Shown here piece by piece: positions 1 through 64,000 of a stretch of 64,000 nt of DNA. Origin of the DNA: Candidatus Rifleibacteriota bacterium (GTDB taxonomy: Bacteria; UBP17; UBA6191; JACPRK01); the NCBI GenBank assembly GCA_016213865.1, contig JACQZL010000423.1, positions 9,678 through 73,677 on the forward strand, written 5' to 3'. The translations under genes were made by a program, and so were the position numbers. Under the pieces are notes generated by a model. It saw nothing but the letters and a program-made list of their open reading frames with translations, was not told the DNA's origin and ran no database searches. Positions within the stretch are counted from its first letter, which is position 1; each line of letters starts with the position of its first letter.

Positions 1-79
1 CGTGACCCTTCGGCTCAGGCGGTTGCCCGTCCGATCTTGCCGTCGAGCCTTCCCGTGGCGATGCCGGCGAATCGGCGGT

Positions 80-1492
80 TCAACCGGCCCACGGAAGTGC
101 CTCGGTGGTCAGGTCCACGAAGAGCTCGTCGCCGGTCGAGCGAGGTCGGTCCGCGAATCCGCTTCGGGAGACGAGTGCGTGGGTCCGCGAACACTCCCGC
201 AAAGCGTCGCAAGCCGCGGCCCTGCGGGCCAGATCCTTCATGGTCCCAACGCCGCGAATCGGGGCTCGGCTCCACTTGATTTCAACGACCATCGCACGGG
301 TCCGGGAGTGGTCCAGCAGGACCCAGTCGAACTCCTCCAGGTTGGACCAGTGGCGCCCGGAGTAGGCTGACACGAAGGGCACCCGGCCGACCCAGTCGTG
401 CCGGAAGAGAGAGCCGATCACCGGCTCGACAGAGCCGGCGATGTACGCGTCGAGCGACGGGAGGACTTCATCCTCGAGGACCATCGCCGTGTCGCCGCAC
501 TCCAGGCGATCGCGGTTGGGGAACACGAATCTGTACCAGAAATCGACGAAGTGGTCCGCGATGCGGTAGAGCCCACGGCGGCTCTTCTCCGGATACCACT
601 CGGTGACGGGTACCTCGCGTGCGACCAGACCCAGTTCGCAAAGCGTGGCCAGATAACGTGTCAGATGGGCCCGTTCCAGCCCCGTCTTGCTCGATAGCTC
701 CGAGAACTTACGCGCTCCGCGGGCAATGGCCCCGAGTATCGACTGGTACACCCTGGGCGATCGCAGCTCGCTTCGAAGCAAAAAGGGCACTTCGTCGTAG
801 AGGAGCGAACCCCTCGCGAGAATGGAATCGCGGATGTTCTCGGCCAGGCCTTTCGAGGGTTCGAGTTGGGTCACGTACATCGGACTGCCTCCGACAACGC
901 AGTACAACGACAAGACGTCCTCGAAGGAACCCATGGGCCAGAGAAGCCCAATCTCTCGGACCCCGAACGGCTCGAGCTTCCACTGTCCCGTTCGGCGACC
1001 GTGCAGCGGACTGCGGGGAGAAAGCCCGATGTCCTCCATCATCGAGATACTCGAACCTGACAGCACGAGCTTGATGCGGGTCCGGCGGAGCCGAGCGTCC
1101 CAGCTCGCCTGCAGCCGAGACGGAAGGGACGGATCGCCTTCCACCGCGTAGGGGAACTCGTCCAGAAGAAGACCAAACGGCCTTTTCTCAGCCTGGTGAC
1201 CCAGGTAAGCCAGGCAAGCCTCCCAGCTCCCGAGAGACTGTACCGCCAGCACGGGGTCTTCAAAGAACTCCGCAAGTCGCCGGCTCAGGCGCGAAAGCTC
1301 ATCGACAGGCGTGGTTTGAACGCAGACATGATACAGGACCGGCACCTTCGACCGGTGCGCAAGATGCTGCAGGAGCCAGGTCTTGCCGACCCTGCGGCGT
1401 CCGTAGAGGACGAGCAGTTGCGCGCTGCTCTTGGCCAGCGACTGTTCGAGGAACTCGAGCTCAGCCACTCGGTTGACGAAGGTGTCTTTCAT
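80..1492 (-). CDS. ATP-binding protein, archaeal-ATPase/DUF234 type
   Basis: This 470-residue protein reads as a P-loop ATPase of the archaeal ATPase group (COG1672-like). Walker A is GRRRVGKT near residues 31-38 and Walker B is LLLDEFPY near residue 110. A winged-helix-like stretch follows at about 250-300 (FSELSSKTGLERAHLTRYL). The C-terminal third has the DUF234 pattern with a PD-(D/E)XK-like core, EFDWVLLD followed by VVEIKW. Such proteins are often linked to defence or mobile functions, but the substrate is unknown. The start is the ATG 11 nt downstream of the predicted transcription start, with no Shine-Dalgarno sequence. It stands alone; the next gene begins over 400 nt away. The family call is solid and the biological role is not known. 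Confidence 0.85.
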   Translation of the reverse strand: MKDTFVNRVAELEFLEQSLAKSSAQLLVLYGRRRVGKTWLLQHLAHRSKVPVLYHVCVQTTPVDELSRLSRRLAEFFEDPVLAVQSLGSWEACLAYLGHQAEKRPFGLLLDEFPYAVEGDPSLPSRLQASWDARLRRTRIKLVLSGSSISMMEDIGLSPRSPLHGRRTGQWKLEPFGVREIGLLWPMGSFEDVLSLYCVVGGSPMYVTQLEPSKGLAENIRDSILARGSLLYDEVPFLLRSELRSPRVYQSILGAIARGARKFSELSSKTGLERAHLTRYLATLCELGLVAREVPVTEWYPEKSRRGLYRIADHFVDFWYRFVFPNRDRLECGDTAMVLEDEVLPSLDAYIAGSVEPVIGSLFRHDWVGRVPFVSAYSGRHWSNLEEFDWVLLDHSRTRAMVVEIKWSRAPIRGVGTMKDLARRAAACDALRECSRTHALVSRSGFADRPRSTGDELFVDLTTEALPWAG

Positions 1493-1937
1493 ACCGAAGA
1501 TGCACTTGAATTATACTAATGCAGGTGCAGCCAAGCAAGCGTTGAAGGCTCGAGGGGGAGCATCCCGACAAGGTCGCGAGGTTGGAGTTGGGAGCCGGGA
1601 ACTCGACGCGCGGGCTCGGGGCCCCGACCGCACCCGAGCCTCCGGCCGGGCCGTCCGTTGTGACCGTGATCATGGACGACGGGGGTGAGGAGCCCCCCGG
1701 CGGGGGGAGCCAGGAGCGGATGACGGCGACGTCGAGTTCGAGGACCTGGCCGGCTCGACCCACGGCCGCCTCCAGCTCCTGGGGCCCACCGTCCGGACTC
1801 CGAAACCTCGAGGGTCCTGCAGGGCTCAGAGCCTGTGAATCTACTGGAGAGGCCGCCAGAGTAGGTCAGTGGGGCAGGCAAGATGCCTGCCCCACTTCAT
1901 CAGAACTCGGGAATCCAGTGATTTGAATTCGCACGCC
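1493..1937. repeat. intergenic region with a perfect 12-bp hairpin
   Basis: No convincing gene is seen in this 445-nt gap apart from the promoter at its left end. At 1869-1895 GTGGGGCAGGCA and its exact reverse complement flank a 3-nt loop. No T-tract follows on either strand, so it looks like a REP-type intergenic palindrome rather than an intrinsic terminator, although it lies about 43 nt beyond the stop of the lipoprotein gene. Confidence 0.5.
1510..1538 (-). promoter_or_regulatory. sigma-70-type promoter of the DUF234 ATPase gene
   Basis: On the minus strand TTGCTT (1538-1533) is followed after 17 nt by a perfect TATAAT (1515-1510). Transcription would start near 1503, leaving only about 11 nt before the ATG at 1492, so the message would be almost leaderless. 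Confidence 0.6.
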
Positions 1938-3026
1938 TCAGGCCCCCGGCGCCTGGCCGTGGGACCGGCAGCCGAGGCCCAGTCCATCGGACGTCAGGTG
2001 GTACTCCTCGACCGAGCTGTCGTAGGGCTTGCCGGGATCGCGAGGCAGCCGGGACAGGTAGCCGCAGTCGACCAGCATCTGCAGGAGAGGCAGGTCCAAC
2101 CGCTCGAGCTTGACGTTGTTTTCCCGGCAGTAGCGCTCGACGGCCCGGGAGATTTCCCGCTGCTGATCCCAGCACGCGTCGGCGTTCGAGCCGTGGATGC
2201 GGCAGGTGACACCCTCGTCGCCGAACCGGTAGTGGTTCGTGGAGCCCGCGCCCTGACCCGGGTCCTGAGAGAGGACCTCGAGTATCTGGGCATCGAAGAG
2301 GGTGAGGACCATCCAGTCCTGGCTGCTCTCCAGCTTCACGTTGTAGCGCTCGCAATAGTGCCTGGCGGTAGCTGCCAGGACCTCCTGATTGTGGAAGCAG
2401 GCCTCGTCGGCATCCAAATCGGCGTTGAACCCAGGCTGGCCCCAGCCGCCCTTGGGGGTGTTGTCCCGCGAGCCGTGGACGCTGCAGGAGACGCCCCGGT
2501 CGCCCGGATAGCTGTAGCGCGAGAGCGGTTCGGCGGTGCCACCGTTTCGATGGGCCAGCTCGCCCAGACAGCGGGCTTCACGCAACCGGGCGACCGTCTC
2601 GGGGGTGACGTTCTCGATCGCCTCGCCCGAGTGGGTCTGGTTGAAGCGAGCGATGGCCTCCTCGAGGCGGATCTGATTGTCAAAGCAGATGCTGCGATCG
2701 ATCTCGTCGCCCGGGTCCACGGCTTCCTCGCCGGTCGACACGGTCCCGTCGCTCTCGAGCCCAGGCAGCTCCTGGGCCTCGAGGCCGGCGCCTTCTTGCC
2801 CCGGAGCAGCGGGGAGCGCGCCCGCGTCGGAGACCGCGGAGCCGCCCAGGGCCGGGTCCACGATGGGGACATCGCCTTCATTGAAGGTCCCGTCCGAGTG
2901 AGGGGCTGAAGCCTGCTCCGAAGCGGCAGCCGGCGTCTGCTGCGACGAGCTCGTGCAACCCCCGGCGAACTGCATGCCCACGGCCAGGATCATCAGGACG
3001 GCGGTCATCATTGCGGTGCAGGACAT
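1938..3026 (-). CDS. lipoprotein with three pilin-head-like cysteine repeats
   Basis: This 362-residue exported protein has a hydrophobic signal ending in a lipobox-like AGGC at about residue 24, so it is probably lipid-anchored. After a Pro/Ala/Gly-rich linker (about 25-105) come three tandem units of about 75-85 residues. Each begins CF.NQ, CFHNQ or CWDQQ with an amphipathic helix (EAIARF, ATARHYC, RAVERYC) and ends with G..GV.C..HG or a close variant (VSCSVHG, VTCRIHG, LGCRSHG). The start pattern and terminal C..HG resemble the C-terminal heads of type IV prepilins and pseudopilins, but no prepilin N-terminus is present. It lies downstream of the acyl carrier protein gene on the same strand, separated by a terminator. 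Function unknown; the repeat call is direct and the pilin relation is inference. Confidence 0.8.
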   Translation of the reverse strand: MSCTAMMTAVLMILAVGMQFAGGCTSSSQQTPAAASEQASAPHSDGTFNEGDVPIVDPALGGSAVSDAGALPAAPGQEGAGLEAQELPGLESDGTVSTGEEAVDPGDEIDRSICFDNQIRLEEAIARFNQTHSGEAIENVTPETVARLREARCLGELAHRNGGTAEPLSRYSYPGDRGVSCSVHGSRDNTPKGGWGQPGFNADLDADEACFHNQEVLAATARHYCERYNVKLESSQDWMVLTLFDAQILEVLSQDPGQGAGSTNHYRFGDEGVTCRIHGSNADACWDQQREISRAVERYCRENNVKLERLDLPLLQMLVDCGYLSRLPRDPGKPYDSSVEEYHLTSDGLGLGCRSHGQAPGA

Positions 3027-3116
3027 GGGGCCTCCTCGGCGTCACTTCACGGACGGCCGAGAAGAAGCAAGGCTTGCGCCATGCCTGCAGATTCAAGCTC
3101 CGATGCGGCTCGTGGC

Positions 3117-3152
3117 AAAACCCGCCCTCGCGCAAGGCGTCAAGGGCGGGTT
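3117..3152 (-). terminator. intrinsic terminator after the acyl carrier protein gene
   Basis: On the minus strand AACCCGCCCT (3152-3143) pairs perfectly with AGGGCGGGTT (3128-3119), followed by a run of four T. It begins about 30 nt after the acyl carrier protein stop codon. Confidence 0.75.
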
Positions 3153-3182
3153 ACCACGTATCCGGCCGGTTACCCGGCGCCG

Positions 3183-3572
3183 TCACTGCACGGTCAGCTT
3201 GTGCTCGATGTACTTCACGAGCATCTCGACCGTGTAGAAGCGGGCTAGCTCCGAGACAGGCAGGTCGCTGCCGGCGCTGGAAACGTCGATGTACGGGTAG
3301 CGCGTCTTGAGGACCTGCATCCCGTCGCCCGTCAGCTTGCCGCCACTGACGTATTGCTTGTTGCTGAAGATCTCCTGCGGGAAGAGCTCGCCCTGCGGGA
3401 TCTTGACACCGAAGGCCTTCTCCATGCGAAAGATGATGTCGACGAAGTCGATCGACTCCGCTTCGAGATCACGGGTCAGCGACGTCTGAGGCTGCAGTCG
3501 GTCTTCGTCGGCGCCCAGCGCCTCTGCCAGACAGCCCTTGACTTTGGTATAGATCTCGTCGCGACTCATCAT
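3183..3572 (-). CDS. acyl carrier protein-like protein
   Basis: This 129-residue protein carries a phosphopantetheine attachment motif, DLEAESIDFVDIIFRMEK, with the modifiable Ser near residue 40. The preceding helix (DEIYTKVKGCLAEALG) and following GVKIP are typical of acyl carrier proteins. It is longer than AcpP (about 80 residues) because of an extra stretch after about residue 65 (KLTGDGMQVLKTRYPYIDVSS) before the last helix. The start is the first of two adjacent ATG codons, with AAGGAG nine nt upstream; longer readings lack a ribosome site. It stands alone between a promoter and a terminator, away from fatty-acid synthesis genes, so a specialised carrier for a lipid or secondary product is more likely than the housekeeping AcpP. 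Confidence 0.88.
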   Translation of the reverse strand: MMSRDEIYTKVKGCLAEALGADEDRLQPQTSLTRDLEAESIDFVDIIFRMEKAFGVKIPQGELFPQEIFSNKQYVSGGKLTGDGMQVLKTRYPYIDVSSAGSDLPVSELARFYTVEMLVKYIEHKLTVQ

Positions 3573-3641
3573 GGTGACCCGCTCCTTGCAGCGCGGCAAC
3601 ATTAAGACCTGGGGCCCGATCCCCGCATTTTCGGGACGCGC

Positions 3642-3671
3642 AGTATAACAGACCTTCAAAACCAGCGGCAA
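3642..3671 (-). promoter_or_regulatory. promoter of the acyl carrier protein gene
   Basis: On the minus strand TTGCCG (3671-3666) lies 18 nt from TATACT (3647-3642), about 65 nt before the ribosome site. It lies in the gap shared with the divergent M48 protease gene. Confidence 0.5.
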
Positions 3672-3699
3672 GCAGATTCGACCCCTCGGAGGGCGTTGC

Positions 3700-4902
3700 A
3701 TGGCCAGTCCTCGACTCCTGGCGTTCTTTACTCTGAGCCCGGCCCTGTTGATTGCAGAGCTGGCCCTGTGGCCGGACGTTTCGAGCGGCGAGCGAACCGT
3801 CGGCCGCTTCCTGCCCGAGGTCGTCGCCCGCTCCGAGGCCTATACCGCGGCGCGTCACGCGTGGTGGCTCTTCGCCGTGGTCTCGAGCCTGGTCCTGCTC
3901 GCGTTCATGGCCACCCCCACGCTCTCTCGGGCTTTCGAGCGTCTCTTCGACCGGCGGGGGCTCAGTCTGGCCGCCAGGGCCGCCTGTGTGGCGGCTTCCG
4001 TCGTTTGCATCCTCCAGGGTCTCGGCCTGACCTTCGCCTTCGCGTCGCGCTACCTGCTCGATTTGCGCTTCGGGTTGACGCGCCAGGAGCCGTCGGCCTG
4101 GCTCCGCGATCAGCTCGTCGCGCGAAGCCTGACCGTCGCCCTTCTGGTCGCCGTCTTGACGGGCGTGGTACTCCTCGGACACCGGTTCGGCCGGCGGTGG
4201 TGGCTCCCGGCATGCCTCGCCGGGACCGTGCTCGTGTTGGCGCTGGTCGCGCTCGAGCCCATCTGCATCGATCCCCTCTTCAACGAGTACACGCCGCTCG
4301 GCTCCCGCCCGGGTGCGGCGCCGTTCCTGGCGCTGGCGAACCGCGCCGGGTTCGACCCCGAGCGCCTCTTCGTGGCAGACGCCAGCAGACAGACACGCAA
4401 GGTCAACGCTTTCATCAATGGCCTGGGGCCGACGGAGCGGATCTCGTTCTGGGACACACTCCTCGACACGGCGAACGCGGACGAGGCCGCCCTCGTCCTG
4501 GCCCACGAACTGGGGCACTGGAAGGCCCGCCACGTGCGGCTCGGCACGCTGCTGGGCATCCTCGGGTTGGTGGTCGCCGTGACTCTCCTGGCGGTCCTCT
4601 TTCCCCAACCGACTCCAAGGGAGGTCCCGGCCCTGCTCTTCGCCGTCTTCCTGATGAACCTGACGAGTCTGCCGCTCCAGAGCGCCGCCAGCCGCTGGAT
4701 GGAGGCGCAAGCCGATTGGATGTCGCTCGAGCTGACCCGCCACCCGGACGCCTACATCCGGGCCGAAGAGCGCCTGGCGACCCGGAACCTCTCCGACTTG
4801 ACCCCGTCGCCCTTCGTGGTCTGGGTAGCCTATACGCACCCTCCGGTGGGCGATCGCATCGAGATGGGACTGCGCTTCCAGGAGGCCACGTCCGAGAAGT
4901 GA
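3700..4902 (+). CDS. M48 family metallopeptidase (CAAX prenyl protease 1/Ste24-like)
   Basis: This 400-residue integral membrane protein belongs to the Ste24-type zinc metalloproteases. The zinc motif HELGH is at residues 269-273 in AHELGHWKARH, and the third ligand is the Glu of EAQAD near residue 341. Several hydrophobic segments lie before the catalytic region (about 5-25, 55-72, 92-112, 143-160, 168-186) and two after it (about 283-300 and 312-325). The family cleaves or quality-controls membrane and prenylated proteins. In bacteria the substrate is usually unknown. It is divergent from the acyl carrier protein gene with a 127-nt gap and is followed by a GC-rich hairpin repeat. Confidence 0.92.
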   Translation: MASPRLLAFFTLSPALLIAELALWPDVSSGERTVGRFLPEVVARSEAYTAARHAWWLFAVVSSLVLLAFMATPTLSRAFERLFDRRGLSLAARAACVAASVVCILQGLGLTFAFASRYLLDLRFGLTRQEPSAWLRDQLVARSLTVALLVAVLTGVVLLGHRFGRRWWLPACLAGTVLVLALVALEPICIDPLFNEYTPLGSRPGAAPFLALANRAGFDPERLFVADASRQTRKVNAFINGLGPTERISFWDTLLDTANADEAALVLAHELGHWKARHVRLGTLLGILGLVVAVTLLAVLFPQPTPREVPALLFAVFLMNLTSLPLQSAASRWMEAQADWMSLELTRHPDAYIRAEERLATRNLSDLTPSPFVVWVAYTHPPVGDRIEMGLRFQEATSEK

Positions 4903-4979
4903 AGGCTCGGGGACCCGGGGCCTGGAGCAACGGTACGGGGGTCTCGGATTCCGAGTCTGGCCGGTCTCCTCCACCCCTG

Positions 4980-5000
4980 CCCTCCCCCGGAGGGGGAGGG
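4980..5000. repeat. GC-rich perfect hairpin, intergenic repeat
   Basis: CCCTCCCCC and its exact complement flank a 3-nt loop. A related element (CCCTCC-G-CCCCCGGGGGAGGG) lies at about 58967-58986, at the 5' end of the gamma-glutamyltransferase reading frame, so this is probably a dispersed palindromic repeat. Confidence 0.5.
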
Positions 5001-5089
5001 GGTCAGCCGGGTCTTCCCCGGGCAACTTCTCGGGCGTCGGGGTGGTAGTCGAGTCCGGCCGCCTCGGGTAGCGTGACGGCTTCATTGCC

Positions 5090-6436
5090 ATGCGAACAAA
5101 CCTCCTCTTGCTCTGGCTGATCGCAGCTCTGCTGCTCGCGCCTCTTTCCCCCGCCCTGGCCAAGGGCGACGCCGCGCTGGCCCGCGACGCGGTCGCGGCC
5201 GTCCGGGAGTTCAACCGCGCGCTGGCCCGACAGGACCCGGACGGTGTGCGCCAGAAGTTCGCCAAGATGGCCGAGGATGCCTTTGCGTTCTACCGGGGAA
5301 CGGCCGACCTCTTCTATCGCGACCTGGTCGACCGATCAGCCCCGTGGGCCGCAGATGTCTTCGCCGCGGATGCCCCCGTTTGCTGGCTCACCGGCGACTG
5401 CCACGTGCAGAACTTCGCCACGCGCCGTCTGCCCGACGGCCGCGTCGTGTTCGACTACGTCGACCTGGACGAGGCGATGCCGGCCCCGTATCTGTGGGAC
5501 CTGCGGCGCCTGGCAGCGAGCCTGGCCCTGGCCGCGAAGGTATCGAACCTGGGGCACAAGGTCGGGGTCGAGGCCTCGTCAGTCATGGCCGGCGCCTATG
5601 TCCGGACGCTCGATTCGCTCGCGCAGGGAGATTCCGCGGCCAGCCTCGTCATCGACGCCGCCCATGCGGAGGGCAAGCTCAAGTCCTTGCTCGAGGACGT
5701 GGCGGCGACCGACGGCGAGAAGTGGCTCGCCAAGAAGCTCGACAAGGCAGACCGCAGTCGCTTTCGCGAATCCGACGAGGTCCAGCGCGTCCAATCGGCC
5801 CCCTTCGTCCCCGGATTGAACGTCTTCGCGGGTGGCGTCGCCCGGCCCAGGTCCAAGGCGACCGGTTTCTTCACGCTCAAGGACGCCGCGCGGCGGCTGG
5901 CCAAGGGCATCGGCAGCCTGGGCCGCCAGAGGTTCTTCCTCCTGCTGGAGGGTCCGGCCTCCGGCTGGTCGGACGACGTCGTCCTGGAATTGAAGCAGTC
6001 GGGCCCGTCGGTGCTGGCACCCTACGTGAAGAAGGACGGAGCCCCGGCGCCGGATGCAGTGGACCGGGTCCTCGAAGCCTACCGGCACCTCTGCCCGCGG
6101 CCACCGGTCCTCCTCGGCAAGCTCTCGCTCGAGGACGGCCGGCAGTTCCTGGCCAAGCCACTCACCGCCTTCGAAGAGAAGTACGATCTGGCCGATCCTG
6201 GCGACGAGGACGACTTCTCCGCAGCGGCCGCCGCGATGGGCACACTGCTGGCGCGGAGCCACGCCACGGCCGGGGCGGCAAAGACGATCCGAGCCCGGAT
6301 CGGCGAGCGGCGCCGGGAGTTCCAGGACAGCCTGAGCGAGTTCTCGGCCGCGTACTACGAGCAGGCCAAGGCCGACTTCAAGGCCTTCCGGGACGCCATC
6401 GAGGCCTCGCCGATGCTGGGTCTCGGTAAGCAGTAA
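5090..6436 (+). CDS. secreted DUF2252 family protein
   Basis: This 448-residue protein starts with a signal peptide (LLLLWLIAALLLAPLSPALA, cleavage near residue 25). The rest matches DUF2252: FYRGTADLFYRDL, then the signature GDCHVQNFATRRLPDG with FDYVDLDEAMPAPYLWDLRRLAASL, which resembles the catalytic and metal-binding loops of the aminoglycoside-phosphotransferase/kinase-like fold. Most DUF2252 proteins are cytoplasmic, so the clear signal peptide is notable. No biochemical function is established. It is a single gene flanked by palindromic repeats on both sides. Confidence 0.88.
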   Translation: MRTNLLLLWLIAALLLAPLSPALAKGDAALARDAVAAVREFNRALARQDPDGVRQKFAKMAEDAFAFYRGTADLFYRDLVDRSAPWAADVFAADAPVCWLTGDCHVQNFATRRLPDGRVVFDYVDLDEAMPAPYLWDLRRLAASLALAAKVSNLGHKVGVEASSVMAGAYVRTLDSLAQGDSAASLVIDAAHAEGKLKSLLEDVAATDGEKWLAKKLDKADRSRFRESDEVQRVQSAPFVPGLNVFAGGVARPRSKATGFFTLKDAARRLAKGIGSLGRQRFFLLLEGPASGWSDDVVLELKQSGPSVLAPYVKKDGAPAPDAVDRVLEAYRHLCPRPPVLLGKLSLEDGRQFLAKPLTAFEEKYDLADPGDEDDFSAAAAAMGTLLARSHATAGAAKTIRARIGERRREFQDSLSEFSAAYYEQAKADFKAFRDAIEASPMLGLGKQ

Positions 6437-6487
6437 GCGTCTTGGGTACCGATTATGCGGTTCCCGGGGAGTCGCGTTTTCGAGTAA

Positions 6488-6640
6488 CCGTTCGCCCTGA
6501 GCCGCCGAGCGTAGCGAGGCGAGTCGAAGGCATGTCCTGAGCTTGTCGAAGGGGCGGGAGAAGCGGCGCCGGGAGCCGTGCTTCGACGCGGAGGCTCTCC
6601 TGAGCCCGTCGAAGGGTCGCCTCCGGCTCAGCACGAACGG
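6488..6640. repeat. MITE-like palindromic repeat with terminal inverted repeats
   Basis: The element opens with CCGTTCGCCCTGAGCC and closes with the near-exact complement GGCTCAGCACGAACGG. Inside are repeated units of the form CCTGAGC..GTCGAAGG in both orientations. It has no coding capacity of its own. Reading frames that begin inside it and run into the next gene (from 6543) use repeat DNA and are not the true start. A fragment of the same unit (GCTTGTCGAAGGG) adjoins the larger repeat at 21468. Confidence 0.65.
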
Positions 6641-6734
6641 GTCCTCGGATCCCCGGGAACTGCGCGCGCTCCCCCTCCGCCCCCTGCTCTGGCGGAACCG
6701 GCCGGAGCCACGTAAACTTCCATCTGCCGTGAGC

Positions 6735-7994
6735 ATGATGGACCGGACCCCAGCAGAGCCCTCGCCCGTAACGGATCTCGATCTGCACGACTGGGCCCCT
6801 GCTCCCCGCAAGGCCCAGCCCGAGCGCATCGTGGCAGGCCTGCTCTTCGCCGGCCTGTTGCTCTTCGGCGTCGTGCGCGGCGTGCAGTCCGGCAGCGAGC
6901 TGATGGCTGCCGCAGATTTCTGGACCACCTTCGTGCCGGTCAATTGCACCATCGCCGAGTGCGAGGCGTATCTCGGTCATGCAACCGATCCCTCCAAGCG
7001 TGCCTTCAAGGTCAGGTACACCGTGGAGGACAACGGCCATCTCGTCTCGCGTCAGACCGTGCTCGAGCTGCCTCCCGACCACCCCTCGCTGGCAGCGAGC
7101 AGTCTTCCCTTCAGCGTCAACCAGATCGTCCGCGGCTGGACGGTACCCGGATGGCCGGACGCCTCGACCCTGGAGACGCCCCCCGAGTTTCGGCTCGCGG
7201 ACGGGTTGCTGGCGGTTGGGAGCCTGGCCCTGGGCATGCTCGGGTCATTCTGGTGGTTCCGAACCAGGACGGATGCAGGGCGCGTGCTCGATCCGCCCAA
7301 GGAGATGGCAGCCGGGGTCCTGCTCTTCGATGCGCGCGCATGCCTTCCTCCTTTGAAGGTCGAACCGGGACACAGACTGCCCCACCGCCTCCGGCCGGAG
7401 CCTCCGCCTCATCTCCAATGGCTCACCTGGCTGACTGCCACGGTGGCACTCGGGTTATCGGCGTCGCTGGCAGCGTACAGCGCGGCCCGAGCTTCGATCT
7501 GGAACATGCCCAGGGGCATGGCCTTCCTCTTCGCGGTCCTGGCCGCGGCCACGGGCGGGTTTTGCCTGGTCCAGACCGTTCGTCACTTCCAGGCCTGGCT
7601 GCGTTCGCGCGGCCTGGCTCTCGAGCTATCCTTCTGGCCCATCCGCACGGGTACGCCGGCGCGCTGCGCGTTCGTCACGGAGCGCAGGGTCTCTTGCAGC
7701 CAGGTGCAACTGAACCTGCTCAGGGAGGAATCCACCGGTCTGGGTGCGGACGGAGAGGCGGCTGAGCTGGTTTTCGAGCAAGTCCTGGCAACCGCGGAAC
7801 GCGTCGAGCTCGGCCATGAGAACCCCTGGGACGTCCCGGGCGAGTTCACCGTTCCTCGAGAGGCCCCACACTCTCTGACGGGGCAGAGCTGTTCGATCGA
7901 ATGGCGGCTCGAGCTGCACCTGGAGGTACCGGGCGGCGCTCGTCTGGTCCGCGTGTTTCCTCTCCTGGTGATCCCGCCGGAGGCCTTGCATTGA
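6735..7994 (+). CDS. membrane protein with DUF3592-like and arrestin-like domains
   Basis: This protein of about 419 residues has a first transmembrane segment at about 32-47 and an extracytoplasmic DUF3592-like domain (about 55-145, with CTIAECEAYL and F.V.Y.VEDNG). Further membrane segments follow at about 155-172, 235-255 and 267-285. The C-terminal soluble domain has a beta-sandwich pattern ending in FTVPREAPHSLTG..CSIEWRLELHLEVPGG, as in arrestin-like domains paired with DUF3592. The start is the ATG pair at 6735/6738, or the GTG six nt earlier, chosen because upstream codons lie in a dispersed repeat. It is translationally coupled to the next gene. Function unknown. Confidence 0.75.
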   Translation: MMDRTPAEPSPVTDLDLHDWAPAPRKAQPERIVAGLLFAGLLLFGVVRGVQSGSELMAAADFWTTFVPVNCTIAECEAYLGHATDPSKRAFKVRYTVEDNGHLVSRQTVLELPPDHPSLAASSLPFSVNQIVRGWTVPGWPDASTLETPPEFRLADGLLAVGSLALGMLGSFWWFRTRTDAGRVLDPPKEMAAGVLLFDARACLPPLKVEPGHRLPHRLRPEPPPHLQWLTWLTATVALGLSASLAAYSAARASIWNMPRGMAFLFAVLAAATGGFCLVQTVRHFQAWLRSRGLALELSFWPIRTGTPARCAFVTERRVSCSQVQLNLLREESTGLGADGEAAELVFEQVLATAERVELGHENPWDVPGEFTVPREAPHSLTGQSCSIEWRLELHLEVPGGARLVRVFPLLVIPPEALH

Positions 7995-8359
7995 ACCGCG
8001 CCGCCGGCCTCTCCATCCGCCTGGACAAGGGCAGCGAATCCCCGCCTCCCGGCGGCTGGGTCCGTGGTGTCGTCGAGCTGAAGGCCACCACCAAGACCGT
8101 CACGGGCGTCCTCGAGGTCGCTCTCATCTGGAAGACGATCGGCAAATCGGCAAACGACTGCCGGATAGGGTGCTTCCAGACGCTGGTCCCGAATCGCGCC
8201 GTCGAGCCTGGCCAACAGTATCGATTCAGCCTGCCGGCCCCCACGTTGCCACGGACCATGGACACCAAGCACTTCGCCATCCGCTGGTTCGTACGCGCCC
8301 GGCTGCGGCCGGCCCAGGGAGAGCCCTTCTTCGGCAGCCACCTCCTCGCGATCCGCTGA
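7991..8359 (+). CDS. small arrestin-like protein, TTG start coupled to the preceding gene
   Basis: This protein of about 122 residues starts at a TTG that overlaps the stop of the preceding membrane protein, with GGAGG exactly seven nt upstream at 7979-7983. The sequence PGGWVRGVVELK, then ALIWKTIGKSANDC and FSLPAPTLPRTM....FAIRWFVRARL, follows the arrestin-like beta-sandwich seen at the end of its neighbour, so the two probably act together. An ATG at 7901 would overlap the upstream gene by 94 nt and is less likely. The coupling is direct; the fold is inferred and the function unknown. Confidence 0.72.
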   Translation: MNRAAGLSIRLDKGSESPPPGGWVRGVVELKATTKTVTGVLEVALIWKTIGKSANDCRIGCFQTLVPNRAVEPGQQYRFSLPAPTLPRTMDTKHFAIRWFVRARLRPAQGEPFFGSHLLAIR

Positions 8360-8408
8360 GGGAGCGATGGCGTAAGAGCAAACCACGGTGACCTCAGGCC
8401 GCCGTTTC

Positions 8409-9746
8409 TCACCCTGCGAGTTCCGGAGGGTCGCTCTCCGGCGCCACTCCGGTCCGACGAGGCAGTCGGATGCGCACCTGGCGCACCAGATGGGGCGAGG
8501 CGTCGACCACCTCCAGTCGGACTCCTCCGCCGGCGTCCAGCTTTGCACCCTTTGCCGGGATCTGACCCGCGACGGCCAGGCATAGCCCGGCCACCGTCGT
8601 CCACTGGGCGTCCTCGTCGAAGGTCGTCTCGAGGGCGCGGTTGACCTCCCGGACAGTCGTGTGGCCCTTGACCAGGAAGACGCCTTCCGATTCTTGCTGC
8701 ACCAGCAACTCCGGAGCATCGTGCTCGCTGAACAGCTCGCCCACCAGTTCTTCCACCAAGTCCTCGTCGGTGATGAGACCGCAGACGGCGCCGTGCTCGT
8801 CGACAACGATCGCCAGACGCATCTGCCGCTTCTGCAACTCGTGGAAAACGGAGATCGCCTTCACCGTCTCGGGGACGAAATAGGCGGGGCGCAACAGGTC
8901 ATCCAGGACGATGAGCTGCTGGTCGGCCAGCATCGCCAGCACGTCCTTGGCGCCGACGTATCCGATGACGTTGTTGAGCGTGCCTTTGTAGACCGGCATT
9001 CGCGAGTGGCCTTCCTCGATCAGCAGCCGGGTGACCTCCTCCGGGGAAGCGTCGTGAGGGATCGCGTGGATGCGGTTGCGCGGCACCATCACGTCCCGCG
9101 CCAGCAGCTCGCCGAACTCCAGCGCGCGGGACGCCATCTCGCCGGTCCGGCTGTCGACGGCCCCGGACCGCGTCGCCTCGTGCACCAGTTGCTGCAGCTC
9201 CTCGGCCGAGAAGCGCATCTCGGTGAAGGTCGTGTGGTCGCCGAACGGCCGCAGCAGCAAGTTGGAGCTGCCCGAGAGGACTCGGACCAGCGGCAGGGTC
9301 AGCCACGAGAGCCCCAGCAGCGGCTTGGCGACCAGCAGCGCATAGGTCTGGGCCCACTTCAGCGCCAACGACCTGGGCACCAGCTCGCCCAGCACCAACG
9401 TGAGGTAGGCCACGACCGCGATCGTCATGACGTGCGCCAGGCCCCGGGCCCACCCGGGCGTCCACGCCAGTTCCACGAGCGCAGTCTGCACGGGAGGAAC
9501 TAGGATGCAGACTCCGTAGCCCGCCGCAACGACGAGCATCAGAGTCGTGCCGATCCGCACAGTCGCCACGAACTGCTCGGACCGTTCGCGAAGGGCCATC
9601 GCGGCCTTGGCCCCCCAGTGCCCATCCTCGACCAGTTGCTGCAGCCTCGCCTTGCGCAGGGCGAGCAAAGCGACCTCTGCACCGGCCAGCACGCCGCCGG
9701 CCAGGCTCAACGTCGCGAGGATGAGGAGATCGTGGAGGATGGACAC
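8409..9746 (-). CDS. CNNM/CorC-type transporter (DUF21, CBS pair, CorC_HlyC)
   Basis: This 445-residue protein has the full architecture of the hemolysin C/CorC group. A DUF21 membrane domain with about four helices covers about 1-180 (LAGAEVALLALRKARL early). A Bateman module of two CBS domains covers about 205-330 (VMVPRNRIHAIP, SRMPVYKG, LAIVVDEHGAVCGLITDEDL). A CorC_HlyC domain covers about 345-430 (VKGHTTVREVNRALE, TVAGLCLAVAGQIPAKG). Family members act in magnesium or other divalent-cation efflux at the inner membrane, gated by nucleotide at the CBS pair. It lies 74 nt after the HEAT-repeat gene on the same strand and could be the last gene of that operon. Confidence 0.92.
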   Translation of the reverse strand: MSILHDLLILATLSLAGGVLAGAEVALLALRKARLQQLVEDGHWGAKAAMALRERSEQFVATVRIGTTLMLVVAAGYGVCILVPPVQTALVELAWTPGWARGLAHVMTIAVVAYLTLVLGELVPRSLALKWAQTYALLVAKPLLGLSWLTLPLVRVLSGSSNLLLRPFGDHTTFTEMRFSAEELQQLVHEATRSGAVDSRTGEMASRALEFGELLARDVMVPRNRIHAIPHDASPEEVTRLLIEEGHSRMPVYKGTLNNVIGYVGAKDVLAMLADQQLIVLDDLLRPAYFVPETVKAISVFHELQKRQMRLAIVVDEHGAVCGLITDEDLVEELVGELFSEHDAPELLVQQESEGVFLVKGHTTVREVNRALETTFDEDAQWTTVAGLCLAVAGQIPAKGAKLDAGGGVRLEVVDASPHLVRQVRIRLPRRTGVAPESDPPELAG

Positions 9747-9820
9747 CGCGTTGCCGCCCTGACCTCAATCATAGCTCCGGACAGCCGCAAGTGGGGTCCG
9801 TCGGCTCCGACCCGGGTCCC

Positions 9821-11224
9821 TCACTTCGAACGGATCTTCGTCAGAGCCTTCATCACGTGCTTCTGGACCTGGCGCTGGGCCTCGGTCGTGACGACCGCGC
9901 CGGTCAGCTCGTCCAGCAGCTCGGTCAACGGTTCCACCATCTCGCCGTGGCCGATCTCACCCAGAGCGAAGGCCGCGCTCGATTGCTTGCGTGGGTCGCC
10001 CGAACGTAGCATGCCGAGCAACACGGCGACCGTTTGGCGACCGCCCAGCCGCCAGACGGCGAGAGCCGTCGTGGCCTGCACCCTGTGGTTCGGGTCCTCC
10101 AGGCAAGGCAGCAGGATCTCCATCATGCCATCGCAGGGGCACTGCGACAGCGCGTCGATCGCGTTGGACCGCACGCGCGGGTCCGAGTCCTTGAGGGCCA
10201 CGACCAGCATCGGGATGGCCCGCGAATCGCCCAGGTCGCCCAGGGCCCGGGCGGCGGTGGCGCGGGCTTGCGGGTTCTGGTCGCGGTCGCACAGGAGCCG
10301 GGCCAGCATCTCCACGGAGGCGACCGCGTCGAACTTGCGGCAGCAGGCCATCAGGTTCTGGCGGACGCCTTCGTGCGGTTCCTCGAGGTAGCGGGCACAG
10401 AGCGTGACGCAGTCGACCGGCCCCTGGCAGGTCAGCAGGCTCTTGGAGGCCAGCAGCCGCACCGGTTGACTCGGGCTGCCCAACCGCTCGATGAGGTAGG
10501 CCATCGACTCGGGCGGGGCCGGCACCTGACCCAGCAGGTAGACCGCCGACAGCTCGCGACGCTCGTCGTGGCTGGCCAGTTCCTCGCGAAGCTCGAGCCA
10601 GAGGGCGTCGCCGCGCTCGGGCCAGAGCAAGCGCATCGCGTTGGCCCGCACTCGCGGAGCCGGATCGCCCAGCATCCGCTCCGCGGCCGCGCTGTTCAGG
10701 GGGGGAGGAAGCCTGCCCAGCAACTCGACGGCGTTTGCCCGCACCCGCGCGTCCTCGTGCGCGAGGAACGGCGCCACCTCGTCAGCGGTCAGCTTCGGCT
10801 CCAGTCGTCCCAGCAACGAAAGGAGGCTCGCCACACAACGCGAGTCGCTCTCGCGGCCCAGCAGTTCGCGCACGCGCGGGAACTCGGCCGGGCCGATGCC
10901 GCCCGCCAGTTGCTCCAGCGCCGCGGTCCGCACCTCGACTCCGGAATTCCGCATCAGCAGGTGGAAGAGGTCGATCTCGCCCGGGGCGTGGAGGCGCCTG
11001 AGGGTGGCCACGATTTCGGGCACGCACTCCGGCGAACAGGCGGCCAGCTTCTGGAACAGCTCCCGGCGCACGTTCTCGGAGTCGTAGTCACCCAGGGCCC
11101 GGGCCGCGTAGCGGACGATGTTCGAGTCCTCGTCGGAGAGGAGCGCCAGCAGGCTCTGCAGGAATTCCTGGAACCCCGCGCCTTCCGTGGCCGTGCCGGG
11201 GGCTGTGCCGGAAGTGTCTGACAC
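9821..11224 (-). CDS. HEAT-repeat protein
   Basis: This 467-residue protein is almost wholly alpha-helical repeats of about 31-37 residues. Typical units are NIVRYAARALGDYD, ARVRANAVELLGRL, PRVRANAMRLLW, ARATAARALGDLGDSRAIPMLVVALKDSDPRVRSNAIDALSQ and HRVQATTALAVWRLG. No signal peptide or catalytic motif is visible. HEAT solenoids act as protein-protein scaffolds. It begins 12 nt after the stop of the Rad50-like ATPase gene, so the two are very likely co-transcribed and this may be a partner of that ATPase. That link is inference from position. Confidence 0.88.
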   Translation of the reverse strand: MSDTSGTAPGTATEGAGFQEFLQSLLALLSDEDSNIVRYAARALGDYDSENVRRELFQKLAACSPECVPEIVATLRRLHAPGEIDLFHLLMRNSGVEVRTAALEQLAGGIGPAEFPRVRELLGRESDSRCVASLLSLLGRLEPKLTADEVAPFLAHEDARVRANAVELLGRLPPPLNSAAAERMLGDPAPRVRANAMRLLWPERGDALWLELREELASHDERRELSAVYLLGQVPAPPESMAYLIERLGSPSQPVRLLASKSLLTCQGPVDCVTLCARYLEEPHEGVRQNLMACCRKFDAVASVEMLARLLCDRDQNPQARATAARALGDLGDSRAIPMLVVALKDSDPRVRSNAIDALSQCPCDGMMEILLPCLEDPNHRVQATTALAVWRLGGRQTVAVLLGMLRSGDPRKQSSAAFALGEIGHGEMVEPLTELLDELTGAVVTTEAQRQVQKHVMKALTKIRSK

Positions 11225-11236
11225 GGGGAGCGCCGC

Positions 11237-13861
11237 TCAGTTGCTGATGAGCTCGCGGGCCTCGAGGCTCGTCTTCACCAGGCGGTCGAAGCAAGGCTCG
11301 ATCCCCTGGGCGTGGGTCACCACGAAGACCTGCTCGAAGTTGCCGTGGAAGTTCTTCAGGAGGTCGAGGAACGACAGCCCGCGCTTGTCGTCGAAGCTGG
11401 AGAGCGGCTCGTCGAAGAAGAGGTACTGTTGAACGGTCGTGGAGAGCTTCGTCCCCAGGAGGGCCTTCGAGAACGCCAGTCTCAAGGTCAAGAAGAGCTG
11501 GTCGACGGTGCCCCCGGACATATTGCTGAGCGGCACGAAGTCCTGCTTGTCCGGCGAGAAGACCTCCACGTCCAGATCGGGGCTCACCCGGACCTGGCGA
11601 TACCGATCGCCGGTCAGCCGTGGCAGGACCCAACTGATGTACTCGGCCAGTTGCGGGCCAAAGCGCGCCCGCATGTGGTCCCTCAACTGGGCGAAGGTGT
11701 CGAGCAGCGTCTCGTGGACCTGCATCCGGCGCTGCAGCTCGACCTTGCGGGCGGCCAGGTCGGAGAGCAGCTTGTCGAGCTCGGCCCCGCGCACGATGTT
11801 GGGCTCGATCCGGGCCAGCTCTCGCCTGGCTTCATCGAGTTCCATGCGAGTGCGGGAGGCGGAGACCTCGAGGTCCTGCTTGCGTCGCGATAACCCGTCG
11901 GTCCGGGAGGCCAGACCCTCGCCGGCCCCGGCCAGGGACTCCAGCTTGGCAGCCTCGCGCTCCAGCAGTTGCTCCAGCATCGTGGGCTCGAGCGAGGACG
12001 TTCCGGAGTCGAGCTCGGCCAGGGCGGCGACATCGAGAGCGGCCCCGCTCACCGCGGGCTGCTTGGCCGCGGCGGTCTCGAACTCGGAGAACTCGCGGTC
12101 CAGAACTCCGGCTGGAGCGGCCTCCAACTGGAACTGGGCCTTGCGCGAACGATCGATCATCGTTCGGATGCGGGCCCGCCACTCGCGCACGTCGCCACTC
12201 TTGTAGGTGTCGCCGGCCGGACAGGCGGGGCGTACCACCCGGGCGTGGCCGCTGCGAGAGAGCCGTTCCAGCTCCAGTTCCAGATCCGCCACGAGGACTT
12301 CAATCTCGGCCAGCTCCCGGCGGACCGACGCCGCGTCCTCGCGCAGGGAGTTGACCCGGCCGACCAGTTCTTCACCGTGCCCGTCCGGCAGGTTGAGGAG
12401 CTCGCCGAAGCGGGAGAGGACGTTCCGCTGGAGCTCCTTGGCCCACTCGGAACCCGTCTGGGCCACGACGTCCGTCATCGCGGCGAGGTTGCCGGAATTG
12501 AAGCGGATGCAAGCCTGGCGCGAGGTCTCGCACTTGCCCACGTCTTCCGACAGCCGGTCCGCGTTGAGGCTGAGGCGAGCCCGGCGCTCTTCCGCGTCTC
12601 CGGCGCGGGACCACGTCAAGAGGCCCCACAGGAAGTAGAGGATGCCGAAGACGACGAAGAAGACGAAGGAGTAAGCGAGCCAGAGGTACGTGAGGGCCCC
12701 GCCCGCGACGACCAGCAGGCTCCCCATGCTGATGCGGCGGCGGTAGCGGCTCCTGAGCTGCTCGAGCTCTACGACGGATTCCTCGAACTTCTTCTTCGTG
12801 AAGGCAAGCTGCTCGGCCTTGGTCGCAGGGGTGATGAACGCCGCGTCCTCGGGGCGGTAGTCGGCGTCGAGGTTGTTGCGGAGCTGTTCTTCCAGCTCGC
12901 GCTGGCGAACGCGCATGACTCCGGTCAGCTCCTGCCGCTTGGCCTCGAGGAGGCGCAGGTCTTCCAGGCGCGTGCTGGCGGCGGCGGCATCGCGCTCCAG
13001 CGTTTGCAGCCGGGTCTGGAGCTGTCCCGCGGCCTGCCGCAGCCAGCCGGCCAGTCGTCCGAAGACGACGCCGTAGCCGCGGAGGATGGCCCGTAGGCCG
13101 AGCGCCCGGCTCACGCCGATCGCGTGACATCCCTGCGTCGCCTCTTCCAGTTCGATGGCGGCCCGCGAAAGCTCGGCCGTCCGGGTCGCGAGCTGGTTCT
13201 CTTGCTGCCGGATCGAGTCGGCAACACGGTCGCGCTCCTTCGGGTCGACCCTGACCTGCCGGGAGACCTCCCGGTGGACGACCATCTCCTCGTCGAGGGC
13301 GGTCATCTGGGCGCGGAACTCCTGGAGCTGAGCGTCGACGCGGCCTGCAGCCTCCTCGATGTTGTTGACCCCGATCATCTTGTCGAGCAGGCGCCGCCGG
13401 GCCTCGGGGCTGGAGTCGTGGAGCAGGTCCAGCTCCTTCTGGCCCAGATAGAAGGAATAACGAAACTCCTCGAACGAGATGGGCAGGAGGTCGTTGAGCT
13501 TGCGGTTGACGCGGCCGATCCCCTTGGCCAGGAGCTCGCCCGAGCGAGCGTCTTCCAGCTCGGCCGAGTAGCTGCCCTCACGGTCCAGTTCGCGGGTAAT
13601 GCGGTAGGACCCGCCATCCGGGGTCCGGAAACCGACGCGGACCTTGCACTGCTCGCGGTTCCAACTGATGACGTCCCGCATGTGGTCCTCGTCCAGGCGC
13701 ATCGTCCGCCCGTAAAAGGCGAACGCGATCACCTCGCCCAGCGTGGACTTGCCGGATTCGTTCTCGCCCAGGATGCCGATGATCCCGCGGCTGGGGAGGT
13801 TCCGGATGTCCAGGCGGTCGTACTTCTGGAAGTTCTCGGCCTCGAGGCTTTCAAGAATCAT
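11237..13861 (-). CDS. membrane-anchored Rad50/SbcC/YhaN-like ATPase
   Basis: This 874-residue ABC-ATPase has an N-terminal Walker A, GENESGKST (about 31-39), and a C-terminal signature NMSGGTVDQLFLTLRLAF with Walker B YLFFDEPLSSFDD, joined by long coiled coils. In place of a zinc hook there is a strongly hydrophobic hairpin at about 375-417 (MGSLLVVAGGALTYLWLAYS, then FVFFVVFGILYFLWGLLTW). This recalls Bacillus YhaN more than SbcC. The only hook-like motif is CPAG, with the second cysteine missing. No SbcD/Mre11 nuclease gene is adjacent; the upstream gene is a small unknown protein overlapping by 11 nt, and downstream is the HEAT protein. GGAGGG lies four nt before the ATG. Confidence 0.85.
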   Translation of the reverse strand: MILESLEAENFQKYDRLDIRNLPSRGIIGILGENESGKSTLGEVIAFAFYGRTMRLDEDHMRDVISWNREQCKVRVGFRTPDGGSYRITRELDREGSYSAELEDARSGELLAKGIGRVNRKLNDLLPISFEEFRYSFYLGQKELDLLHDSSPEARRRLLDKMIGVNNIEEAAGRVDAQLQEFRAQMTALDEEMVVHREVSRQVRVDPKERDRVADSIRQQENQLATRTAELSRAAIELEEATQGCHAIGVSRALGLRAILRGYGVVFGRLAGWLRQAAGQLQTRLQTLERDAAAASTRLEDLRLLEAKRQELTGVMRVRQRELEEQLRNNLDADYRPEDAAFITPATKAEQLAFTKKKFEESVVELEQLRSRYRRRISMGSLLVVAGGALTYLWLAYSFVFFVVFGILYFLWGLLTWSRAGDAEERRARLSLNADRLSEDVGKCETSRQACIRFNSGNLAAMTDVVAQTGSEWAKELQRNVLSRFGELLNLPDGHGEELVGRVNSLREDAASVRRELAEIEVLVADLELELERLSRSGHARVVRPACPAGDTYKSGDVREWRARIRTMIDRSRKAQFQLEAAPAGVLDREFSEFETAAAKQPAVSGAALDVAALAELDSGTSSLEPTMLEQLLEREAAKLESLAGAGEGLASRTDGLSRRKQDLEVSASRTRMELDEARRELARIEPNIVRGAELDKLLSDLAARKVELQRRMQVHETLLDTFAQLRDHMRARFGPQLAEYISWVLPRLTGDRYRQVRVSPDLDVEVFSPDKQDFVPLSNMSGGTVDQLFLTLRLAFSKALLGTKLSTTVQQYLFFDEPLSSFDDKRGLSFLDLLKNFHGNFEQVFVVTHAQGIEPCFDRLVKTSLEARELISN

Positions 13862-14057
13862 GGAGCCCTCCGATCTTCTTGCTCAGAAATTGCTTTCCGA
13901 GCTGCAGCGCATCGAGGTACAGGTTGACCTGTTCCCGGTTCCCGAGCCGTTCGGCGATCCGCACCTGGTTTTCGATGAAGTCCTCGAACTCCTTGCAGGG
14001 AGATTTCAGTTGGAGCCGATCGAAATCGAAAGATCCCTTGCCGTCGTTGTCCGCCAC
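13851..14057 (-). CDS. small unknown protein coupled to the Rad50-like ATPase
   Basis: This protein of about 68 residues is predicted helical and charged (FEDFIENQVRIAERLGN, then QVNLYLDALQLGKQFLSKK). The chosen GTG start has GGAAGG ten nt upstream; a GTG nine codons earlier (14084) is possible. Its last 11 nt overlap the ATPase start and hold that gene's ribosome site, so translation is probably coupled. It has no recognisable family. Its short length and position suggest an accessory subunit of the ATPase. Confidence 0.6.
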   Translation of the reverse strand: MADNDGKGSFDFDRLQLKSPCKEFEDFIENQVRIAERLGNREQVNLYLDALQLGKQFLSKKIGGLHDS

Positions 14058-14218
14058 AGCGGCACCGCCTTCCTGCCAAGTCACGTTTCTACCGGTCCCG
14101 AGAGGGCCCTTCTTGAGAACGCGTCCATTGTAGAGCCCACCATGCGTGAACGCAACGGGAGGAGGCGTGGAGGGGCTACGGACAAAGTCATCGGAAACAG
14201 GCTCGGCAAGCCGGATTC

Positions 14219-14286
14219 GTCACCCCCGCGCAAGCGGGGGTCCAGAATTGACGCGACTCCTGGATTCCCGCTTTCGCGGGAATGAC
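14219..14286. repeat. paired-hairpin intergenic repeat
   Basis: Two strong hairpins lie about 25 nt apart: CCCCCGC-GCAA-GCGGGGG at 14223-14240 (a GNRA tetraloop) and ATTCCCGC-TTTC-GCGGGAAT at 14264-14283. The outer ends GTCA..C and G..TGAC are also complementary. This layout matches a REP/BIME-like unit widespread in GC-rich genomes. No gene is present between 14085 and 14394. Confidence 0.65.
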
Positions 14287-14394
14287 GACCTTGCCGGGAC
14301 CCTGGGCGTGGGGGGGAGCAGGTCCGTTGGCGCAGGAGCTACCATCCCCATACGGCAATTTCCTTGTATAGTGCCTTCGCTCGGCCGACCCAGG

Positions 14395-14423
14395 TTGACA
14401 GTGGCCCGCCGCGGCAGAATAAT
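14395..14423 (+). promoter_or_regulatory. strong sigma-70-type promoter
   Basis: A perfect TTGACA (14395-14400) is followed after 17 nt by AATAAT (14418-14423). It lies 37 nt upstream of the small secreted-protein gene, with an AGGAGG ribosome site between. Confidence 0.75.
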
Positions 14424-14459
14424 TCAGCAGTCTCTCGCAAGAGAGGAGGAGTGAAAAAC

Positions 14460-14915
14460 ATGAAACGCAGCAAATGGCAAGCCTTGTTCCTCGTCTCGCT
14501 CATCGCCCTCTTTGGCGGCATTTCCATGACGGACCAGGGTCAGGTCGCCGTGCACTACATTCTGCGGAGCGTCGGGGCCGCTGCGGCCAGCCCGGATCGC
14601 TACCAGGTCAAGGTCCTGCTGCAGACGACCGACGGCCGCTCGTACGAGTACGTCGCCGCTCTCGACGATTCCGACATTCGGGACCTGCGTTCGAACCCCT
14701 CGGCCGGCCAGGAGAGGCAAATCCTGCTGGCCAAGAAGGCGATGGCCGAGCGCTACGGGTACTCGGAAGGCCGCTACGGCAACGACCACTACAAGATGCT
14801 GTCGAGCCCGCGCTTGATGGGTTTCAAGGTCACCGACACGGCCACCAACCGGACCGAGGACATGTTTCGTGAGGAACGCCGGCGAGGTAACTTCGCGAAC
14901 ATCTACGCCGAGTGA
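14460..14915 (+). CDS. small secreted or membrane-anchored protein, unknown function
   Basis: This protein of about 151 residues starts with a hydrophobic signal or anchor (QALFLVSLIALFGGISM, about 7-23). The mature part has a compact pattern (YQVKVLLQTTDGRSYEYVAALDDSDI, SEGRYGNDHYKMLSSPRLMG) with no recognised domain. The ATG start has GGAGG ten nt upstream; the GTG nine nt earlier is too close to that site. It is a monocistronic unit bounded by a near-consensus promoter and a perfect terminator, which suggests high expression of an envelope protein. Confidence 0.75.
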   Translation: MKRSKWQALFLVSLIALFGGISMTDQGQVAVHYILRSVGAAAASPDRYQVKVLLQTTDGRSYEYVAALDDSDIRDLRSNPSAGQERQILLAKKAMAERYGYSEGRYGNDHYKMLSSPRLMGFKVTDTATNRTEDMFREERRRGNFANIYAE

Positions 14916-14956
14916 TTCGGCCCGCTCCGGCGCCCGAGACGACCGGCAGGTTCATG

Positions 14957-14990
14957 ACACCCCCGCGCCAAGAGGTGCGGGGGTGTTTTT
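14957..14990 (+). terminator. intrinsic terminator of the small secreted-protein gene
   Basis: A perfect 10-bp stem (ACACCCCCGC with GCGGGGGTGT) and a 10-nt loop are followed by five T and CTAT. It starts 42 nt after the stop codon and separates this gene from smc. Confidence 0.85.
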
Positions 14991-15026
14991 CTATCAATTC
15001 GCGCTGTCCCGAAGCCGAGAATTCAA

Positions 15027-15055
15027 TTGACAAAAGTCGAAACCATCTATATTCT
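15027..15055 (+). promoter_or_regulatory. promoter of the smc-scpA-scpB operon
   Basis: TTGACA (15027-15032) and TATTCT (15050-15055) are spaced by 17 nt. A TATATT two nt earlier overlaps the -10 box. Transcription would start near 15062, leaving a leader of about 135 nt before smc. I see no clear regulatory structure in the leader. Confidence 0.6.
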
Positions 15056-15196
15056 TGTGTCGCATCTCGGGGGTCGCCAGCATCTCCTGAGCGGCGTCCA
15101 CCAGGGGCCGGCCGTAAAGTGTCACCGTTCGCGTGGTCTGGCCCATCGCCAGCGCGGACCCCTGCAGCCAAGTCCGCGCCACGTCGACCCTAGCTT

Positions 15197-18100
15197 ATGC
15201 CCCACGTCCTCGCTCGGGAGCTGGAAATAGACAACTTCAAGTCGTTCGGTAAGCGGACGGTCATCCCGTTCCGCCCCGGTTTCACGACGATTTTCGGTCC
15301 CAACGGCAGCGGCAAGAGCAACATCGTCGACTCGGTGCTCTTCTGCCTCGGCCTTTCCACGTCCAAGACGATGCGGGCCGAGCGCCTCCCCGACCTGATC
15401 AACAACATCAGCGGCCGCAAGGAGGCCCGCGTCTCGGTGCGGCTCGAGTTGACCGAGACCGCCCAGCTCGTCGAGATCCAGCGCGCCATCCGGATCACCC
15501 CCTCGGGGTACGCCAGCACCTACTACCTCGACGGCAGGCCCGTCACCCTGGCCGAGGTCCACCACCGGCTCTCGGAGCTTCAAATCAGTCCCAGCGGCCA
15601 CAACGTCATCATGCAGGGCGACGTCACCCGCATCCTGACGATGACCCCGCTCGAGCGCCGGCGCATCATCGACGAGCTGGCCGGCGTGGCCGAGTTCGAC
15701 ACCCGTATCGAGGACGCGAAGGCCGAACTGGCCAAGGCCGAGCGTCACATGGAGGACACTCAGCTCCTGCTGGGCGAGATCCAGACGCGGGTGAACGCCC
15801 TCGCCGCCGAGCGCGACAACGCCGTCAAGTATCGGGGTTTCCGCGACGAGCGCGGCACCCTGGAGCGGCTCGCCCAGGTCCTCGATCTGCAGGCCCGCAA
15901 GAAGCAACTGGCGCTGTTGGACCACCAGATCCAGACCCGCCTGCAAGAGCGGGCCGAGCTCGAGGACAAGAAAGCCGCTGTCGAGGTCAAGATCCAGGAG
16001 ACTGCCGGCCGGATGTCGCTCCTGCAGCAAGAGATTCGGGCCAAGGGCGAAGAGCAGCGCCTGGCCAAGTTGACCCGCATGGAGGAGCTCAAGGGCGAGC
16101 TGGCGCGACTCGAAGACCGCCGCGGACACTTCCAGTCCATCGTCTCCGAGAAGATGGAGCGAGGCCGTACCGTGGCCCGCGATCTCGACAGCGCCCGCCG
16201 CTCGCTCGACCTCAAGACCGCCGCAGTGGGCACGCACCAGGCCGAGCTGGCAACGCTCGATCAGCAGCTCGACAGGCTCAAGAAGGAACTGGCGAAGCTG
16301 CACGACAAGATCTCCCGCATCAACCAGGAGCACGCGGACACCATCTCCGAGGTGGGCCGTCTCCGCGGAGACCTGCAGGAGAAGAAGCTCGCCGAGATGG
16401 AGCTTCGCAGCTACCGCAACAGCCTGCAAGCCACCTTGGACGAGAACCGTCGCCACGCCTCGGAGGCCCAGGCCGCGCGTGCCGACATCGAAGCCAAGCT
16501 CGCCAACCTCCAGACCATCCGCGCCGACGGCGAGCAAACTCGCGCCTCGCTCCAGAGCGAAGCCGCCAAGGCCTCGACCCGCTCCGAGCTCCTGCGCCAG
16601 GAGCTCGCATCCAAGCGCACTCAACTGCAGGAGACGGATCGCCAGCTCCGGGCCGCCGATCGCGAGCACTCCGAGGCCGTCGCCAAGCAGCAGGCCCTGT
16701 CGGAGGGCGGCGCAGGCAGGGCCATGAAGGTCCTCTTCGAGGCCGGCATCCGGGGCATCCGCGGAACGGTCGGCGAGCTGGCTCGCATCCCTAAGGAATA
16801 CGCCGCAGCCATCGAAGCCGCCGCGGGCCGCCGCCTCGAGCACGTCGTCGTCGAGGACGAGAACGTCGGCGCGCGGTGCATCGAGCTTCTCAAGAGCGAA
16901 GGGGCCGGCCGGCTCACGTTTCTGCCTCTCACCAAGATCCGTGCGGACACTTCGCTGCCGTCCTTTTCGCAGTCGGGTTTTCTGGGCTTCGCTGTCGAGC
17001 TGATCGAGTTCGACCCCGAGTACCGGACCATCTTCGCCTACGTTCTCGGCCGGACGGTCATCGCCAAGACGCTCAACGTCGCTCTGCCCATGCTGGGCCG
17101 GATGCGCACGGTGACCCTGGACGGCGATCTCCTCGAGATGTCGGGCGCCATGACCGGAGGCTCGCGTCCCCAGGCCCGCGTACGCACCACGCGCGACGAG
17201 GTCGAGGCCAAGTGGCGCCGGGTCGTGGAACTGGAAAAGCGCATCGAGTCCCTCAAGCGAGAGATGGACGGCGCCGACAAGCAGCTCACCTCCGTGGCCG
17301 GCTACCTGGAGGAGACGCGCCGCTCCCTGGACAAGATCGACGTCGAGCTGACTCGTGACCGGGCGGAAGAGGCCGAAATGACGGCCGTCGTCGAGACCTC
17401 CAAGCAGAAGCTGGCCGAGCTGGCCGAGCGCTCCGCGAGTCTCCAGAAAGAGATCGAGGCCAGCAACCGCGAGCTCGTGCGTCTCGGACAGGAAGTGGCC
17501 GAGCAGGAGGACCACCTGGCCACGCTGGACCAGCAGCTCGCACAGCTCGCGCTCCAGGATTCTGCGGCCAAGGCAACCCGCATCGATGGCGAGATCCGTG
17601 TCTCGGAGGCCCAATCGCTGTCGCTCAAGGAGAAGACCAAGGCCCTGGAGCTGGAGATCGGGTTCCTCCAGAAGAACATCGAAGGCTGGCAGTCGGACCT
17701 GCAGCTCATCGAGACGGAGCTTTCGGGTCTTCGCAATCAGATCGAGGAGACGCGCGCGGCCTCCGAGGCCCTCTTTGCCGAGCAAGAGAAGATGAGCGGC
17801 GAGATCTCCGAGCTGTCCGAGAGCGTCAAGGCCCTCAAGACCGAGCGCGACCAGTTGTCGGCGGCGCAGGAGCGTCTCAAGGAGCAGCGCGAAGGTATCG
17901 AAGCGCGACTGTTCCGGGTCGAGGGGCAGCTTTCGTTGCAAAGCCGTGAGTTCGACGTCTTGCGCGAGGAGGTCGACCGGCTCGAGGCAGTCGACGCCCA
18001 GTTGCCGCCGGTCCTGGTCCCGGAAGGCGAGACTCTGGCAAGCTGTCAGGCGAAGGTGCTCAAACTCGCCGCCCAGATGGATGCGATGGAGCCGGTCAAC

Positions 18101-18754
18101 ATGCTGGCCATCGAACAGTACGACGAGCTAGCCTCACGCCATGCAGATCTGTCGGCTCGACTGCAGGCCCTGACGGTCGAGAAAACCAACCTGCTCGACC
18201 GGATGGACCAGATCGGCAAGCAGAAGCTGGCCAGCTTCATGAGCGCCTTCGACGGGATCAACGCCAACTTCCAGAACCTCTACGCCCAGATGTCGGCCGG
18301 GCACGGTAAGCTCACCCTCGAAAACGAAGAAGACCCGTTCGCCGGTGGCCTCGTCATCAAGGCCCAGCCCAAGGACAAGAAGATGGAACGGATGGAGGCC
18401 ATGTCCGGCGGAGAGAAGTCCTTGACCGCCCTGGCTTTCGTCTTCGCCTTCCAGAGCTGGAATCCGGCCCCGTTCTACGTCTTCGACGAGGTCGACTCGT
18501 TCCTGGACGGGCCCAACACCGAGAGGCTGGCGGCGATGATGCGCAGCCAGGCCGAGAAGACGCAGTTCATCGTGGTCTCCCACAAGTCCGCCATGCTCGA
18601 ACGGTCCCAGAGGACCATTGGCGTCTACCAGCCCCGCAACGGCTACTCGCAGGTCAAGGGGCTGGAGCTGGATGCAATGGAGCCCGGGCCCCTGCCCAAG
18701 AACGTGACCCAGTTGCCGCTCCCACCGGCCCCACCCGACCAGGCCCAACCCTGA
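15197..18754 (+). CDS. smc: chromosome segregation protein Smc, archaeal/cyanobacterial-type head
   Basis: This 1185-residue condensin ATPase has Walker A GPNGSGKS at 34-41, coiled coils to about 500 and again from about 680, and a flexible hinge at about 510-670 (GIRGTVGELARIPKEYAAAI, ending GDLLEMSGAMTGG). The C-terminal head has signature MSGGEKSLTALAF and Walker B APFYVFDEVDSFLDGPN. The segments DPFAGGLVIKAQP and FYVFDEVD.FLDG match what I know of archaeal and cyanobacterial SMC more closely than the LDEVDAALD form usual in other bacteria. Direct linkage to scpA, one nt downstream, is also the archaeal arrangement. Smc compacts and segregates sister chromosomes with ScpA/ScpB. Confidence 0.96.
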   Translation: MPHVLARELEIDNFKSFGKRTVIPFRPGFTTIFGPNGSGKSNIVDSVLFCLGLSTSKTMRAERLPDLINNISGRKEARVSVRLELTETAQLVEIQRAIRITPSGYASTYYLDGRPVTLAEVHHRLSELQISPSGHNVIMQGDVTRILTMTPLERRRIIDELAGVAEFDTRIEDAKAELAKAERHMEDTQLLLGEIQTRVNALAAERDNAVKYRGFRDERGTLERLAQVLDLQARKKQLALLDHQIQTRLQERAELEDKKAAVEVKIQETAGRMSLLQQEIRAKGEEQRLAKLTRMEELKGELARLEDRRGHFQSIVSEKMERGRTVARDLDSARRSLDLKTAAVGTHQAELATLDQQLDRLKKELAKLHDKISRINQEHADTISEVGRLRGDLQEKKLAEMELRSYRNSLQATLDENRRHASEAQAARADIEAKLANLQTIRADGEQTRASLQSEAAKASTRSELLRQELASKRTQLQETDRQLRAADREHSEAVAKQQALSEGGAGRAMKVLFEAGIRGIRGTVGELARIPKEYAAAIEAAAGRRLEHVVVEDENVGARCIELLKSEGAGRLTFLPLTKIRADTSLPSFSQSGFLGFAVELIEFDPEYRTIFAYVLGRTVIAKTLNVALPMLGRMRTVTLDGDLLEMSGAMTGGSRPQARVRTTRDEVEAKWRRVVELEKRIESLKREMDGADKQLTSVAGYLEETRRSLDKIDVELTRDRAEEAEMTAVVETSKQKLAELAERSASLQKEIEASNRELVRLGQEVAEQEDHLATLDQQLAQLALQDSAAKATRIDGEIRVSEAQSLSLKEKTKALELEIGFLQKNIEGWQSDLQLIETELSGLRNQIEETRAASEALFAEQEKMSGEISELSESVKALKTERDQLSAAQERLKEQREGIEARLFRVEGQLSLQSREFDVLREEVDRLEAVDAQLPPVLVPEGETLASCQAKVLKLAAQMDAMEPVNMLAIEQYDELASRHADLSARLQALTVEKTNLLDRMDQIGKQKLASFMSAFDGINANFQNLYAQMSAGHGKLTLENEEDPFAGGLVIKAQPKDKKMERMEAMSGGEKSLTALAFVFAFQSWNPAPFYVFDEVDSFLDGPNTERLAAMMRSQAEKTQFIVVSHKSAMLERSQRTIGVYQPRNGYSQVKGLELDAMEPGPLPKNVTQLPLPPAPPDQAQP

Positions 18755-18755
18755 G

Positions 18756-19484
18756 ATGCAGGCCCTCGCCATAGTTCCCCAGCCAGAGCCCGAACGCTCG
18801 GATGCCGGCATCGACATCCTTGTCGAGATGGCCGAGCGCAACGAGATCGATCCCTGGGACATCGACATCCTCCAGGTCACAGACCGCTACCTGAGGCGCC
18901 TGGACGAGCGCGGTGAAGCGAATCTTCCCGTAACGGGCAAGATGCTCTTCTACGCCGCGGTCCTGTTGCGCATGAAGGCCGAGATCCTGGCCCGTCAGTG
19001 CGACCTGGGTCAGGCCATCACCGAGGATCTCGAAGATGCAGGCTGGGACGACGAGCCGTCCAACGTCATCAACGTGGCCCTCGAGCGCTGGCAACGACGA
19101 AGGGTGGACATCCTCGTCTACCCGCGCCCGCGACGGGACCATCATCGCCCCATCACCCTCCAGGACCTGATCGACGCGCTCACCCTCTATGAGCGCCAGT
19201 CCGCCAGTCGCCGCCGTCGCAGCCCGGGCGTGATGGTGACCGACGACGTCATCGAGTCGACCCACCAGGACCACCTGGGTAACGACATCGAGCAACTGCG
19301 TGGCGTCCTTGGCGAACTGGTGGGCAGCATGACCGGGACGGTCCGCTTCTTCTTCCACGAACTGATCCGCGACGGCCTCTCGCCGATCACGGCCTTCATG
19401 GCCCTGATGTTCCTGGCCTCCGACAGCGTGGTCGATCTCGAACAAGAGGACTTCTACGGAGACCTGGTGGTGCTCCGTGTCTGA
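18756..19484 (+). CDS. scpA: segregation and condensation protein A (kleisin)
   Basis: This 242-residue kleisin bridges the Smc heads. The N-terminal signature RNEIDPWDIDILQVTDRYLRRL (here at about 28-49) is the conserved ScpA motif, in the DPW.IDI form typical of archaeal and cyanobacterial proteins. The helix LFYAAVLLRMKAEILARQ follows. The C-terminal winged helix (VRFFFHELIRDGLSPITAFMALMFLASDSVVDLEQEDFYGDLVV) binds the Smc head. It starts one nt after the smc stop and its end overlaps the scpB start by eight nt, so the three form a tightly coupled operon. Confidence 0.94.
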   Translation: MQALAIVPQPEPERSDAGIDILVEMAERNEIDPWDIDILQVTDRYLRRLDERGEANLPVTGKMLFYAAVLLRMKAEILARQCDLGQAITEDLEDAGWDDEPSNVINVALERWQRRRVDILVYPRPRRDHHRPITLQDLIDALTLYERQSASRRRRSPGVMVTDDVIESTHQDHLGNDIEQLRGVLGELVGSMTGTVRFFFHELIRDGLSPITAFMALMFLASDSVVDLEQEDFYGDLVVLRV

Positions 19485-20634
19485 TCCTCTCCAGCCCGCG
19501 GAGGCCCCGGAGCCAGCTCCGGAACCCTCCGCTCCGGTGCCCGCCGCCGTTCCCACGGTTTTCGAGCCTACGGCTGCTCCCGCTCCGGCGCCCGCTGAGG
19601 CGGTCCTCACTGATACCTACTCCGGACCAGAGGCCGTCCCCGCCACGGCGTCCGAGTTCGTTCCCGCCACGCCCCCTGAACCGACAGTCCCTGCCTCCAC
19701 CTCTTTCGAGCCAGTCATTCCTTCTTCCGCTCACCCTTCCATGGCGGGGTTCTTCCCTTCCGTTCGTCCTGAGGAGCGCTCCGAAGGAACTGACCAGAGC
19801 TCCTCAGTATCAGGAGCGCGTCTCGAAGGACGGACGGAGGGGGCCGCCCTACAGTCTGAGACGTCCCTTCTCCCCTCCGCTCTTCCTGGGCCGGTCGAAG
19901 CAGGAGCTGATCCTACCCAGCCCTCGAGCGTCGCCTCCGTCGAACCACCGCCATCCGCGCTCCACGTTCTGTTGAAGGCCCGGGTCGAGGCCCTTCTTTT
20001 CACCTCTCAGGCCCCGCTCAGGTCTCAAGAGATCGCGGATCTGCTCGAACGTTCCAGGACCGACGTCCAGCGCGTCATCAAGGAACTGACGGCCGACTAC
20101 GCCGCCAGGGAGACCGCTTTGGGAATCGTGAAGCAGGGAGCCGGCTATGTCATCGCCCTGCGCAATCAGTATCAAGACGTGGCTGCGCTGCTGATGCCTC
20201 CCGAGCTGGAACCAGCCGCGCTCAAGACCCTCTCCGTCATCGCCGTCAACCAACCGCTGGCTCAGTCCCGACTGGTGGAGCTGAGGGGCAGCACGGCTTA
20301 CGACCACGTCAAGTCTTTGACCGAGAAGGGCATGATCCGCCGTCGCAAGGACGGCAACACCTACATCTTGCGCACGACCAAGCTCTTCTCGACTCGCTTC
20401 CGCGTCGAAGACGACCCGGCACGGATCCGTGAGGCGATGCTCCTCTTGGAGCGTCGCGCCGAGGCCGTGGCCACCGGCCAGCCCGGACAGTCCGCTTCCG
20501 GTCGTGCTCCTGCCGGAGTCGAGTTCATGGGGCAGGCAGCCCCTCCGTCCTCGGTTCCTGACGTGGCTCCTGCAGCGGAACCACAGCCTCCGGCTTCCGG
20601 CAGCTCAGAACCGCCCTCCGGCGGGGGCGAGTAG
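19477..20634 (+). CDS. scpB: segregation and condensation protein B with long disordered N-terminus
   Basis: This 385-residue protein has tandem winged-helix ScpB domains at about 165-330 (RVEALLFTSQAPLRSQEIADLL, then LEPAALKTLSVIAVNQPL, and IRRRKDGNTYILRTTKLFSTRF). It dimerises and binds ScpA in the condensin complex. Unlike the usual protein of about 200 residues, it carries some 160 residues of Pro/Ala/Glu/Ser-rich, probably disordered sequence in front and a similar shorter tail behind. The GTG start overlaps the scpA end by eight nt. A later start near the domain is possible but has no obvious ribosome site. It converges with the next gene, five nt away. Confidence 0.92.
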   Translation: MSDPLQPAEAPEPAPEPSAPVPAAVPTVFEPTAAPAPAPAEAVLTDTYSGPEAVPATASEFVPATPPEPTVPASTSFEPVIPSSAHPSMAGFFPSVRPEERSEGTDQSSSVSGARLEGRTEGAALQSETSLLPSALPGPVEAGADPTQPSSVASVEPPPSALHVLLKARVEALLFTSQAPLRSQEIADLLERSRTDVQRVIKELTADYAARETALGIVKQGAGYVIALRNQYQDVAALLMPPELEPAALKTLSVIAVNQPLAQSRLVELRGSTAYDHVKSLTEKGMIRRRKDGNTYILRTTKLFSTRFRVEDDPARIREAMLLLERRAEAVATGQPGQSASGRAPAGVEFMGQAAPPSSVPDVAPAAEPQPPASGSSEPPSGGGE

Positions 20635-20639
20635 CTTTC

Positions 20640-21392
20640 TTACCGGCCCTTCCAGAGTTTCGGGAACTGCTGCACCGGGGCCTTCGGCGGAGGCTCGGGG
20701 GTCACCCATCGAACGGTGCGAGTGAAGACCTGAGCAGCCTTGGTCAGGTCCTTCACGTGCTGGAGCTCGAAGCCGAACCACGCGGCGCGATATCTCGGCG
20801 TTTCGAGGCTCTCGATACGGGCGGCCGTCAGGTTCGACTCGCCGCGGTCGTTGGCGAAGAAGACGGTCTCTGCTCGCGCCTGGTCCCGGCCGGGCCGACG
20901 CTTCAAGTAGCGCGCCGTATCGCAGCCCGGGATGGCCAGGTGCAGCGCCAGGCCTTGCGAGACTGCATCCGGAAGCCGTCCGCCGGTTCGCTCGATCAGG
21001 GTGTTGTGCCGGCGGAACTCCAGCCCGAATACTTCCGCGAGCGTCTTGCGGCAGACCCCACCCACGTGGTCCCCGATCAGCACCAGTCTCCCGCCGGTCT
21101 TCACGTATCGGAGCAGATTCTCGTCCCCACCTTCGATGCCGGCAGGGTTCGGGTTCCCGCCTGTCAGCCAGACGACTGTCCTGAACGCATCGATACCCGT
21201 CGCCGGCACAGCCTGCGATTCGGACACCGTCCAGACCTGATAGGTGCGCGCGGCTTCCAGGCAAAGTGGGCCATAGAAGCCTTCGAGTCGGTCCTTGTTT
21301 CCGTCATCCACGAGCAGGATGTCCGGCTGCGCTCCAAGAGCGAAGGACACCGTGAGGACTGCCAGGAAAAGGGTGGCGAGAGAACGATGCAT
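20640..21392 (-). CDS. secreted protein with amidotransferase-like (flavodoxin-type) fold
   Basis: This 250-residue protein has a signal peptide (LATLFLAVLTVSFALGA, cleavage near 21). The mature sequence starts PDILLVDDGNKDRLEGFYG and continues with FRTVVWLTGGN, LLRYVKTGGRLVLIGDHVGG. This alternating beta/alpha pattern is seen in ThuA/class I glutamine amidotransferase-like secreted domains. No catalytic Cys-His-Glu triad is obvious. It is a single gene, tail to tail with scpB. Exact function unknown. Confidence 0.7.
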   Translation of the reverse strand: MHRSLATLFLAVLTVSFALGAQPDILLVDDGNKDRLEGFYGPLCLEAARTYQVWTVSESQAVPATGIDAFRTVVWLTGGNPNPAGIEGGDENLLRYVKTGGRLVLIGDHVGGVCRKTLAEVFGLEFRRHNTLIERTGGRLPDAVSQGLALHLAIPGCDTARYLKRRPGRDQARAETVFFANDRGESNLTAARIESLETPRYRAAWFGFELQHVKDLTKAAQVFTRTVRWVTPEPPPKAPVQQFPKLWKGR

Positions 21393-21467
21393 GATCCGGC
21401 CTCCTGATTAACGGATAGACCATGATAGGCGCGCTTTCGAGGATCGTCAATCCGTAGCTTGTCGAAG

Positions 21468-21624
21468 GGAGCGATGCCGAGAAATCGTAGCCTGCATCGC
21501 CACGAGGCTCGAGAGGTCGTCATTCAACACAGAGACACGGAGGCACAGAGGAGCTGATTTGATGAGAATTTTCCCTGTGTCTCCGTGTCTCTGTGTCTCT
21601 GTGTTTACTTGAGAATTCCCATGG
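21468..21624 (+). repeat. dispersed 157-bp repeat, copy A
   Basis: This is one of three copies in the window (others at 51572-51850 and 54222-54385). Shared blocks in order are GGAGCGATGCCGAGAAAT, TCGCCACGAGGCTCGAGAGG, TCGTCATTCAACACAGAGAC, the purine/pyrimidine-alternating ACACGGAGGCACAGAG, GAGCTGATTTGATGAG, then the complementary CTGTGTCTCCGTGTCT tract and ACTTGAGAATTCCCATG. The two tracts form an imperfect inverted repeat. It lies in the gap between the secreted-protein gene and mnmE. The reading frame through it (NTETQRHGDT) is not a gene. Confidence 0.8.
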
Positions 21625-21681
21625 ACCCCGCAATCATCGCAGGTTCCCAGGGTACAACTTCCATCGAAACCTCGAGGTCCC

Positions 21682-23142
21682 TTACTTTCCAATGCAGAAC
21701 TTGCTGAAAATCTCTTCGAGGATGTCGTCGGTGACGACTTCTCCGGTGATCAGCCCGAGCTGCCGTGTCATCTCGTCAAGGTCGATGAGCCCCACATCGA
21801 GCGGGAGTCGCTGATTCAGCCCCTCGAGGAACCCTTCGAGCGCAGCCTTGGCTTTCTCCAGACAGCTCCAGTGGCGTTCATTCCATACCAGCGGTTCTCT
21901 CGAGGGAGGTATCAACTGCGAAGTCACCAGCTCGTGCAGCCGACCCAGCAGTCCTTCGATGCCGGCCCCGGTCAATGCCGAGATCGGCGCCGTGGCCGGT
22001 ATGGTGTGCCCGGCGGGCCACTCGAGCTTTGCGAGCTCATCTTCGATTTGTACGCAGGCGACGTCACCCTTGTTGGGCACGATCACCACTGGACGCTTTC
22101 TCCTGGCCAGTTCCAGCGCGAGCTCGACTTCCCGCTCTGTGATTGGCCGTGTCAGGTCCAGAAGCAAAAGGATGAGATCGGCCCCTTCGAGGGCCCGTCG
22201 CGTCCTTTCCATGCCCAGCGTCTCCACCAAATCGCTGCTCTCCTGCAGCCCCGCGGTGTCCACGAACACGAAGGACAGGCCTCGGTAACAGAGCGTTTCT
22301 TCGATCGTGTCGCGGGTCGTGCCCGGGACTTCGGTCACGATCGAACGATCGCAGCAGAGGACTGCGTTCATCAGACTGGACTTTCCGGTATTCGGACTCC
22401 CCGCCAGCACGATCCGGATGCCTTCACGCAGAAGCCGTGCGCGTTCTTGTCCGGCGCCTAGCTTCTCCAGTGCTGCCTTCAAGTCGTTTCCCCGGCTCTC
22501 CAGGCTCTCTTCATCCAAGCCCAGCTCTCCCTCTTCTCCGAATTCGATCTGAGCGACGGCTTCGCCGAGCAACGCGAGTGCTTTTTCCCGGAGCTCGCGA
22601 ATTCGCGTGCGCAACCTGCCCGAGAGAGTCTCGATCGTTGCCAGCGCCGCTTCCTCGGATCGCGCTTTGACCAGATCCAGGATTGCCTCTGCTTGATCGA
22701 GACTGAGTCTCCCGTTCAGGAATCCCCTGCGTGTGAACTCTCCGGGTTGGGCCGGTTGCAGCCCTTCTCTGGACAGCAGCCCCAGGATCGCTCTCATCAC
22801 GGAGGGCCCGCCGTGGCACTGGATCTCGACGACGTCCTCCCCGGTCAACGATTGCTTCGCCGGCAAGAACAGGACGAGCACCTCGTCGAGACGCCGTCCG
22901 CTTGCCGGCTCAATCAGGAAACCGTGATGCGCCTTGTAGCTCTTCCATTTCTTCCGCGGCTTTCCGTTCGGTTTGACGAACAACCGCCCGATCGTGCCGA
23001 TGGCTCGAGTTCCGCTGAGCCGCACGATTCCGATGGCTCCTTCACCCTCGGCTGTCGCACGGGCGAAGATGGTCGGCTGCTCGTCACCGCAGTCGTTCAG
23101 GGACGCATCGCCTTCGATTCTCTCCTGTATCGTCACGCCCAA
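21682..23142 (-). CDS. mnmE: tRNA modification GTPase MnmE (TrmE)
   Basis: This 486-residue protein has an N-terminal formyl-THF-binding domain (PTIFARATAEGEGAIGIVRLSG), a central helical region and an inserted G domain: G1 GSPNTGKSS, G2 near GTTRDTIEE, G3 DTAGLQ, G4 NKGD. The invariant C-terminal FCIGK ends the protein. With MnmG it makes 5-carboxymethylaminomethyl-uridine at the tRNA wobble position. It lies 75 nt after yidC in the usual rpmH-rnpA-yidD-yidC-mnmE order. Confidence 0.97.
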   Translation of the reverse strand: MGVTIQERIEGDASLNDCGDEQPTIFARATAEGEGAIGIVRLSGTRAIGTIGRLFVKPNGKPRKKWKSYKAHHGFLIEPASGRRLDEVLVLFLPAKQSLTGEDVVEIQCHGGPSVMRAILGLLSREGLQPAQPGEFTRRGFLNGRLSLDQAEAILDLVKARSEEAALATIETLSGRLRTRIRELREKALALLGEAVAQIEFGEEGELGLDEESLESRGNDLKAALEKLGAGQERARLLREGIRIVLAGSPNTGKSSLMNAVLCCDRSIVTEVPGTTRDTIEETLCYRGLSFVFVDTAGLQESSDLVETLGMERTRRALEGADLILLLLDLTRPITEREVELALELARRKRPVVIVPNKGDVACVQIEDELAKLEWPAGHTIPATAPISALTGAGIEGLLGRLHELVTSQLIPPSREPLVWNERHWSCLEKAKAALEGFLEGLNQRLPLDVGLIDLDEMTRQLGLITGEVVTDDILEEIFSKFCIGK

Positions 23143-23217
23143 GCTCTTCCTCGGTGTGAGGATCCAGGTCCGCTCATCCGCAAGCCGTCTTCTCGCCTTC
23201 AGCCTACGGCTTCGAAA

Positions 23218-24804
23218 TCACTCTTCGGTCGAGGACTTCGGTGCCGTGGTTTCGCTCTTTTTCCCGCGACGTTTTCCTTTGTTCATCATCGCCGCTGCCT
23301 TTTCCGCCTCGACGGCTCGCTGGTTGACGCGCGTTTCTGCGATCGACAGAACGCTCTGTCCGGCCAGATAGAGCATCACGCCCGAGGGAACGTTGACCAT
23401 CAGCACCAGCATCATGATGGGCATGATTTGCATCACGGTCTGCTGGCTCTTGTCCATCTGAGGGCTAGAGCTCATCTTCGATGAGAGGTAGATACTTCCC
23501 GCGAAGAGAATCGGAAGCAGCGCCAGGGGATCTGGTTTGGCAAGGTCAGGAAGCCACAAAAAACGCACTTTCTTGAGCTCGATCGCCCCCATCAAGCAAC
23601 TGTAGAGTGCAATGAAGATCGGGATCTGCAACACGATGGGGAAACAACCGCCCAGCGGGTTCACATTGTGCTGGACGTAGAGCTTCTGCATCTCTGTCTG
23701 CAACTCGCGCTTGTCCGAGTACTTCTTTTGAAGCTCCTGGAGTTTGGGCTGCAGCTCTTGCAGTTTCTGCATCGATCTGAGCTGCTTGATGTTGAGCGGG
23801 TGCAGGACGACCTTCACGAGCAGCGTGAGCAACAGGATGCTGATACCGTAGCTGCCTGTGATCCGGTGGAACACCTGCAGCATCTGGAACATCATCTTTC
23901 CGATGCTGCCCGTCAGCCCGTCCCAGTTATTGAACATCGCGGCATAGCCTGCTGCCGCAAGGTCATGCTCCAGCTTGGGGCCAAGGTAGATCCGGAAAGA
24001 CAGGTTTGCTTCTTCCTTGCTGCGAAGCTCGGCGTATTGATAGCGGAAACCCAGCAGCACCGCGTTATACTGCGTCTTGTCGGCTTCTTCGAAGGCAACG
24101 TTCGCGTAGAGGTAATGCCCGCGTCCCTGTCGCTCCTGCAAGACACTGCAGTAGTAGTTCTCGCGGCATCCGATCCACTTCAGTCCCGGAGCCGTCGCTT
24201 TGACCTCGTCCTTGAGGCTGAGGCTTTCGAGACCGGCCTGCGGAGTTGCCCCCACGACCTCGAAGCTCGCGTAGCTCGAGCTTGGCAAGGCCGGCCCTAG
24301 CCAGACTGCGGTTTCTCCCAGTGTTGCCGAGAGAGGAATGGTCCGCGAGGCGGTGTTGCGCAACGTAAGCTCCACCTCGAAGGCGTAGCTCCCGTCGACG
24401 AACCGATACTGCCTTTCTATCTCCAGCTCTTTCGGAAGCCAGTTGCCTGTCGGATCTCGCGAAACGAAGGTCCCCTTGGCCGTCATGGTCGTGACCAGTC
24501 GGGCGTCGGTCGAGAGATGACCCATCGGCCCGACGAGAAATCCGCCCATCTTGGGGAGGGGCTTTTCTTTCTGGACGAACCCGTTCTTGAGAAGGTCGTC
24601 CTGGAACACCTTCGCCAAGAAGCTCACCACGTTCCCGTTCGGGTCGATCTTGGCCGTGTAGAGAGAGGTCTCGAAGGTCTTGAGGGAATCACTGCCGGCC
24701 GGTCCCGCCACGGCCAAGGCAAGTCCTGTGAGGAGAAGCAGCCAACCACTCATCGCGAGCAGTGGGCTTCGCCAGTCTCTCTTCATCTGCAGGCCTTTCT
24801 TCAT
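23218..24804 (-). CDS. yidC: membrane protein insertase YidC
   Basis: This 528-residue inner-membrane insertase has an N-terminal membrane segment (LLLLTGLALAVAGPAG), a periplasmic beta-supersandwich domain (about 40-310) and a C-terminal core of about five helices (ITGSYGISILLLTLLVKVVL, then NPLGGCFPIVLQIPIFIALY, and MPIMMLVLMVNVPSGVMLYL). The tail is Lys-rich. It inserts proteins with or without Sec. The first ATG overlaps the yidD stop as ATGA. A second ATG six codons on has AAAGG eight nt upstream and could be the main start. Confidence 0.96.
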   Translation of the reverse strand: MKKGLQMKRDWRSPLLAMSGWLLLLTGLALAVAGPAGSDSLKTFETSLYTAKIDPNGNVVSFLAKVFQDDLLKNGFVQKEKPLPKMGGFLVGPMGHLSTDARLVTTMTAKGTFVSRDPTGNWLPKELEIERQYRFVDGSYAFEVELTLRNTASRTIPLSATLGETAVWLGPALPSSSYASFEVVGATPQAGLESLSLKDEVKATAPGLKWIGCRENYYCSVLQERQGRGHYLYANVAFEEADKTQYNAVLLGFRYQYAELRSKEEANLSFRIYLGPKLEHDLAAAGYAAMFNNWDGLTGSIGKMMFQMLQVFHRITGSYGISILLLTLLVKVVLHPLNIKQLRSMQKLQELQPKLQELQKKYSDKRELQTEMQKLYVQHNVNPLGGCFPIVLQIPIFIALYSCLMGAIELKKVRFLWLPDLAKPDPLALLPILFAGSIYLSSKMSSSPQMDKSQQTVMQIMPIMMLVLMVNVPSGVMLYLAGQSVLSIAETRVNQRAVEAEKAAAMMNKGKRRGKKSETTAPKSSTEE

Positions 24805-25028
24805 GCCGGGTCGAATCCTCCACGGCTATAGGGTTGACATCGGAGCAGTCTCCACACGCTCTTGACCGTACCTATCCACGGTCCGTACTTGCCGAGCGCC
24901 TGGGCCGCGTACTCCGAGCAGCTCGGATGGAAACGGCAGTTCCTTCCTAGTAGCGGTGCCACGGCATACTGGTACCCCCGGATGCCGGCGATCAGTCCCG
25001 CCTCGACCATGCGTTCAACAGCTTTCAT
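24801..25028 (-). CDS. yidD: membrane protein insertion efficiency factor YidD
   Basis: This 75-residue protein has the YidD signature: an amphipathic N-terminal helix, GYQYAVAPLLGRNCRFHPSCSEYAAQAL, and RLLRCQPYSRGGFDPA at the end. The conserved cysteines of NCRFHPSCS and LLRC are all present. It assists YidC-mediated insertion. Its start overlaps the rnpA stop and its stop overlaps the yidC start, both as four-nt ATGA junctions, so translation is coupled. Confidence 0.96.
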   Translation of the reverse strand: MKAVERMVEAGLIAGIRGYQYAVAPLLGRNCRFHPSCSEYAAQALGKYGPWIGTVKSVWRLLRCQPYSRGGFDPA

Positions 25029-25390
25029 GGATGGGCGGCTGTGCTTCTTTCTTCACTTGCCAAGAAACCCTCGGTTTCGAAGAGGCGGTTCAGGTCGCTT
25101 CGCAGCTTGTTGAAGTCCGCTTCTCTGGCCTTCGAGCGGGCGATGATCACGAAATGCCCGTTTCTTCGAAATCTCGGAAAGTCCAGCCGGCAGATCTCCT
25201 TGATCACCCGCCGGATTCGATTCCGGTAGACGGCCTTTCCTAGCCTCTTGGATACCTGAATGGCCACGGCGCTATCTGACTGCCCGGCAATTTGCTGGAA
25301 GTAGACGACCTGGAACTCCAGCGCGACCCGGCGGCCGTGTGACGTCAGGTCTTCAATTTCCGTGCGGGTCTTGAGCGTTCGGACCTTCAC
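25025..25390 (-). CDS. rnpA: ribonuclease P protein component
   Basis: This 121-residue basic protein carries the RnpA signature VSKRLGKAVYRNRIRRVIKEICR, split here as VSKRLGKAV and RNRIRRVIKE, with the central cleft residues present. It binds the 5' leader of pre-tRNA and supports the catalytic RNA of RNase P. It lies 69 nt after rpmH on the same strand and overlaps yidD by four nt. Confidence 0.95.
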   Translation of the reverse strand: MKVRTLKTRTEIEDLTSHGRRVALEFQVVYFQQIAGQSDSAVAIQVSKRLGKAVYRNRIRRVIKEICRLDFPRFRRNGHFVIIARSKAREADFNKLRSDLNRLFETEGFLASEERSTAAHP

Positions 25391-25459
25391 CGGTTCGTCT
25401 TCCGGAGACTCTTGTCAGGCCGCTTATCTGCACCGGAGAAGCTGGCAGATCTTTGCCGC

Positions 25460-25594
25460 TCACACGGACAGACGCTTTCGTCCCCGATGACGCCGCCTCC
25501 GGATGACTTGTCGCCCACCCGGGCTAGCCATCCTCTTCAGGAACCCGTGGTTGCGCTTGCGTCGAAGCACGTGAGGTTGAAAAGTCCTTTTCAT
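25460..25594 (-). CDS. rpmH: 50S ribosomal protein L34
   Basis: This 44-residue, very basic protein starts [18 protein letters not shown] and ends [13 protein letters not shown], the full L34 pattern. It is short and easily missed. GGAG lies five nt before the ATG, and a strong promoter lies upstream. It begins the rpmH-rnpA-yidD-yidC-mnmE operon and is divergent from dnaA, the classical arrangement at bacterial origins. Confidence 0.96.
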
Positions 25595-25652
25595 GACTGC
25601 TCCTGGTCAAACGAAGAAAAAGAAACTCCCGGCCGAGGCCGGTGAGGCGGTC

Positions 25653-25682
25653 ACTATACCTCCGAAGAGGACTTCGAGTCAA
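25653..25682 (-). promoter_or_regulatory. promoter of the rpmH operon
   Basis: On the minus strand TTGACT (25682-25677) lies 18 nt from TATAGT (25658-25653). Transcription would start near 25646, giving a 5' leader of about 50 nt before the rpmH ATG. Confidence 0.7.
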
Positions 25683-25808
25683 GCAGAACCTCGACTGGAA
25701 GCGCCAGACCAGGCTTTCGAGGCCAACAAAACGGGTTTGGCGCAGGGTTCTCCCCAAGGGGAGGCTCCACCCGTGGTGAGGACATACTCTGCCCGGGAAG
25801 AGACGAAG

Positions 25809-25837
25809 TTGTATCCCTTTCGAATCTGTGATATTCT
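25809..25837 (+). promoter_or_regulatory. candidate rightward promoter far upstream of dnaA
   Basis: TTGTAT (25809-25814) and TATTCT (25832-25837) are spaced by 17 nt. Transcription from about 25844 would give dnaA a leader of over 320 nt containing a short His-rich reading frame. Confidence 0.4.
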
Positions 25838-25886
25838 GGAGCCCTCCGTTTCATTCGCGCGCGGAGAATGGTCCGGTGGTGATGTC

Positions 25887-25946
25887 ATGCCCATGAATCA
25901 TCAGCATCATCATCATGGCTGGGGATTCGTGGAAAAGGCAAAATAG
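25887..25946 (+). CDS. possible 19-residue His-rich leader peptide upstream of dnaA
   Basis: The open frame reads MPMNHQHHHHGWGFVEKAK, with a second ATG two codons in. It lies about 45 nt downstream of a predicted promoter start and inside the presumed dnaA leader or origin. A Shine-Dalgarno sequence is weak (GGTGGTG five nt before ATG). A run of four histidines in a leader recalls peptide attenuators, but no terminator/antiterminator pair is obvious after it. It could equally be chance coding from a CAT-repeat tract. Confidence 0.25.
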   Translation: MPMNHQHHHHGWGFVEKAK

Positions 25947-26169
25947 ACAGAACAGCAAACAGATTTGGAAGAAGAGCGTCCTGGGGAAAACGAGTTGGAA
26001 CCCGGTGGCGTAAAGGGGACGGGCTGGTGAAACGTGAGGAACCGCCCGGGGATCCACAGAGGATCCGAAAACAGAAAAGGAGCTTGGCAGCTAGGGCTCT
26101 CACGGAGCGACAACGGCCGGGAGCCCCGGAATCAGCACTTGTGGAAAGAGTGAAAAAGTCTGGGAATTC

Positions 26170-27588
26170 GTGACTGAATCTGGGCAGATGAACAAGGAAA
26201 ACGAAGGAAAGAGAATCTGGGGAAACCTGCTGGCGTGGCTGCGACAGACGGAAGCGAGCCCGACACTGGAAGCCTACCTGACCGGTACGACCGGCCTCGG
26301 CCGATCCGGAGCACAGCTCACGGTCGAGGTACCCAACGCCTTCGTGCGAGAGAAGCTGACCAGAGAGTACGGCACTCGGATCCAGGCTGGCCTGACAGCC
26401 CTGGACCTGGACGTGAGGGAGATCGTGTACGAGGTCCACGAAGGTCCGACAGCGCCACGAAAAGCAGAGATCTCGGAGCCGGCGACCGCGGTCATCCCCG
26501 GAAACACCGGCAGCGGAGCCAGCAGCGAAGTGCCCGCAGGCAGCCCCGGGCACTCTTCCAACCTGAATCCCGAGTACACCATGGCCAGCTTCATCGTGGG
26601 GAAATCGAATGCCTACCCCCATGCCCTGGCCCGCTCGGTCAGCCTGAGTCCCGGAAAGAACTACAACCCGCTCTATTTCTACGGGGGAGTCGGGCTGGGG
26701 AAGACCCACCTGATGCAGGCGATTGGGCACGAAATCCTGAAGGCCCACCCGAAGGCCCGAGTGCTCTACGTGTCGAGCGAGGTCTTCCACAACGAGTACA
26801 TCGACTACATCCAGAACAAGAAACCGTGGGACCGGTTCCGAAAGAAGTACCGGGATGTCGACTGTCTGCTTCTCGATGACGTCCAGTTCTTCGAATCCGG
26901 CGAGCGCATCCAGGAGGAGTTTTTCCACACCTTCAACGCCCTGCACCAGGCGCGCAAACAGATCGTCCTGACCAGCGACAAGCAGCCTCATCAGCTCCAG
27001 AAAGTGGAGGAACGACTACGTAGCCGATTCGCTTCAGGAGTGGTCGCTGACCTCATCCCCCCCGACCTGGAAATGCGCATCGCGATTCTCAAGTCACGAG
27101 CAGTGGAAGAAGCCGTGGCGATCCCCGACGAGGTGATTCGCTACATCGCGGAACGCGTCTCGAGCAACATTCGCGAGCTGCGGGCCGTCTTCCGGACGGT
27201 CGTGGCCAAGGCAAGCGTCCTGGGGCTCCCCCTTTCGGTGGCCTTGGTCGACGAAACCCTGCGTACGACCACCGGACCCCAGAAACCGCACGAGATCTCG
27301 ATAGGGATGATCCAGGAAGAAGTCTGTCACCAGTTCGAGCTGAGACAGGAAGACCTCATAGGACGGCGGCGGCAACGACGGGTCGTTATCCCGCGGCAGA
27401 TCGCGATGTACCTATGCCGCGAACTGGCCAGCCGCACCCTGATGGAGATCGGCGAGGCCTTCGGCAAGAAGGACCACACGACAGTCCTTCACTCTTGCAC
27501 GAAGGTCGAGGAGAACCTCAAGACAGACCCATCCTTGAACGAGACCGTGGAACGGCTCCGCATCCGAATCCGGGAGAAGCTGGGGTGA
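26170..27588 (+). CDS. dnaA: chromosomal replication initiator DnaA
   Basis: This 472-residue protein has all four DnaA domains. An N-terminal helicase-loading domain covers about 8-90, a linker about 91-130, and the AAA+ domain carries Walker A GGVGLGKT at 172-179 and Walker B LLLDDVQ at 233-239. The C-terminal DNA-binding domain has the family signature in IPRQIAMYLCRELASRTL followed by IGEAFGKKDHTTVLHSC. It melts oriC with ATP. The listed GTG start and the ATG at 26188 are both possible; the ATG puts the conserved Trp nearer the usual position. It is followed directly by recF. Confidence 0.97.
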   Translation: MTESGQMNKENEGKRIWGNLLAWLRQTEASPTLEAYLTGTTGLGRSGAQLTVEVPNAFVREKLTREYGTRIQAGLTALDLDVREIVYEVHEGPTAPRKAEISEPATAVIPGNTGSGASSEVPAGSPGHSSNLNPEYTMASFIVGKSNAYPHALARSVSLSPGKNYNPLYFYGGVGLGKTHLMQAIGHEILKAHPKARVLYVSSEVFHNEYIDYIQNKKPWDRFRKKYRDVDCLLLDDVQFFESGERIQEEFFHTFNALHQARKQIVLTSDKQPHQLQKVEERLRSRFASGVVADLIPPDLEMRIAILKSRAVEEAVAIPDEVIRYIAERVSSNIRELRAVFRTVVAKASVLGLPLSVALVDETLRTTTGPQKPHEISIGMIQEEVCHQFELRQEDLIGRRRQRRVVIPRQIAMYLCRELASRTLMEIGEAFGKKDHTTVLHSCTKVEENLKTDPSLNETVERLRIRIREKLG

Positions 27589-28652
27589 ATGAGGCTTTCG
27601 AGGCTGTCGCTGGCGCACTTCCGCAACTACGCAGGGTTGGAATTCCGTCCAGGACCTGAAGTGAACCTGTTAATTGGAGCAAATGCCCAGGGAAAGACGA
27701 ACCTGCTCGAAGCCATCGCCCTGGTGGCCAGAGGACGATCGGCACGAGTGAGAACCCGTACCGACATCGTTCGCCATGGGCAGATCCACTGCCGTATCGA
27801 CGCCGAGTTCGAAGACGGCCGAGGGTTGCCGCACTCGGTCGGGTTCGGGATCGACAGCAGCGGCGCTCGGCGGATCTCGCTGGACCAGCAGCGGCTCGAA
27901 CGAACCAGCCAGCTCTACGCGACTCTTCCCTGTGTCTTCCAGGAGAGCACGGACCTGGACATCCTCACCGGACCCCCGGCGACCCGGCGAGCCTTTCTGG
28001 ATACCCTCTGTCTGGAGCTGGCAGTGAGCTACCTCGGAGTCTATCTGGAGTATCAAAAGCTGCTGCGAAGCCGGAACGTACTCTTGGTACGGCATCGGCA
28101 CGGGGCAGAGCTGGGCGTAATCGAGGTTCAACTGGCACGCGTGGCTGCACGGCTGGTCCATGACCGCCGGCGGGCCGTCAGCGAACTGGAGCGCACCATT
28201 GTCGAACTTCCCCACGCCGGGGAGGAAGAGAGGATGGACCTGGAGTACCGGCTGGCGTGCGGAGAGACCGTTCCTGCCGCGGCGACGAGCACGCAAGAGC
28301 TCGAAGCCTGGTACCTGCAAAGCTGGCAAACGCGGTTGGACGAAGATCTCCGGCTCCGAACGACGACAGTCGGCCCTCATCGTGACGATCTGTCCATCCG
28401 GTTGGGAGGATGGCCCATCAAGCGAGTGGCTTCACGTGGGCAGCTCAAAGACGTCCTGCTACGCTTGCGGCTGGCCGAAGCGGCAACGATCTCGCAGGTG
28501 CGAGAAGACCCCCCCATCATGTTGCTGGATGATGCCTTCAGTGAGACGGACGAGACGCGCCGCCGTCGGATGACATGCTGGCTGCCGCGCAACACGCAAA
28601 TCTTCCTGACAGGAACGGACGCAAGTCTGGAAAAGGAGTTCGAAGGGTCGGA

Positions 28653-31719
<3,067 letters not shown>

Positions 31720-31765
31720 CCAGACCCTGCGACAGCCTGCCAAGAAGAGAGCGAGGAAGCACTCG

Positions 31766-33133
31766 ATGCGACGATTGGTGGTCGGACCGCCCGCATGGGC
31801 AACGCGGTTGCTCTTCTGGGTGACCTCGCTGGCAACCGTGCTCACCCCGGTTGCCGGGTGGGCCGGTAGCCTGAACGTGCTGACGCTGTTGGACGGCAAA
31901 GAGCTGATCGGCACCGTGCTCACCGAGAAGTTCCAGGTCCAGACACCGTACTGCCTGCTGACGGTGGATCGCGCCAACCTGGGGTCGCTCTTGCTCGATC
32001 CGTCGGGGCAGGGCATCGAAGGCGCGGCCCTGCGTAACGGCGACCGGGTGAGCGGTTTCGTCTTGACCAACCAGATCGACTTCCGGGAGCAGAGCGGCGC
32101 GATCGTTCACCTGCGCAAAGAGAAAGTGAAGAACTTGGCCGTCGAGGTGGCCGGCGGAGAGCACCCTCCCGGCTTGCACCAGTTCCGCTTCAGGAACGGC
32201 GACCTCCTGACCGGGAGGATCACGAACCGAAAGGTGCTGCTGCTCGCGGGCTACGGAACGGTCGAGATCCGCACGGCCGATATCGCTCGCCTCGATATCT
32301 GGGGCGAGATCGAAACCCAGGTGCGGGTCACGCTCTCGAGTGGCAAGCGGGTGGAGGGCCGGATGCGGGACGAGGACCTCTCCGTGGAACTGGAAATCGG
32401 AGGCTCGCTGGCGATCTATCTGGGAAACCTCGCCGGCGTCACCGGCACGAGCTTCGAGAAAAAGGAGACCGGCGGGGCCGGCGGCGAACCCGGAGGGACC
32501 ACCGGGATGGTCTTCCTCGAGGGCGGCGAGTTCCTGATCGGCTCGAACGACGGAGAAGAAGACGAGCGCCCGGCCAGGCGTGTGAGCGTTTCGCCTTTCT
32601 ACATCGATCGTACGGAGGTCACCAACGAGCAGTACCGCCGGTTCGTCCAGGCGACCGGCCATCGCGCGCCTCGCCACTGGAAGCAAGGAAGTTATGCCCC
32701 CGGTACGGGCAACTGGCCGGTGGTGTACGTGACGTGTGTCGACGCGGCCGACTACGCTCGATGGGCGCAGAAGCGCCTGCCCACGGAAGAAGAGTGGGAA
32801 GCGGCGGCCCGTGGGACCGACGGCCGCACCTATCCCTGGGGCGAGTCCTTCGACCCGGAGAACGCCAACTGCAAGGAAAGCGGCCTCGGGACGCCCTCTC
32901 CCGTCGGGAAGTTCAAGGGCGGTGAGAGCCCGTGCGGGGCCCTCGACCTGGCCGGCAACGTCTGGGAGTGGACCGATAGCTGGTATCAGGTCCGAAAATC
33001 CAAGGTCTTCAAGGGGGGCTCATTCCGGGACTCTCGCCAACGGCTGAGGAGTTCCTATCGCTCCAGCTTCAATCCGAACCTGGAGGCCGACGATCTGGGC
33101 TTCCGTTGTGCCCGATCGGCAAGGGGTAGATGA
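31766..33133 (+). CDS. secreted SUMF1/FGE-sulfatase-domain protein between gyrB and gyrA
   Basis: This 455-residue protein has an N-terminal signal or anchor (about 10-32, LLFWVTSLATVLTPVAGWAG). A region of two similar beta-rich units follows at about 38-225 (LTLLDGKELIGTVLTEKFQV and FRNGDLLTGRITNRKVLLLA; both give function-like motifs of short SH3/Sm-type repeats). The C-terminal SUMF1 domain covers about 245-450: GMVFLEGGEFLIGS, FYIDRTEVTNEQYRRFV, RLPTEEEWEAAARG, DLAGNVWEWT, VFKGGSF, LGFRCAR. The cysteines needed for formylglycine formation are absent, so it is not a true sulfatase-activating enzyme. It sits 46 nt after gyrB and three nt before gyrA, an unusual position. Confidence 0.88.
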   Translation: MRRLVVGPPAWATRLLFWVTSLATVLTPVAGWAGSLNVLTLLDGKELIGTVLTEKFQVQTPYCLLTVDRANLGSLLLDPSGQGIEGAALRNGDRVSGFVLTNQIDFREQSGAIVHLRKEKVKNLAVEVAGGEHPPGLHQFRFRNGDLLTGRITNRKVLLLAGYGTVEIRTADIARLDIWGEIETQVRVTLSSGKRVEGRMRDEDLSVELEIGGSLAIYLGNLAGVTGTSFEKKETGGAGGEPGGTTGMVFLEGGEFLIGSNDGEEDERPARRVSVSPFYIDRTEVTNEQYRRFVQATGHRAPRHWKQGSYAPGTGNWPVVYVTCVDAADYARWAQKRLPTEEEWEAAARGTDGRTYPWGESFDPENANCKESGLGTPSPVGKFKGGESPCGALDLAGNVWEWTDSWYQVRKSKVFKGGSFRDSRQRLRSSYRSSFNPNLEADDLGFRCARSARGR

Positions 33134-33136
33134 ACC

Positions 33137-35686
33137 GTGGTGGACACTCTGGCAAGCAACGTCATTCCCGTCCCGATCGAGGACGAGATGAAGGACTCCT
33201 ACATCGATTACGCGATGAGCGTGATCATCAGCCGCGCGCTGCCGGACGCCCGAGACGGGCTCAAGCCCGTGCACCGGCGCATCCTGTACGCGATGCACCG
33301 ACTGGGGCTGGCCAGCAACAAGGCCTACAAGAAGTCCGCGGCGGTGGTCGGCGAGGTCATCGCCAAGTACCATCCTCACGGAGACGCGGCCGTCTACGAC
33401 TCGATGGTGCGCATGGCGCAGGACTTCTCCCTGCGCTACGAGATGGTGGACGGACAGGGCAACTTCGGATCGGTCGACGGCGACCCCCCGGCCGCCTACC
33501 GATACACCGAAGCGCGGCTGACCAAGTTCGCCGAGGAAGTCCTCGAAGACCTGGACAAGCAGACCGTCGACTTCGTCCCGAACTTCGATGAATCCGAACG
33601 AGAGCCGCGGGTCCTTCCCAGCCGTATTCCCACGCTGCTGGTCGACGGGTCGGACGGCATCGCCGTCGGTCTGGCGACCAAGATCCCGCCGCACAACCTC
33701 GGGGAAGTCGTCGACGCGCTGCTGCTCCTCCTGAAAAACAAGGACACGACGATCGACGAGCTCCTCAAGATCGTCAAGGGGCCGGACTTCCCGACAGGAG
33801 CCTTGATTCTGCAAAGCAACGAGATTGCCGAGGCCTACCGGACGGGGCGGGGGCGGGTCGTGGTGCGGGCGCGGGCCGAGATCGAGCCGATGAGCGGGAA
33901 CCGCGAGCGGATCATCGTGAACGAGATCCCGTATCAGGTGAACAAGGCCAAGTTGCTCGAGGACACGGCTGACCTGGTGCGCGACAAGAAGATCGACGGC
34001 ATCACGGACATCCGGGACGAATCGGACCGTCGCGGCATGCGGATCGTCTTCGAGATCCGCCGGGGCGAGAACGCGCAGGTCATCCTGAACCAGCTCTTCA
34101 AGCTGACGCAGTTGCAGACCACGTTCGGCGTCAACATGGTGGCGCTGATCGACAACCGGCCCCTGCAGCTCAACTTGAAGCAGCTCTGCGCCAAGTTCCT
34201 GGAACACCGGCGCGAGGTCGTGACGCGGCGCACGCGGTTCGAGCTGCGCAAGGCCGAAGACCGGTGCCACCTGCTGGAAGGCCTCAAGATCGCCCTGGAC
34301 AACATCGATGCGGTCGTCCAGCTCATCCGCGCGTCGAAGGACCCGGCCGAGGCCCGCGCCGGATTGATGAGCCAGTTCGGCCTCTCCCAGGTGCAGGCCG
34401 ACGCCATCCTCGAGATGCGGCTGCAGCGGCTGACCAGCCTCGAGACCCGCAAGGTCATCGAAGAGCTGGCCGAGGTGCGAAAGACGATCGCCCGGCTCAA
34501 GGAGATCCTCTCGGACATCTCGAAGGTGGAAGAGGTCATCGCTACCGAGTTGAAGGACGTCAAGGCCCGCTTCGGCGACGAGCGCCGCAGCACGTTCATC
34601 GTCGACACCAGTACGTTCGATCCGCGTGACCTGTATGTCGACGAGACGAAGGTCATCACTGTGACCCGGAGCGGCTACATCAAGAGCCTGCCGCTCGACA
34701 CCTACCGAAAACAGCACCGCGGCGGCAAGGGCCTGTCCGGGATGAGCCTCAAGGAAGAAGACTTCGTCGAGAGGACGTTTGCGGCCAACACCTTCGACAT
34801 CCTGATGTTCTTCACGACCCAGGGCAAGTGCTTCGCGGCCAACGTCTTCGACGTCCCCGAAGGGAGCCGCACTTCGAAGGGCCGCTCCATCGCCAACCTC
34901 CTCAGCCTGCGGCCCGACGAGAAGGTGACGGCGATCGTGCCAGTGCAGCGATTCGACACGGGCGAGTTCATCGTGATGGCCACCAAGAAGGGATTGGTCA
35001 AGAGGACGACCCTGGACGAGTACGGGAGCTGCGTTCGGCAGAACGGCATCATCGGACTGAAGTTCGCCAGCGAAGACGACGAGCTGGTGGGCGTGGCCCT
35101 GACCAAGGGCGACAACCACATTGTGCTGGGCTCGGCCCAGGGACAGGCGATCCGCTTCCCCGAGGCGGACCTGACTCGCCCCGACGGGACCCAGGTCGTG
35201 GGCGTCCCGGCCAAGGGCCGCGTCAGTCAGGGAGTGAAGGGATTCACGCTCGAGGATGACGACGAGGTCGTCGGGATGGAGGTCGCAGGCAACGATGCCG
35301 ACTGCCTGCTGGTGGTCACGGAGAACGGCTACGGGAAGCGGACCGAGATGGGGGAGTATCGGGTCCAGAGCCGCGGAGGCAAGGGCGTCATCAACGTCAA
35401 GGTAAATCAGCGCAACGGGCGGGTCGCAGGCTTCCGAGAGGTGGTCGACGACGACGAGGTGATCGTCAGCACTCGCGAGGGGAAGATCATCCGGATCACC
35501 GCGTCGTCGATCTCGAAGATCGGACGCGACACGCAAGGTGTTCGGATCATTGACCTCGGAGAAAACGACAAGGTAATCTCGGTGACCGTCGTCAAACCCG
35601 AGCCTGCCGATGATGGCACCGACCCGGACCAGCAGCAACTGCCTGATCTGGACGGCGGGGTCGCCGAGTTCGAAGAGCCCGAGTGA
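33137..35686 (+). CDS. gyrA: DNA gyrase subunit A
   Basis: This 849-residue protein has the breakage-reunion domain with catalytic Tyr123 (YRYTEAR). The C-terminal beta-pinwheel includes the GyrA box in slightly altered form (QHRGGKG at about 519-525, in place of QRRGGKG). An acidic tail ([10 protein letters not shown]...EFEEPE) ends the protein. The quinolone-resistance region reads [10 protein letters not shown], with Ala84 where E. coli has Ser83. The GTG start lies three nt after the SUMF1 gene. Its TGA overlaps the next ATG. Confidence 0.97.
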
Positions 35687-36048
35687 TGTCCGAGAGTCCC
35701 GGAACCGACACGCCGCTCCTCGAGATGCCCGAGGCCGCGGGCGACAGGGCCCCGGCGCCGCCTCCGGCAGCGATCTCCAGCGGCGTGTTCCAGTTCCTCT
35801 TCATCACCGGCTGCATCGTGCTCTTCGTGCTCATCTCCAAGCTGTACCTGGACCAGTACATCGAGATCCGGAAACTGGAGCAGAAGCTGGAGCAGGAAAA
35901 GGCCCGGGTCGTCGAGGCCGGGCAAGAGATCGACCGTCTGACCCAGGAGCTCGAGTTCCTCAAGACCGACGAGGGAGTCGAGAAGGTCGCCCGAGAGAAG
36001 CTCAAGATGGTGAAGCCCGACGAGGTCATCATCGTTCCCGTGAACTGA
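35686..36048 (+). CDS. septum formation initiator, FtsB/DivIC-like
   Basis: This 120-residue bitopic protein has a Pro/Ala-rich cytoplasmic leader, a membrane helix (FQFLFITGCIVLFVLISKLYL, about 36-56), a coiled coil (about 60-95, KLEQKLEQEKARVVEAGQ) and a FtsB/DivIC-type end (LKTDEGVEKVAREKLKMVKPDEVIIV). It is a candidate for the FtsQ-FtsB-FtsL divisome bridge. The ATG overlaps the gyrA stop as TGATG; a GTG three nt earlier is also possible. The coupling to gyrA is unusual. Confidence 0.88.
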   Translation: MSESPGTDTPLLEMPEAAGDRAPAPPPAAISSGVFQFLFITGCIVLFVLISKLYLDQYIEIRKLEQKLEQEKARVVEAGQEIDRLTQELEFLKTDEGVEKVAREKLKMVKPDEVIIVPVN

Positions 36049-36059
36049 CAGGGGTCCCT

Positions 36060-38174
36060 ATGGAGCTACGGATACCGTTGCTGGTGGCCCTGATCGCTCT
36101 CGCGGCCGCGGGGTGTGCCGAGAACACCAGCGACCCGTTCAGCGCCAACCTGATCGCTCGGCTGCCAATCGTGGTCACCGATCCGGCAAACGGTGCCCAG
36201 AGCGTGGACGTGCGCAAGGTCATCGTCATCAGCTTCCCCGCGGACGTCGACCAGACGACCCTGAAGGAAGAAAACTTGATCCTGCAGGAGGGCTCCCGCA
36301 CGGTCGCCCACACGGCCACGGTCGATCGGTCTTTCACGTTCGACGCCGGAAGACGCGAGGTGTCGATCTTCCCGCGGGTGGCCCTGAAACCGAACACGTC
36401 CTACCAGGTGATCGTCCAGGGAGTCCGCACGACAGGCCAGGCCCCGTTCGAGACGACCGCGATCCTCTTCTCGACCGGGTCGGTTTCGCAGCCACCGACA
36501 GTGCGGGGCCAGCTCCGCGACACGCAGAACAGGCTGCGGCCCCTGGCCGACGCGGCCTCCGTCGATCCCCGAAGCTCCATCGAGCTGACCTTTAGCCGGG
36601 CGATGGACCCGAGCTCGGTCACCAGCGCGTTCAGCATTCTGCCACGGGTCGTCGGGACCTTCAGCATGGACACCAACAATACGCGGCTGGTCTTCACGCA
36701 CCCGGACAACGCCTTCCCTCTGGGGCAGACCTTCACCGTGATGGTCCTGGCAAGTGCCTTCGATGCCAGCGCCGAGCACGTCTCGCTGGGTACCAACTTC
36801 ATCGCGCGCTTCTCGACGCCGGCAGTTGGGTTGTTCCAGGTGGTCTCCAGCGAGCCGGCCCAGCAGACCCCTCCGGCCCAGGCCCAAGCGGATACCCCGG
36901 TCCGGCTGGTCTTCGGCGAACCCGTCGACGTCACCAGTGCCCGCCAGAACATCCAGTTCACGCCGGCCACGGCAAGCCCGGTGCTCACGTTCACCAACAG
37001 CAACCAGGTTGTCCTGATCACCCACGCCAACATCGCGGCCGGCACCGCCGTCACCGTCACCGTCAGCCGCAACCTCCTCAACAGCGTCGGGGTGCCGCTC
37101 GGGCAGGCCACAGGCGGGCGCGACTTCGTCCTCAACTACACGATCGAGAGCACGCCGCCCAAGCTGACGGACAGCAACCCGACCGTGCCGGCCAACGATC
37201 AGCGCAACGTGGCGCCGAACACGACGATCACGTTCAACTTCAACGAGCGACTCGACCCGAACACGGTCAACCCCAGCACCTTCACCGTGACGCGCGGCGG
37301 GAACGCCATCGCCGGGACGGTCAGGCTCTCTCCCAGCGGGCAGAGCGTCATCTTCACCCCGTCGACGACGATCCAGGCCGATCCCAACCCGGTCGTGGCG
37401 ACGGCCACGACGGGAATCCGGGACCTGGGCGGCACGGCCGTGGCGACGTCCATCAGCATCTCGTTCTTCATCGACAGCACCGGTCCGGCGCTGGCTTTCA
37501 CGGACCCGGCGGACGGCTCGACCGAGGTCGCGGTCAATCGCTTCCAGACGCAGCCGATCGTGGTGGACTTCTCGGAGGCGGTCGATCAGGCAGCGACCCG
37601 GCGAGGCTTCTCGATCTCGCCGTCGCGCGCAACGACTCGTACCGGCGCAAACGGCGTCATGACCTTCGGGTCGGCCACGCGGATGCTGTACACGACCACG
37701 GCCAACCTCCTGGGCAACACGCAGTACACCGTGAGGCTCTCGACCCAGGACCTGGCGGGCAACCCGACGCCGGCCCCGCTCACCTTCGCCTTCACCACGG
37801 ACGCGACTCCTCCCCAGGTGAACACCGGCACGCTGCAACCCGCTCCGGGGGCGTTGAACCAGCCCCGCCAGCCCCTCGTCCGGATCGAGTTCACCGAGCT
37901 GATGGACACCGGCACGGTCAAGAACGCCTTCAGCCTGACCAGCCTCGGCCAGACGTTTGGCAGCACGAGCGGGACCTTTGTGTTCGGAGAGTCGGGCGGC
38001 ACGCCTCGACGCACCGTGATGACCTACACGCTCAACGTGGGTGTTCAACTTCCCGCGAATGCGGTCGTGAACATCAACCTGGCTCCTCCGGGTCTGGGTC
38101 TGACGAACGCCTCGGACCTGGGGCTCAACCAGTTGCCCACCGCTTTCTTGTCGACGTTCAGCACGGCGCCGTGA
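36060..38174 (+). CDS. lipoprotein with multiple Ig-like (Big_5/SwmB) domains
   Basis: This protein of about 704 residues has a signal peptide with lipobox AAGC near residue 19. About six repeated Ig-like units follow, each starting with a pattern such as DPANGAQSVDVRKVIVISF, NPTVPANDQRNVAPNTTITF or DPADGSTEVAVNRFQTQPIV and including a D..T/V...F stretch for the mature protein's beta-sandwich. No enzyme domain is present. Such proteins are surface or periplasmic structural or adhesive parts. It starts 11 nt after the FtsB-like gene with GGGG before the ATG, so it is probably co-transcribed. Precise role unknown. Confidence 0.85.
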   Translation: MELRIPLLVALIALAAAGCAENTSDPFSANLIARLPIVVTDPANGAQSVDVRKVIVISFPADVDQTTLKEENLILQEGSRTVAHTATVDRSFTFDAGRREVSIFPRVALKPNTSYQVIVQGVRTTGQAPFETTAILFSTGSVSQPPTVRGQLRDTQNRLRPLADAASVDPRSSIELTFSRAMDPSSVTSAFSILPRVVGTFSMDTNNTRLVFTHPDNAFPLGQTFTVMVLASAFDASAEHVSLGTNFIARFSTPAVGLFQVVSSEPAQQTPPAQAQADTPVRLVFGEPVDVTSARQNIQFTPATASPVLTFTNSNQVVLITHANIAAGTAVTVTVSRNLLNSVGVPLGQATGGRDFVLNYTIESTPPKLTDSNPTVPANDQRNVAPNTTITFNFNERLDPNTVNPSTFTVTRGGNAIAGTVRLSPSGQSVIFTPSTTIQADPNPVVATATTGIRDLGGTAVATSISISFFIDSTGPALAFTDPADGSTEVAVNRFQTQPIVVDFSEAVDQAATRRGFSISPSRATTRTGANGVMTFGSATRMLYTTTANLLGNTQYTVRLSTQDLAGNPTPAPLTFAFTTDATPPQVNTGTLQPAPGALNQPRQPLVRIEFTELMDTGTVKNAFSLTSLGQTFGSTSGTFVFGESGGTPRRTVMTYTLNVGVQLPANAVVNINLAPPGLGLTNASDLGLNQLPTAFLSTFSTAP

Positions 38175-38260
38175 GAGCATGCGGCCTGGTAGGGCAACTC
38201 CGAACCAGCGTGCGAAACGACGAACCACGAAAAAACGCGAAGACCCCAAGAGGACCTCTC

Positions 38261-39208
38261 ATGCACACCACCAGTCGCTTCTTTGCCGGCGTTGTCGTCA
38301 TTACAGCCCTGTTGCTCGCCATTGGCCCAGCCCCGGTGCAGGGTTGGGGTTATGAGGGGCACAAGATGATCCTCCGGATCGCCATCGATCTGATGGCCCC
38401 CGGAGAGCGCTCCCTCCTCCTCGAGGAGCGGAACTACGACTCACTCGAGCGCAACGTGCTCCTCCCCGACCGCCTGGCCGCCATGGAACGGAACCGCGGG
38501 AACGAGGGCTCCGAAGGCCCGAATCACTACATCAACACCGAGGACATGCCGTCCAAGCCCTCGGATTACGAGGGCTTCTACAAGGCCGTCCAGGCCGACA
38601 ACCTCAAGACGGGGCGTCTGGTCTCCCGCATCCTCGAGTGCACGGGCTGGCTCGAACGGGCCGGCAAGAAGGACAACCGCGAGGAGTGGCTCCACTGGGC
38701 CGCGTTCCTGGCGCACTACGTCGGTGACGGCCACCAGCCGCTGCACGTGACGGCCAACCACGACGGCCGGCATACCGGCAACCCGGTCGATCTCCAGGAC
38801 CCCGACGGTGTCTCCGTTCACATCCGCTACGAGTCGGGCCTCGTGAACAACTACAAGCAGGAGCTGGAATCTCGCGCGCGTGATCTAGCCGCTCTCTACC
38901 TGGGCACGAACGGCGGCCTCCAGGCCGAGGCCGAGCGGTTCAAGGCCGATCCCCGCTCCTACGTCTGCTCGTTCGCCTGGGGGGCCCACGAACATGTGGC
39001 GAAGATCCTCGACGCCGACAACCGGATCACCGGCCGGCGCGCCAACTATTCGATGAAGAAGGGCCGCTACTACGAAAGGCTCTACAAGGAACTGGGAGAG
39101 CTGACGGCCCAGCAGCTTGCGCGTGCCTCGATCGCCGCCGCGGCGATCTGGTACAACGCCACCCACGGCGGGGTGCTGACGAACCCGGACACGGTTTTGA
39201 AGCCGTAG
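38261..39208 (+). CDS. secreted S1/P1 nuclease or zinc-dependent phospholipase C-like hydrolase
   Basis: This protein of about 315 residues has a signal peptide (ALLLAIGPAPVQG) and a mature end starting WGYEGHKM. In the P1 nuclease/phospholipase C fold the mature N-terminal Trp and the following His bind zinc. Further ligand motifs are LPDRL, NHYINTED and HYVGDGHQPLHV followed by NHDG. The HIRYES segment replaces the usual NLH..WD of plant-type nucleases. The ATG has GAGG eight nt upstream. The neighbour downstream is cti, whose substrate is free fatty acid or phospholipid, so a phospholipase role deserves thought. The sequence does not decide between nuclease and lipase. Confidence 0.82.
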   Translation: MHTTSRFFAGVVVITALLLAIGPAPVQGWGYEGHKMILRIAIDLMAPGERSLLLEERNYDSLERNVLLPDRLAAMERNRGNEGSEGPNHYINTEDMPSKPSDYEGFYKAVQADNLKTGRLVSRILECTGWLERAGKKDNREEWLHWAAFLAHYVGDGHQPLHVTANHDGRHTGNPVDLQDPDGVSVHIRYESGLVNNYKQELESRARDLAALYLGTNGGLQAEAERFKADPRSYVCSFAWGAHEHVAKILDADNRITGRRANYSMKKGRYYERLYKELGELTAQQLARASIAAAAIWYNATHGGVLTNPDTVLKP

Positions 39209-39317
39209 AGCAGCCGAGTTGGTGTCCGAGCGTGCCCCTCGTGTGACGTCGGTGCTACCCTCTGGTAGGTTGCCTCGAACGAAGCAGCCGTTGGTAGGAG
39301 TGGAAGGACAAGGACCC

Positions 39318-41630
39318 GTGAAAGTCAGGACCACAGCGTGGCTGGCCCCTCTCCTGTTGAACGTCCTCTTGGCTTGCTCCGCTCAGCACTTGCTGGCCGG
39401 CTCTCCGTCGGACAAGGAGTACAGCTACGGGCGGGAGATCAAACCAATCCTGGAACGGCACTGCATCGTCTGCCATGCCTGCTACGACGCCCCGTGCCAG
39501 CTCAAGATGGAGTCCGTAGAGGGGCTCACTCGAGGCGCCTCGAAGGCGGTGGTCTACAAGGCCCGTCCCAAGGCTCAGGCCCCGACCCGCATTCATATCG
39601 ATGCCTCGAGCACCGAGGCCTGGCGGCAAAAGGGGTTCTTCTCGGTGCTGGACGGGGGACAGAACTCGCTGCTCTATCGCATGATCGAGCTGGGCAGAAA
39701 GAACGCGCCGACGGCGAACGAGCCGATGCCCGCCGACGTCAAGATGGGCCTCGCCCGGGAGAACCTCTGCCCGACGAACGAGGAATTCAACGAGTACTCG
39801 CACCGGCGCATGCACGAAGGAATGCCGTTCGGGATGGCTCCGTTGCGGCCCGAGACCCTGTACGCGCTGCAAGGTTGGGTCGCCCAGGGGGCCCCGCTGG
39901 ACGGCCTCGACGACCCTCCGAGCGAGCAGTCGGTGGCGATCATGGACCGCTGGGAGCAGTTTCTCAATGCGCCCGACAACAGGAGCCGATTGCTGGCGCG
40001 ATACCTCTACGAGCATCTGTTCATCGCCCATCTGCACTTCGAGCCGACCGCCTCGTCGGGCTTCTTCGAGATGGTCCGCTCCAGCACGCCTCCGGGAAGT
40101 CCCATCCAGATCATCCCGACCCGGCTCCCGAACGACGATCCGGGAGGCCCCGTCTACTACCGCCTGCGTCCCGTGAGCGGCTCCATCGTCCAGAAGACGC
40201 ACGTCACCTATCCCTTCGGCCTGGACAAGCTGGAGCACCTCAGGCGCCTGTTCGCGCAGGTCGACTGGAAGGTGGACGAGCTTCCTTCCTACTCGCCCGA
40301 CAACGCGGCCAATCCCTTCGTGACCTTCGCCGCGATTCCCGCCAAGTTGCGTTACCAGTTCCTGCTCGACAACGCCTTCTACGTCGTGCAGTGCTTCATC
40401 CGTGGCCCGGTCTGTCTGGGCAACATCGCCACCGATGTCATCCAGGACCACTTCCACAACATGTTCCAGAGACCCGAGTCCGATCTCTTCTGTCAGGATC
40501 CGGACTACGCGGCCGCGGCCACCAAGTACCTCAACCTGAGGGGGCACGACGGCTTCCGGCTGGGGCTGCGACCGCAGTGGTTGAAGAGCGAGCAGCGCTA
40601 CGGAAAGCTCCGCCAGGCCCGATACCAGAAGGCGGGCTCTCCCTCGATGGACGACCTCTGGACGGGGGGCGGCACCAACCCGGACGCGCTCATGACGGTC
40701 TTTCGAAACGCGGACAGCGCCACGGTGATCCGAGGCCTGCGCGGGCAACTTCCAAAGACCATCTGGGTGATGGACTATCCCATCTTCGAGCGCACGTACT
40801 ACCTGCTCGTCGTCAACTTCGACGTCTTCGGGGACGCGGTCCATCAGGTGGCCACGCGGCTCTACTTCGACCTCCTGCGGGCGGAGGCCGAGCTGAACTT
40901 CCTGCGCTTCATGCCGGCCGAATCACGGCAGAAGATGCTCGAGAGCTGGTACCGCGGGTCCCTGGCGTCCTTGAAGACCATGGCTGTCTATCCCGAGCTC
41001 GACGAGAAGACCCCGACCCAGGTCAAAGCCAAGGGGCAGGACCCGAAGGCCGACTTCGTCCAGCAGCTCCGGACGAGGATGCCTTCACTCGCCGGGCGGG
41101 CCGGTGAGCTCACCGGCAACTCCTTCCTGGAGAACGACCGCGTGCTCGACGCCTCCATGCTGGAGCCTGCCGACAAGGCCCTGCAATCGCTGGAAAATGG
41201 CACGGCCGCGGAGCATCCCTTCATCAAATGGCTGCCGGAGGTCACCTTCGTGCGAGTCGGCTACGGCGACAGGGCGAAGGACCTGGCCTACACGCTGCTG
41301 CGCAACCGGGCGCTCAGAAACGTCGCCTTCATGTTCAGAGAGACCAGCCGCCAGGAGCCCGAGAAGGACACCGTGACCGTGCTCCGCGGGCCGGTCACGT
41401 GTTACCCCAACTTCATCTTCCAGATCTCTCCGACGAAGGTGGACGACTTCGTCCAGCAGCTCGAGGCCGTGACGACCCAGGAGGGCTTCACGGCGCTTGT
41501 CAACCAGTACGGTGTCCGCCGGACGCATCCGTTCTTCTGGGGTGCCTTCGAGTTCTTCAAGAACTACCAGGCCTGGGTGAACCCGCTCGAGCGGGGCATC
41601 TTCGACGCCAACCGATACTCGAACTTCTGA
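39318..41630 (+). CDS. cti: fatty acid cis/trans isomerase Cti
   Basis: This protein of about 770 residues has a signal peptide (LLLNVLLACSAQHLLAG) and, just after it, the cytochrome c haem-binding CIVCH in RHCIVCHACYDAPCQLKM. It continues with GASKAVVYKARPKA and WRQKGFF.VLDGG, both conserved in Pseudomonas and Vibrio Cti. This periplasmic haem enzyme converts cis-unsaturated fatty acids to trans forms, quickly lowering membrane fluidity under solvent or heat stress. The full length agrees with the family. GTG at 39318 has AAGGA upstream; a GTG 18 nt earlier is possible. Confidence 0.93.
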   Translation: MKVRTTAWLAPLLLNVLLACSAQHLLAGSPSDKEYSYGREIKPILERHCIVCHACYDAPCQLKMESVEGLTRGASKAVVYKARPKAQAPTRIHIDASSTEAWRQKGFFSVLDGGQNSLLYRMIELGRKNAPTANEPMPADVKMGLARENLCPTNEEFNEYSHRRMHEGMPFGMAPLRPETLYALQGWVAQGAPLDGLDDPPSEQSVAIMDRWEQFLNAPDNRSRLLARYLYEHLFIAHLHFEPTASSGFFEMVRSSTPPGSPIQIIPTRLPNDDPGGPVYYRLRPVSGSIVQKTHVTYPFGLDKLEHLRRLFAQVDWKVDELPSYSPDNAANPFVTFAAIPAKLRYQFLLDNAFYVVQCFIRGPVCLGNIATDVIQDHFHNMFQRPESDLFCQDPDYAAAATKYLNLRGHDGFRLGLRPQWLKSEQRYGKLRQARYQKAGSPSMDDLWTGGGTNPDALMTVFRNADSATVIRGLRGQLPKTIWVMDYPIFERTYYLLVVNFDVFGDAVHQVATRLYFDLLRAEAELNFLRFMPAESRQKMLESWYRGSLASLKTMAVYPELDEKTPTQVKAKGQDPKADFVQQLRTRMPSLAGRAGELTGNSFLENDRVLDASMLEPADKALQSLENGTAAEHPFIKWLPEVTFVRVGYGDRAKDLAYTLLRNRALRNVAFMFRETSRQEPEKDTVTVLRGPVTCYPNFIFQISPTKVDDFVQQLEAVTTQEGFTALVNQYGVRRTHPFFWGAFEFFKNYQAWVNPLERGIFDANRYSNF

Positions 41631-41631
41631 G

Positions 41632-42435
41632 GTGCCGTGCAGGGCCGTGTACGAAGTCGTCCGGGCGACGGCGGCTACCGTGGCCAGTTTCTCCTTCTGC
41701 GGTTACTCGGATTCGACCGGCGAAGGCCACCGGCGTAAGTGCGCCTGGTTGCGAGCGCGGATGGAGGAGGGCCTTCGGTTTCTGATGCTTCGCTCGGGGG
41801 CAGACGGTGACGTTGGCATGATCGAGTACGCGCCGGGGCCGGTGGCCTGGCGACCCGTGCGCGCCCCCGAGTACCTGGTCATTCACTGCATCATGGTACT
41901 CAGGCGGCACGCGGGCAAGGGCGGGGGCAGACTGCTTCTGGATGCCTGTCTGACGGATGCCCGCGAGAACCAGTTCGGTGGCGTTGCAGTTGTAACCAGC
42001 AGCGACAGCTTCATGGCCAAGCCGGCGCTGTTTCTGAAGAACGGCTTCGACTGTGTCGACAGGCGGCCACCCTATGAGCTGCTGGTCCGGAGGCTTCGAC
42101 CTGGCCTGACAGAGCCACGGTTTGCAAGTGGAAGCGGACAGCCGCCACGCCTTCCCCGCCGAGGTCTCATCGTGCTCTCGTCTGACCAGTGCCCGATGGT
42201 CTGCAAGTGCACGCGGGATATCCTTGACGCTGCCCAGGCGATGGGGCTCGAGCCTCACCATGTACCCGTCTCGAGCGCCGAGGAGTCTCGTGGCCTTCCC
42301 ACGCCGTATGGCAACTTCTGCATTCTCCAGGACGGCCGGGTGCTTTCGGCCCGTCCCGTCAGTGCCACGAGGTTTCGCAATCTCGTGCGTGCTGGGGAAT
42401 CGCGATACCGGTCAAGAGCAACACTCATGAGTTGA
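41632..42435 (+). CDS. GNAT N-acetyltransferase, YoaP-like
   Basis: This 267-residue protein has a GNAT domain at about 30-165. The motifs are CAWLRARMEEGLRFLML, GMIEYAPGPVAWRPVRAPEYLVIHCIMV and the acetyl-CoA loop RRHAGKGGGRLLLDA. The C-terminal region (about 180-260; LIVLSSDQCPMVCKCTRDIL, TPYGNFCILQDGRVLS) resembles the extra domain of YoaP-type acetyltransferases. The GTG start comes one nt after the cti stop. The substrate is unknown. Confidence 0.85.
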   Translation: MPCRAVYEVVRATAATVASFSFCGYSDSTGEGHRRKCAWLRARMEEGLRFLMLRSGADGDVGMIEYAPGPVAWRPVRAPEYLVIHCIMVLRRHAGKGGGRLLLDACLTDARENQFGGVAVVTSSDSFMAKPALFLKNGFDCVDRRPPYELLVRRLRPGLTEPRFASGSGQPPRLPRRGLIVLSSDQCPMVCKCTRDILDAAQAMGLEPHHVPVSSAEESRGLPTPYGNFCILQDGRVLSARPVSATRFRNLVRAGESRYRSRATLMS

Positions 42436-42465
42436 GACTCGTCTGGTTGTACCCTTTTGCCAATT
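42426..42465. repeat. imperfect direct repeat, left copy flanking the toxin-antitoxin pair
   Basis: The core TGTACCC-TTTGCCAAT (with one extra base variable) and the left part CATGA..GAGACTC..CTGG match 43664-43703 in the same orientation. The copy starts within the last codons of the GNAT gene. Confidence 0.5.
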
Positions 42466-42854
42466 GATGTCGTGAGGCTTGCTGACGGGTGTCGTGGAGG
42501 TCGTGCTTCCAGTGGAAGCTGTCGAGGACGTGGTGGACGCAGTTGAGCCCGTCGACGCCGGCTTCTGCTCCTGTTCCTTGTTCCGGCACCGACCCATTCG
42601 GGCCACTTTCTGCGCACACTTGGGCGCGCAATGAGATGCGGTAGGGCCGGCCTCCGTGCCGGCCAGGAGCGGCGATTCAACGCTGATGCAGCCCGGGGGG
42701 TGGGCTCGAAGTGTGCGGAGAGAACGGCCCAGTTTGACCGGTGCCCTTGTTCCGGGCATCTGCATGAGGAGTCGCGATCTGACCGACGCACCCGCCAGGC
42801 CCCTTGCGCTGCATCACCAGTGGGGTCTCACCACGTCAACTGTCGCCCCAGCAG
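42466..42854. other. intergenic stretch without a supported gene
   Basis: This 389-nt region holds only low-complexity frames (for example a Ser/Thr repeat on the minus strand from a tract of GTCGAGG-like units at about 42490-42560). No promoter, terminator or domain could be supported. It may be decayed accessory DNA. Confidence 0.4.
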
Positions 42855-43283
42855 TCAGACATCCAGCAATGCAATGAAACGGGCTGGGGTGACGATCGCT
42901 ATCCCTTGGTACTCGCCCATGTCGAGCAAGTCACGGTCGCCGGACACCACGTGAGTTGCCATCCCTTCAAGCGCTACCGCCAAGTACTTGGAGTCATCAG
43001 GGTCTCGAGGGACCGCCGTCAGGTCGTAGAGTGTCACCTCAACAACATCGCTCAGGACGGCTAGCGCCGTCAAGAAAGTGTCTATCTCCTCATCAGTGCT
43101 GCGGATACGCTTTCGAACTCGCGGGTAGAAGATGCACTTGCGCGCTTCTTCGAGCAGTGCTTCTGCTGTGATCAACTGGAAGTCACCGACCGAAAGAAAC
43201 CTCTGGAGAGTTCTTCCGCTGGCTCCCTTTGGCTGGATCAGGGAGCTGGCGACGACATTGGCGTCCAGGACGGCACGAATCAT
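42855..43283 (-). CDS. PIN-domain toxin (VapC/PIN_3-like)
   Basis: This 142-residue protein is a PIN-type nuclease. Acidic residues are placed as in the family: Asp7 in VLDANV, Glu in EALLEEARKC, Asp in DPDDSKYLAVAL and Asp in VSGDRDLL. Toxins of this group cleave RNA such as tRNA or rRNA. Its start overlaps the antitoxin stop by four nt (ATGA), the typical toxin-antitoxin coupling. It is in an accessory-looking patch between direct repeats. Confidence 0.9.
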   Translation of the reverse strand: MIRAVLDANVVASSLIQPKGASGRTLQRFLSVGDFQLITAEALLEEARKCIFYPRVRKRIRSTDEEIDTFLTALAVLSDVVEVTLYDLTAVPRDPDDSKYLAVALEGMATHVVSGDRDLLDMGEYQGIAIVTPARFIALLDV

Positions 43284-43564
43284 GTACTCTTGACCCGCGC
43301 GACCGCACTTCGTGTTCGATGCTTGGCCTCATCAGCCAGTTCCATCGCCTCCTGTTCGCTCAGGTTCGACTCCTGGCGAGCCAACACGTCCAGCGCATGT
43401 GTTCTGGCTGCGGCCTCAACCTGCGCCAGTTTGCCCACGGGTATCACTGCTGCTAGCGGCTTACCTTTCCGCTCGATGATGTACTCGTCGTGTCGGAGCG
43501 AAACACGGTCCAGAATGTCCCCCAACTGGTGCCTGACCTGTAGCGTGGAAACCCGCTTCTTCAT
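43280..43564 (-). CDS. Phd/YefM-type antitoxin
   Basis: This 94-residue protein starts with a Phd/YefM DNA-binding and dimer domain (VSTLQVRHQLGDILDRVSLR, then EYIIERKGKPLAAVIPV). The C-terminal part (LSEQEAMELADEAKHRTR) would wrap the toxin. Antitoxins of this type repress their own operon, and a candidate operator lies immediately upstream. Pairing with a PIN toxin is known for this antitoxin family. Confidence 0.88.
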   Translation of the reverse strand: MKKRVSTLQVRHQLGDILDRVSLRHDEYIIERKGKPLAAVIPVGKLAQVEAAARTHALDVLARQESNLSEQEAMELADEAKHRTRSAVARVKST

Positions 43565-43565
43565 A

Positions 43566-43596
43566 GATGTATCATCTCCATCAACTATAATACATC
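43566..43596. promoter_or_regulatory. candidate operator of the toxin-antitoxin operon
   Basis: The inverted repeat GATGTAT (43566-43572) and ATACATC (43590-43596) has centres 24 bp apart, just upstream of the antitoxin ATG. A TATTAT box lies in between on the minus strand. The region is far more AT-rich than its surroundings, as expected for a Phd-type promoter-operator. Confidence 0.45.
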
Positions 43597-43663
43597 ATAC
43601 AACCGGCGAACAGCAGCACCCTCAGCGCGTTCCGCCGGTTCGGCTGCGGTCTGGTCCAAGGCC

Positions 43664-43703
43664 CATGACGCAAGACCCTCCTGGCTGTACCCGTTTGCCA
43701 ATC
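43664..43703. repeat. imperfect direct repeat, right copy flanking the toxin-antitoxin pair
   Basis: This matches 42426-42465 in the same orientation (CATGA..CAAGACCC..CCTGG.TGTACCC.TTTGCCAAT). The pair encloses about 1.2 kb containing both toxin-antitoxin genes. Confidence 0.5.
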
Positions 43704-43726
43704 GGGAGCTTCGCCCCCGAACCCCG

Positions 43727-43773
43727 ACCAAGGGATTGCACCCCCCTTGGTGAGGTCTGGAGCGAAGCTCCAG
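43727..43773. repeat. two adjacent hairpins in intergenic DNA
   Basis: ACCAAGGG/CCCTTGGT (43727-43734 with 43744-43751) and CTGGAGC-GAA-GCTCCAG (43757-43773) are perfect stems. No T-tract follows. The wider gap, 43597-44207, has no supported gene; apart from these, the direct repeat and the DnaA boxes I see nothing in it. Confidence 0.5.
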
Positions 43774-44016
43774 TTCGGAGGTCGTGGCCGACCTCGTGGT
43801 CGCCACGCTGGGACCGCTTGCGACTGGCCCCGGGGGAACCGACCCGGTGACCCAGGGCGAACTCAGACCAGAAATGGCGTCTCTGTGGCCCTGTGCCTCC
43901 GTGTCGAGAGTCCCTTCCTGGCGCCTCTGGCGATGCGACTCCCCAGTCCTCTGCGTCGCTCCCAGCGGCTCCCGGGCCCGAGCCTCCGGCGGACGCCCTC
44001 CATACCTCGGGACGGG

Positions 44017-44035
44017 TTATCCACACTTATCCACA
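44017..44035 (+). promoter_or_regulatory. two perfect tandem DnaA boxes
   Basis: TTATCCACA occurs at 44017-44025 and 44027-44035, in the same orientation and ten bp apart, one helical turn. They are the only perfect DnaA boxes I noticed in the window, about 18 kb from dnaA. Confidence 0.75.
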
Positions 44036-44178
44036 TTCCCCCACCCGCGGAGGCTGGCCGTCATGTCTGCATGGAGGACACGATGACCGCCTATCATCGT
44101 TCATATGATGCGGGTTTGCGCGATCGAATCATGAGCGGCGCAGAGGGCTCGAGCATGATGCGATCGATGCTGCGAAAT

Positions 44179-44187
44179 TGTGGATAG
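44179..44187 (-). promoter_or_regulatory. near-consensus inverted DnaA box
   Basis: The minus strand reads CTATCCACA, one mismatch from consensus, about 145 bp from the tandem pair and facing it. Confidence 0.45.
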
Positions 44188-44207
44188 ATCGGATGATGCG
44201 GATGGGC

Positions 44208-45896
44208 TCAGGAAGCCTTCCGGGCATCGTCGGACAGCCAAGAAAGATTGACGGCGTTGATGGCGAAGTGCGCCAGGACAGGGGCAAAGAGGCCGCCGGT
44301 TGCGTCGAAGAGTAGGCCCAGCGCGATGCCCACGACGAAGGCGAACAAGGTCCACGGACGCAACCGCGGCTCCGCCGGATAGTGGACGACGGCGAAGACC
44401 AGGCTGGCCCAAAAAAGCCCGAGCTCCGGCTGCAGCGCACCGCGAAAGACCAGCTCCTCGGCCGCCGCGCTGACGGCGGCGAGATGGACCGCCGACGGGA
44501 CGCTGACGGGCCCCAGAAGCTCCTGGAGCGCCGTTTCCATCTGCTTTGCCCAGGAGAAGCAGCGGGTGGAGAAGCGGGAGAGGACGATCGTCGCCGCCGC
44601 GACCGCCAGCGCGGAAAACGTGGAAAGCCAGAAGGACCCTTGCCAGGTGAGCGTCTCCAGTCGGTCCCGGTAGGCCATCCACCCCAGCCCCAGCAGAGCG
44701 AAGGGAAGGTAGAACAGGTACGCCATCCGGGTCAGCTCGGCCTGGCTGAGGTGGCGGCGGGGTGATGGAGGTGACTGGCCCGGGGACTCCGCTGCTGGTG
44801 GAGGTTCCGGGGCAACGTCTCCGTCTTCCGGCCGGTAACAAGAGATGAGTGTCCTTGCCAGACGCTGCCCCTCGAACTCTCGCGGGTCCATGCGGGCCAG
44901 GTGGCGGTCGCGGGCATCCTCGGCCTGCGCACGCTCCAGAAGCCCCAGCTCCCGGAGGCGAGGGATGTGGCGCAGCCAGAAACGATCGTAGAAGAGCTGC
45001 CACTGGGTCGGCGCGGCGAGGATCTGCTCCTCGAACCAGGCCGTCACTTGCCGGGCGACGTGCGGCACGGCCTCCTTCGTCGGGACGCTCAGCGGTTGCC
45101 CCAGCTCCAGACGGTAGCGATCCCCGGCGATGCGCCTGCAAGAGACCGGGACGAGGGCACAACTCGCGTGCCTTGCGAACTCGTACGGCCCCCGCGGCAT
45201 GGACACCAGATGGCCCAGAAAGTCCAGGAAGAGCCCGTCCCGCGAGCCGTCCTGGTCGGCCACGAACCCCACGGCGGCACCCGTTTTCAGCGCGCGGAGC
45301 CCCTCGCGCAGCCCGCGATGCTGGTGCAGCAGCTTCATCCGCGAGCGATGGCGGGCCCAGCCGAGGAACCGGTCGAGGGCCGGCGCGAGCTGCTCGAAGT
45401 AGAACGCGTGGACTGCCACTCCGCGGGCGGCCAGTACGGCTCCGGCCAGTTCCCAGTTGCCCAGGTGCAGCCCGAGCAGCACGATCCCGTGGCCGTCACG
45501 CCTGGCCGCCTCGAGATGCTCCCAGCCCACGACCTCCACCAGTTCGGGGACGGCGCCTCGCTCCTGGGCGACCAGCTTGAAGAGGTCGACGATCGTGCAG
45601 AGCTGGTGGGCCACTGTCTCGGTGACGAGTTGGAGCTCTGTCTGCTCGTCGTCGAGGTCCGGGCGGTACGTGCGCAAGATGCGCAGGTTCTTGCGGACCG
45701 GGCCGACGGGCAGCACGCGGGCCAGCAGGGGCGCGAGCGCGCGGGCCCCCGTCAATAGCCAGGGGCGCGGCACGAGCTGGGCCGTGACCCATCCGGCCCA
45801 GAGTGAACCGGCCAGAAGCGCATCTGCCGCCCGGAACCACGCCGGGCGCGCCGTCCCGCGGGCACCGGAGCCAGCCGGCCCGGAGGCGACGGGCAT
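44208..45896 (-). CDS. LpxL-like lipid A acyltransferase fused to a CPBP (CAAX) protease domain
   Basis: This 562-residue protein has two parts. Residues about 15-300 are a lysophospholipid acyltransferase of the LpxL/HtrB type: GLHLGNWELAG (the H-x4-D/E motif), VGFVADQDG and FLGHLVSMPRGPYEFAR. After a Pro-rich linker (about 335-360), about six membrane segments form a CPBP intramembrane protease with EELVFRG, FAVVH and HFAIN, all catalytic positions kept. The ATG overlaps the preceding lpxB-type stop as TGATG. It is last in holB-lpxB-msbA-lpxB'-this gene. The first half likely adds the late acyl chains to lipid A; the role of the protease half is unknown. Confidence 0.88.
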   Translation of the reverse strand: MPVASGPAGSGARGTARPAWFRAADALLAGSLWAGWVTAQLVPRPWLLTGARALAPLLARVLPVGPVRKNLRILRTYRPDLDDEQTELQLVTETVAHQLCTIVDLFKLVAQERGAVPELVEVVGWEHLEAARRDGHGIVLLGLHLGNWELAGAVLAARGVAVHAFYFEQLAPALDRFLGWARHRSRMKLLHQHRGLREGLRALKTGAAVGFVADQDGSRDGLFLDFLGHLVSMPRGPYEFARHASCALVPVSCRRIAGDRYRLELGQPLSVPTKEAVPHVARQVTAWFEEQILAAPTQWQLFYDRFWLRHIPRLRELGLLERAQAEDARDRHLARMDPREFEGQRLARTLISCYRPEDGDVAPEPPPAAESPGQSPPSPRRHLSQAELTRMAYLFYLPFALLGLGWMAYRDRLETLTWQGSFWLSTFSALAVAAATIVLSRFSTRCFSWAKQMETALQELLGPVSVPSAVHLAAVSAAAEELVFRGALQPELGLFWASLVFAVVHYPAEPRLRPWTLFAFVVGIALGLLFDATGGLFAPVLAHFAINAVNLSWLSDDARKAS

Positions 45897-47062
45897 CAGC
45901 CCACCAGATCCAGCGCCATGCGCGCCACTCGCTCGGTGGCGCCCCGTGGCCCCAGCTTGTCCACGACCGCCCGCAGGTCGGCCCGGATCTGCGCGACCCG
46001 CTGCTGGTTGTCCAGGATGTCGCGGCACTCGCGGATGACGTTCTCGGGGATGAAGTCCTGCTGGATGAACTCGGGGACGATCATCCGCTGGGCCAGGATG
46101 TTGGGCAGCCCGACGTAGGGCGGCATCGACGGGTAGAAGAGCCGGGCCAGGATCTCGGTCATCAGCGAGGTCCGATAGGTGACGATCATGGGCGCCTCGT
46201 AATAGGCCGCCTCCAGGGTGGCAGTCCCGGAGCAGACCACCAGCAGGTCGGAGACGGCCATCACGTCGTAGGTCCGGTCGACCGTGACGTCGACGGGGAT
46301 GCCGTAGTGGCGCAGGTGGCGGGAGACGGTGTTCTGCACGAAATCGCCGTATTCGCGCAGGTTGCAGTTGACCACGGGCACGATGAAGCGCGCCTCGGGG
46401 TAGACGAGGGCGATCTGCCGCGCACACTCGGCCAGGATGGGGGTGTGCATGCGGATCTCCTGGCGGCGGCTGCCCGGGAGGAGGCCGATGATGCGCTGGT
46501 TGGGCTTGATGGCGAAGTCGGCGCGAATCCGGTCGCGGTCGATCTCGGTCTTGACGACGTCGAAGAGCGGATGGCCCACGAACTCGACGCTGGCCTGGGC
46601 CTCCCGGTACCGGACGTAGGTCAGCTCGAACGGGGCCGCCACGCGGGTGATGGTGCGGGCCGCGTCCCGGATCGAATCGGCCGAATCGGTGAACTTGCCC
46701 GGCGGGAAGTAGTAGAGCGTCGGGATGCCCACCGACTTGGCGAATCGCGCGATCGGCATGTTGAAGCCCGGGTAGTCGATCAACACCAGGACATCCGGCT
46801 TGTCCCACGTGAGCTGGCGGACCAGTTGGCGGTAGACCCAGACGAGGTGGCAACGCTTCAGGGATTCGACCAGGCCGATGCCTCCCCAGGTGGAGCTGTC
46901 ACGCACCAGGTGGACTCCCGCATCGGCCATCTGCGAACCTCCGACGCCGCTCAGGCGCAGTCGCGGCGACAGCTTTCTCAGCTCGCGGGCCAGCGCGGCG
47001 CCGTAGAGGTTGCCGGAGAACTCCCCGGCGAGGAGGAAGATATGAGGGTTGCTGGACGACAC
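45896..47062 (-). CDS. lipid-A-disaccharide synthase paralogue (LpxB family, divergent)
   Basis: This 388-residue GT19-type glycosyltransferase has VLIDYPGFNMP, FVGHPLFD, GLLPGSRRQEI, CSGTATLEAAYYEAPMIVTY and LPNILAQ....PEFIQ, all LpxB hallmarks. It departs at the N-terminus (GEFSGNLYGA instead of GEASGD..GA) and lacks the VWAW-like motif (YYFPPGKFTDS). The second LpxB nearby keeps those but has changed later motifs. It starts four nt downstream of the msbA-like stop and overlaps the acyltransferase start. Either enzyme may be the true UDP-diacylglucosamine:lipid X transferase. Confidence 0.88.
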   Translation of the reverse strand: MSSSNPHIFLLAGEFSGNLYGAALARELRKLSPRLRLSGVGGSQMADAGVHLVRDSSTWGGIGLVESLKRCHLVWVYRQLVRQLTWDKPDVLVLIDYPGFNMPIARFAKSVGIPTLYYFPPGKFTDSADSIRDAARTITRVAAPFELTYVRYREAQASVEFVGHPLFDVVKTEIDRDRIRADFAIKPNQRIIGLLPGSRRQEIRMHTPILAECARQIALVYPEARFIVPVVNCNLREYGDFVQNTVSRHLRHYGIPVDVTVDRTYDVMAVSDLLVVCSGTATLEAAYYEAPMIVTYRTSLMTEILARLFYPSMPPYVGLPNILAQRMIVPEFIQQDFIPENVIRECRDILDNQQRVAQIRADLRAVVDKLGPRGATERVARMALDLVG

Positions 47063-47066
47063 GGTT

Positions 47067-48878
47067 TCAGGCGGTGGGCACCAGGACTGGCCGATCGAGG
47101 AGCTGGACCCGACAGAGGTGATGGTACAGTCCTCCGCGGGACATCAGTTCGGCATGGGTCCCGATCTCCCGAATAGTCCCACTCTCCAATACAACGATCT
47201 GGTCGGCGTTCGCCACCGTCGAGAGGCGGTGGGCGATGACGAGCGTCGTGCGGTCGCGCATCAACCGGCGCAGCGCATCTTGCACGAGCGCTTCCGATTC
47301 GGTGTCGAGCGAGCTGGTCGCCTCGTCGAGGATCAGGATGCGAGGGTCCTTCAGGAGCGCCCGGGCGATGGCGATGCGCTGGCGCTGGCCTCCCGACAGG
47401 TTCACCCCGCGCTCGCCCAGCATCGTCTGGAACCCGGCCGGCAGCCGTTCGATGAACTCCCAGGCGTTGGCGTCCACGGCGGCCTGCCGGATCTGCGTGC
47501 TCGAGGCGCCGGGCCGGCCGAAGGCGATGTTCTCCTCGATGGTGCCGCTGAAGAGGAAGGTCTCTTGCGGCACGATGCCGAAGTAGCCGCGCAGACAGCT
47601 CAGGGCAATGTCCCGGACGTCGATCGAATCGAGCAGGATCGCTCCGTCCGTCACGTCGTAGAACCGGGGAAGGAGGTTTACGAAGGTGCTCTTGCCCGAA
47701 CCGCTGCGACCCACGAGCGCCGCCACCTGGCCGGGCTCGAGGACCAGGTCGAGATTCGTCAAGACGTTGGGGTTGCCATCGGCGCCGTAGTGGAAAGAGA
47801 CCCCGCGGTACTCCACCCGGCCGGCCAGGGAGGGCAACGTGCGGGCGCCCGGGCGATCGCGGATGGTGACGGGCTCGTCGAGTAACTCGAAGATGCGCTC
47901 GGCGGCCCCGACCGCCTGCTTCACGCTGGCCTGGATCTCGGTCAACGTCCGCAGCGGGTGGAACATCATCCCCAGACATGCCAGGAACTGGACCAGTTGC
48001 CCCACCGTGAGGCTCGATTCGATGACGGACCGCGCGCCGACCCAGATGACCATCACCATGCCGATCGCATGGAACAGCTCGACGATCGGGGAGGTCAGCG
48101 ACGTGTACTTGGTCGCCTTCATGAAGGCCTTGTAGCTCTCCTGGTTGACCTTGCGAAAGCGCTCCAGCTCCTGCTCCTCGGCGCCGAACGCCTGGATCTC
48201 ACGGATGCCGCCCACTGCTTCGGCGAAGGCCGAGCTGAGGTCGCCCACTCTGCTCTGGGTCAACGCGCCGATGCCGCGCAGCTTCTCGGAGAACCGGCGG
48301 ACCACCACGCTGATGACCGGCAGGATGACGATGCTGAAGAGCGAGAGGCGCCAGTCGAGCCAGAACATCATCCCCAGGCAGAAGAGGACCTGGAAGGCGT
48401 TGGTCAGAGCGGTGTTGGTCGTGACCAGGGCGGCCTGGACGACGGGGACGTCGCTGGCCATACGCGACAGGATCTGCCCCATCCGGTTCTGCTGGAAGAA
48501 GGCCAGCGGCAGGGACTCGACCTTGCGGAAGAGCTCCTCGCGCAGGCGACAGGCGATGCGATGGCCCACCTGACTGACCAGGTATCGGGAGCTGAAGAGG
48601 GCCGCACCCTTGAGGAGGTGCACCACGAAGACGGCTGCCAGGGCCAGGAGCAAGGTCTGATTGCTTCGCGGGGCCAGGACGTCGTCGATGAGGATCTGGA
48701 GGATCTTGGCGTCGGCGGTGGTGAAGAGGCCGACGACGGCTGCGGCCACGAGCGCGAGGACCAGCGGTCGCACATGGTCGCGCAGGTACGCGAAGGCCCG
48801 GCGTTCGGCGGCCCCCGCGGCCGCCGTTGCCCCTGCCGGATTCCCGGAGGAGCGGCCCTTACCCTGGTCGGTTTCCAT
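47067..48878 (-). CDS. msbA: MsbA-like lipid A flippase, ABC transporter
   Basis: This protein of about 603 residues is a half-size ABC exporter. Six membrane helices cover about 35-320 (LVLALVAAAVVGLFTTADAK first). The nucleotide-binding domain has Walker A GRSGSGKST, Q-loop VPQETFLF, signature LSGGQRQRIAIARAL, Walker B ILILDEATSSLD and H-loop VIAHRLS. Such exporters include MsbA, which flips lipid A-core across the inner membrane; the flanking lpxB and lpxL-like genes make this the best guess. It overlaps the upstream lpxB by 20 nt. No strong ribosome site precedes the ATG. Confidence 0.92.
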   Translation of the reverse strand: METDQGKGRSSGNPAGATAAAGAAERRAFAYLRDHVRPLVLALVAAAVVGLFTTADAKILQILIDDVLAPRSNQTLLLALAAVFVVHLLKGAALFSSRYLVSQVGHRIACRLREELFRKVESLPLAFFQQNRMGQILSRMASDVPVVQAALVTTNTALTNAFQVLFCLGMMFWLDWRLSLFSIVILPVISVVVRRFSEKLRGIGALTQSRVGDLSSAFAEAVGGIREIQAFGAEEQELERFRKVNQESYKAFMKATKYTSLTSPIVELFHAIGMVMVIWVGARSVIESSLTVGQLVQFLACLGMMFHPLRTLTEIQASVKQAVGAAERIFELLDEPVTIRDRPGARTLPSLAGRVEYRGVSFHYGADGNPNVLTNLDLVLEPGQVAALVGRSGSGKSTFVNLLPRFYDVTDGAILLDSIDVRDIALSCLRGYFGIVPQETFLFSGTIEENIAFGRPGASSTQIRQAAVDANAWEFIERLPAGFQTMLGERGVNLSGGQRQRIAIARALLKDPRILILDEATSSLDTESEALVQDALRRLMRDRTTLVIAHRLSTVANADQIVVLESGTIREIGTHAELMSRGGLYHHLCRVQLLDRPVLVPTA

Positions 48879-50145
48879 CGGCGGTCGAATCGGCGAAATC
48901 AGGCCCCGCCTCGCGGGGGGCGAGGCCTGGCGTGGCTCCAGGGCCGGGCCCGGCACCGGTCGCGGAGTCGGTGACTGTTTCGACGTGGGGCGACGACTCG
49001 GCGCGGAGGATCTCGGCCGCCACCTTGTCGAAGACGCCGGGCTCACCCAGCCGGGCCGTGACGGCACGCAGCTCCTCGCGCTGCGTTGCCAGGGCCTGCG
49101 GGTCCGACAGCAAGCCGGCCGCGGTCTCGAAGAGGGTCTCGGGGTCGGCGGCCTCGCCCACGCGTTCGGGGCAGATCTCCCGGCCGGCCACGATGTTCGG
49201 AAGACCGAAGTAGGTGAACCGGTGGCGGCCGCGGAAGAGCCAGCGTGTGAGAACTCCTGCGTTATAGCTGATCACCATCGGGCAGCCGCAGATGGCCGCT
49301 TCGAGCGTGACGGTGCCGCAGGTAGCCAGGGCCAGCGTCGACGCTGCCAGGCAGTCGTGGATGCCCTCGTCGAGGATGCGCACGGCGAGCGAGGCGAACG
49401 CGGGCGAGGCCAGGGGCTCCTCGAGCCACTCCCGCGGGACGGTATGGGCGCGGGGGATGGCGAACTGGGCGGCCAGGCCGCGGTCCGAGAGGCGCCGGGC
49501 CACCTCGAGGTAGATCGTCAGCATCGCGGCGATCTCCTGGCGCCGGCTTCCCGGCAGGAGCGTCACCAGCGGGCGCTCGGAGTTCCAACCGTGGCGGGCC
49601 CGGAACTCGGGCCTGGGGACGCTCGGACGGACGAAGTCGACCAGGGGGTGCCCGAAGTAGAACGCCCGGCCTCCCGAGCGCGTGAAGTAGTCCGGCTCGA
49701 AGGGGAAAATGGCGAAGACCTTCGTGGAAGCTCGGGCGATGCGCGGCGCGCGCTCGGACTTCCAGCCCCACACCTTGGGCGGGATGAAGTAGTAGACGGG
49801 GACCTTGCGCTGGCAAGCCCGCTCGGCCAGGGGGACGTTGAACGTCGGGAAGTCGACGACGACCAAGGCGTCCGGCCGCCGCTGGTCGAGCATGCGCGCG
49901 GCCTTCCAGTAGTGATACGCGCCGGCTGGAAGGGCGCGCAGGATCTCGAAGTAGCCGATGGCCTGGTGGTCGGTCAGGCGGGCGGCCAGCTCGACTCCCG
50001 CCGCGGCCATGCGCTCGCCCCCGAAGCCGTACGCGACGAGGTCGGGCCGGCGGCGCCGCAGGGCGGCAACCAGGTGCGACGCGTGCAGGTCGCCGCTGGC
50101 CTCTCCGGCCACGATCATCAGGCGAAACGGTCGGTCCGAGCCCAT
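48859..50145 (-). CDS. lpxB: lipid-A-disaccharide synthase
   Basis: This protein of about 428 residues starts FRLMIVAGEASGDLHASHLV, then VVVDFPTFNVPLA, YYFIPPKVWGWKSER, YFGHPLVDFV, TLLPGSRRQEIAAM and CGTVTLEAAICGCPMVISY, the LpxB set. It joins UDP-diacylglucosamine to lipid X at the inner membrane. The C-terminal tail of about 45 residues is Gly/Pro/Ala-rich and lies over the msbA start. The ATG has GAGG eight nt upstream; longer frames lack one. It overlaps holB by 28 nt. Confidence 0.92.
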   Translation of the reverse strand: MGSDRPFRLMIVAGEASGDLHASHLVAALRRRRPDLVAYGFGGERMAAAGVELAARLTDHQAIGYFEILRALPAGAYHYWKAARMLDQRRPDALVVVDFPTFNVPLAERACQRKVPVYYFIPPKVWGWKSERAPRIARASTKVFAIFPFEPDYFTRSGGRAFYFGHPLVDFVRPSVPRPEFRARHGWNSERPLVTLLPGSRRQEIAAMLTIYLEVARRLSDRGLAAQFAIPRAHTVPREWLEEPLASPAFASLAVRILDEGIHDCLAASTLALATCGTVTLEAAICGCPMVISYNAGVLTRWLFRGRHRFTYFGLPNIVAGREICPERVGEAADPETLFETAAGLLSDPQALATQREELRAVTARLGEPGVFDKVAAEILRAESSPHVETVTDSATGAGPGPGATPGLAPREAGPDFADSTADGNRPG

Positions 50146-51413
50146 GCGGAAGACCTCGAAGAGGGTACACAGCCAGCCAGCGAAAGGTGGAAGGCCTCCA
50201 GGACGTAGCGTGGGGTGACGGCGGCCCTGAGCTGGGCCCGGGCCGATTCGACACCGGCCGCCAGCATCCCTGCCCAGTCCGGGCCCCGCTCGGCGGCTAT
50301 CCGCACGGGCGCGGCTTCCCGGGCGAGAGCGGCCAGCCATCGACCGTCCGCGCCGCCGCACCGCGTCAGGGCCGCGGAGGCGACGAGCAGCGCCGTCCGG
50401 AAATAGGCATCCAGGGCCACGAGGCCCGTGCTTCGCAGAAACGAGCGTTCGTAGGAATCCTCCTCCAGCAAGGGGTGCACGTAGGCGGGGCCCGCCGTCT
50501 TGCGCAGTTCGGCCTCGTAGGCGTGCAGGCCCTTGCCGACGGCTTCCCGGAGGTGCTCGAGCCAGGCGGTCATCCTCTTCGACTCCTCGAGGGCGGCGAG
50601 GGCCGTCCCCCCTTCCAGGACCCGGGCGAGGACTCCCAGGAAGAAGGACGTGGAGTCGAAGGTGTACGCCAGGTCGGCGAAGAGACCTTCGGCCGGGTCC
50701 GCCAGCTCGCGGGCCGGGCGCTTTCGATGATGGCCGAGGAGGGACTGCAAGGCGTCGTCGCCCGTCGACGAGGGCGGGAAACCGGGGGCCACGGGAGCGC
50801 CGTCAGTCAGCGTGCCCTGGAGCAATTGGGGGTGGCGGCCCCAGGTCTCGAGAGCGGCGTAGAGCCAGTGCGGGTGGGCCGGGCTGGATGCGAGCGGTCC
50901 CTCGAGGAGGCGGCGGGTGGACGGGAAGTCGACCGGCAGCAACCGGCAGCGCGATCGGATCGTCGGCAGGACTTGCTGGAGCGAGCCGGCGGCGAGGATG
51001 AAGGCCACGGCCGGCGGAGGCTCTTCGAGCACCTTGAGAAAGGCGTTGGCCGATTCGTCGTTCATCGACTCGGCGCCGTCGAGCAAGTAGACGCGCCGGG
51101 CGCCAGGATCGAGGCTCAGGCTGCACTCCTCGAGGAGGGCGTGGATCTGCCCGATCCGGATCTCGACGCCCATGGGGACGATGTGGCGCAGGTGGGGTGG
51201 GGCGGGGCGCAAGCAGACGTGGCACTCTCCGCAAGGCCGCTGGCCCTCTCCGCGGCACGCCAGCCCCCTGGCCACATATCGCGCGAAGTGGCGCGCCACG
51301 GGCAAGCTATCGGCGTGGACGAGAAAGGCATGCCCCTCCAGGGTGCCCGCAACGAGGCGGGCCAGGACCTCGTAGACGCTCGACGAGCGGGTCAGGTTGT
51401 CCAGGAGGTTCAT
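50118..51413 (-). CDS. holB: DNA polymerase III delta prime subunit
   Basis: This protein of about 431 residues is an AAA+ clamp-loader subunit. It has a zinc-binding CRGEGQRPCGECHVC, then QIHALLEECSLSLDPGARRV, LLDGAESMNDESANAFLKVLEEPP and the sensor-1 SRC in LPTIRSRC. Walker A is degenerate, as usual for delta prime. It belongs to the sliding-clamp loader. The ATG is far from a good ribosome site (AAAGG about 18 nt upstream), so the start is less certain. It heads the lpxB-msbA operon, an uncommon link. Confidence 0.9.
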   Translation of the reverse strand: MNLLDNLTRSSSVYEVLARLVAGTLEGHAFLVHADSLPVARHFARYVARGLACRGEGQRPCGECHVCLRPAPPHLRHIVPMGVEIRIGQIHALLEECSLSLDPGARRVYLLDGAESMNDESANAFLKVLEEPPPAVAFILAAGSLQQVLPTIRSRCRLLPVDFPSTRRLLEGPLASSPAHPHWLYAALETWGRHPQLLQGTLTDGAPVAPGFPPSSTGDDALQSLLGHHRKRPARELADPAEGLFADLAYTFDSTSFFLGVLARVLEGGTALAALEESKRMTAWLEHLREAVGKGLHAYEAELRKTAGPAYVHPLLEEDSYERSFLRSTGLVALDAYFRTALLVASAALTRCGGADGRWLAALAREAAPVRIAAERGPDWAGMLAAGVESARAQLRAAVTPRYVLEAFHLSLAGCVPSSRSSAWARTDRFA

Positions 51414-51571
51414 GGATATCCGGACTGCGGACCTTTCACGGGGAGGGATGGCTCTCACCCGGGCTTCGACCTGGAGGCTGTACGCTGCGGCAACCGCCAA
51501 ACTTGGCTGCCGGGAAGAGGCCGCATTCTAGCATGGAAAGGCGGTCCCGCGACAGCGGGGATCCGGCGTGG

Positions 51572-51850
51572 GGAGCGACGCTGAAAGACGGGAGCCCGCA
51601 TCGCCACGATGCCCCGAGGGTCGTCATTCAACACAGCTACGACGGGCCGCCAGCACGCCCCCAGAAGTGAAAACGGGCCGTAGGGCTCTGGACCGTGGGG
51701 TAGACCGCACCTTCCTTCGCGTCTTCGCGTGAGGTCCGTTTTCATACCAGAGACACAGAGGCACAGAAACACGGAGGAGCTGATTTGATGAGACTCTTCT
51801 CTGTGTCTCCGTGTCTTTGTGTCTCTGGGTTCACTTGAGACTTCCCATGG
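51572..51850 (+). repeat. dispersed repeat, copy B, interrupted
   Basis: This copy keeps GGAGCGACGCTGAAAGA, GGAGCCCGCATCGCCACGA, TCGTCATTCAACACAG, the ACAGAGGCACAGAAACACGG tract, GAGCTGATTTGATGAG, CTGTGTCTCCGTGTCT and ACTTGAGACTTCCCATGG. It differs from copies A and C by about 110 extra nt between TTCAACACAG and CAGAGACACAGAG. The insert itself carries no gene. Confidence 0.75.
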
Positions 51851-51890
51851 GTTGCAACTGCTCCCTCCAGCGTGGGGAGCGCCGGAATGA

Positions 51891-51915
51891 CAAAAGCCGG
51901 AGCCCCCACTCCGGC
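51891..51915 (-). terminator. intrinsic terminator of rpsT
   Basis: On the minus strand GCCGGAG and CTCCGGC form a 7-bp stem with a 6-nt loop, followed by TTTTG. It begins 27 nt after the rpsT stop. Confidence 0.75.
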
Positions 51916-51941
51916 CTGTCAGATTCCGAAACGACGTCGCG

Positions 51942-52250
51942 TCAGGCAGCCTTCGGGGCTTCGACGGCGGCCGCGGCGGCGGCCTGGCGGGCCAGGCGGG
52001 CCTTCTTGCGCGAGGCCTTGTTCTTGTGGATCACGTGCTTGGAGGCAGCCTTGTCGAAGGCGCTGGCGGTCGCCCGGAGGGCCTGCTCGACCGCGGCCGG
52101 GTCCTTCTCGGTCACGACGGCCAGGAACTTCTTGTTGATCGTCTTGAGCGAGCTCTTGATCGCGACGTTGCGCGCGTGCCGCTTCTGGTTCTGGCGGTTG
52201 CGCTTCTGAACGGAATCCCGCTTCTTGGGAGCGGCGGGGGCGTCGGCCAT
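51942..52250 (-). CDS. rpsT: 30S ribosomal protein S20
   Basis: This 102-residue, Lys/Arg/Ala-rich helical protein matches S20: SVQKRNRQNQKRHARNVAIK, then KTINKKFLAVV and IHKNKASRKKARLARQ. It binds 16S rRNA early in 30S assembly. AAGGAG lies seven nt before the ATG. It is monocistronic, with its own promoter and terminator. An Ala-rich extension is at each end. Confidence 0.96.
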   Translation of the reverse strand: MADAPAAPKKRDSVQKRNRQNQKRHARNVAIKSSLKTINKKFLAVVTEKDPAAVEQALRATASAFDKAASKHVIHKNKASRKKARLARQAAAAAAVEAPKAA

Positions 52251-52313
52251 GGTCTTTCTCCTTGCTGACTTCCGGGAGTCGAAAAGTCGTCAAAATCTAT
52301 TCGGGAAGCGCAC

Positions 52314-52342
52314 ATTGTAGCGCCTTGCCGGCTCTCGATCAA
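52314..52342 (-). promoter_or_regulatory. promoter of rpsT
   Basis: On the minus strand TTGATC (52342-52337) and TACAAT (52319-52314) are spaced by 17 nt. Transcription from about 52307 gives a leader of about 57 nt. Confidence 0.7.
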
Positions 52343-52412
52343 GGTCCTTGTCGACGGGGGGGCGATGCAGACGGATGGGAAGCCGCACCGCTGCGATGGG
52401 CCAAGGAGACCA

Positions 52413-52505
52413 AACCACGAAGGCACGAAGGCCACGAAGAGCCGCACGAAGATGAGGGCTCGACGCTCTCGGCGCGACCCCTGGTGCCTTCGGGGCTTTG
52501 TGGTT
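52413..52505. repeat. long imperfect inverted repeat at the 3' end of the dockerin esterase gene
   Basis: AACCACGAAGGCACGAAGGCCA at the left and TGGTGCCTTCGGGGCTTTGT followed by GGTT at the right are nearly complementary over 24 nt. It touches the stop codon of the esterase gene and could act as a terminator or mRNA-stabilising hairpin. It is of the CACGAAGG type commonly seen dispersed between genes. Confidence 0.55.
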
Positions 52506-54154
52506 CAGCGGTCGCAGGCCCGGGCGACGTCGCGGGCGTCGACCGTGCCGGAGCCGTCCAGATCGGCGCGGGCGTGGACCAGAGAGCCCGCGGTTCCCGG
52601 GCGTGCAGCCAGCTCACGAAGGGACTCGAGGTCGGCGGCATCGACGCGGCCGTCCGCGTTCACGTCCCCGTCGGCGACGGCCAGTTCGGCCCCGCAAAAG
52701 AGCCTCCGCAGCGCGGGCTCGAAACGCTCGGACCAGGCCGTTTCATGATGGCGGTGACCGTAGCCGATGGTGTGGAACAGGTTCGCTTCGAGGCGGTAGT
52801 AGCCCCCTTCGAGCAAGGCGTCCCGCGCGGCATAGGTATCGGCGAGCCCGTCGGCCGATTCTCCCTGATCGCCGCAGTCGAAGTAGAAGGACACGTTTCT
52901 CGGCGGCTCGGTGCGGAACTTGCGGCGCATCTCGTCGCCGCAGAAGGCGGTGCTGAAGCAGAGAAAGCGCGAGGCGAAGTCCGGCCGCTCCCAGGCCATA
53001 TAGGCGGAGATGAGCCCGCCCAGGGACGAGCCCCCGATCAGGCGGTGCTCGCGAGACGGCAGGGTGCGATAGGTGCGATCGACGAAAGGCGCCACCTCCT
53101 CGGTCACGAAGCGCGTGTAGAGGTGGCCGACGCCCTTGGGTCGCTCGCCGGCGGACGTGAAGGGCGGCACGTACTCGAATAGCCGCCACTGGTTGCAGTC
53201 CATCCCCACGACGATCAGCTCGGGGATGCCGCCGGAGGCGATCAGCCGGTCGAGGTGTCGGTCCATGTCCCAGCAGCCGAAGGTGCCGCCGGGCGCGAAG
53301 ACGTTCTGGCCGTCGTGGACGTAGAGCACCGGGTAGCGCCGTTCGGGGTACGTGTCGTAGCCGCGGGGCAGATAGACCCGCAGGGTCCGGCGGTTCCTGA
53401 GCGCTCCGGACGGGAAGTCCTGGTGCAGCTCGAGCCGGCGCGGGGAGAGCTCGCCCTTGCCGGGCAGACCCCATTCTCCGCGGGTCAGCTCGCTGGAGAA
53501 GTAGATCTGCTGGGCGTCCGTCTGCACGTCCACGGGAGGGACCCGCAGCGCTTCGGGCCCCGAGAACCGCAACGTGTCACCCTTGTGGAACGGCAGGCCG
53601 GTGGCCGCCAGGTACTTGCCGGCCCCCGCGAGCGGCCGCAGCACCCGCTCGCGGCCGTCGGGGGCGAGCACGGCCACGCGCGAGTAGCGAGACGGTGCCT
53701 GTACCGAAACCCGGCGCGTGTGCATGGTGACGCTCGTTTTCGGGACCGTGCCTGTCTCTTCGCTGCCCAGGAAGGTCCCGTTGCAGGGGTGCGAGAGCCG
53801 CTGGGGAGTCGTGTCCCGCAGCAAGTACCGGTAGGTGTACGAGGCCCCCGCCGGCAAGCGGACGGTGACTCGCCAACGAGGGGTCTGCGAGCCTTCGAGC
53901 TTCACTGCCCGGCGCACGTCGCCGCCCCCCAGTTCGGGCAGATCGCCCAGGACGAAGACGGCCATCTTCGGGTCGGAGACGCTCTGTTCGAGCGCGAACG
54001 GCACCTCGACGCGCCCTTCTTCCAGGAGGCCGCCGATGGCCGCTGGGGGCGTGGCCACGGCGCTCGGTTGTGCGGCCCGGCCCGGTCCGGCCATCGCAAG
54101 GGAGAGACAGATAACGGTGGTCGCAAGGACAGGTCGGCAAGGATTCGAGCTCAT
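52505..54154 (-). CDS. secreted esterase (enterochelin-esterase-like) with C-terminal dockerin domain
   Basis: This 549-residue protein has a signal peptide (ATTVICLSLAMAGPGRA). A starch-binding-like N-terminal beta-sandwich (about 45-140; FVLGDLPELGGGD, LPAGASYTYRYLLRD) is followed by an alpha/beta hydrolase esterase at about 225-475 (YPVLYVHDGQNVF, LIVVGMDCNQ, nucleophile Ser in IGGSSLGGLISAYMA, late His near GYGHRHHE). The C-terminus is a type I dockerin with two calcium motifs (DGDVNADGRVDAADLESL and DLDGSGTVDARDVARA). Dockerins dock to cohesins, but no cohesin is in the window. The substrate is not clear; esterases of this group hydrolyse siderophore or carbohydrate esters. Confidence 0.88.
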   Translation of the reverse strand: MSSNPCRPVLATTVICLSLAMAGPGRAAQPSAVATPPAAIGGLLEEGRVEVPFALEQSVSDPKMAVFVLGDLPELGGGDVRRAVKLEGSQTPRWRVTVRLPAGASYTYRYLLRDTTPQRLSHPCNGTFLGSEETGTVPKTSVTMHTRRVSVQAPSRYSRVAVLAPDGRERVLRPLAGAGKYLAATGLPFHKGDTLRFSGPEALRVPPVDVQTDAQQIYFSSELTRGEWGLPGKGELSPRRLELHQDFPSGALRNRRTLRVYLPRGYDTYPERRYPVLYVHDGQNVFAPGGTFGCWDMDRHLDRLIASGGIPELIVVGMDCNQWRLFEYVPPFTSAGERPKGVGHLYTRFVTEEVAPFVDRTYRTLPSREHRLIGGSSLGGLISAYMAWERPDFASRFLCFSTAFCGDEMRRKFRTEPPRNVSFYFDCGDQGESADGLADTYAARDALLEGGYYRLEANLFHTIGYGHRHHETAWSERFEPALRRLFCGAELAVADGDVNADGRVDAADLESLRELAARPGTAGSLVHARADLDGSGTVDARDVARACDR

Positions 54155-54221
54155 ACCGTCAGATTATCGATTGGGTTGTGGTGGGTCAATGAGGCTCGCC
54201 GGGACAGCAGCGACGCCAACT

Positions 54222-54385
54222 CATGGGAATTCTCAAGTAAACACGGGGACACAAAGACACGGAGACACAGAGAAAAGCCTCATCAAATCAGCTCATCTGT
54301 GTCTCTATGCCTCCGTGTCTCTGTGTCGAATGACGACCTCTCGAGCCTCGTGGCGACGCGGGCTCCCATTTCTCGGCATCGCTCC
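54222..54385 (-). repeat. dispersed 164-bp repeat, copy C
   Basis: This copy is in reverse orientation to A and B and nearly identical to A, with the same flanking blocks from GGAGCGATGCCGAGAAAT to ACTTGAGAATTCCCATG. It fills most of the gap between the divergent esterase and DUF885 genes. Open frames through it have been read as part of the following gene but are not supported. Confidence 0.8.
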
Positions 54386-54466
54386 CCGCCGGGACACCGC
54401 GGGCACGACTCCCGGGCGCAAAGAGCGCGATTGGAGTCCTGCGTCCATCGAGTATCCTGGGCCCCC

Positions 54467-56185
54467 ATGCACCCGAAGACCAAGCTGTACCGCCTGTTCG
54501 CAGACGATTGGAAGGCCACCCTCGAGGAATATCCCGAGATGGCCACGCGACTGGGAGTGCCCAACGGCGCCCACCGATGGACCGACTGGTCGTTCGAGGC
54601 CATCGAGAGGCGCAAGAAGCGGCGCCATGCCGTCTTCGACGCGTTGAGATCGATCGACGAGACGAAGCTCGACGCCCGGGCCGCGTTCGACTGCGAGCTC
54701 TTTCGCCGTGACCTCGAGGAATCCCTGGCCGGCGAGCGCTACCCCGAAGAGCTCTTGCCGATCGACCACTCGCGAGGCGTTCAGGACACGATCCTGCGCC
54801 TCGTGGAGATGATGCCGCGTGCCACGGCGGACGACCTCGAGAAGATCGTGGCCCGCCTGAACGCGGTCCCGTGCCTCGTCAACCAGACGGTGGCCCTGAT
54901 GCGCGCCGGGCTCGGGCGGCGCGTCGTGCCCGCACGGGTCGCCATCGCCGACGTTCCCCGGCAGCTCGAGCATCTTCTGTCGATGCCGGAGACCGAGACG
55001 CCGATGTTGGCGGCCTTCCGAGAGCCTCCTGCCTCCATCCCCGGTGCCCGGCGCGCCAAGCTGCGTCAGGCCGCGGAGCAGGCGTACCGGGACTGCGTCC
55101 TCCCGTCCTTCAGGCACCTGGCAGAGTTCTTCCGCGACGAGTATCTGCCGGGTGCTCGCCGGCAAACGAGCTGGCTCGAGCTGCCCGATGGCGAGGCCTG
55201 GTACGCGCACCGCGTCAAGTCCTTCACGACCACCGAGCTGACCCCCAGGCAACTGCACACGCTTGGCTGCAACGTGGTCCGCCGCGTCAAGGAGGAGATG
55301 AAGAGCCTCATCCGCCGGACGGGGTTCAGGGGCGGCTTTGCAGCCTTCTGTCACTTCCTGCGAACGGACCGGCGCTTCGTCCACCCCGACGCAGCCAGTC
55401 TGCTGGCCGGGTACCAGTGCCTCTGCAAGCGGATCGAGCCGGAGCTGGTGCGCCTCTTCGGCCGGCTCCCGCGGCTGCCGTTCGGCGTTGCCCCGGTTCC
55501 GGCGCACCTGGAGCAGTCCGCGCCGGCCGGTTTCTACCAGCCGGGCTCACTGGCTGCCTGGCGTCCGGGCTGGTTCTACGTCAACACCTACGACCTCACG
55601 TCGCGCCCCACCTGGGTCATGGAGGCGCTCGCACTCCACGAAGCCGTTCCCGGTCATCACCTCCAAGGCGCGCTGGCCCAGGAGGCTGAAGGCCTGCCCG
55701 AGTTCCGTCGCCACGGCTTCCACGGCGCCTACGTGGAGGGCTGGGCGCTGTACGCCGAGTCGCTGGGCGGGGAACTGGGTCTGCTGAAGGACCCCTACAG
55801 CAAGTTCGGCCAGCTCTCGCTCGATGCTCTCCGCGCCTGCCGTCTGGTCTTCGATACGGGGCTCCACGCCTTCCGCTGGCCGCGGGCCAAGGCCATCGAC
55901 TACCTGATGGCCAACTCGTGCGAGACGCGTCAGGATGCCGTGGTCGACATCGACTACGCCATCACCATGCCGGGCCAGGTCCTCTGCTACAAGGTCGGTG
56001 AGCGCGTCATCCGGGGGCTTCGCGCGGAGGCCGCGGGTCGACTCGGCGCCGCCTTCGACGTGCGCGCCTTCCACGACCGGGTCCTTGGCGAAGGCTCGCT
56101 TCCACTCGAGGTCCTGCAACGGCGCGTGCGGGAGTGGGTGGACGCCCTGCAGGCCCTCAAGCGCCCAGCGTCCGCCACTTCGTGA
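54467..56185 (+). CDS. DUF885 family metallopeptidase-like protein
   Basis: This protein of about 572 residues matches DUF885. The zinc motif HEAVPGHHLQ is at about 391-400 in ALALHEAVPGHHLQ, followed by EGWALYAESLGGELG, which supplies another Glu ligand. Also typical are VQDTILRLVEMMPRATADDLE and the end region CETRQDAVVDIDYAITMPGQVLCYKVG. No signal peptide is present. The ATG at 54467 starts right after the repeat, and upstream codons are repeat DNA. Its 3' end overlaps the convergent amidohydrolase gene by 29 nt. The substrate is unknown. Confidence 0.9.
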   Translation: MHPKTKLYRLFADDWKATLEEYPEMATRLGVPNGAHRWTDWSFEAIERRKKRRHAVFDALRSIDETKLDARAAFDCELFRRDLEESLAGERYPEELLPIDHSRGVQDTILRLVEMMPRATADDLEKIVARLNAVPCLVNQTVALMRAGLGRRVVPARVAIADVPRQLEHLLSMPETETPMLAAFREPPASIPGARRAKLRQAAEQAYRDCVLPSFRHLAEFFRDEYLPGARRQTSWLELPDGEAWYAHRVKSFTTTELTPRQLHTLGCNVVRRVKEEMKSLIRRTGFRGGFAAFCHFLRTDRRFVHPDAASLLAGYQCLCKRIEPELVRLFGRLPRLPFGVAPVPAHLEQSAPAGFYQPGSLAAWRPGWFYVNTYDLTSRPTWVMEALALHEAVPGHHLQGALAQEAEGLPEFRRHGFHGAYVEGWALYAESLGGELGLLKDPYSKFGQLSLDALRACRLVFDTGLHAFRWPRAKAIDYLMANSCETRQDAVVDIDYAITMPGQVLCYKVGERVIRGLRAEAAGRLGAAFDVRAFHDRVLGEGSLPLEVLQRRVREWVDALQALKRPASATS

Positions 56186-57200
56186 TGCGCGGGGCCAGCA
56201 GGCGGCCTGCATTGGTGAAGACCTCGGCCGGGAACCCGACCGCTTGCTTGATCTCCCAGTCGGCCTCGATGGGGTTGGCGCCGAAGGTGAGACGCAGGGC
56301 GCGGGCAAGACCGAGCGCTCGCACGAAGGGCAACGCCAGGCACGGGATCGGGTAGTCCGAACCGTGGAGGAAGCGGTCGGCCCTCCGGGCGATGGGAAGC
56401 TGCTGCAGGTACTGGAACTTGAGGAGGCTGGCCAGGGCCGAGGTGTCGGCGTAGAGGTTCGGGAACTCGTTCATCATCTCGAGGACCTGCCGGCTCCGGT
56501 CGTGGGCCCGGTGGAGCCGGCAGGCCGTCCCGCAGTGGGCCGCGATGACGGTGACTCCCTCTTCGAGCGCGGGCCTCAGCCGCTCCGCGTAGGCCAGCTC
56601 GTGATGCACGTCCGGGAAGGTGTGCTCGCATCCCGTGTGACTGAGCAGCGGGAGCCCCCGCCGCGCCAGCTCCCGGTAGAACGGGTGGTACCGCGCTTCG
56701 GAGGGGTCGAAGAGCTGCAACGGAGGCAGCCACTTGACCAGGACGGCGCCGTCGTCGTCGCAGCGCGCCAGCTCCTCGAGCGCGTCGGGACGGCCCGGGT
56801 GGATCGAGACGCCCGGCAACAGGCAGCGATGGCGCCGACAGACGTCGAAGACGTGGCGATTGGGCACCATCAGGTGGCTGCGTTCGGGGTCGAGCCGCCC
56901 GCTCTCGTCATAGACGCCGTCCAGTCCCAGCACCACCGCCAGGTCGACGTGGGCTGCCCCATCGAGCAGGCCTGCCAGGGTCCGGGCATACGACGCGTCC
57001 GCCTCGGGGTCCTCGGGGTCCAGTCGCAGCCAGCGTCTCAGGATGCCGAAGACCAGCGAGCGGCGCATGGCGGGAGAGACCCGACAGCCGCTCCCGCCGC
57101 CGCCGAGACCCGCCAGGTGGACGTGGACGTCGAGGACCGGGACTCGGGAATCGGCCTGGGTCTCGGGGCTCGGGACCTGGGGATTCGCTGGAGGTGCCAT
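56157..57200 (-). CDS. amidohydrolase 2-family metal-dependent hydrolase
   Basis: This 347-residue TIM-barrel protein has the metal motif DVHVHL near residue 23, VSIHPGRPDALEEL, VKWLPPLQLFDP with Lys, LLSHTGCEHTF, VIAAHCGTAC and FLHGSDYPIP with the late Asp. These fit the amidohydrolase-related group. No substrate can be named. The ATG has no strong ribosome site. It lies 62 nt after the ggt stop on the same strand and may be the last gene of the ftsX-to-ggt run. It overlaps the DUF885 gene tail to tail. Confidence 0.85.
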   Translation of the reverse strand: MAPPANPQVPSPETQADSRVPVLDVHVHLAGLGGGGSGCRVSPAMRRSLVFGILRRWLRLDPEDPEADASYARTLAGLLDGAAHVDLAVVLGLDGVYDESGRLDPERSHLMVPNRHVFDVCRRHRCLLPGVSIHPGRPDALEELARCDDDGAVLVKWLPPLQLFDPSEARYHPFYRELARRGLPLLSHTGCEHTFPDVHHELAYAERLRPALEEGVTVIAAHCGTACRLHRAHDRSRQVLEMMNEFPNLYADTSALASLLKFQYLQQLPIARRADRFLHGSDYPIPCLALPFVRALGLARALRLTFGANPIEADWEIKQAVGFPAEVFTNAGRLLAPRITKWRTLGA

Positions 57201-57262
57201 CAAACTACTCAAATGATCCTCTGGGTCTCTGTGTCTCCGGGTCGAAGAAGTGCTGCCGGGCC

Positions 57263-59026
57263 TCAGTACCCCATCGGCACGCCGGCCTTGCGCGGATCGC
57301 TGCCACCCAGCAGCCATCCGTCTCGCACGGCCACGGCGGTCACCGAGGCGCGTTTGACGCCGGGCATGACGCGCAGGCCCCGGAGACGCAACGCGCGGAC
57401 TGTCAGGTCGGGGTAGGCCTCCTCGACCCAGATCTTTGACGAGCGGCCCGTGACCTGGAGCCGGGGAAGGGCGACGGCCCGCTCGGGGGACAACCCGTGG
57501 TCGAGCAGGCCGATGACGCACTGCGTGATCGCCGGCAGGATGCGGCCCGAGCCCGAACCGCCGATCGCCAGTTGCAGACGGCCCTCGCGGAAGACCAGCG
57601 TCGGGGCCGAGGCGGAGACCGGGGCCTTCAACGGTTCGACGACGTTGGCCCTGCCGTACGGGATGCCGTAGGCGTTGGGCCGTCCCGGCGCCGGGCTGAA
57701 GTCGGCCACGTGGTTGGAGAGGATGAGCCCCGCTCCCTCGACGCGGAGATGGCAACCGAAGGCAGCGCCCAGCGACGTCGTCATCGCCACCGCGTTCCCT
57801 TCTCGATCGACGATGCAGAGGTTGGTCGTGTCGGACGGCTCCGCGTCATCGCCCGCTGCCTGCTCGGGCGTCGGGGCAAACGCTGCCGGCCGCGTCAAAA
57901 ACCGCTCCAGCGGGATCTCCGAGAAGGCCGGGTCTCCGAGGTAGGCGGCCTTGGCCGCGGTCGCCGCCTGGAGCGCCCGGGCGACAGCCACCGCCTCCGT
58001 CGGGGAGCCCGGACCCAGCGAGGGCAGAGGCGTCGGCTCCAGGAGTCCCAGCGTCATGAGGAGCACGGCCCCCGAGGCGGGTGGGGGCATCGCGAAGACG
58101 TCGGCACCCCGGTACCGGCCGCGGAGCGGCTCCACCCAGTGGGGTTCGATGGCCTGGAGGTCCTGCAACGAGAGGACGCCGCCGTGCGACCTGACGGCCC
58201 GAACGATGGCGTCCGCGATTGGGCCCTGCGTCACGGCCCGCGGGCCGTCCCGGGCAACGGCCTCGAGGGTTTGGGCCAGATCGACCTGGCGAAGCCGATC
58301 GCCCTGACGCAGGCGGCGCCCGTCGGGGCGCGTCAGAAAGCGGTCCAGCTCGGGCGTCCGCTCCGAGCCGCGGAGGTAGTCCCGGGCCATGTTCGCCAGG
58401 AGACGGCCGGCCGGAAAGCCCTCACGGGCGAGCCGAAGGGCAGGCTCCAGCAGCCGCCGGCGCGGCAGCCTGCCGAAGCGTTGCCAGGCAGCTTCGAGCC
58501 CCTGGGCTTCGCAAGGGACCGCCGCCGCCAGGCCTCCGGTCCGCGCCGGTCTGCCGTCCAGCGCTGCCAGAGCACGTGGCGCCTCCCGCGGGGCCCGGTC
58601 GCGGAACTCCAGGGCCGAAACGCGGCCGCGGGCGGCGTCATGGATCAGCATGAAACCGCCGCCGCCCAACCCCGACGACTGCGGATTGACGACTCCGAGG
58701 ACGTAGGCGGCCGCCACCATCGCATCGACCGCGTGTCCGCCGTCGCGCAAGACCTCGACCGCCGCGGCCGACGCCAGTTCGTGATCCGTGGCGACCATGC
58801 CGTTCCGCGCACGCGCACCGGACGCCGCCGCCGGCTCGCTCCACGCGAGCCACAGGACGAGCAGCACGAGCAGCGGGCGGCCTCCGGGCTCCGTACGCGG
58901 CAGGCGCAGCGAGACCGCGAGCGCCGAGCCCCAGGCCGCGAGCCGCGGGACGGCCCTCTCCCTGCCCTCCGCCCCCGGGGGAGGGTAGGCGTGGGGGGCG
59001 GATCGGCTTGGCGGCGGAACGCTCAC
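57263..59026 (-). CDS. ggt: gamma-glutamyltransferase
   Basis: This 587-residue protein is a GGT of the Ntn-hydrolase fold. A membrane or signal segment (LLVLLVLWLAWSEPAAA) sits at about 50-67. The large-subunit start ARNGMVATDHELASAAAVEVL and the motif GLGGGGFMLIHD are followed by the autocleavage site with nucleophile Thr in DTTNLCIVDREGNAVAMTTS and the small-subunit GGSGSGRILPAITQ. It hydrolyses or transfers gamma-glutamyl groups in the periplasm. The listed GTG start seven nt after ctpA has no ribosome site and reads through a GC-rich repeat, so a start nearer the signal segment is possible. Confidence 0.9.
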   Translation of the reverse strand: MSVPPPSRSAPHAYPPPGAEGRERAVPRLAAWGSALAVSLRLPRTEPGGRPLLVLLVLWLAWSEPAAASGARARNGMVATDHELASAAAVEVLRDGGHAVDAMVAAAYVLGVVNPQSSGLGGGGFMLIHDAARGRVSALEFRDRAPREAPRALAALDGRPARTGGLAAAVPCEAQGLEAAWQRFGRLPRRRLLEPALRLAREGFPAGRLLANMARDYLRGSERTPELDRFLTRPDGRRLRQGDRLRQVDLAQTLEAVARDGPRAVTQGPIADAIVRAVRSHGGVLSLQDLQAIEPHWVEPLRGRYRGADVFAMPPPASGAVLLMTLGLLEPTPLPSLGPGSPTEAVAVARALQAATAAKAAYLGDPAFSEIPLERFLTRPAAFAPTPEQAAGDDAEPSDTTNLCIVDREGNAVAMTTSLGAAFGCHLRVEGAGLILSNHVADFSPAPGRPNAYGIPYGRANVVEPLKAPVSASAPTLVFREGRLQLAIGGSGSGRILPAITQCVIGLLDHGLSPERAVALPRLQVTGRSSKIWVEEAYPDLTVRALRLRGLRVMPGVKRASVTAVAVRDGWLLGGSDPRKAGVPMGY

Positions 59027-59033
59027 GTCGGGC

Positions 59034-60359
59034 TCAGCGGCCGGGCGTCGATTGACGCAGTTGCTGGACGAACACCTCGCTCGAGACCAGCACGTCGATC
59101 GCGCGCTGCAACTGCGTGTCGTACTTGCGCAGGAACTCGAAGTCGATCGGCGGCTTGGGCGGCTTGCCCGGCTGCGGAGGCGTGTCGTCGAGGAACTTGG
59201 TCCGCTCGTCGCGCAGCTTGCGGATCTCGTCTTCGTTCATCTGAGGCAGCGCCACTTCGATGTCCGGCTGCAGCCCCCGGTTGTGGATCAATGTCCCCGC
59301 CGGCGTGTAGTAGTAGGCCGTCGTCAGGGCCAGGGCCGAACCGTCCGAGAGGGGCAGCACCGTCTGGACGCTCCCCTTGCCGAAGCTCTTCGAGCCGATG
59401 AGGATGCCGCGCTTGTGGTCGCGAACGGCCCCGGCGGTGATCTCCGAGGCACTGGCGCTCCCTCCGTCGACCAGCACCACCAGCGGGAACGGCGGGTGGC
59501 TCGAACCGGTGGACGCATGACGCATCTCGTTGCCTCCGTTGTCCTTGACGCTGACCACCGTCGCTCCTCGCGTGACGAAGGCGCTCGAGACAGCGACGGC
59601 TGCCTCGAGGAGCCCTCCCGGGTTGTGACGCAGGTCCAGGATGAGCCCGCGCATGCCGTCCTTCTCGAAGGCCTCGAGGCGCTTCTCGACGTCGGCCCCC
59701 GAGGTGGCGATGAACTGCGACAGGTAGATGTAGCCCAGCTTGCCGTCCAGCATCCGCGAGCTGACCGAAGGGACCTTGATCTCCTCGCGCACGATGTCGA
59801 ACTCGAGCAGCTTCTTGTTCCCTTCGCGGTAGAGCGTCACGTGGACCTTGGTGCCGATCTTGCCCCGGAGGAGGTTGGCCACATCGCTCACGGTCTTGCC
59901 TTTCACGGGCTCGGTATCGACCTTGACGATCTCGTCGTTCGACTCGATCCCCGCGCGGAAGGCCGGCGTTCCGACCAGGGGCGAGATGACCAGAATGCGG
60001 TTCTCCTTCTGGCCGATGATCAACCCGAGGCCGCCGAAGGCGCCCTTGGTCTCGATCTGCATCTCTTTGAAGACGCTCGGGTCCATGAAGCGCGAATAGG
60101 GGTCGCCCAGCTTCACCAGCAGACCCTCGACCGCGCCGTAGATCAGCTTGTCTTCCTTGACCTTCTCCGGCTCGACGTACTGGCGCGTGACGTGGTCGAG
60201 GACTTCCTGGACCAGCGCCAGCTTTCCGAAGAGCGTCAGCCCGAGCTTGCCCGCGTAGACCTCGTTGCAGTTCCCGGCCAGGAAGAAGACGTTCAGTCCG
60301 ACCGACAGGGCGAACGCCGTGACGACGGTGGAGATGACGAGCTTGCGCGTGATTCTCAT
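59034..60359 (-). CDS. ctpA: carboxy-terminal processing protease (S41, active)
   Basis: This 441-residue protein has a signal anchor (about 8-30), a PDZ domain at about 95-175 (GLGLIIGQKENRILVISPLVG) and an S41 peptidase domain. Catalytic Ser is in GGSASASEI and Lys in KSFGKGSVQTVLPL. The C-terminal region after about 365 ends in FEFLRKYDTQLQRAIDVLVS. CtpA enzymes trim envelope proteins, including peptidoglycan hydrolases. It lies 50 nt after an inactive paralogue and seven nt before ggt, in the ftsX-envC run. Confidence 0.93.
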   Translation of the reverse strand: MRITRKLVISTVVTAFALSVGLNVFFLAGNCNEVYAGKLGLTLFGKLALVQEVLDHVTRQYVEPEKVKEDKLIYGAVEGLLVKLGDPYSRFMDPSVFKEMQIETKGAFGGLGLIIGQKENRILVISPLVGTPAFRAGIESNDEIVKVDTEPVKGKTVSDVANLLRGKIGTKVHVTLYREGNKKLLEFDIVREEIKVPSVSSRMLDGKLGYIYLSQFIATSGADVEKRLEAFEKDGMRGLILDLRHNPGGLLEAAVAVSSAFVTRGATVVSVKDNGGNEMRHASTGSSHPPFPLVVLVDGGSASASEITAGAVRDHKRGILIGSKSFGKGSVQTVLPLSDGSALALTTAYYYTPAGTLIHNRGLQPDIEVALPQMNEDEIRKLRDERTKFLDDTPPQPGKPPKPPIDFEFLRKYDTQLQRAIDVLVSSEVFVQQLRQSTPGR

Positions 60360-60409
60360 GACGGCCGCTCCTTGACGATGAAGGTCCCCGGCTCGCGAGT
60401 GGTCCTACC

Positions 60410-61831
60410 TTACTGGCGGCGCTGGCCGTACTCGTAAAAGATGCTGGCGCTGATGATGATGTTGATGGCGCGCACCAGCACGGTGTCGTGCTGCTTGACC
60501 AGCTTGTAATCCTCCAGGACGCCGTCGGTGCTCTTGACCTTCGGCTTGCCGTCGTGTCCGGCCGGTTCCTCTTCGTCCTCTTCGCTCTTCTCTTCCTCGG
60601 CCGTCTCGGAGGAGGGCGGGGTCGTGGCCGTGGTGGCCGTCGTCGAGGTCGTTCCGGGGGCGGCGGCGACCGAGGTCGTCTCCTTCGACTTGGCAGCCGC
60701 GGCCGGCTCGCCGCGGCAGAAGGCCGTGAACTCGCGACGGGACTTGACGGTCTGGTCGGGCGCGACGGCTTCGGGGGTCATCGCGATGTCCGGCTTGACG
60801 CCCTCGACCCACAGGTCCCGGCCCGACGGGCTCAGGTAGTGCGAGGTCACCAGCGTCATCTGATGGTCGGCGTCGAGGTCGAACGTCTGGCGGTCGAAGG
60901 CCAGGCCGGAGGTCTTCTCGCCGATGACGACGGCGCGCTTGTCGTCTTGGAGCGCGGCGGCCAGGATCTCGGCGGCGCCGGCCGTCCCGCCGTCGCAGAT
61001 GATGACCAGGGGCATCGTTGCCGGGCTGCCCGCCGGGGCCGAACGCATCTGCGGGGCGCCGTCGCGACCCTGGATCTGAACGACGGGCCGCTCGGAAACG
61101 AAGAGCGCCGCGGCGGCCAGGGCATCGTCCGGCGTGCCGCCGATGGTGCTGCGCAGGTCGAGGATGGCCCCGATCGGCTTCTGTTTGTTCACGTCTTCCA
61201 GTCGCGCCTTGAGGAGCTCGACGCCCTTCTTGTCGAGCTGAGTCACCTGGAGGTAGCTGACGTTGCGGCCCACCGCGCGGCCGGCCGCCGACAAGGGCAT
61301 GACCTCGCGCTTGACCGGCACGTCCAGGAACCGCCGGCCCGCCTTGCGATACGCCGTGAGGCGCACGCTGGTACCGGCGTCGCCCGAGAGCAACGTCTCG
61401 AGCTCGGCCAGCGACTTGCCCAGGACTACCTCGTCGCCCACCTTGACCAGGAGGTCGCCGGGAGCGAACTCCTTGTAGAAAGCGTCGCTGTGCGCCAGCA
61501 CGGCCGAGAGGACCGGCACGCCGTCGACCAGTTGCACCCGAACGCCCGGGGCCGGGGCGTCGGCGCGGGCCTTGCTGTCCTTCTTGGCGTAGGCATACGA
61601 GCTGCCGGTCGGGTCCAGCTTGGCGAGCACCCCGTTGATGGCCCCCAGCGAGACGTTGCCGGCGACCAGACCCGGCACCTGCGGGTAGTGCGCCTCGATC
61701 GCCTTGAAGGCGGCCGTGACCAGCGCATCCGGGCCAGCCAGCGAGAGCGTGGCATTGGCCGCGCGGGCAGGGCCCGCCAGCAAGGCCGCGACGAGAATCA
61801 GTGTGCAGAAGGTCCGAATACGCGGGGTCAT
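60410..61831 (-). CDS. S41-family homologue lacking catalytic Ser and Lys (pseudo-protease)
   Basis: This 473-residue protein has a signal peptide (TLILVAALLAGPARA). A PDZ-like domain with LVDGVPVLSAVLAHSDAF and APGDLLVKVGDEVVLG precedes an S41-type fold: ILDLRSTIGGTPDDALAAA, then VIICDGGTAGAAEILAAALQ and VIGEKTSGLAFDRQTF. Compared with its neighbour, GSASASE has become GTAGAAE (nucleophile Ser lost) and FGKGSVQ has become TSGLAFD (Lys lost). A Thr/Ser/Glu-rich linker (about 390-435) and a C-terminal DTVLVRAINIIIS region, like that of CtpA, end the protein. ATG with GGAGG five nt upstream; it overlaps the envC stop by four nt. It probably works as a scaffold or adaptor. Confidence 0.85.
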   Translation of the reverse strand: MTPRIRTFCTLILVAALLAGPARAANATLSLAGPDALVTAAFKAIEAHYPQVPGLVAGNVSLGAINGVLAKLDPTGSSYAYAKKDSKARADAPAPGVRVQLVDGVPVLSAVLAHSDAFYKEFAPGDLLVKVGDEVVLGKSLAELETLLSGDAGTSVRLTAYRKAGRRFLDVPVKREVMPLSAAGRAVGRNVSYLQVTQLDKKGVELLKARLEDVNKQKPIGAILDLRSTIGGTPDDALAAAALFVSERPVVQIQGRDGAPQMRSAPAGSPATMPLVIICDGGTAGAAEILAAALQDDKRAVVIGEKTSGLAFDRQTFDLDADHQMTLVTSHYLSPSGRDLWVEGVKPDIAMTPEAVAPDQTVKSRREFTAFCRGEPAAAAKSKETTSVAAAPGTTSTTATTATTPPSSETAEEEKSEEDEEEPAGHDGKPKVKSTDGVLEDYKLVKQHDTVLVRAINIIISASIFYEYGQRRQ

Positions 61832-63087
61832 CTGTTCCTCCCGTTCATCTGCCGGCCACCCTGCAACCACTTGAGGGGGTCCTGGTGGACGGCGTTTTGG
61901 CGGATCTCGAAGTGAAGAGTGGCATCGTGCCCGTTGCCATCCGTGCTGCCGACGGTCCCGAGGACCTGGCCCCGTGCCACTTCTTGGCCGACGGGCACCA
62001 GTATCTCATCCAGATTTCCGTAGATCGAGATAATCTTGTCCGGGTTCCCGCCGTGGTCCACGAAGACCACCTTGCCGAAGTTGGGCATGTCCCCCCGGTG
62101 CATCACCTTGCCGCCCCCCACTGCCCTGACTTGCTGGCGCCCACCGACCTGGATGTCGATGCCGGGGTTGAAGTAGAGGGAACCCGTTTCGCTGCGGGAT
62201 TGGCCATAGGTGCGGACGATCTGGATCTCCTGGCGCGTGTCGAGTGGCCAGCCGACGCGGCCGGGCGCGAGCGAACGCCGAGACGTGCCGGGCACCACGT
62301 AGTCCGGCGGCACCGTCACCGAAAGCGGCGTGACGGGCGCAGGTCGCGGTCGCTCGACCGAGTCGCGACTGACCTGCCGGATCTTGGTGTCGATGTAGTC
62401 GAGGGATGCCTGCAACTGTCTCGCGCGCTCCAGGGCCTTCTGCTTTTCTTTCGCCAGGGATTCGAGGATCTCTTGTCCGCGATCGATGGTGGCTGTCAGT
62501 TCGAGGCCCTTGGTCTCCTTCTGCTGGCGGGCCAGGTCCAGTTCCCGGCTGGCCGCCTCGACCGCGGCTTGCTTGGCCGCGAGCTCGCGGCGGGTGTTCT
62601 GCAGCTTCTCCAGCGCCAGGTAATCCTGCTGGAAGACGTACTGCAGGTACTTGTATCTTCGCGAGAACTCGGCGACGTCTTTCGAGTTGATCAGGAACGA
62701 GAGGAACGGGCGGTTCTTCAGCTTGTAGAACTGCGCCAGCCCCTTTGCGAAGCGATCGAGGTGCTCGGCGTGGGCCGTCTCGGCTTGCCTCAGCCCCAGG
62801 CGGATGCGGTTGAGGCTCTCCACCGCGCGGACGTTCTTCACGGAAACGCCGGCCAGCTCTTCTTGCAGGGCCTTGGCCGAGACGAGGTTCTCGTTCCGCT
62901 GCCGCTGGAGCTCTTCGTACTGGCTCGTGAGGTTGACGAGCCGCACCTTGACGGTCTCGAGCTGTTCGTTAACCTCGCGGCGGCGCTGGGCCTGGCCGGA
63001 AGGCTGGGCGGGTGCCACCGCGGCCCACGTCAGGGCCAGGGCCCCCAGGACCCACCCCGTTCGACGCCACCGAAGCTGGAAAGACAC
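61828..63087 (-). CDS. envC: EnvC-like murein hydrolase activator (M23 domain)
   Basis: This 419-residue protein has a signal peptide (GWVLGALALTWAAVAPAQP) and a long coiled coil at about 25-235. A LytM/M23 domain at about 290-410 follows: FNPGIDIQVGGRQQVRAVGGGKV, then YGNLDEILVPVGQEVARGQVLG and LHFEIRQNAVHQDPLKWL. In M23 enzymes zinc is held by H..D and H.H. Here the first site reads GIDI and the late site LHFEI has one His, so it looks catalytically degenerate, like EnvC, which activates amidases. GTG at 63087 has GAGG eight nt upstream. It lies 23 nt after ftsX, its known membrane partner. Confidence 0.9.
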   Translation of the reverse strand: MSFQLRWRRTGWVLGALALTWAAVAPAQPSGQAQRRREVNEQLETVKVRLVNLTSQYEELQRQRNENLVSAKALQEELAGVSVKNVRAVESLNRIRLGLRQAETAHAEHLDRFAKGLAQFYKLKNRPFLSFLINSKDVAEFSRRYKYLQYVFQQDYLALEKLQNTRRELAAKQAAVEAASRELDLARQQKETKGLELTATIDRGQEILESLAKEKQKALERARQLQASLDYIDTKIRQVSRDSVERPRPAPVTPLSVTVPPDYVVPGTSRRSLAPGRVGWPLDTRQEIQIVRTYGQSRSETGSLYFNPGIDIQVGGRQQVRAVGGGKVMHRGDMPNFGKVVFVDHGGNPDKIISIYGNLDEILVPVGQEVARGQVLGTVGSTDGNGHDATLHFEIRQNAVHQDPLKWLQGGRQMNGRNR

Positions 63088-63110
63088 CGGCACGACCTCG
63101 TCCGCGGGCC

Positions 63111-63989
63111 CTAGACCGCGATGCGCCGAAGGCTGATCAGACTGCCCAGGACCCCCAGGAGCACCCCCATCGTCATCAGTTGCCAGGCCAGGCGGAAAAG
63201 CTCGGCCGAACTGGCGACCAGCTTGAGGAAGGGTGCGATCGACTGCAGTCGCGCCACGAGGACGGGATACCCCACGAGCAGGATCGTCAGCGCGATGAGG
63301 GCACCGAAGAAGCCCTGCAGGAACCCCTCGATCAGGAAGGGCGTCCGGATGAACCAGTTGGTCGCTCCGACCAGCTTCATGATGCTGATCTCGGTCCGGC
63401 GGGCGTAGACAGTCAGCTTGATCGTGTTGGCGATGATCATGAGCGAGGCTGTTCCGAGGACCAGCACCAGGATCAGTCCGACCGAACGCGCCAGGTCGAC
63501 CAGCTTGAGCAGGGCGCCCACCTCTCGTTCGCCCACGCTCAGGTCGGCGACCCCGGGCCACTGGCGCGCGCGCGCGACGAAGGCGTCGAAGTCGATGCCG
63601 TCCTGCAGTCTCAGGTCGAACGACTCGGGAAGCGGGTTCTCCCGGAGCTCGAAGTCCGACCAGCCCATCCACTCCTTGACCGACGCGAGGGCCTTCGCGC
63701 GGCTGATGAACTCGTAGTTGACGATGGACGCATCGCTCTCGAACTTGCGGGTCAGCTCCCGCTTCTGGACGTCGGTCAGGTCCTGCTTGATGTAGACCGT
63801 GAGCTGGAGCTGCGAGCGAAGGGCCTTCAGGTTCTCGTTCATGTTGCGCATGAAGAGAAGGAAGGAGCCCAGGATGAAGAGCGTGATCACCACGGTCGAC
63901 AGCGTCGCCAGGTTCATCACGAAGGCCTGGCGGAAGCCGTCGAAGGCCTCGCGGAAGTGGAAGGTCAAGCCCCGGAGGCTATCGCGCAA
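63111..63989 (-). CDS. ftsX: cell division protein FtsX
   Basis: This 292-residue protein has four membrane segments (about 25-47, 173-194, 222-245 and 264-285) with an extracytoplasmic loop after the first (about 50-165), as in FtsX. Family motifs are VYIKQDLTDVQKREL, TEISIMKLVGATNWFIRTPF and EGFLQGFFGALIAL. With FtsE it forms an ABC-type complex that controls septal peptidoglycan hydrolysis through EnvC. TTG is used as start, with GAGGAGG four nt upstream, but the window ends 11 nt further on, so the true start and ftsE may lie outside. Confidence 0.93.
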   Translation of the reverse strand: MRDSLRGLTFHFREAFDGFRQAFVMNLATLSTVVITLFILGSFLLFMRNMNENLKALRSQLQLTVYIKQDLTDVQKRELTRKFESDASIVNYEFISRAKALASVKEWMGWSDFELRENPLPESFDLRLQDGIDFDAFVARARQWPGVADLSVGEREVGALLKLVDLARSVGLILVLVLGTASLMIIANTIKLTVYARRTEISIMKLVGATNWFIRTPFLIEGFLQGFFGALIALTILLVGYPVLVARLQSIAPFLKLVASSAELFRLAWQLMTMGVLLGVLGSLISLRRIAV

Positions 63990-64000
63990 GGGGCCTCCTC

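Follow-up and report, generated by a model that had tools for sequence, protein, structure and literature searches.

A catalytically dead S41 paralogue beside CtpA in an ftsX-envC locus: a possible dedicated resting subunit

CtpA proteases control cell-wall hydrolases. In the LbcA-CtpA complex of Pseudomonas aeruginosa and in Helicobacter pylori CtpA (HpCtpA) the hexamer is a trimer of dimers with at most one active protomer per N-dimer; the resting protomer provides contacts for the dimer, shuts one face with its PDZ domain and extends a loop to the active protomer of the neighbouring dimer (PMC11021448 and PMC12749690). Deletion of the loop in P. aeruginosa CtpA gave no significant drop in activity (PMC11021448), and in both species the C-terminal helix helps to link dimers into the hexamer (PMC8764530, PMC12749690). 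In P. aeruginosa the gene is part of a described envC-ctpA-PA5135 operon, and CtpA together with LbcA degrades cell-wall endopeptidases (PMC12569750). CtpB of Bacillus subtilis (PDB 4c2c-4c2h) is a dimer in which both subunits can be active, with another form of C-terminal dimerisation (PMC12749690).

P. aeruginosa CtpA (S41A; PDB 7rpq, 8sxe-8sxh) is the best PDB match both of the profile of the dead paralogue described here (E 1.2e-47) and of the CtpA encoded next to it (E 1.3e-81). It shares their layout of N-dimer region, PDZ domain, core, loop and C-terminal helix (PMC8764530), and its gene likewise follows envC (PMC12569750).

Organisation, distribution and origin of the locus

The stretch of DNA analysed (the window, 64,000 nucleotides from a Candidatus Rifleibacteriota bacterium) carries on its minus strand, in the order ftsX, envC-like gene, dead S41 gene, ctpA and gamma-glutamyltransferase gene, the following features, as judged from open reading frames and Pfam and NCBIfam matches:

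63111..63989, minus strand: FtsX (Pfam FtsX_ECD and FtsX, NCBIfam FtsX), 5' end at or past the window edge
61828..63096 (start inferred), minus strand: EnvC-like protein with a degenerate LytM/M23 domain (Pfam M23, 77.5 bits)
61828..61831, minus strand: ATGA overlap of the envC stop and the dead gene start, behind GGGAGGAAC
60410..61831, minus strand: dead S41 paralogue (pseudo-CtpA), 473 aa from ATG, with an N-terminal signal sequence (by eye); open reading frame with translation, Pfam S41
59034..60359, minus strand: ctpA, intact S41 protease, 441 aa (open reading frame, Pfam, NCBIfam, profile alignment)
57263-59026, minus strand: gamma-glutamyltransferase gene, downstream of ctpA

An earlier note on this DNA had placed an active and an inactive S41 protease in tandem here, which is borne out by the reading frames, profiles and alignment; its reading of a signal peptide in the dead paralogue is shared by us. 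Translational coupling to envC, which it also proposed, is reflected in the ATGA overlap of the window, and two further loci (L001 and L002) have a 13-nt gap there instead. The spacing from the dead gene to the ctpA start in the window is 50 nt. L001 and L002, from groundwater MAGs labelled Candidatus Wallbacteria, are the nearest named relatives and have the order envC, dead gene, ctpA in common with the window; an assembly error is unlikely, as the two come from differently named groundwater samples. In all four loci that have flanks the dead gene adjoins ctpA.

Across 39 genomes of the phylum, matches were found in 36 and strong matches to the dead family in only three (G001, G002 and G032). 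G001 has three S41 genes and G002 two, counts in which incomplete MAGs could hide more. The most distant orthologue (P0064) is labelled Candidatus Riflebacteria. Searches of a collection of 5.77 billion proteins, in each of which the best 7,990-7,994 candidates were scored, gave no further dead orthologues, and a single-protein scan of the genome contigs for the dead paralogue gave no match. Of the 40 loci L084-L123, 24 have a ctpA immediately after ftsX-envC and no dead gene (one of the 24, L123, ends before the active site); each comes from a separate genome, and these are 24 of the 36 genomes outside G001, G002 and G032. The ftsX-envC-ctpA order is therefore independent of the dead gene, as the Pseudomonas envC-ctpA operon (PMC12569750) also indicates.

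The full tree was built without L086 and without proteins of up to 350 aa. In it the dead clade has support of 100/100 and a very long stem (3.26), is placed outside the active rows of the phylum and has a weak join (85/34) with a cyanobacterial row, which was flagged as long branches meeting. A quick tree was made of a reduced set, from which all but three out-group rows, together with act_L119, act_L120, act_L107 and act_L110_15502, were removed. Here a union of the dead clade with its four CtpA partners was not rejected (p-AU 0.569), and keeping all active rows together was likewise not rejected (p-AU 0.43), so that both a duplication within this lineage and an older origin are compatible with the reduced-set tree.

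The product of 61828..63096 scores 48.2 bits against the NCBIfam EnvC model NF008644, below the cut-off of 270, and takes the name EnvC-like from its domain and position alone. As in EnvC, a LytM domain without a full catalytic centre is encoded after ftsX. In the alignment of EnvC-like proteins the His of HxxxD and the first His of HxH, which we take to be the LytM catalytic motifs, are missing in 30 of 30 phylum rows, and the Asp of HxxxD and the last His of HxH are often kept. The missing His residues would suit an activator better than an enzyme. By position, a division role for the pair of dead paralogue and CtpA is plausible; on division in this phylum nothing was found among the papers listed by a search of the open-access literature.

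Loss of catalysis and of substrate sensing

Both S41 proteins exceed the Pfam S41 cut-off of 24 bits (dead paralogue 107.5, CtpA 179.4). Against the NCBIfam CTP model TIGR00225 (cut-off 218.6) CtpA scores 336.3 bits and the dead paralogue, at 151.1, falls below. The dead paralogue, read as a periplasmic protein, has the S41 fold with a PDZ domain that marks S41A CTPs, and lacks their Ser-Lys catalytic dyad; it shares only about 27% identity with CtpA. Profile alignment sets Ser303, Lys328 and Gln332 of CtpA against Gly285, Leu310 and an Arg. The sites concerned, all placed by profile alignment except the PDZ domain (Pfam), are:

59451..59453, minus strand: catalytic Ser303 of CtpA
59376..59378, minus strand: catalytic Lys328 of CtpA
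60977..60979, minus strand: Gly285 of the dead paralogue, replacing the nucleophile Ser
60902..60904, minus strand: Leu310 of the dead paralogue, replacing the general base Lys
61298..61549, minus strand: PDZ domain of the dead paralogue, residues 95-178, GLG carboxylate loop largely lost
61385-61387, minus strand: codon of Ser149 of the dead paralogue, at the place of the sensor Arg

The loss is common to all members of the family found. In each of the seven dead rows (the window, P0002, P0004, P0005, L001, L002 and L084 of genome G032) the Ser has become Gly, and the Lys has become Leu, Gln or Gly. P0003 lies on a contig as long as that of L002, and P0064 on one of 3,225 bases, as does L084. 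The seven rows represent about five lineages, since L001 and L002 are close relatives in the tree, as are P0002 and P0005. Among the phylum's active rows (43, with L086 left out; one lacks most sites and two, also fragments, the Ser segment), Ser is present in 41 of 41 and Lys in 42 of 42 where aligned. Orthologues with intact Ser and Lys, which the earlier note had named beforehand as the sign of recent decay, were not found among the seven.

Between L001 and L002, one close pair, the dead gene has a dN/dS (NG86) of about 0.08 (0.0067/0.0857), compared with 0.0030/0.0643 for ctpA, 0.0100/0.1455 for envC and 0.0033/0.158 for ftsX; in this pair the constraint on the dead gene is about equal to that on envC and below that on ctpA and ftsX. 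Catalytic residues lost in orthologues under purifying selection are the hallmarks of a pseudoenzyme kept by selection. Because all seven rows lack both residues and selection is purifying, the dead paralogue is not a product of recent decay. Decay or a frameshift was likewise rejected as the loss is common to orthologues at 53-57% identity and to one at about 32%.

Altered catalytic places were also met elsewhere. In six S41 proteins of Acidobacteria (L027, L028, L029, L033, L035 and L041) the Lys place always holds Asp or Glu, and the Ser place holds Asp, Gly or Asn in all but L035, which keeps Ser; no second S41 was found in the fetched loci, and L041 has a MacB/FtsX-like permease and a CrtC lipocalin as two of its neighbours. 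Among S41 proteins, inactivity by itself is therefore no rarity. L086 (G032:C490, positions 2-3376) is a 1125-aa open frame with an S41 domain, Gly at the Ser place (GSMGVAE) and the Lys kept. In L014, L020, L021 and L022, labelled Rhizomicrobium, Proteobacteria or Alphaproteobacteria, tandem S41 pairs have Ser and Lys in both copies; these are tandem duplications without death of one copy.

The residues by which CtpA senses its substrate are lost as well. The place of HpCtpA Arg162 (CtpB Arg168) is occupied by Ser, Ala or Glu in 7/7 dead rows, compared with Arg in 38 and Lys in four of the 42 active rows aligned. At the place of HpCtpA Phe105, six of the seven dead rows have another residue (L084 aligns a Phe, within a gappy stretch), and the 42 active rows have Phe (40) or Tyr (2). 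From the GLG carboxylate loop, all seven dead rows have lost the Leu and the first of the two Gly. In HpCtpA, R162A and R162E abolish activity and the F105R crystal has every protomer in the resting state (PMC12749690). By its title, however, the CtpB R168A structure 4c2f is in the active conformation, so that loss of the Arg alone need not lock the resting state. With the sensor Arg gone throughout and the carboxylate loop largely gone, the earlier suggestion that the dead protein presents substrate is not supported for its own PDZ site.

Dimerisation elements and predicted conformation

Elements at the places by which CtpA assembles appear, by comparison, to be retained:

61616..61732, minus strand: helices at the N-terminal dimerisation place, dead paralogue residues 34-72 (AlphaFold2 helices 34-48 and 57-72)
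60488..60766, minus strand: long linker at the place of the CtpA trans-interacting (motile) loop, dead paralogue residues 356-448
60422..60487, minus strand: C-terminal dimerisation helix, dead paralogue residues 449-470 (conservation; model helix 450-472)
59058..59123, minus strand: C-terminal helix of CtpA, residues 413-434 (model helix 415-436; match to H. pylori CtpA up to 434)

The two N-terminal helices, where pLDDT is mostly 57-72, align to H. pylori CtpA from residue 45 and to P. aeruginosa CtpA from 38-39; although they sit at the N-terminal dimerisation place, Pfam gave no match to a CtpB_N-like domain in the dead paralogue. The linker, placed by homology with PMC11021448 and PMC12749690, has low pLDDT at 382-419 and is in six aligned proteins long, first Thr/Ser-rich and then Asp/Glu-rich, the letters of its middle being poorly conserved. 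Short loops occur also in L104 and in the second CtpA of G032 (L085), with which the idea of an ancestral long loop split between the two copies was set aside. All six aligned dead proteins share Cys372 (60716-60718), at the end of the post-core helix, through which a disulfide between dead subunits is conceivable; the single Cys seen in the window CtpA is residue 31, near the N-terminus.

A C-terminal dimerisation helix after a long loop, a feature of the P. aeruginosa and H. pylori hexamers, is present in the dead paralogue, where helix 450-472 aligns to the chain ends of H. pylori (447) and P. aeruginosa (436) CtpA. The earlier note had pointed to a C-terminal helix shared with the window CtpA. 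The helix is indeed there, but most of the listed CtpAs of the phylum end in a similar one, and as proof of a pair it was rejected. What is special about the helix of the dead family is its high conservation. Its 22-residue segment ranks 20 of 452 in the dead family (five proteins, P0005 left out), and the overlapping segment 444-465 is the second-best separate block after that around the former active site, which holds the best-conserved segment of all, GAAEILAAALQDDKRAVVIGEK. The helix ranks 218 of 435 in three CtpAs from the same genomes, and 364 of 450 (four rows, including the second CtpA of G032) and 329 of 485 (five rows) in CtpAs without a dead neighbour. Between the window and L084 the dead proteins are identical at 13/20 positions of the C-helix and 55/177 of the cap/core, compared with 12/22 and 107/178 for CtpA.

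Template-free AlphaFold2 models, in a comparison confined to the two proteins of the window, place the dead paralogue in the resting conformation of CtpA/CtpB and its partner CtpA in the active one. Structure modelling, which the earlier note had named as a possible refutation should it place other residues in a working active site, returned an ordinary S41/CtpA fold for the dead paralogue, a partial check of that condition.

Possible roles of the dead paralogue and comparison with known systems

Since it has helices at both dimerisation places, a predicted resting fold and no ability to cut, the dead paralogue fits a dedicated, permanently resting subunit of a hetero-oligomeric CtpA, a reading to which we tentatively give a probability of roughly 0.42, the estimate having been lowered by the title of the R168A structure and by the loop deletion in P. 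aeruginosa (PMC11021448). We infer co-assembly with CtpA from gene order, fold and conservation; stoichiometry, substrates and any division role are likewise inferred. A ctpA duplication would have been followed by loss of catalysis and substrate sensing in one copy, which kept the dimerisation helices and the long loop and would take the resting place beside active CtpA. If N- and C-contacts alternate around the ring, each of them would join a dead to an active subunit, and the pair might act near FtsX/EnvC by degrading enzymes of the cell wall or their activators, as is known of CtpA in other bacteria. It is a rather doubtful further step that a half-active CtpA homohexamer has here been split into two genes, as an alternating 3+3 ring with an irreversibly dead resting half, made together with FtsX-EnvC.

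Of the regulatory pair proposed in the earlier note, a conserved pseudoprotease beside an active one stands and pairing is plausible; presentation of substrate through its own PDZ site is not supported. A broader adaptor role, in which the dead protein would capture EnvC or some other substrate for delivery to CtpA, in the manner of LbcA or NlpI with their proteases, is unlikely. Adaptors are a known mode of running CTPs (PMC11021448), the gene follows envC and precedes ctpA in the window and in L001 and L002, and the long acidic, Thr-rich linker could bind clients. Yet the residues for sensing and holding a substrate C-terminus are lost or, in the GLG loop, changed, and EnvC as the ligand, which the earlier note suggested, is not supported: no EnvC-specific feature was found, and 24 loci have ftsX-envC-ctpA and no dead gene. 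A structural subunit of CtpA itself agrees better with the dimerisation parts and the predicted resting-state fold.

No likelier is an oligomer of the dead protein on its own, with a periplasmic binding or scaffold role and no contact with CtpA. The conserved C-helix would suit a homo-oligomer too, some S41-fold proteins, IRBP among them, bind ligands and do not cut, and the Acidobacteria proteins with lost residues have no second S41 in the fetched locus; what this leaves aside is that the dead gene adjoins ctpA in 4/4 flanked loci despite the low identity of the two proteins. It is improbable that the dead protein co-assembles as a dominant-negative brake whose ratio to CtpA sets protease activity: the lost activation residues, the predicted resting fold and a gap before ctpA that would permit separate translation of both genes agree with this, but a resting partner in each dimer is normal in CtpA hexamers and leaves the other protomer unstopped (PMC12749690). 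Least credible by far is a hydrolase with replaced catalytic residues, to which the strong conservation around GAAEILAAALQDDKRAVVIGEK might be ascribed, for Gly cannot be a nucleophile, the Lys is replaced by Leu, Gln or Gly, and Cys372, the sole Cys invariant in the six aligned proteins, lies past the core.

A dedicated resting subunit would set this locus apart from the CtpAs described so far. In P. aeruginosa one gene serves all six subunits and the asymmetry comes with LbcA binding; here, unlike there, a second gene encodes a subunit-like protein without the Ser, the Lys and the sensor Arg. The active and resting subunits of H. pylori CtpA (PDB 9jr1, 9ku0, 9ku3, 9ksp, 9kub, 9kuc) are also the same protein, unlike here, and we know of no dead paralogue of B. 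subtilis CtpB. Catalytically dead subunits are found in chloroplast CLPPR and in other proteases besides. In CLPPR the non-catalytic ClpR paralogues co-assemble with catalytic subunits into a compartmental protease (PMC6508832). CLPPR differs in its unrelated fold and as an ATP-dependent chloroplast protease. CspC:CspA of Clostridioides difficile has a subtilisin-like fold, unlike S41, and differs in serving spore germination. It is a pair of bacterial pseudoproteases (PMC12880746).

No description of an S41 CTP with a dead pseudo-subunit was found among the papers listed by searches of the open-access literature. What is new here is a dead S41 protein kept beside its active partner in an EnvC operon; if co-assembly is true, it would be, to our knowledge, the first S41 protease with a built-in pseudo-subunit. 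An idle half encoded by a separate dead gene would offer a natural test of the model of one active protomer per dimer, as the halves could be altered independently, and a 3+3 ring, if it exists, would be a genetically fixed form of the asymmetry that in other CtpAs arises only through switching.
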